Source of the DNA: Rosistilla ulvae | GTDB taxonomy: Bacteria; Planctomycetota; Planctomycetia; Pirellulales; Pirellulaceae | Direction: 5' to 3' | NCBI RefSeq assembly: GCF_007741475.1 | Contig: NZ_CP036261.1 | Span: 3,535,798 to 3,599,797, forward strand | DNA: 64,000 nt | Shown: piece by piece, positions 1 through 64,000 of the stretch | Numbering within the stretch: the first letter of the stretch is position 1 | Layout: each line of letters starts with the position of its first letter | Position numbers and translations under genes: made by a program | The notes under the pieces: generated by a model | Database searches by the model: none | What the model saw: only the letters and a program-made list of their open reading frames with translations | Told to the model about the DNA's origin: nothing

Positions 1-415
1 GTTGCGCCGACTCGATCAATCCACGCAGACTTTCGTGATACAGCTCCGCGGCGAGGTTGCGTTGCGCGTCATCGGCAAGGGAAGCGTGGTTTACCGTTTT
101 CCACGCCAGGCGATTGGCGGCGAGATAATGGGCGGTGCAACGAGGGTCCAGATCCGCTCGCAGTTTCTCCGCGCGGGAGCACGCGGTTCGGCTCACCTCG
201 ATCGGATCACGCGAGCCGAGTTCGTCACTGGAGAGATCGGCTAGAGCGACAGCCTCGGAGCTGGATGCCACGTCTTCCAATGATCGCTCGGGAAGCCAGG
301 AAGACCGGCAACCGAGCAGCAGCAACAGAGCTATCGCCCAAGCAGAAACAGGCGCAGGGACGCATCGACCTCGGTTTTTAATCTTGTTGAGATCGTTTTG
401 GGAATCGCCGGCCAT
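1..415 (-). CDS. Probable lipoprotein, N-terminal part (runs off window)
   Basis: An open frame runs from ATG at 415 to the window edge with no stop, about 138 codons. After a polar N-terminus of about 20 residues comes a hydrophobic stretch ending in LLLLLGC, a good lipobox with Cys near residue 36, so the product is probably a lipid-anchored secreted protein. An AGGAAG ribosome site lies 4 bases upstream of the ATG. The visible mature part is rich in Ala, Leu and acidic residues and I do not recognise its family. The + strand ORFs over this stretch are shadows. Confident that it is a gene, unsure of function because the C-terminus is outside the window. Confidence 0.7.
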   Translation of the reverse strand, partial: MAGDSQNDLNKIKNRGRCVPAPVSAWAIALLLLLGCRSSWLPERSLEDVASSSEAVALADLSSDELGSRDPIEVSRTACSRAEKLRADLDPRCTAHYLAANRLAWKTVNHASLADDAQRNLAAELYHESLRGLIESAQ

Positions 416-594
416 GTCTTCCTTGCTCGATATTCTTTTTCATTGCAATCGATCCAACGATCGCCAGACCAATCGGGCGCCGAATAACGCAGCGAGATCC
501 GTGGACGATGCAGAGTAGAGAAATACTGGAGGGAGGAAAAGACGAAACATGGGGGATGTCCCTACCGCTTCCATTTCCCGCCGATGTGCGGTTC

Positions 595-1430
595 GGCTGA
601 AGCCTAGACGCCAGCTCACGTCCCCGATTGCCGCATGAGGTGGTGCGGGGGCAGTTGCTTTTTTTGCCACCGAGTTCACCGAGGACACAGAGGGTTGTTG
701 TGGTTGATGAATTCCCTCTGTGGACTCAGTGACCTCGGTGGCTAAGGTTTCGCTTGATTGCGATCTAGTTTTCCGAGGCGTGGGTTGGCTGAAGCCTAGA
801 CGCCAGCTCTCGTCACCGATTGCTGCATGGGGTGCCGATGGGGAGTTGTTTTTTTGCCACCGAGTTCACCGAGGACACAGAGGTTTGTCGCGGTTGATGG
901 ATTTCCTCTGTGGACTCAGTGACCTCGGTGGCTAAGGTTCGCTTGTTTACGTTCTAGTTTGCCGAGGCGCGGATCGGCTGAAGCCTAGACGCCGGTTCAC
1001 GTCACCGATTGCCGCATGGGGTGCCGGGGGCAGTTGTTCTTTTTGCCACCGAGTTCACCGAGAACACAGAAGGGTTTGGTGGTTGCAGGATTTCCTCTGT
1101 GGACTCAGTGACCTCGGTGGCTATGGTTTCGCTTGTTTGCGTTTTAGTTATCCGAGTCGCGGTTCAGCTGAAGCCTAGACGCCGGTTCACGTCACCGATT
1201 GCCGCATGGGGTGCCGGTGGGGAGTTGTTTTTTTGCCACCGAGTTCACCGAGGACACTGAGGGTTGTCGTGGTTGATGAATTCCCTCTGTGGACTTGGTG
1301 ACCTCGGTGGCTAAGGTTTCGCTTGTTTGCGTTCTAGTTTGCCGATGCGCGGTTCGGCTGAAGCCTAGACGCCAGATCTCGTCACCGATTGCCGCATGGG
1401 GTGCCGATGGGGAGTTGTTCTTTTTGCCGG
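595..1430. repeat. Tandem array of ~190-bp units, each with a long imperfect palindrome
   Basis: The marker ggctgaagcctagacgcc recurs at about 595, 787, 976, 1166 and 1356, a period of 189-192 bp. Four full units are present and a fifth stops near 1427, just after the spacer. Each full unit carries an imperfect inverted repeat of about 75 nt (667-741, 857-931, 1046-1120, 1236-1310): a left arm beginning ccaccgagttcaccgag and a right arm ending gtgacctcggtgg, about 28 nt each with about 4 mismatches, around a 20-nt loop. The arm mismatches are nearly the same in all copies, so whole units were duplicated. Short ORFs across this region are artefacts of the repeats. Confidence 0.9.
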
Positions 1431-1657
1431 TTTGACTTATTACGTTTGCGGGTCGTTGATGAAACGCGCGTCGGATCGATTGAACGAGACAGCACGTGTT
1501 GGCGACGTAACGTCATTAATACGTTTCCGACGCAAGAAAGGGACCTACCGAATCGAAACAGAGAAATGCTTGGATCGACAACATGGATGCAGTTGTTGCA
1601 TCGCAGTACCGGATTGTTTGGTTGCAACCGATGTGGTTTGATGCGACCTGGTGCTGT

Positions 1658-1717
1658 GACTCCGTTCGCGTGATCCTCTAGCTACTACAAGAAGACTCAG
1701 CCCATGCGAACGGAGTC
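1658..1717. repeat. Perfect 12-bp inverted repeat upstream of the DUF3472 gene
   Basis: The arms gactccgttcgc (1658-1669) and gcgaacggagtc (1706-1717) are perfect reverse complements separated by 36 nt. The structure ends 59 bases before the ATG at 1777. It could be an RNA hairpin in the leader or a bipartite protein-binding site. The rest of 1431-1776 shows no convincing gene. Confidence 0.6.
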
Positions 1718-1776
1718 GCGGGACAACTTGGCAACTTGTGTCGAACCTCACAGGAAATCGGAACTACGGGATCCCC

Positions 1777-4451
<2,675 letters not shown>

Positions 4452-4484
4452 CTATTGATATCGTGTGACGGAGCGGCACAGGCA

Positions 4485-4498
4485 ATTGGTATGCCAAT
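4485..4498. promoter_or_regulatory. Small palindrome upstream of gdhA
   Basis: ATTGG-TATG-CCAAT is a 5-bp dyad about 60 bases upstream of the gdhA start. The position fits an operator or promoter element, but I cannot name a regulator. Apart from the possible small ORF at 4750, the 4425-5115 gap shows nothing else. Confidence 0.25.
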
Positions 4499-4749
4499 CA
4501 TGCAATCTGTTGGCGTCTTTCTCGAAAGTCGTTGACTGAGCCATCGATTCGTCAACTGCGGGGGACATCGCGTAAACGGTGGTTGACGATTGGCGGGTTG
4601 CGGCGAAGCGGATCGGGACGGCTGAGTGCGGGTTTCTCAGGGGTTGGCGCGCGTTTCACTCGAATCTGCGGTCCGGAAATTTGTCGCGAGGAATAGCGAC
4701 TGTTGGAACGGCGTTTGCATCACCATAAATGCCGTGCTGATTGCCGAGA

Positions 4750-4971
4750 ATGCTCCCTTTACCTGAAGGAAAATTAGACGTGTCGACTCAAATGAAACCG
4801 CGCGAGATTCTGGTCCAAACCAACCATGGCCTGATCTTCACCGTAGTTGTCCCGCAAGAAAGCGAAGAAGCTCAATCGCCTGCTTCGATCGCTAGTAGCC
4901 AGTTCGGGACGGCGGCGGAGTCGAGTCGCGGGGGGCAGCCGCGAACGGCGGCTGTGCGGAACGCTTCCTGA
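4750..4971 (+). CDS. Possible small hypothetical protein
   Basis: A 73-residue frame from ATG 4750 to a TGA at 4969-4971 (alternative internal ATG at 4792), lying in the otherwise empty gap between gdhA and the phosphodiesterase gene. The first 45 residues (MLPLPEGKLDVSTQ, then a hydrophobic NHGLIFTVVVPQ) look protein-like and use C/G-ended codons like neighbouring genes; the tail is low-complexity. There is no strong ribosome site and no family I recognise. It could equally be non-coding. Confidence 0.3.
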   Translation: MLPLPEGKLDVSTQMKPREILVQTNHGLIFTVVVPQESEEAQSPASIASSQFGTAAESSRGGQPRTAAVRNAS

Positions 4972-5115
4972 CCCCGCAGTGGCTAAGACCCGCATCGTTG
5001 ATCGCCACCAACGGGGCAACTATGATTTGCATGCACTCTCTCCCAAGCGGTGCATCGCGGCGACTGTCGGCACCAGCTGACGTTGCCGCGCACCGTCACC
5101 AACGGAAATCGATCC

Positions 5116-6501
5116 ATGCAAATCTTCCCACGCTTGCTTTGTGTCGCAGCGGTCGCCGCTGCGGCCTGCTGTTTCTCTGCTCTATCGGCCCACGCTGCCG
5201 GGCCCACTAAACATGTTGTTGTGGTCAGCCTCGATGGGCTCGCCGCCTATCTCGTCGACGACCCCAAAGTGCCCCTGCCCACGATCCGGCGGCTAGCTCG
5301 CGAAGGAAGCATCGTCGCCGGCGGCATGATCCCTTCGAACCCGTCGGTCACCTGGCCTAATCACACAACGCTCGTCACCGGTGCCCGTCCCGAGAAGCAT
5401 GGCGTGTTAGCCAATGGAGTCTTGGTGCGAGGGCCGATCGGTGTGCCGACCACGATCGATTCGCGTCGCGACCAAAGCGATCTCGTCCGAATTCCGACAA
5501 TCGTCGACGCCGCGCACGCCGCGGGGCTTTCGACCGCTGAGATCAATTGGCCCTGCACGCGTGGTTCGAAATCGTTCGACGATCAATTCCCCGATGTCCC
5601 CGACGCGCTGCAGCACAGCACGCCGCGGCTACGCAAAGAACTCGTCGAACTGGGGCTGTTGGTCGACGAGACCGATGCCTCGTTCCGCAAGCTTAGCACC
5701 GTCGGCCGCGATTACGTCTGGACCGAAGCCGCTTGCCATCTGATCCGCACGCGGAAGCCGAACCTGACGTTGATCCATCTGTTAAACGTCGACAGCGTCC
5801 ATCATAACCGGGGCCCTCAAACGCCTGAGGGGTACACCGCCAACGCTTATGCCGACATGTGCCTTGCTAGAATCGTTGCGGCGATCGACGAGGCGGGAAT
5901 CCGCGATCAAACCACGTTGATCGTCCTTTCGGATCACGGATTCACGAGGACTCCCAAAGCGGTCCGGCCCAACGTCTTGCTGCGTCAGGCGGGGCTATTG
6001 AAGGCGGAGGCGGGGAAGATTCGCGAGGCGCAGGTGCATGTCGTTCCCGAGGGAGGCATTGGCCTGGTCTATTGCACCAACCCCGGCGAAGCGGCGCAGC
6101 AAGCCGACGCGTTCAAGAAGATGTTCGTCGGTCTCGAAGGCGTCGCCGACGTCGTGCTGCCCGACGGCTTTGCTGAGATCGGTCTGCTGCATCCTCGCGA
6201 ATACAACCAGTCTCCCGACGCGGTTCTCGTTGCCGCCGATGGCTATTCGGTTTCGGGCTCGGTCGACGGCGAAACGCTTGTCGCCAGCAATACCGAAGCG
6301 AAAACAGCGATCGGTTCGCACGGGTTCGTCTCGACGCTGCCGAAGATGAAAGCGCTTTGTCTACTTTCGGGAGCAGGAATCCGCAGCGGTATCGAGCTGC
6401 CGACGATCGAAAATATCGACATCGCCCCCACTGTCGCTAAACTGTTGGAGTTGGATTACCCGTACAGCGACGGCAAACCATTGACCGCTGCAATGAAATA
6501 G
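5116..6501 (+). CDS. Secreted nucleotide pyrophosphatase/phosphodiesterase family protein
   Basis: A 461-residue alkaline-phosphatase-superfamily hydrolase. ATG 5116 is preferred because it starts a clear signal peptide (MQIFPRLLCVAAVAAAACC, cleavage after AHA); the frame is open to 5050 without one. The mature part begins with the beta-strand and metal aspartate VVVVSLDG (D40). The nucleophile motif SVTWPNHTTLVTGARPEKHGV follows, with T79 as predicted nucleophile, and LIVLSDHGF supplies another metal site. Family members hydrolyse phosphodiester or pyrophosphate bonds of nucleotides or lipids outside the cytoplasm. The alkaline phosphatase gene follows 51 bp downstream, so the pair may serve phosphate scavenging from organic phosphates; that pairing is inference. 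Confidence 0.88.
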   Translation: MQIFPRLLCVAAVAAAACCFSALSAHAAGPTKHVVVVSLDGLAAYLVDDPKVPLPTIRRLAREGSIVAGGMIPSNPSVTWPNHTTLVTGARPEKHGVLANGVLVRGPIGVPTTIDSRRDQSDLVRIPTIVDAAHAAGLSTAEINWPCTRGSKSFDDQFPDVPDALQHSTPRLRKELVELGLLVDETDASFRKLSTVGRDYVWTEAACHLIRTRKPNLTLIHLLNVDSVHHNRGPQTPEGYTANAYADMCLARIVAAIDEAGIRDQTTLIVLSDHGFTRTPKAVRPNVLLRQAGLLKAEAGKIREAQVHVVPEGGIGLVYCTNPGEAAQQADAFKKMFVGLEGVADVVLPDGFAEIGLLHPREYNQSPDAVLVAADGYSVSGSVDGETLVASNTEAKTAIGSHGFVSTLPKMKALCLLSGAGIRSGIELPTIENIDIAPTVAKLLELDYPYSDGKPLTAAMK

Positions 6502-6552
6502 CCCCCGCCACGAACAATCTCCCTCCACTTCCCCACCGCCGACGATCCCACC

Positions 6553-8202
6553 ATGCCCAACCGATTCCATCGCATTTTGTTTCTAGAACTCGCTTGTCTC
6601 CTGGCTCTTCCGCTGGCAGTGCGGTCGGCGACCGCTCAAACGCCCGATCCGATCGCTGCCTTGCAAGCGGCAGCGGTTGAAGCACGGGCTGCCGATTGGG
6701 GACATTGGGGCCCCGATCCGGACAGCTATTCCAGCTGGCGGAGTCACAGCAACCGGCTGATCCCGGTCTATTCGTTTGGCATGGATATGAAGTCGGTCTC
6801 GGGAGCGAAGAGCGTCTACCGCGACGAAGCGGCGATCGAGCGATTGTATGGACAGGTTCCCGAAGGGACGCTGAATCCCGAGGCGGAATACTTCGACCAA
6901 ACCGACGTCTACCGATTGCAGCAAGCGGCTGTCGACGCCGGGAAGAAACGGGTGATCTTGTTCGTCTTCGATGGGATGGATTGGCACACGACGCGCGCCG
7001 CCGCGATCGCAAAGCTTGGCAAAGTTGCCTACAGCGAGGGGCGAGGCGAGGGGCTGGCGTTTCTCGACTACCGCGGTGCGAAAACCGATTACGGCTATTT
7101 CGTAACCAGCCCGCACAACGACGGCACTTCGGTGAGCGTCGACAAGCAGCGGGTGACCAATCCCGGTGGGAAACTGCGAGGCGGTTACGACTTCCAACGC
7201 TGCGGCGATGCACCTTGGAAACCGATCACCGATGCCGAATATCCGATCGGCAAGAGCAAAGAGCAACCGCACGCCTACACCGATTCGGCTTCTTCGGCGA
7301 CTTCGCTGACCGCCGGCATCAAGACCTACAACAATTCGGTGAATGTCGATGCGATGGGGCGCGAAGTCCTGCCGATCGCGCGAACCTTGCAAGAGGATGG
7401 CTTTGCCGTTGGCGTCGTGACCAGCGTTCCGATCAGCCATGCGACACCCGCATGTGCTTACGCTAACAACGTCCATCGCAACGACTACCAAGACATCACC
7501 CGCGATCAGATCGGCCGTCCATCGATCTATCATCCCGGCGGCCTTCCAGGGCTGGACGTTTTGATTGGATGCGGTTGGGGGATCGACACCGAGAAAGATG
7601 GTGGCCAGGGAAAGAACTTCGTCCCGGGGAACAAATACCTGACCGAAGAGGACCTGAAGGCGATCGATGTTGCCAACGGCGGTAAATACGTGATCGCTCA
7701 GCGAACCCCGGGCTCCGAGGGGACCGAGGTTTTGTCGGCTGCCGTTGCAAACGCGATCGCCGATAAGAACCGACTGTTCGGCTATTTCGGCGTCGGCGGA
7801 GGCCATCTTCCGTATCAGACCGCCGATGGAAAGTACGATCCGGTCGCCAGCATCGGTGGCAGCAAGGTCCAAAAAGCGGAGGCCTACAGCGAAGCGGACG
7901 TGAGCGAAAACATCAACCTGCGGCAGATGGCCGTTGCCGCGATGGAAGTGCTCGATTCGCGCAGCGACCGCTGGTGGTTGATGGTTGAATCGGGAGACGT
8001 CGACTGGGCCAGCCACTCCAACAACATCGACAACGCGATCGGCGCGGTCCACAGCGGCGACGATGCCTTCGAAGGCGTGGTCAAGTGGATCGAAGAGAAC
8101 GGCGGATGGGAAGACACCGCTCTGTTCTTAACCTCCGACCACGGACACTATTTTCAGTTGACGCAGCCCGAAGCGTTGGCGAAAACAGCTCCAACGCCGT
8201 AG
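6553..8202 (+). CDS. Alkaline phosphatase (PhoA-like)
   Basis: A 549-residue secreted phosphomonoesterase. The signal peptide spans residues 1-29 (LELACLLALPLAVRSATAQ). Metal-site motif VFDGMD (D140), the nucleophile motif TDSASSATSLTAGIKTYN (S245), GDVDWASHSNNID and the late metal motif LTSDHGHYF are all present. The protein stops only 19 residues after the SDH motif, so the C-terminal segment that supplies a further zinc histidine in E. coli PhoA is missing; this may be a subfamily trait. It lies 51 bp after the phosphodiesterase gene on the same strand and the two are likely cotranscribed. Confidence 0.88.
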   Translation: MPNRFHRILFLELACLLALPLAVRSATAQTPDPIAALQAAAVEARAADWGHWGPDPDSYSSWRSHSNRLIPVYSFGMDMKSVSGAKSVYRDEAAIERLYGQVPEGTLNPEAEYFDQTDVYRLQQAAVDAGKKRVILFVFDGMDWHTTRAAAIAKLGKVAYSEGRGEGLAFLDYRGAKTDYGYFVTSPHNDGTSVSVDKQRVTNPGGKLRGGYDFQRCGDAPWKPITDAEYPIGKSKEQPHAYTDSASSATSLTAGIKTYNNSVNVDAMGREVLPIARTLQEDGFAVGVVTSVPISHATPACAYANNVHRNDYQDITRDQIGRPSIYHPGGLPGLDVLIGCGWGIDTEKDGGQGKNFVPGNKYLTEEDLKAIDVANGGKYVIAQRTPGSEGTEVLSAAVANAIADKNRLFGYFGVGGGHLPYQTADGKYDPVASIGGSKVQKAEAYSEADVSENINLRQMAVAAMEVLDSRSDRWWLMVESGDVDWASHSNNIDNAIGAVHSGDDAFEGVVKWIEENGGWEDTALFLTSDHGHYFQLTQPEALAKTAPTP

Positions 8203-8339
8203 CGAGGAATCGCTGAAAACTTTGTTGGGATCAGCGGCGTGTCTTACGGTCGACGCGGATCGCTCGGGTTACAATCATCGGCTTCATTAGCTCGAGCGTC
8301 GCGGCGCTCGGCACGAAGAGAAAGAGCCCTTTGGGAGAG

Positions 8340-9293
8340 ATGACAGTGAAGCCTGGTCGAGATCTATTTTGTGGCTGCATGCCCGCCCTGATGACGACCT
8401 GCGATTCCGTGGGCAATCCCGACTTTGACGCCTTGGTCCGCAAGGGGCAGCAATTGATCGACGCGGGAATGTGTGCGGTCGTCTACTGCGGATCGATGGG
8501 CGATTGGCCTCTGCTGACCGATCAGCAGCGTCAGGAAGGCGTCCGTCGGCTGACCGAAGCGGGCGTTCCCGTCGTCGTCGGCACCGGTGCTCAAAATCCC
8601 AAGCTCGCCGCCGCGCACGCCGCCCATGCCCAAGAGGTTGGTGCGGCTGGATTGATGCTGATCCCACGCGTCTTATCGCGAGGCAATTCCGCGGCGGCTC
8701 AGAGGCATCACTTTACCGACATCCTTCGCGCGGCCGATCGGTTGCCTGCGGTGATCTATAACAGTCCGTATTACGGGTTCCAGACGCGAGCCGATTTGTT
8801 TTTCGAACTCCGTCGCGAGCACCCTAACCTCGTCGGGTTCAAGGAGTTTGGTGGCGCCGAATCGCTCAGCTACGCCGCCGAGCATATCACCAGCGGCAAT
8901 CCCGAACTGGCCTTGATGGTCGGCGTCGACACGCAGGTCTTCCACGGATTTGTTCGCTGCGGTGCCGTCGGGGCGATCACCGGCGTCGGCAACGCGCTGC
9001 CGAAACAGGTGCTGCGATTGATCGAACTCTGCCGCGCTGCCGCGGCGGGAGATGTCGACGCGCGGCGATTGGCACTGGAACTGGACGGCGCGATGGCGGT
9101 GCTGTCGAAGTTCGACGAAGGCCCCGATCTGGTTCTGTACTACAAATATCTGATGGTGCTGGAAGGTGATTCGGAATACGAACATCATTTCAATTCGCAC
9201 GACGCGCTCAGCGACAGCCAACGCGCGTTGATCCATGAACAGTGGACGCTGTTTAAGAGCTGGTGGAACAACTGGCCCGGCGCGAAACAATGA
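8340..9293 (+). CDS. Dihydrodipicolinate synthase family aldolase/deaminase
   Basis: A 317-residue class I aldolase of the DapA superfamily. The Schiff-base lysine lies in NLVGFKEFGG (K168) and the tyrosine in PAVIYNSPYYG (Y140), with a GSMGDWPLLT substrate loop in place of the canonical GTTGE. Because the next gene is a hydroxyproline-epimerase-type racemase sharing an ATGA overlap, the likely reaction is deamination of 1-pyrroline-4-hydroxy-2-carboxylate in hydroxyproline breakdown; this is inference from context. Start is ATG 8340; GTG 8346 is an alternative with better spacing from GGGAGAG. A D-hydroxyproline dehydrogenase and a semialdehyde dehydrogenase are not nearby. Confidence 0.82.
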   Translation: MTVKPGRDLFCGCMPALMTTCDSVGNPDFDALVRKGQQLIDAGMCAVVYCGSMGDWPLLTDQQRQEGVRRLTEAGVPVVVGTGAQNPKLAAAHAAHAQEVGAAGLMLIPRVLSRGNSAAAQRHHFTDILRAADRLPAVIYNSPYYGFQTRADLFFELRREHPNLVGFKEFGGAESLSYAAEHITSGNPELALMVGVDTQVFHGFVRCGAVGAITGVGNALPKQVLRLIELCRAAAAGDVDARRLALELDGAMAVLSKFDEGPDLVLYYKYLMVLEGDSEYEHHFNSHDALSDSQRALIHEQWTLFKSWWNNWPGAKQ

Positions 9294-10246
9294 ACGTTGA
9301 CGCTGCTGCGATCCGAGTGATCGACTCGCATACCGGTGGCGAACCGACGCGTTTGGTCGTCGAGGGAGGACCTGATCTTGGCGGCGGGCCGTTGCCGCAG
9401 CGAGTGGAACGCTTTCGTCGCGAAGCCGATCATTTTCGGACGATGATGTTGGCCGAACCGCGTGGCTTCGACGCGATGGTCGGAGCGTTGTTGTGCGAAC
9501 CGAGCGATCCCGGTTGTGCTGCGGCCGTGATCTTCTTCAACAACCGCGGCTATCTGGGGATGTGTGGCCACGGGGCGATCGGTGTCGTGGCGACGCTGGC
9601 GTTCATGGGCCGGATCGCGCCGGGGCGGCATTTGTTAGAGACGCCAGTCGGAATCGTCGCCGTCGAATTGATCAGTCCCAACCGCGTCGCGATCGAAAAC
9701 GTTCCCAGCTACCGTTTGCGCAAATCGGTCTCGGTCGAAGTCCCGGGGATCGGAACCGTCCGCGGCGACATCGCCTGGGGCGGCAACTGGTTCTATCTTG
9801 TCGAATCGTCGCCGCTACCGGTGGTGGCTGAAAACATCGATCGCTTGTCGGACATCGCGCTACGGATTCGCAAGGCCTTGGTGGCGGCGAATATTACCGG
9901 AGCTGACGGAGCGGAGATCGACCACATCGAACTGTTCGGGCCGCCGTCGGTTTCGGACGCCCACAGCCGCAACTTTGTCTTATGCCCCGGCGGTGCCTAC
10001 GATCGATCGCCTTGCGGAACGGGAACGAGTGCGAAACTCGCCTGCTTGGCGGCCGATGGGAAACTGGCTCCCGAGGTGCCGTGGATTCAGGAGAGCATCA
10101 TCGGCAGCCGCTTCACCGCATCGTACCGCTCCGCCGACGACAACCGCATCGTTCCGCGGATCGTTGGCGAAGCTTATGTCTACGGCGAGACGCGGTTTAT
10201 CGCTCAGCCGGGCGATCCGTTTCCCTACGGAATCGCGACGGCTTAA
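9290..10246 (+). CDS. Proline racemase family protein, probable 4-hydroxyproline 2-epimerase
   Basis: A 318-residue cofactor-independent epimerase. Both catalytic cysteines of the two-base mechanism are visible: C92 in MCGHGAIG and C242 in DRSPCGTGTSAKLACL. The Cys/Cys pair rules out the Ser/Thr-substituted dehydratase subgroup. The N-terminus IDSHTGGEPTRLVV is typical of 4-hydroxyproline epimerases. ATG 9290 overlaps the TGA of the preceding DHDPS-family gene (ATGA), indicating translational coupling; a longer frame from 9263 would overlap that gene further. It acts in the cytoplasm, converting trans-4-hydroxy-L-proline to the cis-D isomer if the assignment is right. Confidence 0.88.
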   Translation: MNVDAAAIRVIDSHTGGEPTRLVVEGGPDLGGGPLPQRVERFRREADHFRTMMLAEPRGFDAMVGALLCEPSDPGCAAAVIFFNNRGYLGMCGHGAIGVVATLAFMGRIAPGRHLLETPVGIVAVELISPNRVAIENVPSYRLRKSVSVEVPGIGTVRGDIAWGGNWFYLVESSPLPVVAENIDRLSDIALRIRKALVAANITGADGAEIDHIELFGPPSVSDAHSRNFVLCPGGAYDRSPCGTGTSAKLACLAADGKLAPEVPWIQESIIGSRFTASYRSADDNRIVPRIVGEAYVYGETRFIAQPGDPFPYGIATA

Positions 10247-10430
10247 TCGCCCGCAAACTGTCGGCAGACGGGCTGTGGTGGGGATTGGAAACGGGATCTT
10301 CGAGAAATTGACGGCCGCCAGAATTTGACGCCACGTTTGGGGTGAATTGCGATACAATACGCCCCCGTTGTTCTATCCCTCCAAATTGCCTACCTACACG
10401 CTTTCCGCCGCTGCTGCCGCCGAGGTTCTG

Positions 10431-11699
10431 ATGATCCGTTCGTCCTCACGTCTTTGTCTCATTGTTTCCAGTTTGGTCTTCGCATTCTGGGCCAGCTCCG
10501 ATTCCAACGCCCAGGACTGGACGCGATTTCACGGCCCCAACGGTTCCGGCTACATCGCCGATGGCAAGATCCCCGATTCCTGGACTGCCGATGACGAGGC
10601 TTGGTCGGCGGAGCTGCCCGGCGGCGGGATCAGTTCGCCTGTCGCTTGGGGCGACAAGGTCTTTCTGCTGGCCGCCGATCCCAAGACGGCGGTTCGGCAT
10701 GTGCTGGCATATCAGCTGAGCAGCGGAAAGCAGCTGTGGGACAACACTTTCGATTCGGTGCCGCATCATTTGCACAAGCGGAATCGGTTTGCGGCCAGCA
10801 CGCCCTGCTGCGATGAAAAGTTTGTCTACGTTGCCTGGTCCGAGCCGCAGCATACGACGGTCAGTTGTCTAACGCACGAAGGAGAGTTGGTTTGGCAGCG
10901 AGACCTGGGGCGTTGGCAGAGTCAGCATGGGTTTGCGACCTCGCCGATGCTGTACGAAGACTTTGTTATCGTCTTCGATTCGCAGCAAGCCAGACAACTG
11001 AAGCCCGGGGAGACGGCGGGGGAGAGCAAGATGGTCGCTCTGAACCGGCAGACGGGCCAGATGGTTTGGGAGACGCCGCTGGAGACGACGAACGTCTGCT
11101 ATGGCACTCCGTGTGTCTATCAACCTGCGGGCGGGGCGGCTCAATTGGTCGACGCCAACACCGGCAACGGCTTGTTCGGACTTGATCCGAAGACGGGCAA
11201 AATGCTCTGGAATATGAAAGTCTTCCGCTCGCGTTGCTGCAGCAGTCCGGTGGTAGCGGGAGATCTTGTGCTTGGCAGCGCTGGCAGCGGTGGCGGCGGC
11301 AATCACCTGGTCGCCGTGCGACCTGGCGAAGAACCGACCGAAGCCTATCGGGTGGAGCGGGGCGCTCCGTATGTTCCCACTTCGGTGGTCGTTGGCGACA
11401 TGGCGTTTCTTTGTGGTGACAACGGCGTAGCAACGTGCATCGATGTGAACAGTGGCGAACCGCATTGGACGCGTCGCATCGGCGGGACGATCTCGTCCTC
11501 TCCGATCGTGGTCGGCGACAAACTGTTGACGATCGATATGGACGGCAAAGCGACGGTTTTGCGAGCGGGCAAGAATTTTGAGAAGCTTGGCACGGCTGAC
11601 CTGCATGGCAACGTGCAAGCGACGCCAGCTTACACGCAAGGCTATCTGTTGTTGCGGTCGGAGAACCGGCTGACGGCGATCGGGCCCAAGCGATTGTAG
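10431..11699 (+). CDS. Secreted PQQ-like beta-propeller repeat protein
   Basis: A 422-residue protein. ATG 10431 gives a signal peptide (MIRSSSRLCLIVSSLVFAFWASS, cleavage near NAQ) followed by DWTRFHGPNGSG, the usual opening of planctomycete outer-membrane-biogenesis/PQQ-like propellers. Blades are marked by repeats such as GKQLWDNTF, GELVWQRDL, GQMVWETPL, GKMLWNMKV and GEPHWTRRI. No dehydrogenase catalytic motif is obvious, so it is more likely a scaffold or binding protein in the periplasm than a quinoprotein enzyme. Stands alone on the + strand. Confidence 0.85.
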   Translation: MIRSSSRLCLIVSSLVFAFWASSDSNAQDWTRFHGPNGSGYIADGKIPDSWTADDEAWSAELPGGGISSPVAWGDKVFLLAADPKTAVRHVLAYQLSSGKQLWDNTFDSVPHHLHKRNRFAASTPCCDEKFVYVAWSEPQHTTVSCLTHEGELVWQRDLGRWQSQHGFATSPMLYEDFVIVFDSQQARQLKPGETAGESKMVALNRQTGQMVWETPLETTNVCYGTPCVYQPAGGAAQLVDANTGNGLFGLDPKTGKMLWNMKVFRSRCCSSPVVAGDLVLGSAGSGGGGNHLVAVRPGEEPTEAYRVERGAPYVPTSVVVGDMAFLCGDNGVATCIDVNSGEPHWTRRIGGTISSSPIVVGDKLLTIDMDGKATVLRAGKNFEKLGTADLHGNVQATPAYTQGYLLLRSENRLTAIGPKRL

Positions 11700-12014
11700 G
11701 CCAGCTGGTTCGAGCAGGCTGAATCGAGATGATCGAGTTTTTCGGTTTGCGATGACGAGCGGCGAAGCGGTTGTTGCCGCGTCACCGAATCGGGTGGTTT
11801 TAAGCGGTACAACCGTTGAATCGCTATCAACGCGTGCAACACGGCATCTATTTCGGGGCTTCGTAAAGAATGCCCATTTAAAGTTTGCACAACGGAAGTT
11901 GGCGCGCCGATATCTCACAAGCCGGACGAAAGGTAGGATGCCTTTCTGACGCGGAAACTGGAACGGATTCGGGTGTGGGGCCCGTCGATGTTCCATCCTT
12001 GGGTGATTAAACGC

Positions 12015-12055
12015 CACGGCGGAACGCAAAAGTTGCGTTCCGCCGTGTTTTTTTT
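12015..12055 (+). terminator. Strong Rho-independent terminator, orphan
   Basis: A perfect 15-bp stem (cacggcggaacgcaa / ttgcgttccgccgtg) with a 3-nt loop followed by eight T. The T-run is only on the + strand side. It lies 315 bp after the stop of the PQQ-propeller gene, with no convincing gene between, so it ends either a long 3' UTR or an unrecognised small transcript. Confidence 0.9.
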
Positions 12056-12264
12056 GATCACCAATCGCGTCGTCCGCTCTCCTTCATGGGGGCAAGTTGG
12101 CAAATCACCCCGTCTGTTCGGGTGATAACGGTTTCCAGCCGATCAATTTGAAATCATCTGCCGGAAAAACCGCCCACCCCCTTTAACAAAATCGACAATT
12201 TGTAGAAGATACCGTTCCCGAAGCTGTCGCGTCTTAAACGTCGCCTCAATGACAGCTTCTGGCA

Positions 12265-12337
12265 GCCCCTATAGCTCAGTCGGCAGAGCATACGACTTTT
12301 AATCGTAGGGTCCTAGGTTCGAGTCCTAGTGGGGGCA
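12265..12337 (+). tRNA. tRNA-Lys (anticodon UUU)
   Basis: A complete cloverleaf: acceptor GCCCCTA / TGGGGGC with discriminator A, D-arm GCTC..GAGC, anticodon stem tacga/tcgta enclosing loop CTTTTAA (anticodon TTT), and T-arm with GTTCGAGTC. The 3' CCA is not encoded. A terminator follows directly, so it appears to be a single-gene unit. Confidence 0.97.
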
Positions 12338-12351
12338 TTTTGCCTATCTTC

Positions 12352-12395
12352 ACCAGCGTTTTCCGGCTATCGAAGCCTCGAAACGCTGGTTTTTT
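12352..12395 (+). terminator. Terminator after tRNA-Lys
   Basis: An inverted repeat accagcgttt...aaacgctggt followed by a run of six T, 15 bp downstream of the tRNA. Confidence 0.8.
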
Positions 12396-12670
12396 AATGC
12401 GCAGAAGCGGGCGTCATTGGCAAGTCGCATCCTGAAGCAACTGCATTGCGTCTCTTCCATCGGATCGGGATCGTCAGCCCCAAGGCCAAGCAATCAGCAT
12501 ACTCTGGCTGAGGACGCCGCAATCCGACGCCAAAATCGCAGGGCCGCCGGCCTACCGCGTGATTCACGAGCCCAAAAGGGCAGGCAAGTTCCGACATGCA
12601 GTGTCTCGAGCATTTGATGCCTGTCCCCAATCGCCGTCCCGTCATTTTTAAGCGTGTCCCCAATCGCCAC

Positions 12671-13333
12671 AAACGGTACTCGCCCAAACCCTTCGACTGC
12701 TTGTGCCCCCGCACATCGACTGCTCGGCTCCGATTAACGACGATTAGAGCAGATCAGTGTTCTCGTTTTTGAACCGCTGATCTTCGCTGATCGACGCTAA
12801 TTCAAAACGGTACTCGCTCAAACCCTTCGACTCCTTATTCCTTCGCACACCGTCTGCTCGGCTCCAATTAGCGACGATTAGAGCGGATCAGTTTTCTGGT
12901 TTCTTAAACCACTGATCTTCGCTGATCGACGCTAATTCAAACGGTACTCGCCCAACCTTTCCGACTCCTTATTCCTTCGCACATTGTCTGCTCGAACCCG
13001 ATTAGCGACGATTAGAGCGGATCAGTGTTCTGTTTTTTGAAACGCTGATCTTCACTGATCGACGCTAATTCAAACGGTACTCGCTCAAACATTTCGACTG
13101 CTTGTGCCCTCGCACATCGTCTGCTCGGCTCCGATTAGCGACGATTAGAGCAGATCAGTGTTCTGGTTTCTTAAACCGCTGATCTTCGCTGATCGACGCT
13201 AATTCAAAACGGTACTCGCTCAAACATTTCGACTGCTTGTGCCCTCGCACATCGTCTGCTCGGCTCCGATTAGCGACGATTTGTGCAGATCAGTGTTCTG
13301 GGTTCTTAAACCACTGAACTCCACCTGATCAAT
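12671..13333. repeat. Tandem array of five ~134-bp units with internal palindromes
   Basis: Units begin with aaacggtactcgc at 12671, 12805, 12939, 13072 and 13207. Each contains an imperfect inverted repeat: a left arm gattagcgacgattagagc.. and a right arm ending gctgatcgacgctaattc, about 28 nt each with about 6 mismatches, around a ~15-20 nt AT-rich loop. The last unit diverges after its left arm. The array is unrelated in sequence to the one at 595-1430 but has the same architecture. The 12396-12670 stretch before it shows no supportable gene. Confidence 0.9.
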
Positions 13334-13551
13334 ATGAACCGAGCAGTCTCCACTATCGTAGGTGTTTGGGGGGCGTCGGCTATTACCTTGATATTGGGGT
13401 AAAAGTCGACAATTTTCAGCCCACGCGCCCTGTCCAATCAGGTTTCGACCTCGGTTGCCTTTTGCCGTGGAATGAAGCACGTCGAGAGGAAAAAATGGGC
13501 GAGATGGGGGATGTGCTATTGAGCAGGTACCGCGAGCGGAGGTGACAGTAG

Positions 13552-13648
13552 CCGGTGGTTTGTCGCAGCAAATACCACCGGAGCCAAACCGCCAGCAAAG
13601 CACCGCCGCCAACGGGGACGCACATCGATCTGCGATCCCTTCGGGATC
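13552..13648. repeat. Small palindromes in the gap before the PepSY gene
   Basis: Two short perfect dyads: ccggtggt...accaccgg (13552-13581) and gatccct-tcgggatc (13634-13648). The surrounding 13334-13894 stretch has only low-quality ORFs and looks like interspersed-repeat DNA; I see no gene in it. Confidence 0.45.
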
Positions 13649-13894
13649 ATCGCGCGAGTTTGGGACGCCGAATTCCGGAGGTGCGCTGCTGCGCGATGGC
13701 CTCCGGCTACCATCTTGCAACCCTTCCGGGATCGTCGGGCTGAAGGCCTGGCAATTTGATAATTAGCTCGGCGGGTTGTTAGCCCTTCGGAGTGCTGAGG
13801 GCGAGACAGCTACTGAGACGTATTGAAGGCAATTACTTGCTATCGTCCCCGAAACGCCTACGCCCTACTTGCCACACGTCGACCGCTGTTTGAA

Positions 13895-14359
13895 TCAATC
13901 GTCGATTCGATCGGCGATGATTTTTGCGGTCCTGGGATCGACGTGCAGCTCTCGCTTTTGGCGGTTCTTGAATGCTTCGACTTCCCAATAACGCCGTTCG
14001 AAAGAGACCTCATCGATGCCGCTGTAGCCGTCATTTTCGGCGAGCGATTTCAAGACTTCCGACAGCGGCAGCGCATCTTTGGCGGGGTGGTCGTCGGGAT
14101 CGTCGCGGTGTTGGGATAGAATTTTTCCGGTGAAGCTGTCGACTATCAGCTCATAAGCAACATCGTTCTGGCGGACTTCGACTTCCCAGTTACCATCATC
14201 CATCGAGATCTCGCTGAAAGGCTTGTACCCGTCCGCTTCCAATTGTCGAACGATCTCAATCAGAGGCATCCGGCTACCGCCGTTCGACTGGGCGTCGGTA
14301 AATTGAATTGGAATCAGTGCCAAGATGCCGGGGATCGCAAACAGAATCAACGCTTTCAT
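13895..14359 (-). CDS. Secreted PepSY-domain protein
   Basis: A 154-residue protein with a signal peptide (MKALILFAIPGILALIPIQFTDAQ) and two PepSY-like units. The first (IEIVRQLEADGYKPFSEISMDDGNWEVEV...YELIVDSFTGKIL) and second (LSEVLKSLAENDGYSGIDEVSFERRYWEVEA...RELHVDPRTAKII) share the same pattern. PepSY domains are often extracytoplasmic modulators and are commonly encoded beside OmpR-type two-component systems. Here the system at 14972-17106 is upstream on the same strand. A role as periplasmic partner or target of that system is inference. Confidence 0.85.
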   Translation of the reverse strand: MKALILFAIPGILALIPIQFTDAQSNGGSRMPLIEIVRQLEADGYKPFSEISMDDGNWEVEVRQNDVAYELIVDSFTGKILSQHRDDPDDHPAKDALPLSEVLKSLAENDGYSGIDEVSFERRYWEVEAFKNRQKRELHVDPRTAKIIADRIDD

Positions 14360-14499
14360 TGCTTTCTACTTCAGTGGATGAGGTTGCTTTAAGTCGCAGG
14401 GAACCGAATCGCGGAATCGCTGGACAGGTCGATGACCATGTTGCGAATATTAGTCGCGGTAGATAAGTGCACCGTGAATTGAACCTAAAGTTCCCTTCA

Positions 14500-14751
14500 T
14501 CACGCGGTTGCCTTGGGGGCGAGATGCCGCAGTGGACTTAGGACACCGGCTTTCGCGACGTTCAAAACCTGGCTCTTTGGCAGCACTCGCTGGGCGCGGG
14601 GGATGGGAGCTGGCTGCAGCTTTGCCTCGCGACGCTCTTGATCCACCAGGCGTACGACATCGTGAAGTGTCATCGCCAATGGATCCATCGTGCGAGGATC
14701 GCGTGGTGCAGCACACAGGGATTGCAAAAACGAATTCAGGAGACGTCGCAT
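14500..14751 (-). CDS. Small hypothetical protein (83 aa)
   Basis: ATG 14751 is preceded by a good GAAGGA ribosome site at about 8 nt spacing, which is why I prefer it over the longer frame to 14820. The product (MRRLLNSFLQSLCAAPRDPRTMD..) is basic, has no membrane segment, and includes a predicted helix LHDVVRLVDQERREAK. No family recognised. It lies between the histidine kinase and PepSY genes on the same strand and may be part of that locus. Confidence 0.45.
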   Translation of the reverse strand: MRRLLNSFLQSLCAAPRDPRTMDPLAMTLHDVVRLVDQERREAKLQPAPIPRAQRVLPKSQVLNVAKAGVLSPLRHLAPKATA

Positions 14752-14971
14752 GATTTTTTCCTTCGGGAGCGAACCAGATTCGAACTGAGGTCGTGCGTCA
14801 GTTCGCGGCATCGGCAACATGTCGATGTCTGAAGGAAGTATCGCCAGGCGGCCTAAGACGACGATGAACTGAATATGAATTCGAGTTTAGGTGGGCGCAA
14901 CTTTTGTTTTGCAACCGAGGAGATCGTGGCGGGGGCAGCAAATACCGGTTGGGCGTGTGCTCAATCGGTGC

Positions 14972-16420
14972 CTAAACCGGATGAGTCGACGACTCGCGAT
15001 TCAAATCGATCGGTAGACGCACCGTAAAGCAGCTGCCATGGCCAAGTGTACTCTCCACCTGCAACGTACCGCCAAGTGTCGTGGCGATACGGCTGGCAAT
15101 CGCCAATCCGAGACCGTTACCAGAGATCCCTTTGCTTCGCGCGTCGCTGGAGCGAAAGAAGGGATCAAACAGATGTTGCTGATCCGATTCGGAGATCCCA
15201 CAACCAGCGTCGGTGACACGAAGGACCACATGATTTGCGTCGTTACTTGCCTGCACTTCGATCGGGCTTCCGGGCGAGCTGTACTTTATCGCGTTGGATA
15301 CGAGGTTCTCGACGATCCGCGCCAACAGCGTCGACGTCGCTCTCACCGAGACCGACTGTTCTACGCGATTCTCCAGGCGTAGATCCGCAGCGCGCGGCAA
15401 GCTGCTCCAGCTTGAGGCATACTCGTTCAACCAGGTCGTAAACTCGATCGGCTGCATCGTTGGCGAGTTGGTGTCCCCGTCACTGCGAGCGAGATACAAC
15501 AAGGCTTCAACGATTTCCTGAAGCGAAAGCGTCTTGGTGCGCAGCAGTTCGAGTGTCGACTTATATTCGTCGACCGATCGGGGGCGCCGCAGCGTGACGT
15601 CGATCTGTCCAAGCAAGACGGTGATGGGAGACCGTAGTTCGTGAGCGGCATCTCCCGCAAAGCGACTTTGCTGCTCAAAGGCTGCCTGCTGGCGGTCGAG
15701 CAAATGGTTGAAGGTCGTCCCCAGCTCCGAGAGCTCGTCCCCAGTATCTTGCACGATCAGACGCGTCTGGAAATCGGAGCCCGCGATCGACTGAGCTTGA
15801 TCCGCCATCGCGGAAACGGGGCGGAGTGCATGTCGGACGATCCAACGCCCCAGTCCCGCGGCGACGCACCAAGCGGCCAGTGGCAGCAGTGTTACCAGCA
15901 GCGTCAACCGCGAAACGATGGCATCGCGTTTGCCTGTCGAACGACCGACCACTACCATCAACTCGTCAAACTCATCCAGTTCTCGGTTCAGGGCAAGAGG
16001 ATGAGGGGCGGTCAAGCGATGATACAGAACCCGCTGTTGGCGTTTTGGTTCGATCTGGGCCAGCATCGCGCCGTTGGATGCATTGCCAGCGGCCAACTGT
16101 AGCGCCAGCGATGTCATCGCGCGATCCGCATTGCGAGACTTTTCGACAACGCGATTCTTGTCACCGATGACGATCCAGTGGACTTCGCCAAATTCGTCGA
16201 GCGAACCGAAGGAGACCGAATGTTCCAAAGGTTGCCATTTGACCTCCGTATCCTCGATCTCCGCGACGGCGACAAATGAGTTGAGTACCCCTTGCAGTTC
16301 GCCTTCGAATTGCGACTCGATTTGCCGCCGCGATACGGAATAAAAGACCAGCGAATAGATCGCCAAAGCAATCGCAAGCGTCACGAGAAAATAGGCGGAA
16401 ACGCGTGTCGTCAGCTTCAT
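14972..16420 (-). CDS. HAMP-domain sensor histidine kinase (CusS/CzcS-like)
   Basis: A 482-residue class I kinase with TM1 at residues 9-29, a periplasmic domain of about 140 residues and TM2 at about 172-192. HAMP follows (RWIVRHALRPVSAMADQAQSI), then HisKA with phospho-acceptor H260 in AGDAAHELRSPITVLLGQ and an HATPase domain (N-box LVSNAIKYS, DAGCGIS, GNGLGLAIA). It overlaps the upstream response regulator gene by 4 bp (ATGA). The HisKA/HAMP type resembles heavy-metal sensors, but there is no metal gene beside it and a PepSY protein is the near neighbour, so the signal is unknown. Confidence 0.93.
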   Translation of the reverse strand: MKLTTRVSAYFLVTLAIALAIYSLVFYSVSRRQIESQFEGELQGVLNSFVAVAEIEDTEVKWQPLEHSVSFGSLDEFGEVHWIVIGDKNRVVEKSRNADRAMTSLALQLAAGNASNGAMLAQIEPKRQQRVLYHRLTAPHPLALNRELDEFDELMVVVGRSTGKRDAIVSRLTLLVTLLPLAAWCVAAGLGRWIVRHALRPVSAMADQAQSIAGSDFQTRLIVQDTGDELSELGTTFNHLLDRQQAAFEQQSRFAGDAAHELRSPITVLLGQIDVTLRRPRSVDEYKSTLELLRTKTLSLQEIVEALLYLARSDGDTNSPTMQPIEFTTWLNEYASSWSSLPRAADLRLENRVEQSVSVRATSTLLARIVENLVSNAIKYSSPGSPIEVQASNDANHVVLRVTDAGCGISESDQQHLFDPFFRSSDARSKGISGNGLGLAIASRIATTLGGTLQVESTLGHGSCFTVRLPIDLNRESSTHPV

Positions 16421-17106
16421 CCGTGACCCGCGTCTTGCGATTCCAGGATATAGCCTTGGCCACGGCGTGTTTGGATGACGCGTGGGCCCAGCGTTTCCAG
16501 TTTGCGTCGTAGGTCTTTGATATGGACCTCGAGGGTGTTCGAAAGACCGTCAAAGTTTTCGTCCCAAACCGTTTCGTAAATCCGCGTGCGCGAAAGTACC
16601 CGTCCTGGATGTCGCAAGAACATCGACAGCAACGAAAACTCTTTGGCGGTCAGATCGAGCGGCACCTCGGCGCGCGTGGCGCGTTGCTGAGCTAGATCGA
16701 TGCGAATGTCGCGGTACTCGAGATAGACGCTGTCGGATTGGCTGGGCCTTCGCAACAATGCTCTAACGCGCGCCAGAAGTTCCTCAAACGCAAACGGTTT
16801 CGTCAGGTAATCATCCGCCCCGGCGTCCAACCCCGTAACTCGCTCGTTTACCCCATCGCGAGCTGTCAAAAACAGTACGGGTGTTGTCCGGTTCTTCTGG
16901 CGGAAACGCTGGAGGATTTGAATGCCGTCTTCACCAGGCAACCACCAATCGAGGATGACAAGATCCCAAGTTTCCGACTGCAATCGCAGCCAAGCGTGCC
17001 GTCCCTCTTGAGCCAACTCCGCCGTATACCCCTCTTCATTCAGACCGCGGACCAGGAAATCCGATATCCCGGGATCATCTTCAACGACTAGGATACGAAC
17101 ACTCAT
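16417..17106 (-). CDS. OmpR/PhoB-family response regulator
   Basis: A 229-residue regulator. The receiver has acidic pair ED (9-10), phospho-acceptor D53 in LVILDWWLPGEDG and K in YLTKPFAFEELLARVRALLRR. The C-terminal winged helix (residues about 128-220) has the typical LTAKEFSLLSMFLRHPGRVLSRTRI and the recognition segment TLEVHIKDLRRKLE. It is first gene of the kinase operon, coupled by ATGA to the sensor kinase. It presumably controls the PepSY gene or its own operon. Confidence 0.94.
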   Translation of the reverse strand: MSVRILVVEDDPGISDFLVRGLNEEGYTAELAQEGRHAWLRLQSETWDLVILDWWLPGEDGIQILQRFRQKNRTTPVLFLTARDGVNERVTGLDAGADDYLTKPFAFEELLARVRALLRRPSQSDSVYLEYRDIRIDLAQQRATRAEVPLDLTAKEFSLLSMFLRHPGRVLSRTRIYETVWDENFDGLSNTLEVHIKDLRRKLETLGPRVIQTRRGQGYILESQDAGHG

Positions 17107-17267
17107 TCAAACGATTCTCGGCGGAGGCGGCTAACGATTGGAAGCGGGCGGCACCTGCATTATGGCTAGCCCGAGTGAACCGCCAATGAGCCGTCGATAA
17201 AAAATTCTTTATGTTGAGCGACTTGGATGGAGACGTTGTTTCCGTTCCGAACGAACCCCGGGAGCAA

Positions 17268-17435
17268 TCAATTTCCGCTCATCGTTGCCTGAAGGTTTCG
17301 CCTGGCCTCCGGACGACGACGCTCGCATCGGATCTCCAATTGCGTGCGAGTCCATCCGACCAAACACGCTCCCAGTATTATCGTAGCAGTCACCACAGCG
17401 GAAATATGTACGATCGTAACAAGACTGTCCATCAT
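17268..17435 (-). CDS. Small single-pass membrane protein (55 aa)
   Basis: A short frame with start ATG 17435 (or the adjacent ATG 17432) behind GGAGAAAG, an excellent ribosome site. It reads MMDSLVTIVHISAVVTATIILGACLVGW followed by a basic tail with TRTQLEIRCERRRPEARR, i.e. one transmembrane helix (residues 5-28) with a positively charged cytoplasmic tail. It sits about 160 bp upstream of the response regulator on the same strand and could be a small accessory protein of the two-component system. No family recognised. Nothing else is visible in 17436-17855. Confidence 0.5.
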   Translation of the reverse strand: MMDSLVTIVHISAVVTATIILGACLVGWTRTQLEIRCERRRPEARRNLQATMSGN

Positions 17436-17855
17436 CTTTCTCCAGCAAAGTTGAAAAGCATCAAAACCTATGCAAGGAGTATCGCACCGCGCGTTAATGG
17501 CTGGTTGAGCCCGTTCTAAAGATTGGTTTATCCTCGAGAAAAACTATCACCTCGACGTTTAAAGCGTATGCGTTAAGATGCCGGTCCTGGAAACTATCGC
17601 GCAGTAGATCCGCCGCTGTTACCGCAGATCGGGAGGTCAATTTGGTACAGGCATCGTTTCTGAGGCTGCAGATTGGCATCATGTTTCGGGTTTGCTTTGT
17701 TCTCGGGAAACAAACGCATGCGCGCGCTCCCGAGTGACGCTCAGCGACGGAAGAGAGTTGGCAAAAACAACAATCGCCGCGCAATGCGACTTAAGAATTG
17801 ATTTCCTGGCTTGCAGCCCCGAATACGTTAACTCAGTCTATTGGAAGAACCATCG

Positions 17856-18578
17856 ATGACGACTCTTGTGGTTGGAGCAAGCGGAGCAACCGGTAAACTT
17901 CTCGTCGAACAATTGTTGCATCGAGGGGAGCGCGTACGAGCAGTCGTGCGGTCGTGCGACAAAATCCCAGCGACGCTCTTAGAGCATCCACTGCTGTCGG
18001 TAGTCGAAGCAAGTATCGCCGATGCAACGGACGGCGAAATTGCCCAGTACGTCGACGGTTGCGACGCAATCGCCTCCTGCCTCGGACACAATCTGACACT
18101 CAAGGGCGTCTTTGGCCACCCGCGGCGTCTGGTAACTCAAGCGGTGCAGCGATTGTGTCACGCCGCCAGCAAAAACGGGTCCGACAAACCGGTCAAATTT
18201 GTTCTTATGAACACCGCGGGCAATTGCAACCGCGATCTTAACGAATCCATTTCATTTGCTGAGCAGTGCGTGATGGCGCTGCTGCGACGGGCTGTGCCTC
18301 CCCATCGCGACAACGAATTGGCCGCCGAGCATCTCCGCACGGCGATCGGTCAAAACAACGCATCGCTGCAATGGTCGGTCGTTCGCCCCGATACGCTCAT
18401 CAACGAAGCCGAGGTTTCCGAATACCAACCGCACGTTTCGCCAACGCGTAGCGCCATCTTCAACGCCGGTAAAACCAGCCGCATCAATGTGGCTCACTTT
18501 ATGGCGGAACTGATATCGGATCAAGCGACATGGAATCGATGGAAAGGGGAGATGCCCGTCATCTACAATCAGCAATAA
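17856..18578 (+). CDS. NAD(P)-binding SDR, NmrA/YwnB-like
   Basis: A 240-residue atypical short-chain dehydrogenase-like protein beginning MTTLVVGASGATGKLLVEQLL, whose GxxGxxG at residues 7-13 is the dinucleotide-binding loop. Sequence such as DGCDAIASCLGH, FVLMNTAGN and SVVRPDTLI follows the NAD(P)H-binding PF13460 pattern. No YxxxK catalytic pair is evident, so it may be a sensor or a reductase of unknown substrate. ATG 17856 has GGAAGAA upstream; the frame also opens with a TTG at 17841. Confidence 0.8.
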   Translation: MTTLVVGASGATGKLLVEQLLHRGERVRAVVRSCDKIPATLLEHPLLSVVEASIADATDGEIAQYVDGCDAIASCLGHNLTLKGVFGHPRRLVTQAVQRLCHAASKNGSDKPVKFVLMNTAGNCNRDLNESISFAEQCVMALLRRAVPPHRDNELAAEHLRTAIGQNNASLQWSVVRPDTLINEAEVSEYQPHVSPTRSAIFNAGKTSRINVAHFMAELISDQATWNRWKGEMPVIYNQQ

Positions 18579-18782
18579 CGCCCCACGACATGCGAACGCA
18601 GGGAGCCTGGCATTCCAAAGTCATTAGGGGTTCGCAATTTCCCCACGGTCCATTTGCAGCGGCAGAAATGCTAGCAGTTACGGGAATGGCAAACCGAGCG
18701 GGATGCATCTCCGCTCATCGGATGCCATATACTTTGGATTCTTGAGACTTGCCATTCGAACTCGTGATCAAAAGCTTGCCAG

Positions 18783-19343
18783 ATGAATATCCCATCGATA
18801 CTCGCGCGTCCGATCCAGCCCACTCCATGTCAGCGGACGTATTGGGTTTTAGATGGTCTATTTTTGGCCGGCGCCTATCCAGGGCGTCCCGAAGCCAGCC
18901 AACACCAACAGCGGCTTCAGTCTCTGTTCGGTGCAGGGATGCGTACCTTCATCAATCTGCAGGAGGAAGGGGAAACGAACAATGCCGGCAAACCATTTGT
19001 TCGCTACGACGATGGGTTGCGAGAACTCGTCGGCGATCAATTTGCTCATCTGCGGTTCCCGATTCCCGACGGTGGCACCACTTCGGTCGACCGCATGCGT
19101 TCGATCCTCGATGCGATCGACCTGTCGCTCGCTGCCGATCGTCCCGTCTACGTTCATTGTTTCGGAGGGATGGGACGGACCGGAACGACTGTCTGTTGTT
19201 AGCTTCTGCGTCATGGCCTTGCGGCGCCTGAGCACGTTCTCGAATTGTTGACCCAACTTCGACAAGCCGACGTCCAGCGGGCAAGCTGGAAAGCTCCTGA
19301 AAATGCCAGCCAAGAAGCGTTTGTCTTATCATGGACCGGGTGA
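18783..19343 (+). pseudogene. Tyrosine/dual-specificity phosphatase-like gene with in-frame TAG
   Basis: The frame encodes 139 residues with the cysteine-phosphatase signature VHCFGGMGRTGTT (C126, R132) and then hits TAG at 19200-19202. Without any frameshift the same frame continues for 46 sense codons (LLRHGLAAPEHVLELLTQLRQ...FVLSWTG) to TGA at 19341. That continuation looks like the normal C-terminal helices of this family, where GCWLLRHG would be expected, so TAG most simply replaces a TGG Trp codon. Either the gene is a recent nonsense mutant, or a truncated active protein is made, or the stop is read through. The ribosome site is weak. Confidence 0.75.
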
Positions 19344-19413
19344 GTCCGCGATCGGCGGACGAAGCGATGATTATTCAATTGATTCTCTAACAATGCCTCA
19401 CGGACCGCAGCCA

Positions 19414-19809
19414 ATGTCCAATCGCTTTCCGACCGTCGTGATTCTGATCACAGCCGCTGCCTTCGTGGGCTTCGCGATTTGGTTGACCGTGATGCCCAAC
19501 GCGTTGCTAGAAGGCTTTGGAATCACAGAGCGAACGCCGCAGATGGCGACCGAAATACGAGCTTTCTACGGCGGGATCGAGTTTGGCATCGGCGCGGTAA
19601 TGTTTTTGCTGTGGCGCCGCGGCGATTTGTTTGCTGCGCTGTTGATCGGTGGCTTGCCGCTTGCCGGATCGGCAACCGGGCGTTGCATTGGCATGATGGC
19701 AGACGGATTCTTCGGCTTGCACGCGGGGTTTGCCGTTATGGAAGCCATCGCGGCGGTGCTTTGTTTTGTCGGATGTGCGATGGTGTCGCGAGGAAATAGC
19801 GATGGATGA
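19414..19809 (+). CDS. DUF4345-like small membrane protein
   Basis: 131 residues from ATG 19414 (ATG 19393 is an alternative). Four hydrophobic segments: TVVILITAAAFVGFAIWLTV, GGIEFGIGAVMFLLW, LFAALLIGGLPLAGSATG and FAVMEAIAAVLCFVGCAM. The RAFYGGIEFGIG and GLPLAGSATGRCIGM motifs fit the DUF4345 family of inner-membrane proteins with unknown function. It overlaps the next gene by 8 bp, so the two are probably cotranscribed and translationally coupled. Confidence 0.75.
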   Translation: MSNRFPTVVILITAAAFVGFAIWLTVMPNALLEGFGITERTPQMATEIRAFYGGIEFGIGAVMFLLWRRGDLFAALLIGGLPLAGSATGRCIGMMADGFFGLHAGFAVMEAIAAVLCFVGCAMVSRGNSDG

Positions 19810-20545
19810 ATGGGATCTCCGGCGGGACGGATTTTGCATGTTGCGTCAGGCGGTTTGCCAGGCGTCGATCGCACGCTTGCTGACCGTCTGCGGGACAGCG
19901 TTTGAGGACGAAACGAAGAGTGTGCGAGCCCGCTCCAGTCGTGGCCATGTCTACGCGGCGCGGAACCTGATCGACTCGATCCCCGAGGTGACAACCGTTT
20001 GGCAATGCGAAGTGTTGCTGTCGTTTCTACGCCAGCAACTGGGAGCTGAATTCGGTCTCGTCCGGGCGTTGTTCTTCGACAAACCGCCCGATCGAACTTG
20101 GGGACTGGCGTGGCATAAAGATATGTCGATCGCTGTCAAAGAGAACACGATCACTTCGGCATCCTTCTCGCGGCCGACAGTCAAGGCGGGTGTGCCTCAT
20201 GTGATCGCTTGCGATGACGTTCTGAAACAGCTGTTGACGCTTCGGATTCATCTGGACGAAGTAACCGCCGAAAATGGACCGCTGCGCGTCATCCCCGGCT
20301 CGCACCGGTCGAGCGACACAAACGGCGAATCGATCGAAACCGCGGTCGACATCCACGCTGCGGCCGGCGATGTCTTGGCGATGCGGCCGTTGATCTGTCA
20401 CAGCAGCGGTGCCTCCACACCCGGCACACGGCGCCATCGGCGGATTTTGCATCTGGAATTCGCTCCCTCGCCGTCGCTGCTCGATCGAATGGAGTGGCAT
20501 GATTTTGTCGCTCCTGACGCTGAAGGCAGCAATCGCTACGAGTAA
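19802..20545 (+). CDS. Phytanoyl-CoA dioxygenase (PhyH) family protein
   Basis: A 247-residue Fe(II)/2-oxoglutarate-dependent oxygenase. ATG 19802 has a good GAGGAAA ribosome site and overlaps the end of the DUF4345 gene. The facial-triad candidates are WHKD (His and Asp) and the distal His in RPLICHSSGAST; LRVIPGSHRSSD is a family hallmark just before it. The substrate cannot be predicted; bacterial members hydroxylate small metabolites. A perfect 12-bp hairpin follows 40 bp after the stop. Confidence 0.85.
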   Translation: MDEWDLRRDGFCMLRQAVCQASIARLLTVCGTAFEDETKSVRARSSRGHVYAARNLIDSIPEVTTVWQCEVLLSFLRQQLGAEFGLVRALFFDKPPDRTWGLAWHKDMSIAVKENTITSASFSRPTVKAGVPHVIACDDVLKQLLTLRIHLDEVTAENGPLRVIPGSHRSSDTNGESIETAVDIHAAAGDVLAMRPLICHSSGASTPGTRRHRRILHLEFAPSPSLLDRMEWHDFVAPDAEGSNRYE

Positions 20546-20585
20546 TTGGTAACGGCATTGTTCGCTACGCTGCGGTTGAGGAATG

Positions 20586-20617
20586 GTGAAGTCGCTCTCG
20601 ATTCGGAGCGACTTCAC
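20586..20617. terminator. Hairpin between convergent genes
   Basis: A perfect 12-bp stem (gtgaagtcgctc / gagcgacttcac) with an 8-nt loop, between the PhyH gene (+) and the CotH gene (-). There is no T-run on either side, so it is a hairpin at a terminator position, possibly bidirectional, rather than a textbook terminator. Confidence 0.55.
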
Positions 20618-20633
20618 GATCGGTTCTGCAGAA

Positions 20634-22436
20634 TCAACGTTCGTACGAAAGCAAGAACTTCGACCGCTCCTCGGCGAACTTGCGCAGCGACATCGGTTGG
20701 TCCGCTTTGGGGGCGTCGCTGGTTGTTGCGTTCTGGAACGCTTCGTAGGGTGAGAGCTTCCGCGTGTCGGCTTTGACCAACGGATCGATGAGATTTCGAT
20801 ACTCTTCAACCATCGGCCCCAGTTGATCCCAAGCGACCGAATCTGCGGCGATCTCACGCACGTATTGCATGTAACGCGTTCGCAGTTCGGGGACCGCTAG
20901 CAGTCGGCTGCGCAGTGGCATCCGATCGCTGTCGAGTCCGATCAAGGGATTGGTGTCGACACCACCGCCGCGCGGTCCACGTCCTCCAGGTCCACGTCCC
21001 ATACCTCCACCGGGCCCGCCAAAGCCACCGGGACCGCCGGGGCCACCAAAACCTTCAGGTCCGCCGGGGCCTGCAAAACCGTCGGGCCCTCCAAATCCAC
21101 CACGCCCCTCGGGGCCTCCGCGGCGGCCGGGCTCAAATTCGCGACCGGGACCAAATTCTGGAGGTCCACCGCGGCCGAACTGCTCGCCGCGTCCTGGTCC
21201 GCGTCCGGGGCCGTCGCGACCGTCACGTCCCGGTCGTGGACCGCCGTGCCCCGCCAATCCGAACCCTTCGTTCATGTCGTGCGGGATGATGTGGAATTTC
21301 CCATCCTTGCCGCGGAACAGGTTGTAATCGCTGGCGCGCGTCCAGTATCCGTCGCCGTTGAGGAGCACGACGTCCAGAGCCAGGAATTTTAGCGTCTCAT
21401 CGATGTCGAGGATCGGTTCCAGTGCGGCGACCAATTGTTCCGGCGGCGTTTCGTTCAGCGTCTTGCACAATTCGATCAGCGCCTGCCATTCCTTCTCGCC
21501 ATCGTTGGACTTCATCTCGAACCGCGCCTTGTACTCGGCCAAGTCGTCTCCCAGGTAACGCAACCCGCCATCGGCGCCTGGGTTGCCGGGAACCTTCCAG
21601 CGGGTTCCCTTCGACCCGTCGTAGTTCTCCTTCAGAAACGTCTTGTCGAACTGTTGCACGCTGTTGTACAGCCCCCAGCTCTCCCCATTAACGACCACGT
21701 GGACAAAGTTCGCTTTGGGCGCCGGAATGTATTTGCGAACTATCTGCGAGTAGACAACGCTACTCATCATCGAAGGATCGCCGTGACAGTTGAGCAAATT
21801 CAACGTCTTGTAGCCGCCGATTCGCTGGTCCTCGTCGATCGTATCCAATGAAACGTTGAACGAACGCTTGGATCCACGCGGAACATGCCCGAACGAAGAG
21901 GCACCTCGAAAGTGTACGCCGACACCTTCGTATGTCTTCCCGTCGACGATCATCGTCGCAGGAACGTCGACATCGGTGCCGTGGAATTCTTCTAGCTCCG
22001 TTTCCCACTCGTCGTTTTCAAATTCCAGGAAGACCGTTCGCAGGACGCTGGGATCGTAGAGCGGCTTGTCGGGATAGACGGCGACATCGGCAACCTCCAC
22101 CTTCGTACCTGGGGTTCCCGGTTCGGATTGCCCACCGGGACCGCGACCTCTGCCCCCCGGGCCTCCAGGACCACCACGGCCTCGTCGCTCGCCTTCCGTC
22201 GCGGCATCCGACGCAATCGCTTTGCGAGCGACTTGGCGTTCATCGGCGTTAAGCCATCCGTTGCCGTCGACATCGTATTGCTTCACAATCTTTCGCTCTT
22301 CGCGGTTGGGGCCTCCAGGCCCGCCGGGACCGCCTGGTCCAAAGCCAAACATGCCGGGGCGTTGGGCGTAGACGATGCCGGCGGCAATCGCTCCCAACGG
22401 GACCAGAAACAGTAGCGAACGAACGTTTTTTTTCAT
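20634..22436 (-). CDS. CotH-type kinase with EF-hand-like and Gly-Pro-rich segments
   Basis: 600 residues from ATG 22436, which has ACAGGTG upstream; ATG 22457 is in frame. The signal segment is MKKNVRSLLFLVPLGAIAAG. Residues 55-66 form an EF-hand loop (DVDGNGWLNADE). The CotH kinase-like fold spans about 115-395, with RGASSFGHVPRGSKRSFNV, NGESWGLYNSVQQFDKTFL and the late acidic site DYNLFRGKDGKFHIIPHDMNEGFG. Residues about 399-495 are a Gly/Pro/Arg-rich low-complexity block, with shorter GGPGGP runs near 34-43 and 90-105. CotH proteins are atypical kinases first described in spore coats; outside spore-formers they often lie beside VTC and DUF4956 genes, as here. Confidence 0.88.
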   Translation of the reverse strand: MKKNVRSLLFLVPLGAIAAGIVYAQRPGMFGFGPGGPGGPGGPNREERKIVKQYDVDGNGWLNADERQVARKAIASDAATEGERRGRGGPGGPGGRGRGPGGQSEPGTPGTKVEVADVAVYPDKPLYDPSVLRTVFLEFENDEWETELEEFHGTDVDVPATMIVDGKTYEGVGVHFRGASSFGHVPRGSKRSFNVSLDTIDEDQRIGGYKTLNLLNCHGDPSMMSSVVYSQIVRKYIPAPKANFVHVVVNGESWGLYNSVQQFDKTFLKENYDGSKGTRWKVPGNPGADGGLRYLGDDLAEYKARFEMKSNDGEKEWQALIELCKTLNETPPEQLVAALEPILDIDETLKFLALDVVLLNGDGYWTRASDYNLFRGKDGKFHIIPHDMNEGFGLAGHGGPRPGRDGRDGPGRGPGRGEQFGRGGPPEFGPGREFEPGRRGGPEGRGGFGGPDGFAGPGGPEGFGGPGGPGGFGGPGGGMGRGPGGRGPRGGGVDTNPLIGLDSDRMPLRSRLLAVPELRTRYMQYVREIAADSVAWDQLGPMVEEYRNLIDPLVKADTRKLSPYEAFQNATTSDAPKADQPMSLRKFAEERSKFLLSYER

Positions 22437-22482
22437 GTTGGCACCTGTGGTGTTCATTGGTTGAAGAGTGATGGGAAGCTAA

Positions 22483-23178
22483 TTAGCGAGCCGGGCGAAG
22501 ATCGACACTCTGGACTCCTTCGAGAAGGTTCAGGCGGTTGAGGACTTCGACCGGATCGATGTCGGGACGGAGGCGAACTCGGTACTGCAGATCGAGCGAC
22601 GCTCCCTGTTTGCTTGTCGATCCGGAGGTGAACTCGACCTTGCTCATCAGGGCGTCAAAGACCTCGTGGAACAACAGTTGTGGATCGCGTCCGACCGCCA
22701 ACCGAATCTCGAGCCTGGTGTCCTGGGGCGTGACTGGACCGCTATTGCCACCGCGGGGGCGGACCAAAGCTGCGGCCAATCCCATCACGCTGATACCTAC
22801 TAACGCGACAGTGATCTGATCGGCGCCGACAGCCATCCCTACCAGGACTGCAAAGATCACAAACGTGATGTCGTACGTATCGTCGACGACGGTGCGGAAG
22901 CGGACGATCGACAGAGCCCCAACCAGTCCGAAGGCCCACGCGACGTTCTGCCCGATCACCAGTGGCAGCATCGCACACAGGATCGATAGCAGCACCAAAG
23001 TCGGCGGGAAGGTCGGCAGGAACTTTTCTCGCGGCCGGACGGCCCAGTAGATCGCGGCGATCGCGCATCCGCACAGGAAGGCGGTCCCCAGACGCAACGC
23101 CATCTGCAATGCACTGCTATCGTTTGGCGTGCCAAGCAATTGGGAGGGATCGACCGATAGGGTTAGCCAAGTTGGCAT
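22483..23178 (-). CDS. DUF4956 membrane protein
   Basis: 231 residues with four predicted membrane helices (about 27-47, 55-76, 78-90 and 104-140) and a soluble C-terminal domain of about 80 residues. The motif GLVGALSIVRFRTVVDDTYDITFVIFAVLVGMAVGA is the DUF4956 hallmark. The start overlaps the end of the VTC-domain gene by 16 bp, implying coupled translation, and the CotH gene follows 46 bp later. Function unknown; the conserved trio suggests the membrane component of one machinery. Confidence 0.92.
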   Translation of the reverse strand: MPTWLTLSVDPSQLLGTPNDSSALQMALRLGTAFLCGCAIAAIYWAVRPREKFLPTFPPTLVLLSILCAMLPLVIGQNVAWAFGLVGALSIVRFRTVVDDTYDITFVIFAVLVGMAVGADQITVALVGISVMGLAAALVRPRGGNSGPVTPQDTRLEIRLAVGRDPQLLFHEVFDALMSKVEFTSGSTSKQGASLDLQYRVRLRPDIDPVEVLNRLNLLEGVQSVDLRPAR

Positions 23179-23900
23179 TGGATGGTTTCCTTGTTGAGTG
23201 TGCCGACTTGGTTTGGGGATGCAACGGAATTCGCTTCGGTTGACGCGAGCCGCTGTTGGGCCAGCGTCATCAAGGTCGTCGGTTGAACCGGCAACAACTG
23301 GAATTTATAAAGCAGTCGCTTAAAACGCAGCGGCAGCGCGTCGGCGAATTTCATCCGCAAGAAGTTTGATTGAAGCGAAACAAAGCCGGCGTCTTGGTCG
23401 CTGTTGGCGAGCGTGTCGTAGGATGTTGGCGTTTTAAGACGGATGTTTCGATCCAAAGTCAATCGGCAGTTGTCGGATGCTTCAGGGAACAAGACGGTAC
23501 GCTCGAAGCCAACGTTCAAGCACGCACTCAATTGCTTTTTGACAATTTCTTTGTGGAACCATTTGCCGGGCCACTTTTTGTCGACGTTCACCGAATCGAG
23601 CCGCGGCAAGTCGTTGGCATCGACGTGCGTTTGGCGAAGCGAGGCGAGATCATCCTTCCAACGCTTGCACTCCAATGCGACTGCTCCGCAACAGCCAAAA
23701 CGTCGGATGCGGTACTGTCGCGATTTAGATGATGGTCTCTTCGAAGGCTTGCCGACGTAATAGCGATCCTCGAGGCAATCGACTGTCGAAAGCGGACCGC
23801 CGTCGCGGCGAACCGCTGTCAGTACGGCTTCGACCACGGCATCGGTCAAGAGAAACGTGTATTCCGAACGGGGGCTGTATTTCAAACGAATGACTCGCAA
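23163..23900 (-). CDS. VTC-domain (polyphosphate polymerase-like) protein, divergent
   Basis: 245 residues resembling the VTC catalytic tunnel domain. R-x-R and E-x-K-R strands are visible (QYRIRR, VALECKRWKDD), as are RLTLDRNIR and the C-terminal MKFADALPLRFKRLL. Several positions usually basic or acidic in active members look changed: the C-terminal LE(I/V)K strand reads LRMK and the usual SKY is not found. Polyphosphate synthesis is therefore doubtful. The start must be TTG 23900, because no ATG or GTG lies between the upstream in-frame stop and the conserved region. The stop region overlaps the DUF4956 start. Confidence 0.8.
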   Translation of the reverse strand: MRVIRLKYSPRSEYTFLLTDAVVEAVLTAVRRDGGPLSTVDCLEDRYYVGKPSKRPSSKSRQYRIRRFGCCGAVALECKRWKDDLASLRQTHVDANDLPRLDSVNVDKKWPGKWFHKEIVKKQLSACLNVGFERTVLFPEASDNCRLTLDRNIRLKTPTSYDTLANSDQDAGFVSLQSNFLRMKFADALPLRFKRLLYKFQLLPVQPTTLMTLAQQRLASTEANSVASPNQVGTLNKETIQCQLG

Positions 23901-24000
23901 TGACGAACGCGGTTGAAGCGGCGGTGACGGATCACCCTTTCAACATGTAGTGCGTATCGAATTGCGGCAGTGGGCCAAGGAATCGAAGAAATCGATTGAA

Positions 24001-26346
24001 TTAGTCGGCGAGCCCAAGCGATCTGCGGCCGCGTTGCTGAAACGCCTCGAATTGAGGATCGATCTCGGGCGTTGCACCGGTCAGCATTTCCGTCGCCTCG
24101 CGATGCAGGATCACCATTTCGACGAAGTCGATCCACGGACCGGTGTTGCCCGATCGATCGACCACGTTGCCGGTCATCGTTCGCAACGCATCGTCGGCCA
24201 ACGCGAGTTCGGTTTCGGCTTGTGCGTCGTCACCCAACTGGTGATACGCCATCGCGCGCAGCGAATGGACCATCGTGCCGCTGGGGCCCCGCGAATGCGA
24301 CGCCAGCTCCAACCAACGCAACGCCTGCCTTGGCTGGCCGGCGCGCAATCTTGCCCAACCCGCGATGTATTGAAGGACGCTACGCGGAGCAAACATCGGC
24401 CTCCCTGGACCGTCATCGGGACCGCGAGGCCCGCCAGGTCGCGGGCCGTCGCGCTGGGGACCATCGGGGCGTCGGCCGCCAGGTTCCGGAGGACCGAAGC
24501 CGGGGCCGCCAAAACCGTTCGCTTCCGATTCGTCCAGTAGCGTTTCGCTATCGTCAGCCAAACGCTTCGCATCGGTTGCATTAAGCGGATCGATCAAGCA
24601 CGATCGCAGCGTATTAAACGTCAGCGGTCGCGTATCGTCTGCCGCCTGCTTCATCAATCGCGAATAGATTTCACGGTAGTCATCCGAGCGGCCGGTCACA
24701 TAAAAGAGTGCGGCGGCCCCTTCCCACTGCCGGCTGGCAAGAGGAGCTTCCAACCGCATCGCTTTGGAGAAATCTTCGGCTGCTTCGTCCCATAAACTCA
24801 ACCGAGCTCGCATCATCGCGCGTTGGAACCAAACCAGATAGTAGTTCGGAATCAGGTCGACCGCTTCGTTGAACTTCGCGTTCGCGGCCGCAAACTCTTC
24901 CGCGTTTTCGTTGGCAATCGCCTCGCTGACCAACTGATTGGCGTTCTTCAGATTGTCGGCGAACTGTTCGACTTCTTTGCGTGCTTCGATGGCGTCGCGA
25001 AGTGCCGATTCCTTTTCGTCCCGTTCGGCAACGGCTCGTGACGCTTGGTACAAACTGCCCGCCGTCCCCAACAACAGGGCGGTGGCGACGAGGGTAGCGG
25101 TCAGCAAGGCGGCCCGATTCCGCGCGGCGAACTTGCGCAGCCGATACGCTTTCGACGGCGGCCGAGCTTCGATCGGCACCGATTCGAGAAACCGCCGTAA
25201 GTCATCGCTCATCGCCGACGAAGATTCGTAGCGGCGAGTGCGATCCTTCTCGACAGCTTTCATTACGATCCAGTCCAAGTCGGTTGGGATCGCTTCACGC
25301 TGTTTCGCCACCGTCAGTTCGACGTGCGTTCGAGGTTGGACGGTGGTGTTGGTGTCGGCCGCTTTAATCGTTGTCAGTCGGATGCTCGGCCGCGGCGGCT
25401 GTTCTTCGCGAATGATTCGCCGCATCTCATCGTATCCCGCCGTTTCCAGGCGGTTCCGATCGAATGGCGTCGTCCCCGTCAGAAGTTCATACAACAGCAC
25501 ACCCAGCGAATAGATGTCGCTGCGTGTATCGACGTCCAAACCGCTCATCGCCGCCTGTTCGGGGCTCATGTACAGCGGCGTACCGATCATCGCGTAGAAC
25601 TGCGTATAGATCGTCTGGTCGGTCAGGTTTTGGCCGATCGCTTTGGCGACGCCGAAATCGATCACCTTCACCACCGGCTTGTCGTCGTGCATCGTGACCA
25701 TCACGTTGGACGGCTTTATGTCGCGGTGGATGACTCCCTTTTGGTGCGCGTGCTGGGTGGCGGCACAGACGTCGCGAAACAGTTCCAATCGCTGCCGCAG
25801 CGGCATCGCATGTTGGTCGCAGAACTTCGTGATCGGCAGCCCTTTGACAAGTTCCATCACAAAGTAGGGACGGGCGTCGTCGGTCACTCCCGCGTCGAAG
25901 ACCCTTGCGATATTGGGATGGTCCATGATCGCTACGGCTTGCCGTTCGGCGTCGAACCGAGCCAGGATCTGCTGGGACGCCATCCCCGGTTTGATGATCT
26001 TCAGGGCGACCTTGCGGCGGACCGGCTTTTCTTGCTGAGCGACAAAGACGAGGCCAAATCCTCCTTCGCCGATCTGTTCCATCAAGCGGTAGGGACCGAT
26101 CGTCGCCCCGATGTGGCTGGAGCTTTGAACGGCGGGGGCGTCGAGTGTTTCGTCCATCTGCACAGGCGAAAGAGGCGGACGATCCAAGGCGTTGCCGGGA
26201 CGATCATGCGCCGCCAGCAACGCTTCGACCTCGGACCGCAGCTGCGCATCGTCGCCGCACGCGTCGCGCAGGTAGGCGGCTCGCTGATCGGGTTCCTCGC
26301 GATCGAGCGCTTCCAGGAAGATCGTTTGTTGACTGGGATTGGGCAT
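24001..26346 (-). CDS. Membrane Ser/Thr protein kinase with C-terminal TPR-like domain
   Basis: 781 residues. An N-terminal acidic segment of about 80 residues precedes a PknB-type kinase domain: IGEGGFGLVF (92-101), K116 in VALKIIK, HRDIKPSN (H207-D209), DFG at 230-232 and MSPEQA. One transmembrane helix lies near residue 425 (LLTATLVATALLLGTAGSLY), followed by a coiled coil and a TPR-like helical domain (WDEAAEDFSKAMRL). A Gly-Pro-Arg-rich insert at about 612-650 resembles the CotH low-complexity block. It lies 62 bp after an ECF sigma gene on the same strand. Such ECF/kinase pairs are known in planctomycetes and suggest kinase control of the sigma factor. Confidence 0.93.
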   Translation of the reverse strand: MPNPSQQTIFLEALDREEPDQRAAYLRDACGDDAQLRSEVEALLAAHDRPGNALDRPPLSPVQMDETLDAPAVQSSSHIGATIGPYRLMEQIGEGGFGLVFVAQQEKPVRRKVALKIIKPGMASQQILARFDAERQAVAIMDHPNIARVFDAGVTDDARPYFVMELVKGLPITKFCDQHAMPLRQRLELFRDVCAATQHAHQKGVIHRDIKPSNVMVTMHDDKPVVKVIDFGVAKAIGQNLTDQTIYTQFYAMIGTPLYMSPEQAAMSGLDVDTRSDIYSLGVLLYELLTGTTPFDRNRLETAGYDEMRRIIREEQPPRPSIRLTTIKAADTNTTVQPRTHVELTVAKQREAIPTDLDWIVMKAVEKDRTRRYESSSAMSDDLRRFLESVPIEARPPSKAYRLRKFAARNRAALLTATLVATALLLGTAGSLYQASRAVAERDEKESALRDAIEARKEVEQFADNLKNANQLVSEAIANENAEEFAAANAKFNEAVDLIPNYYLVWFQRAMMRARLSLWDEAAEDFSKAMRLEAPLASRQWEGAAALFYVTGRSDDYREIYSRLMKQAADDTRPLTFNTLRSCLIDPLNATDAKRLADDSETLLDESEANGFGGPGFGPPEPGGRRPDGPQRDGPRPGGPRGPDDGPGRPMFAPRSVLQYIAGWARLRAGQPRQALRWLELASHSRGPSGTMVHSLRAMAYHQLGDDAQAETELALADDALRTMTGNVVDRSGNTGPWIDFVEMVILHREATEMLTGATPEIDPQFEAFQQRGRRSLGLAD

Positions 26347-26408
26347 AACTTGTATTGCGTCAAACCCGATCGCAAAGGGACAGAAAATCCCCGCAAATCT
26401 TCGCGTTG

Positions 26409-26972
26409 TTATTCGCCGTCCATTTGATTGCGAAGCCAAGCTCGGGCGTAGGTCCAGTTTCGCTTGACGGTCCGCGACGAAACGCCTAGCACGACGGCGG
26501 TTTCGTCGATCGTCATCCCCGTGAAATAACGCAGCTCGACCAACTTGGCCAACCGAGCATCGTGATCCTGCAGCTTGATCAATGCTTCGTTGAGAGCCAG
26601 CAGCGTCTCGTCGTCCTGAGGGCAAACCGCGGCGTCGTTCTCGCCAAGGTCCGCCCGCACCATCCCGCCACCACGTTTCTCCGCGTTCCGTCGGCGAGCG
26701 CTTTCGATAAGGATCCGCCGCATCGATTCTGCAGCGGCGGCAAAGAAGTGTTCCCGGCCATTCCATTTCTGCCGGTCGGTTCCGCCGACTAGCCGCATGA
26801 ACGCTTCGTGGACCAGGGCTGTCGGTTGCAGCGTGTGCCCCGCCTTCTCGCGAGTCATCCGGCTGGCAGCCAAGCGACGCAGTTCCTGATAGACGATCGG
26901 CAACAACTGCTCCGCAGCCTGCTGATCCCCGTTGTCGATCGCTTCGAGAATGTTCGTGACGTCGCTGTTCAT
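26409..26972 (-). CDS. ECF sigma factor (kinase-associated planctomycete type)
   Basis: 187 residues from ATG 26972, preceded by a strong GGAGGA site; the longer frame to 27125 has no comparable signal. Region 2 includes the short helix QELRRLAASRMTREKAGHTLQPTALVHEAFMRLVG, typical of the sigma-70-like ECF group annotated TIGR02999. Region 4 is VELRYFTGMTIDETAVVLGVSSRTVKRNWTYARAWL, the -35-reading helix-turn-helix. No anti-sigma gene is adjacent; the downstream Ser/Thr kinase is the likely regulator by analogy with known ECF-kinase pairs. Confidence 0.93.
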   Translation of the reverse strand: MNSDVTNILEAIDNGDQQAAEQLLPIVYQELRRLAASRMTREKAGHTLQPTALVHEAFMRLVGGTDRQKWNGREHFFAAAAESMRRILIESARRRNAEKRGGGMVRADLGENDAAVCPQDDETLLALNEALIKLQDHDARLAKLVELRYFTGMTIDETAVVLGVSSRTVKRNWTYARAWLRNQMDGE

Positions 26973-27155
26973 TCCTCCATCGTAACCGATCGCAAAAGAT
27001 CGCCATACGTTGGCAGGGGCTGGAACGACGCGATTCCGCCGACGGTACCAAGCATTGTGCAAGTCGTACCGCATGTCCTGCCAGCGTGGGCGGGCCGAGG
27101 CAGCCGTAGCTGATGCTGCCCCCACAGCATGGAGGCAGCGGCAACAATTGATTCG

Positions 27156-28724
27156 CTATTTCAGCCAGTCGGGGACGGAATCATCGGCTCGCCATTTTTC
27201 GATCCGCCGATCCAAAGCGTCCCCTTTCCAGGTGTCGCTGCCGGCGGGGAGTTTGTCTTCCTTGGGAATCCAGCGGCGGTGCTGGTCGATGATCTCCGCG
27301 AAGCCTTCTTTTCCGATCAGGTTCGTCCGTTCGGCGGCATCGCTGAGATGATCGTAAAGTTCTTCGCTGCCGTCACGATAACGGATGTACCGCCAGTCGT
27401 CGCTGCGAACCGCGTAGTTCCCGTAATACCAATTGATGAGAACGGGGTTCTCTCGCGTTTGACTCGGATCGCGAATCAACGGCAGCAGGCTCTCTCCGTC
27501 CAACGCCGTCGCAGCGGGCAGTCCACAGACGTCGACAAGCGTCGGGTAGAGATCCAACAGACTGACCGCTTCGGCGGATTGTGTCGCAGGTTTCGAGACG
27601 CCGGGAACTTTGAAGGCCAGCGGCACACGAGTCGCCTCTTCCCATAGAGCTTGCTTTCGCCAGTGTTTCTTTTCGCCGAGATGTTGGCCGTGGTCGGACC
27701 ACAACACAACGATCGTGTTGTCGGCATACGGGCTATTCGCCAACGCATCCAACACCTTGCCCGCTTGGGCGTCGACAAACGACACGCAGGCTAAATATCC
27801 GTAAACCAATTCGCGCCAATAGGTGTCGCTTAGGTTCACAACCGCGTGGTGATCTCCCGAACGCAGCGTCCCGAAGGCGATCGATTTGCCCATCATCGGG
27901 ATGTCCGCCATCTCATCGTCGGGAACGTCCGGGACGACGATCTCGTCGAGATCGTACAGATCGAAGAACTCTTTGGGAGCCGTGTAGGGAACGTGGGGGC
28001 GAACAAACCCAACCGCCATGAAGAAGGGCTTGTCGTGCTTTTGCTGCAATTGGTCGACGGCCCACTCGGCGATCAGTTCGTCGTACATCTTCCCACCGGG
28101 CATGTCATCGCGATCCAAGGCTCCGTAGCAAAGGGAGTTACCGTCGGCATACTTCTTGCCGTAACGATCGATGATCTGGCTGCCGTTTTTTGGAAAGGGA
28201 TAAAACTTCGTTCCGCCGTACCCCTCGCCGCGAGCTCGCAATTTCTTGGAGATCTTGTAGTTTGGGCCGGTGACGTTCCAAAAGTCATCGGTCCGCTCGC
28301 GGTAATCCGAGACGCCTTGATGAAACACCTTGCCGACCGCAAGCGTCTCATAGCCGTTGTCCTTAAAATGCTGCGGTAGCATCTTGTGTTGCCCCATCAC
28401 CTGGTCGTAAGTCCGACGCATGGCCGCTGTGGAGCTATACCAACCGGTTGTACTGGGGTGCAGACCACTCAAAACCGAATTTCGTGAAGCTGTACAGACG
28501 GGCTGGGAACAATGCGCATTGGTGAACAGGATCCCCTGCTCGCATAACTTGTCCAGGTTGGGCGTCTTCGCTTGCACGTTGCCTCCCATCGCTCCGGTCC
28601 AATCGTTCAAATCATCGATCGATATGAACAACACGTTGGGCGGTGAGGCGGAGTCCGCTGCGGTTGCCACCGTGCTCGCGAGCGTTGAAAACAAAAGAGC
28701 AGCCAGAATCAGAACGATGCGCAT
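27156..28724 (-). CDS. Secreted sulfatase (iduronate/choline-sulfatase type)
   Basis: 522 residues with a signal peptide (1-23). Metal-binding strand NVLFISIDDLNDW. The formylglycine site is C77-T-A-S-R81, with Ala where Pro is usual; CxAxR is still within the minimal maturation motif. GKVFHQG and VLWSDHGQHLGEKKHW give other active-site residues. The layout is that of family S1 sulfatases acting on sulfated polysaccharides in the periplasm. It is divergent from the next sulfatase across a 382-bp gap in which I see no gene. Confidence 0.92.
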   Translation of the reverse strand: MRIVLILAALLFSTLASTVATAADSASPPNVLFISIDDLNDWTGAMGGNVQAKTPNLDKLCEQGILFTNAHCSQPVCTASRNSVLSGLHPSTTGWYSSTAAMRRTYDQVMGQHKMLPQHFKDNGYETLAVGKVFHQGVSDYRERTDDFWNVTGPNYKISKKLRARGEGYGGTKFYPFPKNGSQIIDRYGKKYADGNSLCYGALDRDDMPGGKMYDELIAEWAVDQLQQKHDKPFFMAVGFVRPHVPYTAPKEFFDLYDLDEIVVPDVPDDEMADIPMMGKSIAFGTLRSGDHHAVVNLSDTYWRELVYGYLACVSFVDAQAGKVLDALANSPYADNTIVVLWSDHGQHLGEKKHWRKQALWEEATRVPLAFKVPGVSKPATQSAEAVSLLDLYPTLVDVCGLPAATALDGESLLPLIRDPSQTRENPVLINWYYGNYAVRSDDWRYIRYRDGSEELYDHLSDAAERTNLIGKEGFAEIIDQHRRWIPKEDKLPAGSDTWKGDALDRRIEKWRADDSVPDWLK

Positions 28725-29106
28725 CAGAAAAATCCTTGCGTGCAGACCCGCTGGGCGGGAAGATAAGTGGCAACAAAGAGGTCCTAACGTGGACTAGGGC
28801 ACCGTAGTCTACAGCGTCCAGGCTTTCTGTGCACGCCCACGATCGGCACAGTGCAGGGCTATTTTGTGTTCAAACTGGATCGTCCTTGGAAATCGAAACG
28901 CGACGTGTCAGCAAGCGATCGGCACTCTCACTCGCTCACCCGTCGGGTTACAAAAAGTGTACAGACTCGAAGGCGTTCGCAGCGGCCGGCCGACGGTTGT
29001 TCGCCTCGTTCTGACAGCATCCGTGGTACGATGTCGTGCCCCAAATACGAGATTCACCGCACCGTTGCCGACCGCGACGGTGCCGCAGCATTCTGGAGTC
29101 ACCCCA

Positions 29107-30924
29107 ATGAACTATCTACTGACTTGTTGTGCCACGATCGCGTTGACGCTAGCGGTGTCGCCGGTTCACGCAGAAGTGGTCCCGACACCCAAAGGGATCG
29201 TCTTTGTGCTGGTCGATGACATCGGGTACGGCGATATCGACGTGCTGTATCCAAGCGATCTCGAGACGCCGAACATCGACTCACTGTACAAGGAGAGTCT
29301 TCGGCTGACCGATTTTCATGTCGGCAGCACCTGCGCCCCGTCACGTGCTTCGATCATGACCGGCCGCGCGATCAATGCCGGTGGTGTCTGGCATACGATC
29401 GCCGGACGCGAACTGCTGCGCGAGAACGAACAGACGATGGCCGAGGTCTTTCGAGCCAACGGCTGGGCGACGGCGATCTTCGGAAAGTGGCATCTCGGCG
29501 ACGGCTATCCCTATTCGCCGCGGTTCCGCGGGTTTGACCTCGCGGTGGTCCATGGTGGTGGCGGCGTCGGCCAGGGGCCCGACTATTGGATGAACGACTA
29601 CTACAGCGACGTCGACTTCGATGGCAATCCAACCGCGGCCGACGTCTATTGGGAGAACGGTCAGACGTTTGAAGCCGACAAATTTTGCACCGACCTTTGG
29701 TTCGATCGCTCAAAGGAATTCATCAAACAGTCGGTTGCTGACGGCAAGCCGTTCTTCTGCTACCTGCCGACCAACGCGGCCCACGGACCTTTCAACGCCC
29801 CTCATGGCTTCAAGAAAGGATTCGATGGCCTGATCGAAAACGTCGACGAAAATATGGGCCAACTGGACGAGTTCCTCGCCGCCGAAGGGATCCAGGACGA
29901 CGTGCTGGTGATCTTCAGTACCGACAACGGAACCACGGGGCGGCGACTGGGCGGCCTGCGCGACCGCAAGGGGAGCCACTACGACGGAGGGCATAACGTG
30001 CCGTGCTTTTGGCGGTGGAAGAACGGCGGCATCGGCGGTTCGCCCGAAGCGGCTCACGATGTGGCGTCGTTGACCGCCGGAATGGATCTGTTGCCAACCT
30101 TCATGGATCTATGGGGATTGAAGCGTCCCGACGGTGGGCTGCCTCTGCACGGCATCAGCCTCAAGGAGATGCTGCTCGGCGACGACTACATGCCGCAACA
30201 ACGGACGCTGATCATCGACACGCAGCGTGAAGCCGACCTGATGAAGTGGCGGCGGGCGTGCGTTTTGCGCGATGAAGTTCAGGACGGCAAGATCACGCAC
30301 AAGTGGCGGCTCATCCAAAGCAAACCGACTTCGAAACAGGAGCTGTACGACTTCCTTGTCGACCGCGACACCAACGACAACATCATCGCGGGTCACGATT
30401 CCACTGTCGCTTCATTGGTGGAAAGCTACGACGCTTGGTGGGATGACATTTCCGCAGGGTGGGAAGCGTTCCCGCCGTTTGTCGTCGACGATCGTAGGGA
30501 ACCGGAATTGACGCTGTATGCGCACAGTTGGATCGGCAAGTCGATGACGCCGTGGAACCAGAGTCACATCCTGCAAGGTGTCGTCGGAACAGGCACTCAT
30601 TCGATCCGTTTTGATTCCGCCGGTCGCTACCAAATTGAGCTTCGCCGCTGGCCCCGCGAAGACGGCGGTGCGATCGCCGGTAAAAGCTCCACCGGGGCAG
30701 GAAAGGTGATTGCGGCAACAAAGGCTCGCGTCGCACTCGCAGGTGTTGGCGAAGCGACCAAAGCAATCAAGCCGCAAGATGATGCTGTTGTCTTCGAGAT
30801 GGAGGTCCCAGCCGGAGAAGCGACTACGCTGACGACCGCGCTGTTGGACGGCGACGACAAGGTTCTCAACGGAGCCTTTTACGTTTACATAAGAAAGGCA
30901 TCCGACGGTAGCGGCAAAGAGTAG
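29107..30924 (+). CDS. Secreted arylsulfatase-type sulfatase
   Basis: 605 residues from ATG 29107 with signal peptide MNYLLTCCATIALTLAVSPVHA; the frame is open upstream to 28864 but that extension carries no signal and is rejected. The first metal motif is VFVLVDDIGYGDI, the formylglycine site is C76-A-P-S-R80 in GSTCAPSRASIMTGR, and FGKWHLGD and DNGTTGRR complete the site. The last ~130 residues (from about 475) form a beta-rich appendage typical of planctomycete sulfatases. Likely acts on a sulfated glycan. A palindrome now split by an IS element lies about 50 bp downstream. Confidence 0.93.
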   Translation: MNYLLTCCATIALTLAVSPVHAEVVPTPKGIVFVLVDDIGYGDIDVLYPSDLETPNIDSLYKESLRLTDFHVGSTCAPSRASIMTGRAINAGGVWHTIAGRELLRENEQTMAEVFRANGWATAIFGKWHLGDGYPYSPRFRGFDLAVVHGGGGVGQGPDYWMNDYYSDVDFDGNPTAADVYWENGQTFEADKFCTDLWFDRSKEFIKQSVADGKPFFCYLPTNAAHGPFNAPHGFKKGFDGLIENVDENMGQLDEFLAAEGIQDDVLVIFSTDNGTTGRRLGGLRDRKGSHYDGGHNVPCFWRWKNGGIGGSPEAAHDVASLTAGMDLLPTFMDLWGLKRPDGGLPLHGISLKEMLLGDDYMPQQRTLIIDTQREADLMKWRRACVLRDEVQDGKITHKWRLIQSKPTSKQELYDFLVDRDTNDNIIAGHDSTVASLVESYDAWWDDISAGWEAFPPFVVDDRREPELTLYAHSWIGKSMTPWNQSHILQGVVGTGTHSIRFDSAGRYQIELRRWPREDGGAIAGKSSTGAGKVIAATKARVALAGVGEATKAIKPQDDAVVFEMEVPAGEATTLTTALLDGDDKVLNGAFYVYIRKASDGSGKE

Positions 30925-30974
30925 CCAGTTCGATGTGACACTCGTTTAACCGCAATACAGTTCAACGAAACGTT

Positions 30975-31035
30975 GTGGACGAGGCTACGAGTCCTCTTGC
31001 ATGCATCAGACCAAATCGCTGGGACTCGTAACCTC
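30975..31035. repeat. Palindrome remnant split by the IS element
   Basis: The left arm gtggacgaggctacgagtcc (30975-30994) pairs with ggactcgtaacctc (31022-31035) plus gtccac found on the far side of the IS (32590-32595). Joined, the right arm is a 20-nt complement with one mismatch. Before insertion this was a long hairpin about 50 bp after the sulfatase stop. Confidence 0.8.
31025..31035. repeat. Target site duplication, left copy
   Basis: ctcgtaacctc, identical to 32579-32589, directly abuts the left inverted repeat of the IS. Confidence 0.92.
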
Positions 31036-32578
31036 CTGTCGATTACCCACAAGTCATTGGTCTGGTCCGAAGGCTTGCCAGCAGAGGGCGAAGTCGAGCA
31101 TTCGCCGCGTGCCTCGCCAGATCACTTCGGCTCCCGGCGGACCGTCGCCTTCGCGGTGATTGTAGCCGCCAAGGGTCGCAAGGACCGGGATGAATTGTGA
31201 CAGCTCAGGAGCTTGCTTTGGGGGAGCCGTCTTTTTCACCACTTTCCAGACCGACTTCCATTCCGCTTCGCTGAAGACGACATCACAGGGAAGCTCTGGA
31301 CACTCGCGGCCTAAGAAGGTCACAAACATGATCCGCCATGCGATCACTTTGTAAAACATCAACGCGCGGATCAGTCGGTCTCTCGCTTCGAGTTGAATCT
31401 CTTCGACCCGGCAGCCAGTTTTGAAAACTCGAAAGAATACTTCGATTGGCCAACGAGCCACATACAAATCCACAATCCGCAGCGTCTGGGAAATCGTGTC
31501 GACCGGCAGAGAACTCAGTAACAGCCAGTCGACTTCGGTTCCGTCGCCTGGGCCATCGATCTCGCTCACCCAAACGACACTGATCTCGACCGGCGGCATC
31601 GAAGACTGCTTGTTGTGTGGCGCACGAAGAGTCATCCGCTTCGCTCGAATTTCTAACTTCGCAGTGCGTGCTTCACGGCCGGGGTGTTGTTTGTTTCCTG
31701 ATCCTTTGGTTCGCTCGGGCGTTTGGGGAAGCTGGACTTCGCGGTAAGCGACCGGCTGGGCGGATGCGATTTCGGCACGCATTTTCTTATAAGCCGCAGG
31801 CCCGCCATCGGGGTCTTTCTCCGGCAACGAGCGTTTTCGCTGCGAGCGAATGACGAACTGAGCCGGTGTTTCATGCTGATCGGCTTCGACGAAAATGTCG
31901 TAGATGTCTCCTTCGCGATCGGCCAGCGAAACGATCTGAGTTTCAGGACATTTTCCGGCGATCTCGCAGGCCTTGCGGTAACCATCGAGCCATCGTTGCC
32001 CTTCGCCGGTGTGTAGGGGTTGGCCTTCTCGCTTCTTGCTGGTGCCGAGCGCTTCTTTGTCGCGATCGTAGAACTTAACACCGACCACCCCGAGACAAAG
32101 TTTCTCCGGCGTGAAGGCGATGTGGGAATGATCGTAAAGTCCACGGCGGCCTAAGCGATCGAGATTGCGGACGCCTTCGGGCGGATGCGCGGTGTAGTCC
32201 AGTTCGGTGGTATCTTGTGCGATGCAAACGGTGTCTTGGGCTTTGATTCGTTGGAGTGTCTTTTCAGCGTGAGCCCCGAGAATGGCTTCGGGATCGACGT
32301 TGGGGTTATCCAATAGACGGTAGGCGGCTTTGGTTTCGTCCCAGCCACTGCAAGCTTCGTTGATACTGGCCGAAGGGTTGGCCGCCAGCGAGGCGAGCAA
32401 CGCTTCGGCTCGATCGTTGAGACGTTTGTCTCCAAGTTGAATATCTTGAAATTCGTATGCGATACTGGTCGGTTGCATGCTTTCACCTTGAGATTTCATT
32501 GTGCAAAATGAAATACTACAAGCGCAAATACCGTGCCAAAACGAGCTATTTTTGCGGCGACTTGTGGGTAATCAACAG
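31036..32578 (-). mobile_element. IS4-family (Tn5/IS50-like) insertion sequence, complete, 1543 bp
   Basis: Terminal inverted repeats 31036-31055 and 32559-32578 (ctgtYgattacccacaagtc) match at 19 of 20 positions. The element is bounded by an exact 11-bp direct repeat, in the range known for IS4-family elements. It carries a single intact transposase gene on the minus strand that nearly fills it. The perfect duplication and open reading frame point to a recent, probably active insertion. Confidence 0.95.
31054..32478 (-). CDS. IS4-family transposase (Tn5-like)
   Basis: 474 residues from ATG 32478, which has AAGGTG upstream; a longer start at 32499 lacks one. The N-terminal DNA-binding part contains QDIQLGDKRLNDRAEALLASLAANPSASI, as in Tn5-type transposases. 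Counted from the longer start, DDE residues are D96 in CIAQDTTEL, D194 in SLADREGDIYD and E353 in the YREK motif Y-2-R-3-E-6-K (YVARWPIEVFFRVFK). All catalytic residues are present, so the enzyme is predicted active. The stop codon overlaps the left terminal repeat. Confidence 0.95.
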   Translation of the reverse strand: MQPTSIAYEFQDIQLGDKRLNDRAEALLASLAANPSASINEACSGWDETKAAYRLLDNPNVDPEAILGAHAEKTLQRIKAQDTVCIAQDTTELDYTAHPPEGVRNLDRLGRRGLYDHSHIAFTPEKLCLGVVGVKFYDRDKEALGTSKKREGQPLHTGEGQRWLDGYRKACEIAGKCPETQIVSLADREGDIYDIFVEADQHETPAQFVIRSQRKRSLPEKDPDGGPAAYKKMRAEIASAQPVAYREVQLPQTPERTKGSGNKQHPGREARTAKLEIRAKRMTLRAPHNKQSSMPPVEISVVWVSEIDGPGDGTEVDWLLLSSLPVDTISQTLRIVDLYVARWPIEVFFRVFKTGCRVEEIQLEARDRLIRALMFYKVIAWRIMFVTFLGRECPELPCDVVFSEAEWKSVWKVVKKTAPPKQAPELSQFIPVLATLGGYNHREGDGPPGAEVIWRGTRRMLDFALCWQAFGPDQ

Positions 32579-32589
32579 CTCGTAACCTC
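32579..32589. repeat. Target site duplication, right copy
   Basis: ctcgtaacctc, identical to 31025-31035, directly abuts the right inverted repeat. Confidence 0.92.
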
Positions 32590-32637
32590 GTCCACTACAC
32601 CACGCCGCTAATTCTTGCGACGGTGCGAGGCTCCTTC

Positions 32638-32659
32638 GTTGAACGGCATTGCGTTCAAC
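32638..32659. terminator. Possible hairpin downstream of the mrp operon
   Basis: An 8-bp perfect dyad, gttgaacg / cgttcaac, lies 76 bp beyond the mrpG stop on the minus strand. There is no clear T-run, so a terminator role is tentative. Confidence 0.3.
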
Positions 32660-32734
32660 CGCGTGGGCATCGCCCCGCGCGTCGGTCTCGCGGGACCGCA
32701 AAAAACGAAGATCGGCTAGCGGATTGATTTCGTG

Positions 32735-33082
32735 CTAACTGCTCCGTGTCTCCTCTCTGGCATCCGCGGCCGGTGATTCATCGACCACCGTGCCGCTCCA
32801 TTTTGGGACCTGCTGACGATGAGCGGCCTGCCCAATCATGTGAGCAGCCACCGGTGCGGTCAGAAACAGGAACCCGATGATTAAGACCGCGACGGTAGCC
32901 GTCTCCATGTTCGCGAATCGCACGGCGGCGGCGAGAATGGTGCAACCAACACCTAGGGTCGCACACTTCGTGGCACCGTGCATTCGCGTGTAGAGATCGG
33001 GCATTCGCACGATCGCAATCGAAGCCAACAGCGCGAATCCGGTGCCGGTGATGAGCAGAAAGATCGTCAAAATGTCATTCAT
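32735..33082 (-). CDS. mrpG: Na+/H+ antiporter subunit G
   Basis: 115 residues from ATG 33082; the longer frame to 33346 lies inside mrpF and is rejected. Three hydrophobic helices: [39 protein letters not shown] and [21 protein letters not shown]. The [16 protein letters not shown] motif is the PhaG/MnhG signature. Last gene of the operon; overlaps the mrpF stop by 4 bp. Confidence 0.95.
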
Positions 33083-33408
33083 TGGCGAGGCCCTCGTTGC
33101 AAGTACCAGCAGAACCCGATCGTCCCGATGAAGTTGAACAGCGCTACAACCATGGCGACTCGCAGGAAAATCACTTCCCCGGTTTCCACTGCACTGACGG
33201 CGATGAGTCCGACCAGCAGTACCGCGACTAGATCGATTGCGACGACGCGATCGGGCAGGGACGGGCCCAGGATCAGCCGCAGGAACGCAAGGAACAGAGC
33301 GATTACCAGCACCACCATCGAAACCTGAGCGGTTAAATCGACCCAAGCTGTCGCTGCCAACACTGGGGTGGTGGCGGTTGCGAAGTTCACAAGACAGTCG
33401 AGCATCAT
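33079..33408 (-). CDS. mrpF: Na+/H+ antiporter subunit F
   Basis: 109 residues, three membrane helices, with the MrpF hallmark [28 protein letters not shown]. It overlaps mrpE and mrpG by 4 bp each, as expected for a tightly coupled complex operon. Its N-terminus ([22 protein letters not shown]) is longer than usual. Confidence 0.94.
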
Positions 33409-33878
33409 CGCATCAACTCCAGTAGTCGTCGCTCAAAGCCGTTCTTGATGCTGTCGCGGACGCTGTCGGGGCTGTCGACGAACATCGCATGCACATACAG
33501 TGTGCTTCGGTCTTCGGACAAATTGAGACTCAACGTGCCCGGCGTCAGCGTAATCAAATTTGCCAGCAGAGTAATTTCCTGATCGGTCTTTGCGTCCAAT
33601 GGAACAGCCACGATTCCCGGTCGCATGTAAAGCGGTGGTGTGATGACATCGTAGGCGACACGCAGATTGGACAGCACCAGTTGCCAGAAGAAGAAAACGA
33701 CAAACCGTAAAGCGACTGGCAATCGTCGGAAATAGCCCGTCGGTCCCAGCAACGGTTTTGAAAACCAGAGGACCGCGTACCCGAGGAGAAAGCCGATCCC
33801 GAGGTTTGACAAAGAAATTTGTCCGCCCGCCAGTGCCCAGACCAGTGCCAGGAAGATGTTGGAAAAGAAGTAGATCAT
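33405..33878 (-). CDS. mrpE: Na+/H+ antiporter subunit E
   Basis: 157 residues with two or three N-terminal membrane segments ([50 protein letters not shown]) and a cytoplasmic C-terminal domain containing the conserved [29 protein letters not shown]. Overlaps mrpD and mrpF by 4 bp each. Confidence 0.95.
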
Positions 33879-35503
33879 TGCGATGTCACTCCGCGAGGGC
33901 GTGGTCGAAGTTCATGCGGCTCAAGGCTCTGCTCAGCGGCGTTTGCGGCCTCTGCAACCGGGACAATCGGGCTCGGTTGGCTATCGGTCAGACGATGGTC
34001 GGGCAACACGGCTTCGATGTAGGCATCTTGGTCCAGCAGTTGTTTGGCGGTGGCGATGGAAACATCCATCACCGGTCCGGCAAGTACACCGATTACGATG
34101 GTGATCGTTGCGAGCAGGACTATCGGACCGAACAAGCTTAAACGCTCAGATGTTGTGTAAGAGACGCCGTGCGCGGTGGTCGGTTGATCGTCGGGGGCCG
34201 GTTTCCAAAAGACTTCGGCCCAGATTTTCGTCATCGAGAACAGGGTCAGTAGACTCACCACAAGTGCCACCGCAACGATGGCGTATCCTTTCGCTTCAAG
34301 TCCGCCTTGAATTAATGTTAGTTTCGCGAAGAAGCCTGAAAGCGGCGGCACTCCCGCCAGCGACATGGCTGACAGAAAGAACAATGTCGCCAGTATCGGC
34401 GCGGAACGATACAGGCCGCCGACATCTTTCAGTTGCCCGCTCCCGAACCGCCGTTCGACGATACCGCCGATCAGAAACAAATTTGTTTTCACGACGATGT
34501 GATGGATGATATAGAAAATGGAACCGGCTAGCGCCAGCGGCGTGAACAACGCCAGCCCCATCAACATGTACCCGATCTGACTCACGATATGAAACGATAG
34601 GATGCGGCGAATCTCGCTCTGCGCCATCGCTCCCAGCACACCCGTCACCATCGTCAGGCCGGCGATCAGCAACAGCAGGTCGTGAGTGAATTCCAGATCG
34701 GTGACGAACAACAGCGTAAACGCGCGAATCAGCGAATAGACGCCGACCTTCGTCAGTAGCCCCGCGAAGATAGCGGAGACGGCGACCGGCGGAGTGTGGT
34801 ACGAGGCGGGCAGCCAAAAGAAGAGTGGGAAGACGGCGGCTTTGGTTCCAAACGCGATCAGAAACAGCATCGCCAACACGGACACAATCCCTTCATCAGG
34901 AAAGCTGCGTAGTTTCAGTGCGAGGTCGGCCATGTTCAGCGTTCCGGTCGCTGCGTAGATCACTCCAATTGCCGCTAGAAACACCGCAGAAGAGATCAGA
35001 TTCAACGTCACATACTTGATTGCACCTTCGAGTTGCCCTCGTTCCCCACCGAGTGTAAGCAGCACAAACGACGCGATCAGCATGACTTCAAACCACACAT
35101 ATAGATTAAACAGATCGCCAGTCAGGAACGCTCCGCATACACCCATCAGCAATAATTGCATCAGCGGATAGAATCCATAACTCACGCGACTCTCATCGAT
35201 CGACACCAGCGAATAGACCGACACCGCAACCCCCATCAGCCCCGCCAGCATCACCATGATCGAACTCAAACGATCCGCGACCAGCGTGATGCCGAAAGGC
35301 GCGGGCCAATTTCCGACTTGCAATACGATGAATTCATTGCGGTCAACAAACCACAACAGGACAGCGGCGGCGACGGTTAACAACGCAGAACCGATCAAAC
35401 CGATGACTCTCTGAGTAGCGATCGACTTCCACGCAAACAACAGTACCGCCATCGTGGCGAGTGGTAGAGCGATCGGTGCGATTACGGCAACCTGAGCATT
35501 CAT
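33875..35503 (-). CDS. mrpD: Na+/H+ antiporter subunit D
   Basis: 542 residues, about 14 membrane helices, homologous to the proton-translocating NuoM/N subunits of complex I. Hallmarks: [17 protein letters not shown] (membrane Glu), [43 protein letters not shown], and [16 protein letters not shown]. The last ~45 residues (after SIATAKQLL) are a hydrophilic tail that looks longer than in common MrpD proteins. Overlaps mrpC by 4 bp. Confidence 0.96.
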
Positions 35504-35847
35504 GTGTCGGTCGCCTTGAGTTGGTCTAGATCATCGGTTTCTAACGTTTGATAGGTTCGATAAACGAGAACCAACGTGAACGCCAGCACTGCGAAACTGA
35601 TCACGATGGCCGTCAGGATCAACGCTTGAGGCAGTGGGTCGGCGACCTCCGACAGCGGTTGCATTTCTCCAGCAGGAACCACCGGAGCGCGGCCACGCAC
35701 GACACCACCCGCAGTGAATATCAGCAGGTTGGCCGCGTGGCTCAGCAAGCCAAGCCCAATCACCAGCTTTACGACGCTGCGACGCATCATCATATAGATC
35801 CCTGCGGCATACAAACCACCGACGGTGATCGCCAAGACAATATCCAT
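35500..35847 (-). CDS. mrpC: Na+/H+ antiporter subunit C
   Basis: 115 residues from ATG 35847, five bases after the mrpB stop; the longer frame to 35982 is inside mrpB. NuoK-like, three helices, with the conserved [18 protein letters not shown] and [21 protein letters not shown], the MrpC/NuoK signature. Confidence 0.96.
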
Positions 35848-35852
35848 GAGGC

Positions 35853-36266
35853 CTATTCTTCGAGGAGTGAAAAAACGAAAACGAGGGTGACACCGGTGAC
35901 TACGCAGAAGACACCGAGGTCGAACAGCAGCGGCGTACCGAGATGGATTTTCCCGAATCCCGTCGTTGTGATCGTGGTCCACATACCGGTGAGAAAAGGA
36001 CGGCCCAAAAACAGTGGCAGCAATCCACTACTGAGCGACATCAACAATCCCGAACCGATCAATACGCGGTGCGGGACGCGCACCACTTGTCGAGCGGCGG
36101 CGGCACTGTGAGTGATCGCGTACAACACGATCGCTCCGCTGGCCATCAGGCCCCCCACAAAACCGCCTCCCGGTTCGTTGTGTCCGCGCAAGAACAGAAA
36201 CACCGACGACAGCAGAATCAGTGGCATCAGGAATCGAATTGCCGTTTTCAGAATCACCGAATCCAT
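35853..36266 (-). CDS. mrpB: Na+/H+ antiporter subunit B
   Basis: 137 residues, four helices. The signature [24 protein letters not shown] and the C-terminal [27 protein letters not shown] match MrpB. It follows mrpA by 3 bp. The motif GHNEPGGGF is almost invariant in the family. Confidence 0.96.
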
Positions 36267-36269
36267 GCT

Positions 36270-38627
36270 TCAATCCTCCGACTGTGTTGAAGTCAGACAG
36301 GAACCGTTCGCCGCATTGTTGGTGTCGCCGCCGGGGGCAATTCGTTTTGCTGGTCGCAGCATCAACAACGAATAGACGCCAATCGCCGCGATCGAGAGAA
36401 CCGTGATCTCCCCCAACGTGTCCAAGGCTCGGAAGTCGACAAGGATTACGTTGACTACGTTGCGGCCATGGGCTTCGCTAACGCTGTTCGTCGTGTAGTA
36501 GTCGGATATCGGATGGTCGGTGCGAACTGTCATCGCGAACAGCAATAACACGGTGATCGTCGCCCCCGCAACAACGGCTATCACGGCGTCGCGGGCACGC
36601 GTGCCTGCGGACGTCAAACGACGAAAGTCTGGCAGTCGAGAAAACGCCATCACGAACAGGATGACCGTCAGGGTTTCGATGACAAACTGCGTCATCGCCA
36701 GGTCCGGCGCCCCAAACAAGACGAAGATGCCTGCGACCGAGTATCCGACAACTCCAAGTGATCCCACCGCCAGCAACCATGTTTTCGCGCGAACCGCCAC
36801 GACGGCGGCCAACAGAATCAAACCCGCCAACAGTAGCTCGTGGATTCGAAAGTCCAGTGGCATCGGCTTCAGGTGCGATCGCACTTCGCCTTCCAACGCC
36901 ATCCACACGCTCAATACCGTGACTCCGACCATCGTGAGCAAATAGAATCGCAAGTAACCGTTTTGCAGAATCGCAGTCTGCCCGCGCGCTAACAGGTTGA
37001 TCGATTTCAGCAGCCAGCCGTACACCCACGACGGTCCATATTGGATGAAGCGATCGGCCGATTTGAAGACGCCCCCCAGCCGATGCCGTTGGGTAAATAA
37101 CGTCAACCCACCCGCTAAGGTCAGAAGCGACAACAGCAAGGTCACGTTGACACCGTGCCACAACGCCAATTTCACCGGCACAACGCTTCCCGCAATTGCA
37201 CTACTTCCGGCGGTCAGCAATCCGCTGAACTGCGTCGACATCAATCCAAATAACAATCCCGTCGTGCCCAGTGCAACAGGCGGCCCCCACATCGCCAGAC
37301 TTCCTTCGTGCGCTGCTTGCGTCGCGGCGGTTCGAGTGCCGAAAAACGGCTTGATGCAAACCAGTCCCACGGCCGCCACCAATCCAATGTTGGAGAGGAC
37401 CGACGCAGCCAGGAAACCGATGCTGGCCACATCTCCTCCGACCGCTTCGTACCATGTCTCCTTTGCGATGAATCCAAACGTCGGCAAGACTCCTGCCATC
37501 GAAATACCGCCAAGCAACGCCGCAGCAAACGTGGCCGGCATTGCTAGCCGCAATCCGCCAAGCTCACGGACATCGCGCTGATGAATTGCGTGGTCGATAG
37601 CTCCGGCCACCATAAACAATCCGCCTTTATAGAAAGCATGAGCGACCAATACCACCAAGGCGGCGGTCAACGTGGCTTCGGTTCCAATGCCCAGCAGCAT
37701 CGTCAGCGTTCCCAACACACTGATCGTGGCGTAGGCCAGAATCTGTTTGAGATCCGTCGCCCGCAACGCCAGCACCGCGCCAAGGATCATTGTGATCGTG
37801 CCAACTGGAGCGATCATCCAGAACCACTCCGCTGTTCCTCCCAAAATTGGGTGCAGCCGTGCGACGAGATAAATGCCCGCTTTGACCATCGTGGCGGAAT
37901 GCAAATACGCGCTGATCGGCGTGGGAGCTGCCATTGCGTTTGGCAGCCAGAAGTGAAACGGAAATTGCGCCGACTTGGTGAACGCTCCGACCAGAATCAT
38001 GATCAGGATCGGAACATAAAAAGCGTGCTGACGGATTTGTTCGCTGTTCTCAAGCAGCGTGGAAATCTCGAACGAGTCTCCCACGCCTCCCAGTAGTATC
38101 AGCCCCGGCAACAGCACCAATCCGCCACCGCCCGTCACAAGCAACGCCTGCAACGCGGAAGCACGCGATTCGGTACGGTCGCTGTTAAAACCGATCAAAA
38201 GGTACGACGTGATGCTGGTTAATTCCCAAAAGACGAACAGCGTCAGCAGGTTATCAGCCAACACAAGTCCCAGCATGGCTGCCATGAACAGCAGCAAGAA
38301 CATCCACAACCGACCGAGCCGATCGTCGCCTTTTAAGTAGCCCCCGGCATACACCAGAACTAACGCTCCGATGCCGGTTATCAGCAGCCCGAATATTAAA
38401 CTCAGTCCATCCAGCCGTAGCGATAACGCCAGATTGAGTGCCGGAACCCATTCAAAATACAACGACAGATTCTGCTGGTTCAGGACCAACGGCCACTGGT
38501 CCAACAAGCACGCAAATACTCCGGCGGGAAATAGAGCGAGCCCCCAACCGCCGCGTGAACCAACGAAGCGATTCACTCCACCAGCCAGAAACGCCGCAAG
38601 CAGGATAACCAATAACCACAGAAGCAT
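36270..38627 (-). CDS. mrpA: Na+/H+ antiporter subunit A
   Basis: 785 residues, the large NuoL-like subunit with about 20 helices, first gene of the operon. Seen are [13 protein letters not shown] (membrane Glu), [44 protein letters not shown] with the conserved Lys/His residues, and [21 protein letters not shown]. The C-terminal part carries the [18 protein letters not shown]-like MrpA-specific and MrpB-like domain ([24 protein letters not shown]). The seven-subunit complex exchanges Na+ (or K+) for H+ and supports pH and salt tolerance, which suits a marine organism. Confidence 0.96.
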
Positions 38628-38708
38628 TTACGTTCCCGAACGAACCTTAAACGAAGAACAACATGTCCGTGATTTAGACATCCAACACCTTGTCGAGTTT
38701 TCTCATCT

Positions 38709-38842
38709 GCCGGCGTAACCGGCGGTTTAGCAAAGGGAGTCTGTTTAGCAATTTGCGTGCCATCGATTGAATCGGTCAGCCGATGCAATTTGAGATGCTT
38801 AACCGCGGTTCACAAGCGGCCATGTCACCCATCTGACATGGC
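38709..38842. repeat. Two palindromes upstream of mrpA
   Basis: gccgg-cgtaa-ccggc (38709-38723) and a perfect 9-bp dyad gccatgtca / tgacatggc with a 6-nt loop (38819-38842). They lie about 80 and 190 bp before the mrpA start and could be operators or leader hairpins. The remaining 38843-39757 has no gene I can support; small ORFs there lack ribosome sites and recognisable content. Confidence 0.4.
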
Positions 38843-39757
38843 CATTGTGGTGCGCATGGGCCAGAGCGTGTCGTGCTGTGCGTGCGTCATCATCAGTCAC
38901 AATGGACCATCAACATGCAAATCGCCAAGAATGCCAGCGGATCCGATCCGATGGCATGTGACCTAATCAATACGGCATCGGAGTGGTTGATTGAGCAGAC
39001 TGAAATCAATTCTGTTGTCAATCAACGCGAACTCAATCTGGGGGTGGCGGGAACAGCGAAAAGCACGGCATAGAGGTAAAGCCTGCCGAGTTCCGCTGTC
39101 GTAAAACTCAGCGGTTCACCCTACCCGCGCTGTCTATCGAATTCAACCCGGTTCGCAACGCAATTCGCTGAAATCGGCGAGGTCTGCGTTGAAGCATTTT
39201 TTCGCGGTTTTCCGGCCATGTCGTAACGCCATCTTCAGAGTGGCGGTTGCAAGTTCATTGTCGCGCCACAGGTTAGCGGTCCAGTTTGTCATGCTGTGGC
39301 GTGCTGCTTTGTATAACAACAGGTGGGACACGAACTGCCTTGGCGATGCCGAACGGTTTTCGAATGTCGGCTCTGGTTCGCCAACGGTTTGTCGATGCTC
39401 ATAGAAGACGAAACGTGGCAGGATTGATTGTTCTTGGTTTGGGCACCGGTTCGTGTAAAACATGCTCGGCTCTTTAGCCGCCACATCGTAGGCATAGTCT
39501 CTGGAGTCGAGGCTTCAGCCGATTGATGTGTTAGTGCGTTCGCCTGAGGGCTCCACTCCAGCACAATCTTCGTTCGGCAAAACTCTTCCTAACACGGAAG
39601 TTCTGGAACACCGTTTGCGGTGTAGCTGTTTAGCGTCTTCACCACCGCGGTCTTTCAACGTCGTTGACCTGAGCCGCGGTGTAACGCGGCGCCGAATGTA
39701 ATGCAACAAGTTTCAGCTGCCAGGCGATGGGGAGCTAACGCGCGTGAAGGAACGTCG

Positions 39758-41212
39758 ATGAGCAGCGAGCGACCGGTTAGACGATACAACACAATTCTTG
39801 GACTAGTGATCGCGTTGCTTTGCGCCTCTGCTGTGGCGGTCGCGCAAGAGGTTACGCCGACGGCGGACGATGTGGCAGCGGAGGTGACCAAGCAGCCGAT
39901 CGATGATAAAGCGGGCCCCGCCACGGTCGCTGACAAGGTGCAGGTCGACCCGATCAATAGCGACGAGAGGATCGAAAATCGCTTGCAGGAGATCTTGGAA
40001 GCGACTGGATGGTTTACTGACAGTGAGGTGCGAGTCGATCGCGGCGTCGCGTTTCTCTCTGGGGTTGCAGATACGGAAAAACATCAGCAATGGGCTGAAG
40101 CGACCGCGATGAAGACATCGGATGTCGTGGCAGTCGTCAATCGGATGCGGGTCGCCGATCGTCCGTTCTGGAACTTCGCTCCAGCGCTGCAATCGATGAA
40201 AGATCTGGCGCTCGAGGCGACCAGCCTGTTGCCGCTGGTTCTAGTCGCGGCGATCGTCGTGATCGTGGGCTATTATCTCGCAAGGCTCACCGCGTTGGTG
40301 ACCCGCAAACTGACCGGCCGCAGCATCGACAGCCAGTTGCTCCAACAAGTTGCTGGCAACGTGGTGGGCGTCTTGATTTTCATCGTCGCGTTTTACATCG
40401 CGCTGCGGGTCTCCGGACTCACACGTCTTGCCGTCACGCTGTTGGGCGGTACCGGTTTGGTCGGGCTGGCGATTGGGTTTGCGTTCCGCGATATCGCGGA
40501 GAATTATCTCGCCAGCATCCTGATCTCGCTGAATCATCCGTTCCGCGTGGGCGACTTGATCGAAGTCGGCGACGTGGGTGGTAAAGGGGCGATGGGCTAT
40601 GTTCGCCGCGTGACGATGCGAGGCACGATCCTAAGCACGCTGGAAGGGAATCAAATTCAGTTGCCCAACAGCACCGTCTACAAAGGGATGGTGACGAACT
40701 ACACCGCGACGCCACTGAGTCGGCTCGATTTCTCCGTCGGCGTGGGGTTTGAGGATTCGATCGGCGAAGCGCAAGATCTGATCATGCGAGTGTTAACGCA
40801 ACACGAAGCTGTCGTGAGTGAACCGCCACCGATGGTCCTTGTCGAATCGCTCGGGTCGGCGACCGTCAACTTGAAGGTCTTCTATTGGTTTGACTTGACG
40901 AAGAACTCGGGGCTTAAGGTCGGCAGTTCGATCATCCGCCAAGTCAAACAGTCGCTGACCGCAGCAGGGATCACGATGCCCGATGAGGCGCGCGAGCTGG
41001 TCTTTCCCCACGGCGTGCCGGTTCAGATTAGCGAATTGCCCATCGCTGGTGTCGCGAAGCCACCGATGGTTCCGCCGCCGAAGCCGAAGCCGCAGACCAG
41101 CGAAGCGGCGATCAACCATAGCGAGGACGATCTGAAAACGGAACGGACCGACGTGTTGAAGGCGACCGACGGAGACGAGACGATCGAAGGCGAAACCAAT
41201 TTGATCGGGTAG
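39758..41212 (+). CDS. BON-domain MscS-family mechanosensitive channel
   Basis: 484 residues from ATG 39758 behind GAAGGA. Signal-like hydrophobic start (ILGLVIALLCASAVAVAQ), then a periplasmic BON-like domain (residues about 65-135, ERIENRLQEILEATGWFTDSEVRVDRGVAFLSGVADTEKHQQWAE). Three membrane helices follow. The pore helix TLLGGTGLVGLAIGFAFRDIAENYLASILISLNHPFRVGD is the MscS signature, followed by the beta domain (VRRVTMRGTILSTLEGNQIQLPNSTVYKG) and a Lys/Pro-rich tail. It releases solutes on hypo-osmotic shock; the BON domain may tie it to the envelope. Neighbouring mrp genes fit an osmotic/ionic theme. Confidence 0.92.
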   Translation: MSSERPVRRYNTILGLVIALLCASAVAVAQEVTPTADDVAAEVTKQPIDDKAGPATVADKVQVDPINSDERIENRLQEILEATGWFTDSEVRVDRGVAFLSGVADTEKHQQWAEATAMKTSDVVAVVNRMRVADRPFWNFAPALQSMKDLALEATSLLPLVLVAAIVVIVGYYLARLTALVTRKLTGRSIDSQLLQQVAGNVVGVLIFIVAFYIALRVSGLTRLAVTLLGGTGLVGLAIGFAFRDIAENYLASILISLNHPFRVGDLIEVGDVGGKGAMGYVRRVTMRGTILSTLEGNQIQLPNSTVYKGMVTNYTATPLSRLDFSVGVGFEDSIGEAQDLIMRVLTQHEAVVSEPPPMVLVESLGSATVNLKVFYWFDLTKNSGLKVGSSIIRQVKQSLTAAGITMPDEARELVFPHGVPVQISELPIAGVAKPPMVPPPKPKPQTSEAAINHSEDDLKTERTDVLKATDGDETIEGETNLIG

Positions 41213-41245
41213 TTCCGCGTCAACCGCCAGCCTCGCGTCTGACGG

Positions 41246-43633
41246 CTAGGTAAGTTTCGCGGCGCGCAACCGCAATGCGTTGGCGATCACCGAGACGCTG
41301 CTCAGACTCATCGCTGCCGCCGCGATCATCGGGCTCAACAACATCCCGAAGACCGGATACAGCAAGCCTGCTGCGACCGGAATCCCCAACGCGTTGTAGA
41401 TGAAGGCGAAGAACAGGTTCTGGCGAATATTGCTCATCGTCTTGCGACTCAGCGACCCCGCCGACGCCACGCCGCGTAGATCGCCGCCGACCAACGTCAC
41501 GCCTGCGGATTCGATCGCCACGCCGGTACCGGTTCCCATCGCGATCCCGACGTTCGCCTCGGCAAGTGCCGGCGCGTCGTTGATCCCATCGCCACACATC
41601 GCCACGATCTTTCCATCGCGTTTGAGTTGTCGGATGAATTCGTGTTTGTCGGCCGGCGAAACACCCGCGTGAAATTCGTCGATTCCCAGCTTCTTTGCGA
41701 CCGCTTCGGCTGTCGCTTCCGCATCGCCCGTCAACATCACGACCTTCAAGCCCAGTTCGTGCAACGTCTGCAGCGCCGCGGGAGTGCTCTCCTTGATCGG
41801 ATCGGCGATTGCTAACGTTGCGGCCAGCTTGCCGTCGATCGCGACGAAGACGACCGTCGCTCCTTCGGCTTGGTGTGAACGCGCGTTCTCCCGTGCCAAG
41901 TCGATGTCTGCGATTCCCTGTTCGGACAACAGGTCGGCTTTGCCAATCAACACTTTCGATTGGTCAACGCGTCCTGAAACGCCTCCACCTGTGATGCTAT
42001 CGAACTCCGTCGCTTCGGGCACCTGCAACCCATCGGCCTTCGCCCGCCGAAGAACAGCTTGGGCCAACGGGTGTTCGCTTTGAGCTTCCACGGCGGCGGC
42101 AAGTGTCAGCACCTCGGAGGTGTTCCAATCGCCATAGGTTTCGATGTGTGTGACTTCCGGGCGCCCCTGAGTCAGCGTGCCGGTCTTGTCGACAACGATC
42201 GTGTCGACCTTTTCCATCACTTCCAACACCTCCGCGTTTTTGATTAGCACACCGTCCTTCGCACCGCGTCCGACGCCGACCATTACCGACATCGGTGTCG
42301 CCAGTCCCAACGCACAGGGACAGGCGATGATCAGGACCGCAACCGCTGCGACAAAGGCATGCGCCAACCGTGGTTCAGGGCCCCAGACAGCCCAACCGAC
42401 AAAGGCGACGATCGCCGATGCGATCACTGCCGGGACGAAATAGCGGGCGACGACATCGACCAGCTGTTGGATCGGCGCACGGCTGCGTTGGGCGTCGGCT
42501 ACCATTTGAACAATACGATTGAGAACCGTGTCGCCGCCAACGCCGACAGCTTCCATCACTAGTGCGCCGGTCTGGTTCAACGTACCGCCAGTGATCTCGT
42601 CCCCTTCGGTCTTCGAAACGGGAACCGGCTCGCCTGTTAACATCGATTCGTCGACTCGGCTCGCCCCGCTGACAACGCGGCCGTCGACCGGCACCTTCTC
42701 ACCTGGTCGCACCCGCAATCGATCGCCTTTACGAACGGCATCCAGCGCCACTTCCTCATCGCCACCCTCGCTGATCCGCGTCGCCGTTTCGGGAGCCAAT
42801 TCCATCAGCTCTCGAATCGCACTGCCGGTCTGGCGACGGGCGCGCAGTTCAAGAACCTGGCCGAGCAAAACCAAGGTGATGATCACCGCAGCCGCTTCGA
42901 AATAGAGAGGTGGTACGCCGTTTTCATAGAACGCCTTGGGGATCACGCCTGGCAACAAGACGACCACAAGACTAAAGAAGTAGGCGGCCAAGCTGCCGAC
43001 GGCGATCAACGCGAACATGTTCAGGTTGAGAGTGCGAAACGACTTCGCCCCACGGACCAACAGTGGCCAACCGCACCACCAAACGACCGGCGTTGCCAAT
43101 GCGAACTGCACCCAACCAAACGTTGTTTGGTTCATCCAACTGCTGACATCGATGCCGATCATCGGTCCCATCGCAACGATCAGCAGTGGCAACGACAGCG
43201 CGACGCCGATCCAGAATCGACGACGCATGTCAGCGTATTGTGCTTCTTCTGCCCGGTTCTCCCGCTCGACGACTTTCGGTTCCAGATCCATTCCACAGAT
43301 CGGGCAATCGCCCGGCCCCACCTGTTCGATTTCCGGATGCATCGGGCAGGTGTAGATCGCATCGGGGTCTGACACGGTATCGGCCGACTTGGTCGATGAT
43401 CCACCATTCCCACCGCAACAGGAATGGGGACCAGCGGCGCCGATGACGCTTAGTCCTTGTGCTTTTTGCTTCTGCGCCGCGAGGACTCCTGCCGGATCGT
43501 TGTCAAACTTGTGTTGGCAACCCTCGCTGCAGAAGAAGTATTCCTCGCCGTTGTATTGACTGTGCCGCGAGTCGCCGGTCTCGACGGTCATACCGCAGAC
43601 GGGGTCGATGGCGGTGCTGCTTTTCGTTGTCAT
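41246..43633 (-). CDS. copA: Copper-exporting P1B-type ATPase with N-terminal YHS and metal-binding domains
   Basis: 795 residues. The N-terminus has a YHS domain ([30 protein letters not shown]) and then a second Cys-rich module ([27 protein letters not shown]), in place of the usual CxxC HMA domains. The core has the CPC metal site [19 protein letters not shown], the phosphorylation site [11 protein letters not shown] locus SEHPLAQA and the hinge [25 protein letters not shown] plus these domains indicates Cu(I) export from the cytoplasm. ATG 43633 has AAGGA upstream. It is divergent from the Cys-rich protein gene. Confidence 0.95.
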
Positions 43634-43671
43634 CGTTTCATCCTTCGCTGTCGCACTGGCATCTGTGCATT

Positions 43672-43688
43672 ATACCGCTACGTGGTAT
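43672..43688. promoter_or_regulatory. CsoR-like operator candidate between copA and the Cys-rich gene
   Basis: The pseudo-palindrome ATACCGC-TAC-GTGGTAT (one mismatch in 7-bp arms) sits in the 124-bp divergent region. It resembles the ATACC...GGTAT operators of copper-sensing CsoR repressors. No csoR gene is in the window, so the assignment is only by resemblance and position. Confidence 0.35.
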
Positions 43689-43757
43689 GCAACTTGCATT
43701 CCGGGTTGCCAGCGACGATGGGCGTCGCTACACAACTTTTCCAAAGGAGCGACCCAA

Positions 43758-44093
43758 ATGAGTGCGGCAACCGCCAGCAAACAGGAATGCATCAAGAACT
43801 GCCAAGAATGCCAAACGACCTGCGCCGATCAATTGAGCAGTCACTGCCTCGTTGAGGGGGGGGGGGAACATGTGCAGCAAGAGCACGTCCAGCGGATGCT
43901 CGATTGTATCGCTGCGTGCAAAGCTTGCATCGACTTCATGAGCCGCAACAGTGAATACCACGCGTTGTACTGCAAGGCGTGTGCTGAAGTATGCAAGGCC
44001 TGCGCCGACAGCTGTGAACAGGTTACCGAGCTAGAGGCGTGCGTCGCTTGTTGCCGCAAGTGTGAAAAGAGTTGTTCCGCGATGGCTGCGTAG
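43758..44093 (+). CDS. Cys-rich four-helix-bundle copper-binding protein (Csp-like)
   Basis: 111 residues with 18 cysteines, mostly spaced CxxxC and CxxC along helices (CIKNCQECQTTC, CIAACKAC, CKACAEVCKACADSC, CVACCRKCEKSC), the pattern of copper storage proteins (DUF326). ATG 43758 has AAAGGAG at ideal spacing; a longer frame from 43608 overlaps copA. It would bind many Cu(I) ions in the cytoplasm (no signal peptide). A run of 11 G at 43856-43866 encodes Gly residues in the first inter-helix loop; any length change would frameshift the gene. Confidence 0.9.
   Translation: MSAATASKQECIKNCQECQTTCADQLSSHCLVEGGGEHVQQEHVQRMLDCIAACKACIDFMSRNSEYHALYCKACAEVCKACADSCEQVTELEACVACCRKCEKSCSAMAA
43856..43866 (+). 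repeat. Homopolymer run of 11 G inside the Csp-like gene
   Basis: G(11) spanning codons GAG GGG GGG GGG GAA. The frame is open at this length; 10 or 12 G would truncate the protein after about 35 residues. Confidence 0.9.
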
Positions 44094-44377
44094 CGATAGC
44101 GTCGTTGCCACCAGTTCCGCATCGGTCTTCCTGCTACAGTTTCGGTCACAAGACCTGGATCATCTGTTTTCCCCGAAGGTCCACAGTCAGGCAATTCCGA
44201 AATTTCGGGACTGGCGAGCTTCCAATCCAACGGCGATCGACCATGGCCCCGACCGAATTGGAAGGGCGTCAATCGCCTATCCAAACCCAACGTTTGCAAA
44301 CGGGCTTGGACCGCAATACGCATTGCGGCGGCAACGACAGGTGAGACGTTAACGCCCTTTTTCAAGAATGCCCGCGG

Positions 44378-44782
44378 CTATTCCCCGCCCGGTATTTCGA
44401 CATCGTGCGTCGAAGCTTCGGCTGGCAGGTCGATATCAAATTCGTAGTTCGCCAACGGTGCAGCCTGTTCCGCCTCATCGGCGGTTAGCCCCGCTTGTGT
44501 AGCGATCACTAAAACGCGATGCGGCCCACCAACGACGCCCAAACCATTGGCCCCCGTATCGTATCTCCCATCGACGATGTTGGCGGTCCCCTGTGGTCCG
44601 GAGTTTCCTTTAGAGATATCCGGAGTAAAAATAATCGAACCCGCCGGTGCGGGTTCCCCCTGGACCGTAACCGCTCCCGAAACGCGATATCGTTGGATTC
44701 CACCCTGGTCACAACCGACGAAGAACGCCGTGACGAGAACCAAGCCGGGGCAAACCAAATTTTTGGGAATTGAGAAATACAT
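44378..44782 (-). CDS. Small lipoprotein, carboxypeptidase-regulatory-like fold
   Basis: 134 residues from ATG 44782; the frame opens up to 44842. The N-terminus IPKNLVCPGLVLVTAFFVGC ends in a lipobox. The mature part (YRVSGAVTVQGEPAPAGSIIFTPD..., TGANGLGVVGGPHRVLVIAT) is the short transthyretin-like beta sandwich that planctomycetes commonly encode right after a DUF1559 gene, as here (50 bp downstream). Probably exported and lipid-anchored; function unknown. Confidence 0.8.
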   Translation of the reverse strand: MYFSIPKNLVCPGLVLVTAFFVGCDQGGIQRYRVSGAVTVQGEPAPAGSIIFTPDISKGNSGPQGTANIVDGRYDTGANGLGVVGGPHRVLVIATQAGLTADEAEQAAPLANYEFDIDLPAEASTHDVEIPGGE

Positions 44783-44831
44783 CGAGCATGAGTCCGTGTA
44801 GCGAGGGTTGGAAGTGAATGGTGAAGTCGAA

Positions 44832-45821
44832 CTAGAATCCAATCGTTTGAGCTTCGCCTCCGTCTCGGCTCGCAGTCGCTAGATACAGTTCCATATCGAT
44901 GGTTTCCGCCGTGAATTTGACACTTCCATCGACGATCGCCATCAAAGCGCCACCTGGATGTTGGCTACTGAAACTCATGCTGTTGAATTCACCCGAGATG
45001 AACCCCAAGACATTGATGCCAAACTTCACGTTCTTGCTCATTCCGCACGAGTGATCTGCGCAGCCACGTGACCATGCTCTCGGTGCAACCGCCCCCGCGG
45101 GTATCTTCATCGCCGACAGCTCGCCGACCATGATCGTGTTGGAGGTACCATCGGTCACCGCCGCGAAACGAACGCACTTTTGCGCCCCGAGCACCCCTTG
45201 CGCGGAGACTTGATTGCTCGACTTGCAAGACGGGGCAGGCGTGCTGCCGTCAGCATCGCACTGCAATTGATATCCTGCGCCGATCGGTCCCATGTTGCCA
45301 ACGTAATGCCCGGCAAACATCTGCCCTATGACTTGAGTTCCGGAGGCGTCGAGTATCGTCTCGCTGACATGATCCGAACGTTCATTGGCGGAACTAGGAC
45401 ATTGGTAGACACTCGGTACCGATGTCACCACTTGGCGATTCGGCTTACCACGCCATCCCTGGATCGTGTTAAATCGATCATACAAGTTCCCTTCTTCGGC
45501 AAACGAGAGGATCGAAACCAAATAACTATGGCTGACGGCACCAAAGGCGGTGTACTCATTGGTACTGGAACTATTCGCATGACGGTGGCTGAATCCGCCA
45601 GGCGGCAGCGTGCGATAGGTGTCGTGATAGTTGTGTAAAGCCAGCCCAATATTCTTCAAATTGTTCTGACAGGACATGCGCCGCGCTGCTTCCCGTGCCG
45701 CTTGAACCGCTGGCAGCAGCAGGCCAACCAGGATGCCAATGATCGCGATCACGACCAACAATTCGACCAACGTAAAACCGCCCGATCGGCGGTCCCGCAA
45801 AGTGGAAACATTGCTACACAT
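44832..45821 (-). CDS. DUF1559 protein with type IV pseudopilin N-terminus
   Basis: 329 residues. The N-terminus has a prepilin peptidase site and helix, [37 protein letters not shown], followed by [29 protein letters not shown], the DUF1559 hallmark. The C-terminal [20 protein letters not shown] matches the family end. ATG 45821 has GAAGGG upstream. DUF1559 proteins occur in many copies in planctomycetes and may form envelope fibres; here the gene closes the sigma/FecR cassette with the lipoprotein. Confidence 0.95.
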
Positions 45822-45887
45822 TTGAAACCCTTCAAAATACGGTCAGAACAAAACAGAACAGAATCGATGGATTGGTTGCATGAAACT

Positions 45888-47297
45888 TCAAGTTGCAAAT
45901 GCTTCGTGAATCACTTCGCCGCCGAGGACGGTCGGAATTTCTTCGCGATTGTTGTGCCGATAGATCAGTTTGTGTTGGTCCAGCCCCAGGCCGTGAAGCA
46001 TGGTGGCGTGCAGATCGTGTGGGGAGAGCGGGCGCTCGATCGGGACATATCCCAATTCGTCGGTCGCACCGATCACTTGCCCGCCTTTGATTCCGCCACC
46101 GGCCATCCACATCGTGTATCCAGCGGGCGAATGATCTCGGCCGCGACTGTCACCGGTTCGGTTTCCTTCGGTGGTCGGCGTTCGCCCAAACTCGCCGCCC
46201 CAAACAACCAACGTTTGATCCAACAGATCGCGTTGCTTTAGATCTTGCAGCAGACCGGCAACGGGCATGTCGGTCGCCCGGCAGCGATTGATATGGTTCC
46301 CTTTTAATGCTCCGTGCGCGTCCCAACCGCCGTTGCGAAGCTGGATAAAGCGGACACCTTGTTCCACTAATCGGCGGGCCAACAGACAATGACTGCCGAA
46401 CTGCTTGCTCGCTTTCTGATCGATTCCATACATCCGCTGTGTTGCTTCGGTTTCGCCCGACAGGTCGAGAATTTCCGGTGCGTTCAACTGCATCCGAAAG
46501 CCCAATTCGTACGATTCGATCCGGGCCTCGAGTTCGGTGTTGAGATCCTGCCGGCGAAGATGCTGTTGATTCATGCTGCGGATGAAATCGAGCTGATCCC
46601 GACGATCGTCAACGGAGTAGAGGTCGGGGAGTTCGGAATAGGGTACGCCCCGTTGGTTGTCGATCTGCGTCCCCTGAAACCGAGCGGGCAGGAAACCGCT
46701 TCCCCAGCCTGGCCGCTGGGGTGCGGGGCCCGACGAATTGGATGACAACACAATAAATCCGGGCAGGTCGCGGGCTTCGCTGCCCAACCCGTAAGTCACC
46801 CATCCACCTAGACTCGGGCGTTCACCGAGTGAAGATCCTGTCAAGGTGAAGTTTTCTCCAGGACCATGAACGGGAATGCGGTGGTTCAACGAACGGATCA
46901 CGCACAGATCGTCGACATGCTGGGCGGTGTGTGGCAGTAGTTCGGAGACCTCGATCCCCGATTCCCCATACTTCTTGAACCCAAACGGCGAAGCCATCAA
47001 TTTTGAACCGACACCCGCCCGCGGAATGTTTGGGACCGTCGCGGCGATGCTGTCGGGAACGTACTCACCATCCATCTTCGACAACAGCGGCTTAGGATCA
47101 AAGGTATCCATGTGCCCCGGTCCGCCCGACATGAACAGGAAGATCACGCTTTTGACAGTGGGTGGGAAATGAGGTTGCTGCGAAAAAGATGAGCCGGTAC
47201 CGCTCGCCGATACTTCGTCGCCTAACATGGCGTTCAAAGCGAGCGATCCTAGACCGATGCCCGCAGTTTCGAAGAACTCTCGTCGCGCTAGATTCAT
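45888..47297 (-). CDS. DUF1501 protein, Tat-exported
   Basis: 469 residues from ATG 47297 (GTG 47306 is an alternative). The Tat-like start [23 protein letters not shown] is followed by [23 protein letters not shown], the family hallmark that resembles alkaline-phosphatase-fold metal sites. Later motifs are [11 protein letters not shown] and [24 protein letters not shown]1501 proteins are nearly always encoded with DUF1549/DUF1553 cytochromes, as here (57 bp downstream of it), and are thought to be secreted sulfatase-fold enzymes of unknown substrate. Confidence 0.93.
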
Positions 47298-47354
47298 AGG
47301 ATTCACGGTCGTCCGGTGGGTTGAAGGGCTAGGTTGGAGTCAGTCGAATTTCGA

Positions 47355-50300
47355 TTAGGGGATGTAAACGAATTCGTTTAGGTTCAACATGGAATGGCAT
47401 AGACGAATCAGTTCCGGAGAGATCTTGTCGGCCGTAGAATCCCCATCGTTGTCCGACTCGCTTCGCTTCAACAACGTCTTGGCAAGGCGAACTTCTTCGA
47501 CCAAAGGAGCTCGGCCGAGCGTATGTTGGAAGACCGCGCGGATTTGCGTTTCGGTGTCGTCTCCCGCCTCCGCTTTCACGATCCGCGCTAACTGTTCGGC
47601 ACGTTTAACGACAAATGGACTGTTCAACAGATACAGCGGTTGCAACGCGACGGTCGACACCTCGCGCCGCGAACAACTGCGAACACCATCGGGGGCGTCG
47701 AACATCGTCATCACGTCGGGCAATTGGCTGCGCCGCTGCGACAGATAGATCGTTCGCCGCAATGCCTTTTCATCACGCTCCGGTGCGACGCTCGGGCCGC
47801 CAACCAACCGATTGATTTCGCCGGTAGCGACCAAGATTGAATCGCGAATCACCTCCGCTTCCATCCGCCGTTGCGGCCAACGCCACAAGGTCTTGTTATC
47901 CAAATCGAGTTCGAGATTTGCCGCTACCAAAACGCTCGACTGTCGATACGTTGCTGAAGTTACGATCAGGCGATGGATGTGTTTGGTACTCCAATCGTTG
48001 TCGATCAACTCCGATGCCAACCAATCCAACAGCAACGGGTGCGTCGGGGGCGCGCCGTGGGTGCCGAAATCGCTAGGCGTCTCAACGAGGCCGCGGCCAA
48101 AATGCGATTGCCACAAACGATTTACCCAAACGCGAGCAACCAGTGGATTCTTGGGACTCCCCAGCCAATCCGCTAGGGCTTGGCGAGGCGTTGGAGATAG
48201 CTGCGACGGCGTCTCGCCAAGCACTGCCGGCCAAGCAGGTTCGACACGCAAGCCGGGACTGTGGGCATCGCCACGAATCAACACATGTGTCGCCTTCTCG
48301 GAAAGGAAGTCGGGCGAATAGGGCAATGGCGATCGATTCACCACGGGCAAACGCTCGACATCTTTGTCGCCTGTCAACGGAGAATAGAAGCCCCAGGTGT
48401 GCGCGGGGTAGTCGCTGGGGGCGACCTTGCGTTTCTTGGCCTCCGATAGATAGAAGCGATACGAATCGTCGGTGAACCAGTTTCGAATCTCCTCCGCTGG
48501 CAAATCCGCCGTATTGCGCAGTTGGTAATTCCCCAGTTGTCCGTTGGCGAAAAACGCCATCAACGCGTAGTAGTCGCGTTGCATCAACGGTTCGAACTTA
48601 TGGTTGTGGCATTGAGCACACTCCATCGTCAGCCCCAACAGCGCGCTAGTCGTGTTGTCGACGATGTCCATCATCACGTCGGTCCGTTGTTGCAGTTTGT
48701 CCAACTGGTTGCCACTGATGCGAGCAGCCCCCAGGAACCCGGTCGCGATCATCGCGTCGTCCGAATACGGCTGCAATTCGTCACCAGCAATCTGTTCGCG
48801 GAGAAACTGGGCGTACGATTTGTCTTGATTAAATGCGTTGATTACATAGTCGCGGTATCGCCATGCAAACGGACGTGGGATGTCGTGCTGGTATCCTTGG
48901 CTTTCGCCCCAACGAGCGAGGTCGAGCCAGTATCGGGCCATCCGTTCCCCATAGTGCGGCGACAACAACAGCTTGTCGACCAACTTTTCGTACGCATCGG
49001 CGGATCTGTCGTTGACAAACGCGTCGGCTTGAGCGACCGTCGAGGGCAAGCCCAACAGGTCCAAATACAGCCGACGAACCAGCGTCCGGCGATCCGCCGG
49101 GGCGGTGGGCGTGACGCCGATCGCTTTCTGACGGGCAGCGATAAAGGCGTCGATTGGATGACCCGAATTCACTGCGTCGGCATCGGACTTCGCAGCGGGT
49201 GTGGGAACATCTGGGCGAGTGATCTGGGAAAACGCCCAGTGATCCGATTCAACCTTTGGCGTCGGAAGCAGTTCGTCGTCCCATTTCAGCCCCTGATCGA
49301 TCCACGCTCGGATTTTCGCGACTTCGATTTCTGAAAGCGGTTCCTCCTCGGGCGGCATCCGCTGCGAGTCGGATTTGGTCGTCAGCACTTCCACCAGATG
49401 ACTTTTGCGGCTCTGACCTGGAACTGCAAAGACATGCCCGGTACTAAAGCCGAGCAGTTCGTTTCGGACGTCCAAACGATAGCCCGAATCGGGATAGTCG
49501 CCGGAGTGGCAATCGAAGCAACGATCGCGCAAGATCGGGTAGATATCGTGTGTGAAATCGATCGGCTGATCCCACGTAACGGCAGGACGCGACGCAGCGA
49601 TACGTTCCGATTCCGCCCCTTCTGACTCACTCAAAAAGGTATACGCATCCTGCCAAGAACGGGATAAGACCAAATCACCGACACGAATTCGATCCTGGCG
49701 TTCGGTCTTGCCACCGGTCGCGAACCCCACCCAACGAATTTGATGGATTCCATCCTGGTCGTTCAACGAAAGGATCGGTTGATCGGCCTCATCGGCTTGC
49801 GGGTCGACCCACAATTGAATCTGGCTGTAACCGTTGCGTGTGCCGGGTGTCTGTTTGGCGAGCCTTGCGATCACATGATACGTCTTCCCCGGCTCCATCT
49901 CCGTCCGGCTCCACGCGGTTTGTTGTGCTCCAAACCGCACCATAAACACATTCTTCCCGCGACTCGGCCCTCGATCCGCCATGTGGATCCCAATGTTCGG
50001 CACGCCGACGCTATGGACCGCCTGGTCACTCCCTTGCGTGCGATCCAACCAGAGCACAAAGAACTCGGGATCGATTCCCTGTTCGATCTTCGACGGTTCA
50101 TAAAGGAACCGAAACCCAACAAACAGATCATCCTCCGCGTAGTTTCGTCTCAGCTCGCGACGCAGTGGATTGTTTCGCTGATTGGTCCCTGAGATCACGA
50201 CTGGAGGCACGAAACCCTCGGCCGAAGAAGGCTCCGCGTTGTCGTCAAATCTTGCGGGACGAATTTGCGACAACTGCCAGGGCTTCGCAAAACCGACCTG

Positions 50301-50492
50301 CATGTCGTCGGCAGACTGCTTACCAAAGTCGTGTTCCGGCACGAAGCGATCGGCAGCCAACCGATCTTCCGCTACCGATGGGTTCGAGACTCCAGCAACC
50401 ATCCCAAAAAGGATGACGCGGATCAGCGGCAATAGTGTTCGAGGGATGCAGTTCATAAATCGGAGGCGGGAGTGTAGAGGAAGGAAGTGCAT
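47355..50492 (-). CDS. PSCyt protein: LamG-like module, c-type haem site, DUF1549 and DUF1553
   Basis: 1045 residues. After a signal region comes a beta-rich module (about 45-295), then a cytochrome-type segment with one haem-binding C325-F-D-C328-H329 and distal Met candidate in [16 protein letters not shown]1549 (about 430-640, [39 protein letters not shown]) follows, including a second Cys pair [14 protein letters not shown]1553 completes the protein ([38 protein letters not shown]). ATG 50492 is coupled to the FecR stop as TAATG; ATG 50456 is an alternative. It is secreted and probably redox-active, with unknown substrate. Confidence 0.92.
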
Positions 50493-52258
50493 TATCGAGA
50501 TTCTTCGGCGGGTTCTGATCGCGTTGGCGTGTTCACCGTTTCGGTGGGAAACACCTCTGCGAGCGTTTCCCCGCAGACCAATCGATCCAGCAAAAATTTG
50601 TCTTGAAGCTCAGTATCCAGCCCCATGCGAATTCCAAGATACGGAATCGACCTCAATCGATTCCCTTCGTCGAACCGCGCCGATGCGTCGGGCGCGCCAA
50701 GCTTTGGCGAAGCGGGATTGACCCACAATCGAATGGAACTGAAATGGCCTTGGGCGTCCTTCTGCAGGTGTCCGACCATAAAGAACGTCGCGTCATTTTG
50801 CGGCTGGCTGTAGTAACCGGCGTGGCGCGCGGTGATCCGCCCAAAATACTCGCCAAACCGGATGCCAACGTTGGGCCGTCCACCGTGGCTCACCGAATTG
50901 CCGACGGTGTCGTCGAACCACAATGAAAAGAAGTCGTCATCGTCCAACCCATCGTAGCGTCCCAAGAAACTGAAATAGAAGTCTTCGGTCAGTGGTTCTG
51001 CCAATTCGGTTTGCAGACGATTTGCGATGGATGGAAAGGCACTATCGCGTCCATCGATTTCGATCGCGTACGCCCCGCCGTCCACCGATTGCCAGCGTAG
51101 TGGTTCATCCATATAGACAACGCGAGCGAATCGTGCATCGAGAATCCAGCGGTGTGTCGAATGTTGCCCTTCCGCTGGCGCTGGTTCAGGAAAGAAGTCC
51201 TCCCCCAACAGCGTCCCTGCAGGAATCGAACTATCGCTTCGAATGGCCCCCGCAGGCGGCGACACCGCTGACGCGATCGCAAGCATTTCGGAACGTTGCC
51301 GAGGCGGGTATTCACCGCTTCGGGCAGCCAACAATTGTTCAAGCGAAGGAACCGACACCGGTTTCATCGAATCGACCCCAGCCACCTTGATCTCCGGCTG
51401 GACCGACGAACTTTGTGAGAAGCGAGACTTCGCGTAAGCCTCTAAACGCAACGGCTTGTCGCCTCGTGCCGGGGTGCGGGAATGGACCTCAACCTCCCCC
51501 TCATAGACTTGAATATCGGCGTGCCCCGATTCGTCGACCGCCGCTGCAAACTTTGTCCCCAGATCGATGATCCGCATATTGGGTGTTAAGACGGTAAACC
51601 CTTTGGCGCCTTCGGGAACAACGGCAGCAAGTTTGCCTCGTTGCAAACAGGCTTCCCATTCCGAGCGCAGTTCCAGTCGGGCTGGGCCTTCCACCACAAC
51701 TCCAGCACCACAATTAAAGATCAATCGCACCAATCCAGCATCGATGTCGACGAAATCCCCCGCTCTTAATGACTCACCATATTCGATTGGTTCTTGGGCC
51801 CAGACCGCATCTTCACTGTCCAACAGGACGGCGACGACGGCAGTCGGTTGTGTTGGAACCAACGATGGCGTCTGCGTGCCACTCCCCTTTCCCTCGATGA
51901 CAATTCGTTCGGTTTGCATCCTTGGATAGAAGACCGCGCCGAGCAACAGGATCGAAGCGGCCAATGCACAAAGGATTCGCCAACCTCCAACAAAAGCCAG
52001 GGCACGCGTTGACGTTACCACCGCAGGGACCGGACTGGTTTGCTCGAGCGTGATCTGCCAATCGGGATCCGCTGGCGAGACCTCCGCCTGATAATTCGCC
52101 TGCAGCAACGTGTCGAACCAGATCTGTTGGGCATAGACCTTACATCGCTGCGGATTGCCCAGCATCAGTTCGTCCAGTTCCTTGCTTTCCCGATCCGAAA
52201 GCGGCTCCGCTAACAGTTTGGCAAGCAATGTTTCGAAACGGTTCGTTTCGGCTGTCAT
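50492..52258 (-). CDS. FecR-like transmembrane anti-sigma regulator with C-terminal LamG-like module
   Basis: 588 residues. The cytoplasmic N-terminus ([25 protein letters not shown]) is of anti-sigma type. One membrane helix follows at about 95-112 ([17 protein letters not shown]). A FecR domain spans about 140-275 ([55 protein letters not shown]). The last ~240 residues form a beta-rich module ([30 protein letters not shown]) that also occurs in the downstream cytochrome protein. The gene overlaps the sigma gene by 4 bp, so it likely senses an envelope signal and controls that sigma factor. Confidence 0.93.
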
Positions 52259-52815
52259 GACGCCACCTCAGCATCCAACTTCCGCTCGACACAACTTCTC
52301 AACTGGATGCGAATTCGGAACAACTCCATCGCCAACGATTCAGCCGTTCGGCCTTGCACTTCCGCCAACTGCTTGACGGACACCTGCTTTTGATAACGCG
52401 ATTGCAGCAAACGACGTCGGGTTTCGTTTAGTTGCTGGACACACGAACGCAACAGGGCCAGCTTCTCGTTGGTCTCTTCGGCTTGTTGAGCCGAGATTGC
52501 GGCGATTTCCGCAACCAACGGCTCGCTGAGCGACTGATGGCACTGGCGTCCATGCTTCTTCCAGTATGCCAAGGTTTGAAGATGGGCGATCTTGCACGCC
52601 CAAGACATAAATGTGCGGGTGGGATCGTAATCCCCACGTTTCCGCCACAGCACCATATTTGTTTCCTGCAGCACGTCATCCAAATCGGCATCGCATCGCA
52701 GCAGCGTCCTTAGAAACGCCCGCAGAGGTACTTGGCTACTAGCGACCAACGCGACAAATCGTTCATCACGCGAGGCTTCCTGTTCGTCGCAAGGAGATGT
52801 CACGTCCAAATTCAT
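52255..52815 (-). CDS. ECF sigma factor of the FecR/cytochrome cassette
   Basis: 186 residues. Region 2 (FVALVASSQVPLRAFLRTLLRCDADLDDVLQETNMVLWRKRGDYDPTRTFMSWACKIAHLQTL) and region 4 (LNETRRRLLQSRYQKQVSVKQLAEVQGRTAESLAMELFRIRIQL) match the planctomycete ECF type annotated TIGR02989. ATG 52815 has GAAGGGA upstream. First gene of the cassette, coupled to FecR by ATGA. It probably drives its own operon; the 332-bp upstream gap (52816-53147) would hold that promoter, but I cannot define -35/-10 boxes. Confidence 0.93.
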   Translation of the reverse strand: MNLDVTSPCDEQEASRDERFVALVASSQVPLRAFLRTLLRCDADLDDVLQETNMVLWRKRGDYDPTRTFMSWACKIAHLQTLAYWKKHGRQCHQSLSEPLVAEIAAISAQQAEETNEKLALLRSCVQQLNETRRRLLQSRYQKQVSVKQLAEVQGRTAESLAMELFRIRIQLRSCVERKLDAEVAS

Positions 52816-53147
52816 TCCCTTCTCCGCCTGCGATCATCATCGATCAAATGGAAAATTTGTTGTTCTGAAGACTTATCCGAAGACCTCTCAAGATAACGAC
52901 AATATTTAGACTTTTTGAAATTACGATGTATTTCGTGAGTCTGTACCGTCGGCGTCCTGACCGCGCAGCCGATCAAATTGCGTTGTCGCGTTGTTGTTTT
53001 TTTGCTGCAATTGATTCGCGTTAGCGCTTGTGTGGAAGGCGGTTTTCGCGATTTATAGTACAACTGCCCTGTCCCAGTACGCAGCAACCAGTGAACAGGA
53101 TGAACCGGACAGATGATCACGAAACGAGGTTGTCGGGAAATCAATCA

Positions 53148-53999
53148 ATGCTCCATCGTCAAAAAGCCATTCTCCAACTATTGCAATCCGTTGGCCGACT
53201 GGTTTCCCCGGCGGAATTGACCGCATGGGCCTGCCTGCTGCGCCACGAATTTCCGTCGTCCGGCGGCAGCGCGTTCTATGACTTTGTCCCTTACACAAAC
53301 GGGGCAGCTTCATTTGCGTTGGATCAGGAACTGGGCAAGCTGACCGACCAGGGCTTTCTGGTTCGAGACGAGGAGGCAAGTTTCACAGTCGCCGCCGGCG
53401 CAGAATTCCAGTCGCCGGACGATTTGGTTCAGAAAGATCTCTCGCGCCTGGTGGAACGCTTTGGTGACGGGGACACCGAAAAGCTTCTCGATTACGTCGA
53501 CAATGCGTTCCCCGCTTATACGGTCAACAGCAAGCGGCGTCAGCTTGCTCAACGACCGACTGCGGATCCTGCGGTCTACACGGCGGGTTATGAAGGGCTC
53601 TCGATCGATGCGTTTTTGAACCACCTAGTGGAAAATGGAATCCGTCGCGTGATCGATGTTCGTAACAATCCCAATGCCCGGCGTTACGGCTTTCATCGCA
53701 GCACGCTGCAGCGGTTGACCGGGCGACTGGAGATCGAATACCTCCACCTTCCCGAACTCGGAATCAAAGCCGATCAGCGGCAACATCTCGACACGATCGA
53801 CGACCGCAAGGCATTGTTCGACCGCTACGAAACGAGCACGCTCGAAGAGAATACAGCGGCGATCGATCGTGTTGCTGAACTGATGCTGCAACTGCCGTCG
53901 GTACTCATCTGCTTAGAAGCCGATCCGGTCTGCTGCCACCGCTCGCGGATCGCCAAACGGGTTGCAGAGCGAACGTCGCTGCCGATTCAGAATCTGTGA
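53148..53999 (+). CDS. DUF488 family protein with N-terminal winged-helix-like segment
   Basis: 283 residues from ATG 53148, preceded by GGGAAA; longer frames to 53100 and 53028 exist. The C-terminal half is DUF488: VYTAGYEGLSIDAFLNHLVENGIRRVIDVRNNPNARRYGFHRSTL and LICLEADPVCCHRSRIAKRV. The N-terminal half (LHRQKAILQLLQSVGRLVSPAELTAWACLLRHEF) looks like a helix-turn-helix unit followed by a helical linker. The conserved Cys/His in PVCCHRS suggests metal binding or catalysis. DUF488 function is not established; some members sit with DNA repair or restriction genes, but none are here. Confidence 0.82.
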   Translation: MLHRQKAILQLLQSVGRLVSPAELTAWACLLRHEFPSSGGSAFYDFVPYTNGAASFALDQELGKLTDQGFLVRDEEASFTVAAGAEFQSPDDLVQKDLSRLVERFGDGDTEKLLDYVDNAFPAYTVNSKRRQLAQRPTADPAVYTAGYEGLSIDAFLNHLVENGIRRVIDVRNNPNARRYGFHRSTLQRLTGRLEIEYLHLPELGIKADQRQHLDTIDDRKALFDRYETSTLEENTAAIDRVAELMLQLPSVLICLEADPVCCHRSRIAKRVAERTSLPIQNL

Positions 54000-54036
54000 T
54001 TGCATCCGGGCCGCAAAAATTAAAAACGTCGTCGAG

Positions 54037-55500
54037 TCACTTTAGGAAGTCGTATTCGGGCGAGACACATTTGCCGGCCGATGATTCGAAGACACGCTTC
54101 AGCGATTCGCGACTCTCGGGGTAACGTCCCTTGTCGTCGGTTGCCTCTTCCCAATCGGCAAGATGTCGACGATGACTTTCCAGGACCGCTCTAAATTCGG
54201 GATTCTCCGCCAGGTTATTGATCTGGTGAGGATCGTTCACGAGATCGTAAAGCTCTTCCGCCGGGCGGTGTTCTGCGTCGAAATACGAAGCCTGGATCGG
54301 ACTCAGTTTTCCCAAACGCAACAGTTTCTGCAGCGTCATAAACGTTGCGTACTTGTCGCGGTATTGTGGCTGGAACAAGGCTCTATCCAGTTCGTAGTTT
54401 CGGATATAGCGAAACCGCTGTGAACGAACCGTTCGAATCCGATCGATAGCGTTCCCCATCCGGTCTCTCGCCGAGATCACGTATTGCTGGGGAGCGTAGT
54501 CTTCGGCGAACAGATCGACTCCCTCCATGAACTCGGGGACCGCGATTCCCGCTAGACCAAGAGTACTGGCGGTGATATCGATGCCGCTGACAAGATCCGC
54601 TCGCACGTTACCTCGCCGAGTGATTACGTCGTTGCCTGTGGGCCAATGAACGATCAGGGGCACCTTCAGCCCATCCTCGTATAGAAACTGCTTCGCTCTG
54701 GGAAGCGGACTGCCATGATCGGTAAAGAAGAAGACCGCAGTATTGTCCCACAGGTCGTACGCCTTTAACGCCTCCAAAATGGCACCGACCTGCGCGTCGG
54801 TTTCGGCGATCTGTTCGTAATGCCTTGCGATCGCGTCGCGGAAGACGGGATGGTCGGGATATTGTGGCGGCACCGAAACCCTATCGGTATCGAAGCGGCT
54901 TTCGGTCGGAAACTTCGCTCCCGTCTCGCCACCGAACTTGCCCCCGTTCAGTTGAATCTGGCCGAAGAACCGTCGTCCTTTCAGCGGTTTAAGCCACGAT
55001 GCGTCGCGACCCAACATGTGCGAGTTCACCTGTTTCCGCGACGGACGTTGGAACTCCGGCGAATACATTGTCTCGCGATCTCGCACGAAATTGTAATCGT
55101 CTTTCGCCTCGTTAAACGTCAAATACCCGGCCTGGCGAAACAACTCGGGGATCGTCGTCAGGTCATCGGGCAACGGCTTCTTGATCATCGTTCGATGTTG
55201 ATGCAAGCCGTGCGTCGTCTGCATCGTGCCGGTGATCAAAGCCGACCGCGTCGTCGAACAGACGGGAGCTGGCATGTAGGCGTGCTGAAACAGAACGCCC
55301 CCTTCGGCAAGCCGATTGATGTTGGGAGTCGCCGCGATTGGATCGCCATAACATCCCATCCAATCGCTCATGTCATCGACATAGATCCACAGTATGTTTG
55401 AACGTTCCGCACGCGCGTCGCCGTGACAGAAGCCGGTCAACGCCGCGGCGCAAAACGCGACCAACATAATTTGACATGTGCTTGATGGCGAAGAGTTCAT
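54037..55500 (-). CDS. Secreted sulfatase with atypical formylglycine motif
   Basis: 487 residues with a signal peptide (to about residue 31). Metal strand NILWIYVDDMSDWMGCYGD. The modification site reads C81-S-T-T-R85 in APVCSTTRSALITG: Cys and Arg are kept but Pro/Ala at the third position is Thr. Other active-site pieces (FFFTDHGSPLPRAKQF, GFYNxxK-like TFNEAKDDYNF) are present. This heparan/mucin-desulfating-like subgroup is common in planctomycetes. It is the second of two codirectional sulfatases 114 bp apart. Confidence 0.9.
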   Translation of the reverse strand: MNSSPSSTCQIMLVAFCAAALTGFCHGDARAERSNILWIYVDDMSDWMGCYGDPIAATPNINRLAEGGVLFQHAYMPAPVCSTTRSALITGTMQTTHGLHQHRTMIKKPLPDDLTTIPELFRQAGYLTFNEAKDDYNFVRDRETMYSPEFQRPSRKQVNSHMLGRDASWLKPLKGRRFFGQIQLNGGKFGGETGAKFPTESRFDTDRVSVPPQYPDHPVFRDAIARHYEQIAETDAQVGAILEALKAYDLWDNTAVFFFTDHGSPLPRAKQFLYEDGLKVPLIVHWPTGNDVITRRGNVRADLVSGIDITASTLGLAGIAVPEFMEGVDLFAEDYAPQQYVISARDRMGNAIDRIRTVRSQRFRYIRNYELDRALFQPQYRDKYATFMTLQKLLRLGKLSPIQASYFDAEHRPAEELYDLVNDPHQINNLAENPEFRAVLESHRRHLADWEEATDDKGRYPESRESLKRVFESSAGKCVSPEYDFLK

Positions 55501-55614
55501 CGAATGGCAGCTTTTGATTGTGATGAGAACTTGTTGTTGCGCGGCGCGACGGATTCGAACGAAGTGCGAGTTTCGATTCCAAAGCGATTTGGTTCGCTTG
55601 AGAGACCGTTACAA

Positions 55615-57099
<1,485 letters not shown>

Positions 57100-57241
57100 C
57101 CAAGCCTCTTCTACAGATCTTTAGGTTTCGTCACGCGCGCGTTTTCCCAATGCTGCAGCATTATAGCGGCAACTCGGTTGAAATCGGCGTAGTGGGACTT
57201 CCGTAGAGTACGACGCAAAAAACGTGGACTCAGGGCTTCGA

Positions 57242-57293
57242 TCCTCCCTCAAACGAAAATTGAGGGAGGATCGAACCAGCGAAGCGTGGTTCG
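57242..57293. repeat. Paired hairpins, copy 1
   Basis: A perfect 10-bp dyad tcctccctca / tgagggagga (57242-57270) directly followed by cgaaccagcgaagcgtggttcg (57272-57293), itself a short dyad. A related copy lies at about 58078-58122. The rest of 57100-57421 shows no gene. Confidence 0.65.
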
Positions 57294-57421
57294 AGGATGG
57301 GAGTCCGAAGTAAATCGCAGGCTATCGATACAGCGGCGGGCCCTCCCCGAAACGCTTGCTAGACGCTCGTGTTTCGCCCCTCCCTGGCTTCGCCGGGCGG
57401 GTGAAGTGCTTCGTCCGCCGA

Positions 57422-57826
57422 CTACGAGTCTTTTGTCGGTGGCAGCACTTGTTTGGTACAATCGCCTGAGCGCCATGCGATCAGCTCTTCATTGGCGTAG
57501 CAATTGCAATCTTCAATCGTTTTTCCATCGCAAATCTCATCGAGCGCGTGGGTGAAACCACCAAGGTATCCACGCCGGTACGACGTTTCGCTCAACTCGT
57601 AGGCGTCCGGATCAATACAGAGGAGACCAACACCGGACTGCGTAGTTCCATCGCGGTCATCGAATTTGATGCTTTTCACCAACTTCAGTGCCAGTTGATG
57701 GGTTTTCAATCTATTGCGTTCCCCCCCAAATTCATTGACGATTGCATCCAGCGCATCTTGCGAGTTTCTGATCCAGCCTGGAATCGACGCCAGCCGTTCC
57801 AATTCTTCGGTTTCTTTGATGTCCAC
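57422..57826 (-). CDS. Hypothetical protein (134 aa)
   Basis: Start is GTG 57826, chosen for the strong GGAGG site 7 bases upstream. The product is soluble, acidic N-terminally (MDIKETEELERLASIPGWIRNSQDALDAIVNEFGGE), then KLVKSIKFDDRDGTTQSGVGLLCID, GYLGGFTHALDEI and a short Cys-containing tail (DCNCYANEELIAW). I do not recognise a family. It lies between two related repeat elements, which may mean it arrived as a unit or that the repeats simply flank it by chance. Confidence 0.65.
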   Translation of the reverse strand: MDIKETEELERLASIPGWIRNSQDALDAIVNEFGGERNRLKTHQLALKLVKSIKFDDRDGTTQSGVGLLCIDPDAYELSETSYRRGYLGGFTHALDEICDGKTIEDCNCYANEELIAWRSGDCTKQVLPPTKDS

Positions 57827-58077
57827 TATTCGACCTCCGTATTTGGCGTTGCGTATATCGAATCTCTAGACGTAGTTTTGACTCGACATGATCATAGGCG
57901 TATTTCTGCCCGGATTGCGGTGACAAAAAGATAGTTTTTTATCGGATGCTGATTGGGAAATAGGCGGCGCACCATCGCGTGCACAGGGAGTCTGGCTTGC
58001 GCGGTTCACCAATGGATACTCAATTTGCCCGCCCGATACTGGCTCACGGGAACAATAGTCAATATCGACCCTCCGGC

Positions 58078-58122
58078 AAACGAAGTTTGCAGGGGAGGGG
58101 CGAACCAGCGAAGCGAGGTTCG
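58078..58122. repeat. Paired-hairpin element, copy 2
   Basis: aaacgaagtttgc...aggggaggggcgaaccagcgaagcgaggttcg, in the same orientation as the copy at 57251-57293; the core cgaaccagcgaagcg is identical. The surrounding 57827-58206 stretch holds no gene I can support. Confidence 0.6.
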
Positions 58123-58206
58123 GGGAGGTGAGTTACTCGCATCGATTGCCCGTTGATGGACAGTTATCGCGCTGGGGTGCCCAAATACGCACAGTGGGAT
58201 CGGGCT

Positions 58207-58572
58207 CTAGAACGCGCCGTCGCAGGCCTTGTTGATCGCGGCTCGCAGTTCGGTGATGCAGGTCGGCTTGAGCAAGAAATCGGCGATGAACGCGCAGTCT
58301 TCGTCGTCGGGGCGTTCGTAAGAAGAGACGACAATCACGGGGATCGCGCTTGCTTTGGCGAGCACTTTGGCAGCTTCAATTCCCGACATCTCAGGCATCC
58401 GAACGTCGGTGATCACGAGATCCGGCCGCTCCGCCGCGCACAACGCGATCAAATCGCGGCCGTTCTCCGCTTCGCCGACCACTTCGCAGCCCAGCTTGCA
58501 CAGCAACCGGCGAAATCCCTGACGAATATCGGCTTCGTCGTCGGCGATCACAATTCTCAGGCTGCGTTTCAT
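58207..58572 (-). CDS. Receiver-only response regulator (CheY-like)
   Basis: 121 residues, a single receiver domain: acidic residues D11/D12, phospho-acceptor D56 in PDLVITDVRMPEMSG, switch Ser in VVSSYERPDD and a Lys in FLLKPTCITEL. No output domain. It lies 9 bp after the GAF-PAS kinase stop on the same strand, so it is very likely a phosphorylation partner, acting as a relay or phosphate sink. Confidence 0.92.
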   Translation of the reverse strand: MKRSLRIVIADDEADIRQGFRRLLCKLGCEVVGEAENGRDLIALCAAERPDLVITDVRMPEMSGIEAAKVLAKASAIPVIVVSSYERPDDEDCAFIADFLLKPTCITELRAAINKACDGAF

Positions 58573-58581
58573 GTTCAGGGT

Positions 58582-60189
58582 TCATTGGGGGAGAGTCATC
58601 AGGAATTCGGCACCGTCGGGGTGATCGCTGATTTCGATCGTCCCTCGATGCGCGGTGATAAACCTCTCTGCAATCGCCATGCCTAAACCCGTTCCCTTCG
58701 CCTTGGTCGTGTAAAAGGCTTCGAAAACACGAGACCGCAGCTCTTCCGGCAGCCCAGGTCCATTGTCGCGGACCGAAACGCAAAGCATCCGTTGTTCGCC
58801 GTCGTTGCGATTGCTGCAGGCGACGGTGATACGGACAGGATCGGCGCAGGCGGCTAACGAGTTTTCGAACAGATTGCGGAACACCTGTTCGATTCGGAAG
58901 ACGTCCAATTCGCAGACGAGATCGACGTCATCGATCGCTTCGATCAACTGAACGTCCCGTCCTTGATGCAGGACGTGCAGGTTCGTCCACGCCTGCCGCC
59001 AGACCTCCGCGAGATTGGCCGTTGAGCTATCCAACTGAATCGGTCCGGCAAAACTGCGAAGTTCATCGTGCATATGTTGCAAATCGCTTTTCGCCCGGCG
59101 GATCCGGTTCAGATCTTCGCGAGCTTCCGAATCGGGTTCGATGTCGTACTCCAGGACATCGATGCCAACTTGAATCCGTTGCAACGCGTTGCGACTCTCA
59201 TGAGCGATCGCCGAAACCATCTTCCCCATCGCAGCCAAGCGTTCCGCCTGGACCAGTTTATCGCGGCTCTCCGCCAGACAGGCTTCGGCCCGTTTGCGGT
59301 CGGTGATGTCGCGAATCAAGGCGAGGAATCCCAACGGATGGTCCCGTTCGTCGCGGATCACTTTCCCGACCATCTCGCCGACAAAGGTCGCGCCCGATTT
59401 TCGTCGCCATTGGACCTCGGTAGCTTCGAATTTTTCATCGGCCGCGATATGAAAACGTTCCTCGGCCATCCGTTCGAAGTCGGATCGATCGGCGTATAGT
59501 ATCGAAGTCGATTTGCCCAACACTTCATCCGCATCGTACTGGAACATACGGCACGCCCCGCGGCTGAAGTGGGTGATGTTTCGGTCCAACCCGGTCATCA
59601 AGAGAGCGTCGGGGATTCCGTTGACGATCGTCTTCAGCACCGCCCGCTCGCGTTCAACTTCGCTCTGATATCGAACCCGCTCGATCGCCAACGCCGCCAG
59701 GCTGGCGATGCTGGAGACAAACTCCAGTTCGCTCGCGCAAGGCGACCTTGGAACAGAGTAATACATTGCAAATGTCCCCAGGACTTCGCCGGTCGATGCG
59801 ATGATCGGTTCGGACCAACAGGCACGCAACGAGGCTTGTTCCGGGATATCGCGAAATCCATGCCACAACGGATCGGTCGCGATATCTTCTACGACGACCC
59901 GTTTGCCGGTGAAGGCTGCGGTTCCGCAAGATCCACAGCGGGGACCAGGGATTCTGCGGTCGACCGAGGTGCGATAGAAATCGGGCAAACGCCGGGACGC
60001 TGCCAACCGCAACGTCCCCGATTCCGCTTCCATCAACATGACCGAACCGATCATGTCGGGACGCGATTCCTCGGCGACTTCAACAAGCGTGTGCAGCACT
60101 TCGTCCAGCGATGCCCCTTGGGCCAAACGCTTCAACACCCGCGTTTGCCCACGTAAATCGCTTTCCAATAGATCTCGTTCGTTCATCAT
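58582..60189 (-). CDS. GAF-PAS sensor histidine kinase, cytoplasmic
   Basis: 535 residues without membrane segments. GAF domain about 25-170 (with RCGSCGTAAFTGKRVVVEDIATDPLW, a motif of many signalling GAF domains), PAS about 181-300 ending GFLALIRDITDRKRAE, HisKA with phospho-acceptor H330 in VSAIAHESRNALQRIQ, and HATPase (RNLFENSLAAC, DNGPGLPEELRSRVFEAFYTTKAKGTGLGMAIAERF). The HisKA/HATPase type is NtrB-like, matching the sigma-54 regulator encoded divergently 103 bp away. The signal is a soluble ligand or redox state, unknown. Confidence 0.93.
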   Translation of the reverse strand: MMNERDLLESDLRGQTRVLKRLAQGASLDEVLHTLVEVAEESRPDMIGSVMLMEAESGTLRLAASRRLPDFYRTSVDRRIPGPRCGSCGTAAFTGKRVVVEDIATDPLWHGFRDIPEQASLRACWSEPIIASTGEVLGTFAMYYSVPRSPCASELEFVSSIASLAALAIERVRYQSEVERERAVLKTIVNGIPDALLMTGLDRNITHFSRGACRMFQYDADEVLGKSTSILYADRSDFERMAEERFHIAADEKFEATEVQWRRKSGATFVGEMVGKVIRDERDHPLGFLALIRDITDRKRAEACLAESRDKLVQAERLAAMGKMVSAIAHESRNALQRIQVGIDVLEYDIEPDSEAREDLNRIRRAKSDLQHMHDELRSFAGPIQLDSSTANLAEVWRQAWTNLHVLHQGRDVQLIEAIDDVDLVCELDVFRIEQVFRNLFENSLAACADPVRITVACSNRNDGEQRMLCVSVRDNGPGLPEELRSRVFEAFYTTKAKGTGLGMAIAERFITAHRGTIEISDHPDGAEFLMTLPQ

Positions 60190-60292
60190 CGTCCATTCCC
60201 AAATTACTATGCCGTCGGCCGGTCTATTCTAGGGGCTCCGGCGGATCTTCGTAGCACCGGCCGCCCTGTTCGACATCGCGTTGTGACTTACA

Positions 60293-61639
60293 ATGACGGC
60301 CATGGCAAAAACTGCGTTGGACATATTGTTCGTCGACGACGATTCCGATTTCGCGGCGGGTTGTATTCGCTGGTTCCAGAAGAACGGGCACCGCGTCACG
60401 CACACGACTCGCGGACAGGATGGCGTCGCCCAGTGCGAGAAGCTTGATTTCGACATCGCCGTCCTCGATTGGAATTTGCCCGGTCTCAGCGGGCTGGAAC
60501 TGGTGCAGCGGATCCGCGACGCCGCCGCCGAAACGGAGATCATTATCCTGACAGGCGAAGGGACGATCGAGAACGCTGTCGAATCGATGCGTCGCGGCGT
60601 CTTCGACTTTCTCTCCAAACCGTTCCCGATGGCGGAACTGGAACGTCGTTGTCTGGGAGCATTGGAACGTCGGAAGTTGCGGAAGGAAAATACGCAGCTG
60701 CGCGAAGTCATCGACCGCACGAAGCGTCCGGCAACGACGATGATCGGCCAGTCCGAACCGATACAAAAAGTCTTCAGATTGATCGACCGTATCGCTCCGA
60801 CTGACAAGCCGGTGCTGATCGAAGGCGAAAGCGGGACCGGCAAGGAACTAGTCGCCCAAGCGATCCATCAGGGCAGCCCCCGCGGCAACCGCCCGATGGT
60901 CACAGTGAACTGTGCCGCGTTGCCGGAACAGTTGGTAGAGAGCGAGTTGTTCGGTCATGAACAGGGTTCGTTCACCGGCGCGACTGCGGCAAAGCCGGGC
61001 CTGTTCGAAGTCGCCGACGGGAGCACGTTGTTTATCGACGAGGTTGGCGAGTTGCCGTTGGCATTGCAGCCGAAGTTGCTGCGGGTGCTGGAAGATGGGT
61101 CGATGCGGCGGATCGGTTCGGAGAAGGAACGCCGGGTCGATGTCCGGATCGTTGCGGCGACTAATCGCAGCCTGAAGGAAGAGGTGGCCGAAGGACGTTT
61201 TCGCGAAGACCTCTATTACCGAATCAATCTGCTGACAGTCCACCTTCCGCCGCTGCGCGATCGCGGTGATGACGTCAGCGTTTTGATCGATCACCTTTTG
61301 GGAAACGGCCCCGAATTGGAAGCCGAAGCGCGGACGGCGCTGCTGGCATACGACTGGCCCGGCAACATCCGGCAATTGGTCAACACCATCGAACGGGCGA
61401 AGATCCTCGCCGACGATCTGATCACTATCGAAGACCTGCCCGACGAATTCCAATCGCTCGGTTCGGTTGGTTCGGCGGAAACGCCCGCCAACGAAGGCTC
61501 GCTGATGACGCTGCAGCGGGAACATATCGCGGAGGTGCTCGCTCGAGAAAATGGCAACAAATCGGCAGCCGCCCGGATCCTGGGTGTCGAACGCCGCAAG
61601 CTCTACCGGATGATGAAGCAACACGGAATCGAGGTTTAG
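60293..61639 (+). CDS. Sigma-54-dependent response regulator (NtrC family)
   Basis: 448 residues (ATG 60302 is an alternative start). Receiver with D59 in [13 protein letters not shown] and K in [12 protein letters not shown]. An AAA+ domain follows, with Walker A GESGTGKE, the sigma-54 contact loop GSFTGA (Ser in place of the usual Ala in GAFTGA), Walker [13 protein letters not shown] and R-finger region. The C-terminal Fis-type helix-turn-helix is [25 protein letters not shown]. It should activate sigma-54 promoters when phosphorylated, presumably by the divergent kinase. Target genes are not evident. Confidence 0.94.
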
Positions 61640-61709
61640 CCACGGCAACGTCCTACGCAGGCAGGTCGACTGTAAAAACTGTCCACGCAGTGACAGCAAG
61701 TCGAAACGA

Positions 61710-61727
61710 GTGCGCACATGTGGGCAC
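61710..61727. promoter_or_regulatory. Candidate operator upstream of the nitroreductase gene
   Basis: GTGCgCACA-TGTGgGCAC, an 18-bp imperfect palindrome with one mismatched position per arm, about 155 bp upstream of the nitroreductase start. The position fits a repressor or activator site for the redox cluster; the regulator is not in the window. Confidence 0.35.
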
Positions 61728-61882
61728 ATCGTGGGACGACTTGCGATTGGGTGGATTCATTCACCGAGCGATTTCGCTGAAATATTGCTTTCTGCTGACA
61801 ACGACCATAAACGGCACGCATCTTGCGATGCACGCAACATTAGGGTTCAGACGGCGGATCGTCTCAACCCTTTCCTTGTTCT

Positions 61883-62605
61883 ATGAAAACAGACCGGACG
61901 CAAAAGATGCTTCAGACAGAATCGACCAACGGAAACGCCGCCGGATACGACATCGTTCACTTTGCCAAGAATCGCTATTCCGCCAAAGCTTACGATCCCA
62001 GCCGCAAGATCTCCGATCAGGATGTGGAGAAGATCAAGGAGCTGCTCCGCTACAGTGCGTCGAGCGTCAATTCTCAACCGTGGCATTTCATCCTCACGTC
62101 GTCCGACGAAGCGAAAGAGAAGATCGCCAAATCGACCGACAGAATCTATCCGTTCAACAGCAACTCGATTCGCAAAGCATCGCACGTTGTCGTCTTCTGC
62201 AGCAAGTTGGACATCGAAGAAGATTACCTGCAACGGGTGTTGCAGCAGGAGGAGAAGGACGGTCGCTTCGCTGCCGATCCGGCGATGAAGGATCGAATGC
62301 ACGCCGGCCGCAACATGTTTATCAACATCCACAAACAGGACATGAAAGACGTTCAACATTGGATGGACAAACAGGTCTATCTCAACATCGGTTCCTTCCT
62401 TCTTGGCGTTGCGGCGATAGGGATCGATGCGACGCCGATGGAAGGCATCGAAGTCAAGGTGCTGGACGACGAGTTTGGACTGCGCGAACGTGGCTACAGC
62501 AGTCTGGTTGTCGTGACGCTCGGTTATCACGATCCCGAAGCCGACTACAACGCCAAACTGACGAAGTCCCGACTGCCGTATTCGGAAATCCTTACCGAAG
62601 TCTGA
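61883..62605 (+). CDS. NAD(P)H nitroreductase (NfsB-like)
   Basis: 240 residues from ATG 61883 (ATG 61907 is an alternative), flavin-dependent. FAKNRYSAKAYDPSRKISDQDVEKIKELLRYSASSVNSQPWHFILTSS is the FMN-binding pattern of NfsB; later NIGSFLLGVAAIGIDATPMEGIE and RGYSSLVVVTLGYH match the family. It probably reduces nitroaromatics or quinones in the cytoplasm. It precedes an OYE gene by 54 bp on the same strand, likely one transcript. Confidence 0.93.
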   Translation: MKTDRTQKMLQTESTNGNAAGYDIVHFAKNRYSAKAYDPSRKISDQDVEKIKELLRYSASSVNSQPWHFILTSSDEAKEKIAKSTDRIYPFNSNSIRKASHVVVFCSKLDIEEDYLQRVLQQEEKDGRFAADPAMKDRMHAGRNMFINIHKQDMKDVQHWMDKQVYLNIGSFLLGVAAIGIDATPMEGIEVKVLDDEFGLRERGYSSLVVVTLGYHDPEADYNAKLTKSRLPYSEILTEV

Positions 62606-62659
62606 ACCGTTGGGAGTGAATCCCCGAGACGAACCCTATCCAAACCAAAGCGAACCAAA

Positions 62660-63736
62660 ATGAAACTGTTTGAGAAGTACTCCTTAAAAGATGTCACGAT
62701 GCGGAATCGCATTGTGGTCTCGCCGATGTGTCAATATTCGTCGGTCGACGGGGCTCCCAACGATTGGCATCTTGTCCATTTGGGATCGCGGGCCGTTGGC
62801 GGTGCGGGAATGGTGATCGTCGAAGCTGCGGCGGTCTCGCCCGAGGGGCGTATCAGCCCAGGAGACGCCGGCATTTACAGCGACGATCAAGTCGAACCGT
62901 ATGCGAAGATCAACCGGTTCATGAAACAACAGGGCGCGGTTCCGGGGATTCAGATCGCACACGCCGGTCGCAAGGCGAGTGCCAGCCGACCGTGGGAAGG
63001 CGACGAACACATCGGCCCGGACCAAGGAGGCTGGGATACGATCGCTCCTTCGGCTGAAGCGTTTGGCGGCAGCCTGCCCAAGGTTCCCAAAGCGATGAGC
63101 CTCGATGACATCGCACGCGTCAAAATGAACTTTGTCCAGGCCGCGGTTCGCGCCCTCGAAGCCGGCTTCGAATGCCTACAAGTTCACTTTGCACACGGCT
63201 ACCTTGCTCACGAGTTCTACTCGCCGCTATCGAACAAGCGGACCGACCAGTACGGCGGCAGTTTTGAGAATCGGATCCGCTTTATGCTGGAAACCTTTGA
63301 AGCGGTTCGCGAAGTCTGGCCCGAGCGGCTGCCATTGATGGTGAGGCTGTCGGTCACCGATTGGATCGACGGCGGCGTCACCGTTGAGGAATCGATCGAA
63401 TTGACGCGGCAGTTGAAAGCGAGCGGATTGGATCTATTGGACGTCAGCCACGGCTTTGTCACTCCCGACATTTCGAAGATCCCTTGGGGCCCCGGAATGA
63501 TGTTGCCGATCGCCGGTCGTATCCGTGAAGAGGTCGGCATCCCTACGACGGCAAGCTGGTTGATCACCGAACCGGAACAGGCCGCAGCGGCCGTCGACGA
63601 TGGTCAAGTGGATGTCGTCTCGTTGGCTCGTGAGATGCTCCGCGATCCCTATTGGCCTTTCCACGCTGCGAAGCAACTGGGCCTCGCCGACGCTGAACAG
63701 ATTCTGCCGATTCAATACGCTCGCGCGGCGAGATGA
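62660..63736 (+). CDS. Old yellow enzyme, NADH:flavin oxidoreductase (YqjM/NamA class)
   Basis: 358 residues, a TIM-barrel FMN ene-reductase. The thermophilic-like class is shown by the flavin-contact Cys24 in VVSPMCQYSS, the substrate His pair in LQVHFAHGYLAHEFYSPLSN, and KRTDQYGGSFENRIRF. It reduces activated C=C bonds of enals and enones with NAD(P)H. With the nitroreductase and the dehydrogenase that follows it forms a probable electrophile-detoxification operon. Confidence 0.94.
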   Translation: MKLFEKYSLKDVTMRNRIVVSPMCQYSSVDGAPNDWHLVHLGSRAVGGAGMVIVEAAAVSPEGRISPGDAGIYSDDQVEPYAKINRFMKQQGAVPGIQIAHAGRKASASRPWEGDEHIGPDQGGWDTIAPSAEAFGGSLPKVPKAMSLDDIARVKMNFVQAAVRALEAGFECLQVHFAHGYLAHEFYSPLSNKRTDQYGGSFENRIRFMLETFEAVREVWPERLPLMVRLSVTDWIDGGVTVEESIELTRQLKASGLDLLDVSHGFVTPDISKIPWGPGMMLPIAGRIREEVGIPTTASWLITEPEQAAAAVDDGQVDVVSLAREMLRDPYWPFHAAKQLGLADAEQILPIQYARAAR

Positions 63737-63892
63737 CTTGCGACGCACGGCTACAAAAATCGAGAGACCACATTCCGGTGGACCTAATCCGCTTATCGAC
63801 GACCAGTCAGATGGGGCTATAGGCGGCAGACTCATACTACCGACCAGCCTCACATCATGGGCTCCGAGCCCGCATCCTCTAGGGAACGAACA

Positions 63893-64000
63893 ATGAAAGC
63901 GATCGGATACAAAACTGCCGGCCCCATTACCGCCCCAGACGCACTGATCGAATTTGAAGCCGCATCGCCAGAATTGCAGCCTCACGATCTATTGGTCGAG
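63893..64000 (+). CDS. Zinc-type alcohol dehydrogenase-like protein, N-terminus (runs off window)
   Basis: 36 codons from ATG 63893 (AGGGAA upstream) to the window end: [21 protein letters not shown]... HDLLVE. This opening matches the zinc-binding alcohol dehydrogenase / quinone oxidoreductase family of medium-chain reductases. Only the N-terminal part is visible. It lies 156 bp after the OYE gene on the same strand and may belong to the same regulon. Confidence 0.75.

Follow-up and report, generated by a model that had tools for sequence, protein, structure and literature searches.

Gene content and layout of the locus

The window, i.e., the whole stretch of 64,000 nucleotides of Rosistilla ulvae DNA analysed here, harbors five codirectional genes on the minus strand, in the order ECF sigma factor, Ser/Thr kinase, VTC-like protein, DUF4956 protein and CotH-type kinase (Table 1). 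The gene coordinates bear out the layout given in the initial annotation, including the spacing of exactly 100 bp between the kinase and VTC genes and the overlap of the VTC and DUF4956 genes; the remaining gaps measure 62 bp (ECF–kinase) and 25 bp (DUF4956–CotH). Genes for a sulfatase and a PhyH dioxygenase immediately flank the block, and no mobile-element gene was found by best match among the seven genes scanned by profile. The genes were called with our own ORF caller, which, both in the window and in locus L075, read the ECF and kinase genes as a single ORF; the ECF gene was located separately.

Table 1. Coordinates of the features of the five-gene block within the window
Feature	Position	Strand	Evidence or remark
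ECF sigma factor, ECF43-like, 187 aa, start MNSD	26409..26972	-	PF07638 E 6.6e-71; TIGR02999
Thr51 codon, QPTA motif of sigma region 2.2, predicted phospho-acceptor	26820..26822	-	motif coordinates; T51 of EcfK
Membrane Ser/Thr kinase, 781 aa: kinase domain, one TM-like segment, TPR	24001..26346	-	PF00069 E 8.6e-44
Gly-Pro-Arg-rich block of Ser/Thr kinase, residues 601-664, C-terminal of TM-like segment	24355..24546	-	
Kinase–VTC gap, 100 bp	23901..24000	-	no terminator-like site listed; no ECF-type promoter found
VTC-like protein (predicted pseudo-VTC), triphosphate-tunnel domain, 245 aa, TTG start	23163..23900	-	PF09359 E 7e-4; fold match
Arg182 codon at Vtc4 Glu426 position (metal ligand)	23355..23357	-	alignment
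Thr209 codon at Vtc4 Lys458 position (catalytic)	23274..23276	-	alignment
VTC/DUF4956 overlap, 16 nt	23163..23178	-	coordinates; same in 8/8 loci of the clade
DUF4956 membrane protein, 231 aa: five membrane-length helices and ACT-like domain	22483..23178	-	PF16316 E 5.9e-11
CotH kinase-like protein, 607 aa, N-terminal hydrophobic segment	20634..22457	-	PF08757 E 6e-44
EF-hand-type loop DVDGNGWLNADE of CotH, residues 62-73	22239..22274	-	alignment, motif coordinates
Shorter Gly-Pro-Arg-rich block of CotH, residues 77-130, past EF-hand loop	22068..22229	-	
Gly-Pro-Arg-rich block of CotH, residues 390-520	20898..21290	-	

The sigma factor, whose start is backed by the N-termini of its relatives, matched NCBIfam TIGR02999 with 226 bits (cut-off 126). 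ECF43 sigma factors are described as having a region 2.2 without the DxxD acids and a threonine phospho-site (PMC8999054, PMC13147305). In region 2.2 of the window ECF, the place of the acidic DxxD is taken by QPTA, which supplies Thr51 as the threonine of the [QS]xTA motif, and a Hanks-type kinase gene adjoins the ECF gene. The QPTA motif was found in 10/10 ECFs of the window type encoded near a gene of the VTC–DUF4956–CotH trio or in genome G405. Since it also occurs in ECFs of the same family away from any trio, it marks the type of sigma factor, not the link.

The Ser/Thr kinase, for which the PF00069 and TPR matches were computed on a 771-aa form, has a single TM-like segment at residues 412-432; from this hydropathy scan, its C-terminal part may be placed across the membrane from the kinase domain. 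The Gly-Pro-Arg-rich blocks that the initial annotation noted in both kinases are indeed present. In CotH (151 bits against PF08757, cut-off 23.8), the profile match is split in two around such a block, the pure stretch of which starts right behind the active-site motif PHDMNEGFG. Asp369 and Asp394, which we take to be the catalytic residues, are each conserved in 64/65 aligned CotHs. The TM-like segment at residues 11-33 suggests, by hydropathy, that CotH is exported. The EF-hand loop reported earlier, DVDGNGWLNADE, recurs with small variations in the 17 planctomycete CotHs compared and may bind Ca, with the Pfam EF-hand_6 match staying below the cut-off (E 0.24). In CotH kinases, the adenine is described as being sandwiched by a Tyr/Trp pair (PMC12189002).

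The DUF4956 protein (termed a domain of unknown function in the literature consulted) matched PF16316 with 42.8 bits (cut-off 30.6) and was modeled by AlphaFold2 with a pLDDT of 87; its ACT-domain matches were weak. Its identification with MgtC itself was dropped, the fold match being weak (2lqj, E 0.03).

Loss of active-site residues in the VTC-like protein

The window VTC scored 19.7 bits against PF09359, i.e., under the Pfam cut-off of 23, which the eroded relatives in G392 (23.5 bits) and G643 (24.1 bits) barely clear. The TTM fold is retained: the AlphaFold2 model (pLDDT 82) matched Vtc4 (3g3r) in Foldseek with E 1.4e-10, and the 13 best Foldseek matches were chains of Vtc4, Vtc3 and Vtc2. 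The profile scan of the window VTC returned no SPX match.

The equivalents of Vtc4 K200, E426 and K458 are lost in all eight genomes of one clade (support 99/95) and present in 60-61 of the 61 others. The VTC of L136 is an example of an intact relative. The position of the metal ligand Glu426 is occupied by Arg in 8/8 clade proteins and by Glu in 60/61 others, and that of the catalytic Lys458 by Thr, Met, Ile, Val or Ala in the clade and by Lys in 61/61 others. The equivalents of R264 and R266, a mapping consistent with the Ala residues of chain 7ytj_D, are retained in 8/8 along with a third Arg. At the former catalytic sites, new residues, Arg182 and Leu88, have become fixed, each in 8/8. These comparisons include loci L154-L168; the incomplete VTC rows of L090 and L138 were excluded. 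Judging by these residues, the VTC is a pseudoenzyme in this clade of eight genomes, and, as it is catalytically eroded here, the polyphosphate-making role implied by the family name is probably inapplicable in this lineage.

The protein could still be an enzyme whose catalytic residues have migrated or been replaced, or one acting on another substrate. Such a possibility, to which the retained fold and Arg ring and the invariance of Arg182 (suggestive of a kept role) lend some substance, appears very unlikely in view of the loss of both the metal-holding Glu and the catalytic Lys in 8/8 genomes; moreover, E426N is listed in the literature consulted among the changes used to inactivate Vtc4.

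In the clade, the VTC gene is under purifying selection, with a dN/dS of 0.26-0.31 vs. 0.03-0.13 for the other four genes, i.e., 2.4 to 9 times higher. The elevated ratio is also compatible with slow decay. A stronger version, with a functionless VTC gene merely decaying and DUF4956 and CotH as the only outputs, draws on the same dN/dS contrast and on the absence of VTC from G307 (in G426, both VTC and DUF4956 are missing). We regard it as unlikely: the frame is open in 8/8 genomes, the dN/dS stays well below 1, Arg182 and Leu88 are fixed at the old catalytic sites, and the 16-nt overlap is conserved. With the metal-binding and catalytic residues lost and the phosphate-binding arginines kept, the pseudo-VTC is most likely a regulatory subunit of DUF4956 that binds phosphate, polyphosphate or nucleotides.

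Association of the sigma/kinase pair with the trio

The comparison was based on 80 loci chosen for their DUF4956 matches and without regard to kinases (the window plus 20, 19 and 40 loci from three match lists). A single-query DUF4956 scan of the genome contigs gave no relative; an alignment query did yield relatives, capped at the best 80 of 577. Forty of the compared loci were taken mainly from the lower-scoring DUF4956 resembling that of the window, which leaves the high-scoring subfamily under-represented. The duplicate L093 (of L042) was removed before counting, and four of the 80 loci, with DUF4956 alone, lie outside the neighbourhood test, as do L154-L168, which were picked partly by kinase and enter the Gly-Pro-Arg test. 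Some counts are lower bounds (“at least”), with three candidates scored per genome among the matches listed.

The trio was found in planctomycetes, acidobacteria, chloroflexi, firmicutes and Streptomyces, and the VTC–DUF4956 pair also in an archaeon; outside Planctomycetes, none of the surveyed loci yielded a kinase call within five genes of DUF4956. The five-gene order, the conservation of which the initial annotation had proposed to survey, recurs contiguously and on the same strand in 10/80 DUF4956 loci from seven genera and four families. Locus L169 of Planctomycetes bacterium K23_9 carries the cluster as well. Kinases occupy 25/284 slots within two genes of the trio vs. 8/384 farther slots (Fisher p 1e-4; median p 0.003 with one locus per genus). 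The immediate upstream slot is a kinase in 12/72 loci, in all 12 on the same strand, and two kinase subfamilies are coupled to the trio. A Gly-Pro-Arg fraction of 0.5 or more was recorded for 24/36 trio-linked kinases vs. 5/38 other kinases (genus-thinned median p 0.005); the block is absent from 12/36 linked kinases, including those of L078 and L152 among the ten five-gene loci, and is carried by three kinases away from any trio.

The earlier proposal that the two halves are linked thus stands in part: recurrent order, kinase enrichment and Gly-Pro-Arg tracking speak for it, but the association is labile, with a kinase within two genes in 24/76 trio loci. Moreover, most trio loci lack an adjacent sigma/kinase pair, which is one of the two observations that were jointly to indicate independence. 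The pair could be a common planctomycete ECF–kinase unit that happens to precede an unrelated VTC–DUF4956–CotH operon: planctomycetes are rich in kinases (86 first-look candidates in the window genome), two close paralogues of the window kinase lie in the same genome away from any trio, and many trio loci have no pair. The near-vs.-far enrichment, the same-strand kinase immediately upstream in 12/72 loci, the coupling of two kinase subfamilies and the tracking of linkage by the Gly-Pro-Arg blocks make this coincidence improbable. As the same arrangement is kept in some relatives, the two halves probably work together.

The kinases near the trio may not be of one descent throughout. A window-family kinase adjoins CotH in G426, lies beyond CotH in G436, and is located 11 kb from the trio on the opposite strand in G405. 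In the kinase tree (quick method, SH-aLRT only, with one unrelated kinase, L042_1472, taken in under the label “window-type”), the G405 kinase and those linked to the trio in G307 and G436 fall among trio-less paralogues, two of which belong to the window's own genome; hence, they are perhaps not orthologues of the window kinase. In the CotH tree (likewise a quick method with SH-aLRT only, CotHs under 19 locus prefixes being omitted), row L092_10184, placed within the group of eight, has a very long branch.

A horizontally transferred cassette, rather than joint function, might also keep the cluster together. The distribution is patchy, and G307, although from another family of the class, has a DUF4956 that groups as sister to the window clade in a tree with long outgroup branches. 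This explanation is nonetheless decidedly improbable: other kinase arrangements occur near the trio in G405 and G436 (though perhaps as separate recruitments), and ECF, kinase and CotH are found together without VTC in G307 and without VTC and DUF4956 in G426.

The search for an ECF consensus promoter before the VTC gene, a check suggested in the initial annotation, came out negative: AAC-N15-18-CGT (a consensus taken from the part of PMC8103513 consulted) occurred in 0/8 loci, ahead of the leading trio gene in 0/2 loci lacking VTC, and in 2/10 loci before the ECF gene. Upstream of the ECF gene, the best gapped dyad was shared by 4/7 loci, the maxima of 100 base shuffles being 2 or 3. Promoter-like sites numbered 0 vs. 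a shuffled mean of 1.9, and terminator-like sites 7 vs. 7.7, i.e., chance frequency, one of them inside the ECF–kinase gap.

Proposed function and relation to known systems

On balance, we lean toward the five genes functioning as one unit, with an envelope module that would be controlled by a sigma factor switched by phosphorylation. The data themselves show gene content, recurrent order, enrichment, the Thr51 motif, active-site loss in one clade and purifying selection. The membrane kinase would sense the state of the envelope via its C-terminal TPR and Gly-Pro-Arg region and phosphorylate Thr51 of the ECF, which lacks the acidic DxxD motif used by other sigma factors to bind RNA polymerase; the phosphorylated sigma factor would then transcribe the operon. 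Its predicted outputs are DUF4956 with five membrane helices and the ACT-like domain, a cytoplasmic pseudo-VTC, probably translationally coupled to DUF4956, and an exported, putatively Ca-binding CotH kinase bearing a Gly-Pro-Arg block of the sensor-kinase type. The TTM domains of Vtc2 and Vtc3 are not known to be catalytic, and the pseudo-VTC may bind its ligand in complex with DUF4956, serving it like the accessory subunits of yeast VTC. Together, the parts may cooperate in envelope protein phosphorylation.

Planctomycetes are not known to form endospores. The CotH-type kinase domain (PF08757) is common to the window CotH and the Bacillus spore-coat kinase CotH, from which the former differs in its N-terminal hydrophobic segment, EF-hand loop and Gly-Pro-Arg insertion (PMC12189002). 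The closest parallels to the sigma/kinase pair described in the sources cited are EcfP–PknT of Vibrio parahaemolyticus and EcfK–PknS of Xanthomonas citri, which, like the window pair, combine a lack of the DxxD acids, a Thr phospho-site (T51 in EcfK, the same number as in the window ECF) and an adjacent Hanks-type kinase (PMC8999054, PMC13147305). As described there, these pairs serve a type VI secretion system or the polymyxin response, whereas the window pair precedes VTC–DUF4956–CotH and its phosphorylation is only predicted (PMC8999054, PMC13147305). The yeast VTC complex (the polymerase Vtc4 with accessory Vtc2/Vtc3) shares the TTM fold with the window VTC; the latter, in contrast, has no SPX match, is partnered by the membrane protein DUF4956 and has the E426, K458 and K200 equivalents replaced (PMC9911596, PMC4641920).

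Gram-positive Pel clusters are described as containing the accessory genes cotH–polyphosphate polymerase–DUF4956–DUF4832, with the trio's three families side by side as in the window, which differs in the added ECF–kinase pair and the eroded polymerase (PMC7112168). Regarding contiguity with pelDEADAFG, no Pel genes were present at the two immediate neighbours of the window cluster. In NELoc-2 of Clostridium perfringens, a sigma gene, SgiI, is likewise located near VTC-domain genes and CotH, but the sigma annotation is different, there are two VTC genes as well as genes annotated as tubulin/FtsZ GTPase, and CotH is the sole kinase named among the entries listed (PMC2879425).

A wider, doubtful reading would place VTC–DUF4956 beside the yeast VTC channel as its bacterial counterpart, making a phosphoryl polymer in the cytoplasm and passing it outward to feed the exported CotH in surroundings poor in ATP. 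The polymerase would, in this clade, have become a sensor of polymer or nucleotides, under control of an ECF43 sigma/kinase phospho-switch whose receptor shares the Gly-Pro-Arg domain of CotH. If true, this would amount to a pathway for phosphorylating envelope proteins that has kinases at both ends.

The locus represents a candidate planctomycete case of sigma-factor switching through direct phosphorylation. With a sigma–kinase switch dedicated to it, the trio would gain a handle, namely an input for a signal, a phospho-site predicted at Thr51 and a predicted target. Since the polymerase looks dead yet is maintained in the clade, its structural role appears separable from the catalytic one; hence, these genomes would allow DUF4956 and CotH to be studied without polyphosphate synthesis by VTC.

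A recurrent neighbourhood of planctomycete genomes

The five genes recognized in the initial annotation all lie where it placed them, on the minus strand (see the table). The kinase and VTC-like genes are separated by 100 bp, and the VTC-like and DUF4956 genes overlap by 16 nt. In the complete host genome (7.48 Mb), Pfam profiles detect one copy of DUF4956 and one of CotH (the two CotH rows of the search being pieces of one frame); a second VTC was not found in this genome, even at E 0.1. The block is immediately preceded by a codirectional sulfatase gene (PF00884; window positions 27156-28724), beyond which lies a long plus-strand ORF (28864-30924), sulfatase-like by eye.

Coordinates of the five-gene block in the window
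Gene	Position	Strand
ECF sigma	26972–26409	-
Ser/Thr kinase	26346–24001	-
VTC-like	23900–23163	-
DUF4956	23178–22483	-
CotH	22457–20634	-

Gene order was compared across 80 loci selected by DUF4956, in each of which genes were then called. The contiguous, one-strand order ECF>kinase>VTC>DUF4956>CotH was found in 10 of the 80, from 7 genera and 4 families, with a kinase of the window type (the window, L074, L075, L117, L122, L129, L133) or of a second type (L037, L078, L152); L122 is counted as contiguous, with a 110-aa opposite-strand ORF called in its gap. In the remaining loci, the ECF–kinase pair is divergent, convergent, at least one gene distant from the VTC–DUF4956–CotH trio, or missing. 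With distant slots as an internal control, a kinase occupies 25 of 284 slots at most two genes from the trio vs. 8 of 384 slots at least four genes off (Fisher p 1e-4; after thinning to a single locus per genus, the median p is 0.003 and the highest among 300 draws 0.03). The slot immediately upstream of the trio holds a kinase in 12 of 72 loci, always on the same strand (12/12), compared with 5 same-strand kinases in the 384 far slots (p 3e-7, without thinning for relatedness). The suggestion that the pair and the trio belong together is supported by the recurring order and the kinase enrichment, but is weakened by the loci with the pair elsewhere or absent. The neighbourhood as such is a real, recurrent unit. 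The ECF promoter that the initial annotation proposed to look for before the VTC gene was not found.

Among the best 80 of 577 DUF4956 matches, the trio, whole or in part, is spread over many phyla; only planctomycete loci had a kinase called within five genes. Four Candidatus Poribacteria loci (L210, L213, L223, L246) carry DUF4956>CotH>ECF on one strand, which may be a third, independent association between an ECF factor and these genes. In another locus (L053:6505-11885), DUF4956 is followed by a tandem array of four CotH genes. In the literature, the same trio is noted as accessory genes in Gram-positive Pel clusters (PMC7112168), and NELoc-2 of C. perfringens lists CotH and VTC genes alongside a sigma factor (PMC2879425). 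Among the matches listed in searches of an open-access library, no prior description of the ECF–kinase–trio cluster was found.

Two kinase couplings and their sigma partners

In the kinase tree, the seven window-type kinases of the five-gene-order loci form one clade (support 100), and the kinases adjoining most other trio loci form another, separate clade (99). Their sigma partners also differ: TIGR02999 with the motif QPTA in the window type vs. the TIGR02984 type with D-x-S-D in most others (of two second-type sigmas scanned, one scored above the TIGR02984 cut-off and one just under). The family of the window kinase (family I) also includes the trio-linked kinases of genomes G307 and G436 and the kinase of G405, yet these fall among trio-less paralogues, two of which belong to the window's own genome. 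The linkage within family I may be one lasting association or the result of repeated recruitment. Across 294 genomes of the order, the second-type kinase (E < 1e-200) was detected in at least 28 genomes, all in the window's family; DUF4956 is present in at least 27 of these 28, vs. at least 136 of 297 overall, and lies within 10 kb of the kinase in at least 12. Since the two are unlinked in several of the 28 genomes, the association is loose there.

Reduced and dispersed forms were also recorded. G307 carries ECF>kinase>DUF4956>CotH with VTC missing, and in G426 the run ECF>kinase>CotH occupies a contig end (L155:5909-10949), with no DUF4956 or VTC match in that genome; the CotHs of both branch just outside those of the eight loci with an eroded VTC described below (SH-aLRT 97 and 92). 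In G405, with an eroded trio, an ECF gene and a kinase 59% identical to that of the window are situated on the opposite strand, at a distance of about 11 kb. Thus, ECF, kinase and CotH are the most constant companions in the window's group.

Published ECF43 factors (PMC13147305, PMC8999054) are characterized by the lack of the acidic DxxD in region 2.2 and by a Thr phosphorylated by the neighbouring kinase (T51 in EcfK; motifs QTTA or STTA), while in other kinase-linked ECF groups, with mostly planctomycete examples listed, a DAED-like acidic motif is kept. The window ECF possesses QPTA with Thr51. QPTA is shared by the nine other ECFs of this type that lie close to a trio gene or belong to G405; since five trio-less ECFs of the type (L156–L160) have it too, the motif is a marker of the sigma type. 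One locus (L035:7107-9484) reads ECF>VTC>DUF4956 with no adjoining kinase, and its ECF retains acidic residues in region 2.2 (AEAEDIVQE).

Gly-Pro-Arg blocks were scored by the highest combined share of G, P and R over a 60-residue stretch. A fraction of at least 0.5 is reached by 24 of 36 kinases encoded at most three genes from a trio gene vs. 5 of 38 other kinases (one per genus, median p 0.005, 95th percentile 0.048), and by 59 of 65 CotHs, compared with 25 of 620 other ORFs of at least 200 aa. One of those five kinases is that of G405, 11 kb from the trio, and another lies four genes from a trio. In the window, the kinase block follows a single TM-like segment and CotH starts with a hydrophobic segment; judging from this sequence layout, the two blocks may face one compartment. 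Two ECF>kinase pairs with strong blocks (L263:2666-5746, L265:2023-5487) lack any trio gene within the retrieved region.

An eroded VTC protein in one clade

The active-site residues are nearly invariant in 61 of 69 planctomycete VTCs: Lys15 in 61/61, Glu182 in 60/61 and Lys209 in 61/61 (window numbering). The other eight (the window, L074, L075, L076, L117, L122, L129, L133) carry Thr/Val/Ile at 15, Arg at 182 and Thr/Met/Ile/Val/Ala at 209. Profile alignment maps these positions to K200, E426 and K458 of yeast Vtc4; its C-terminal piece scores low (2.6 to 6.5 bits) but is backed by motifs and by solved chains whose substitutions, Ala for R264/R266 (7ytj_D) and Asn for E426 (5iig_A), fall into the expected columns. 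In Vtc4, the metal is held by this Glu, and K458 is termed catalytic (PMC4641920, PMC9911596). At the same time, R64, R66 and R146 are kept in 8/8 eroded proteins and R134 in 7/8, and the TTM fold is retained in the predicted structure of the window VTC. By these substitutions, the VTC protein is a putative pseudoenzyme in one clade.

In the DUF4956 tree, the eight loci form one clade (99/95), sister to G307, which lacks VTC; the next branch unites L035 and L077, with VTC intact. Within the genus, dN/dS is 0.26–0.31 for VTC and 0.03–0.13 for the rest of the five-gene block, which suggests that selection on VTC is slackened, not neutral. The DUF4956 protein itself is predicted to have five membrane-length helices followed by a C-terminal ACT-like domain, with only weak matches in a fold search (none at E <=0.001; MgtC C-terminal domain, E 0.03). 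A second, separate, partial active-site erosion was noted in L137 (G644), with Glu replaced by Lys at the metal site and no adjacent kinase. Among the matches listed in searches of an open-access library, no account of an inactive bacterial VTC was found.

The PF02503 polyphosphate kinase gene is present in 12/12 genomes checked, so polyphosphate synthesis need not rely on VTC; of the eight genomes with an eroded protein, G613 and G587 additionally encode an intact VTC elsewhere. Overall, the operon organization, phosphorylation and output of the five-gene block are predictions; the most secure new facts are the erosion of VTC and the ECF43-type nature of the sigma.
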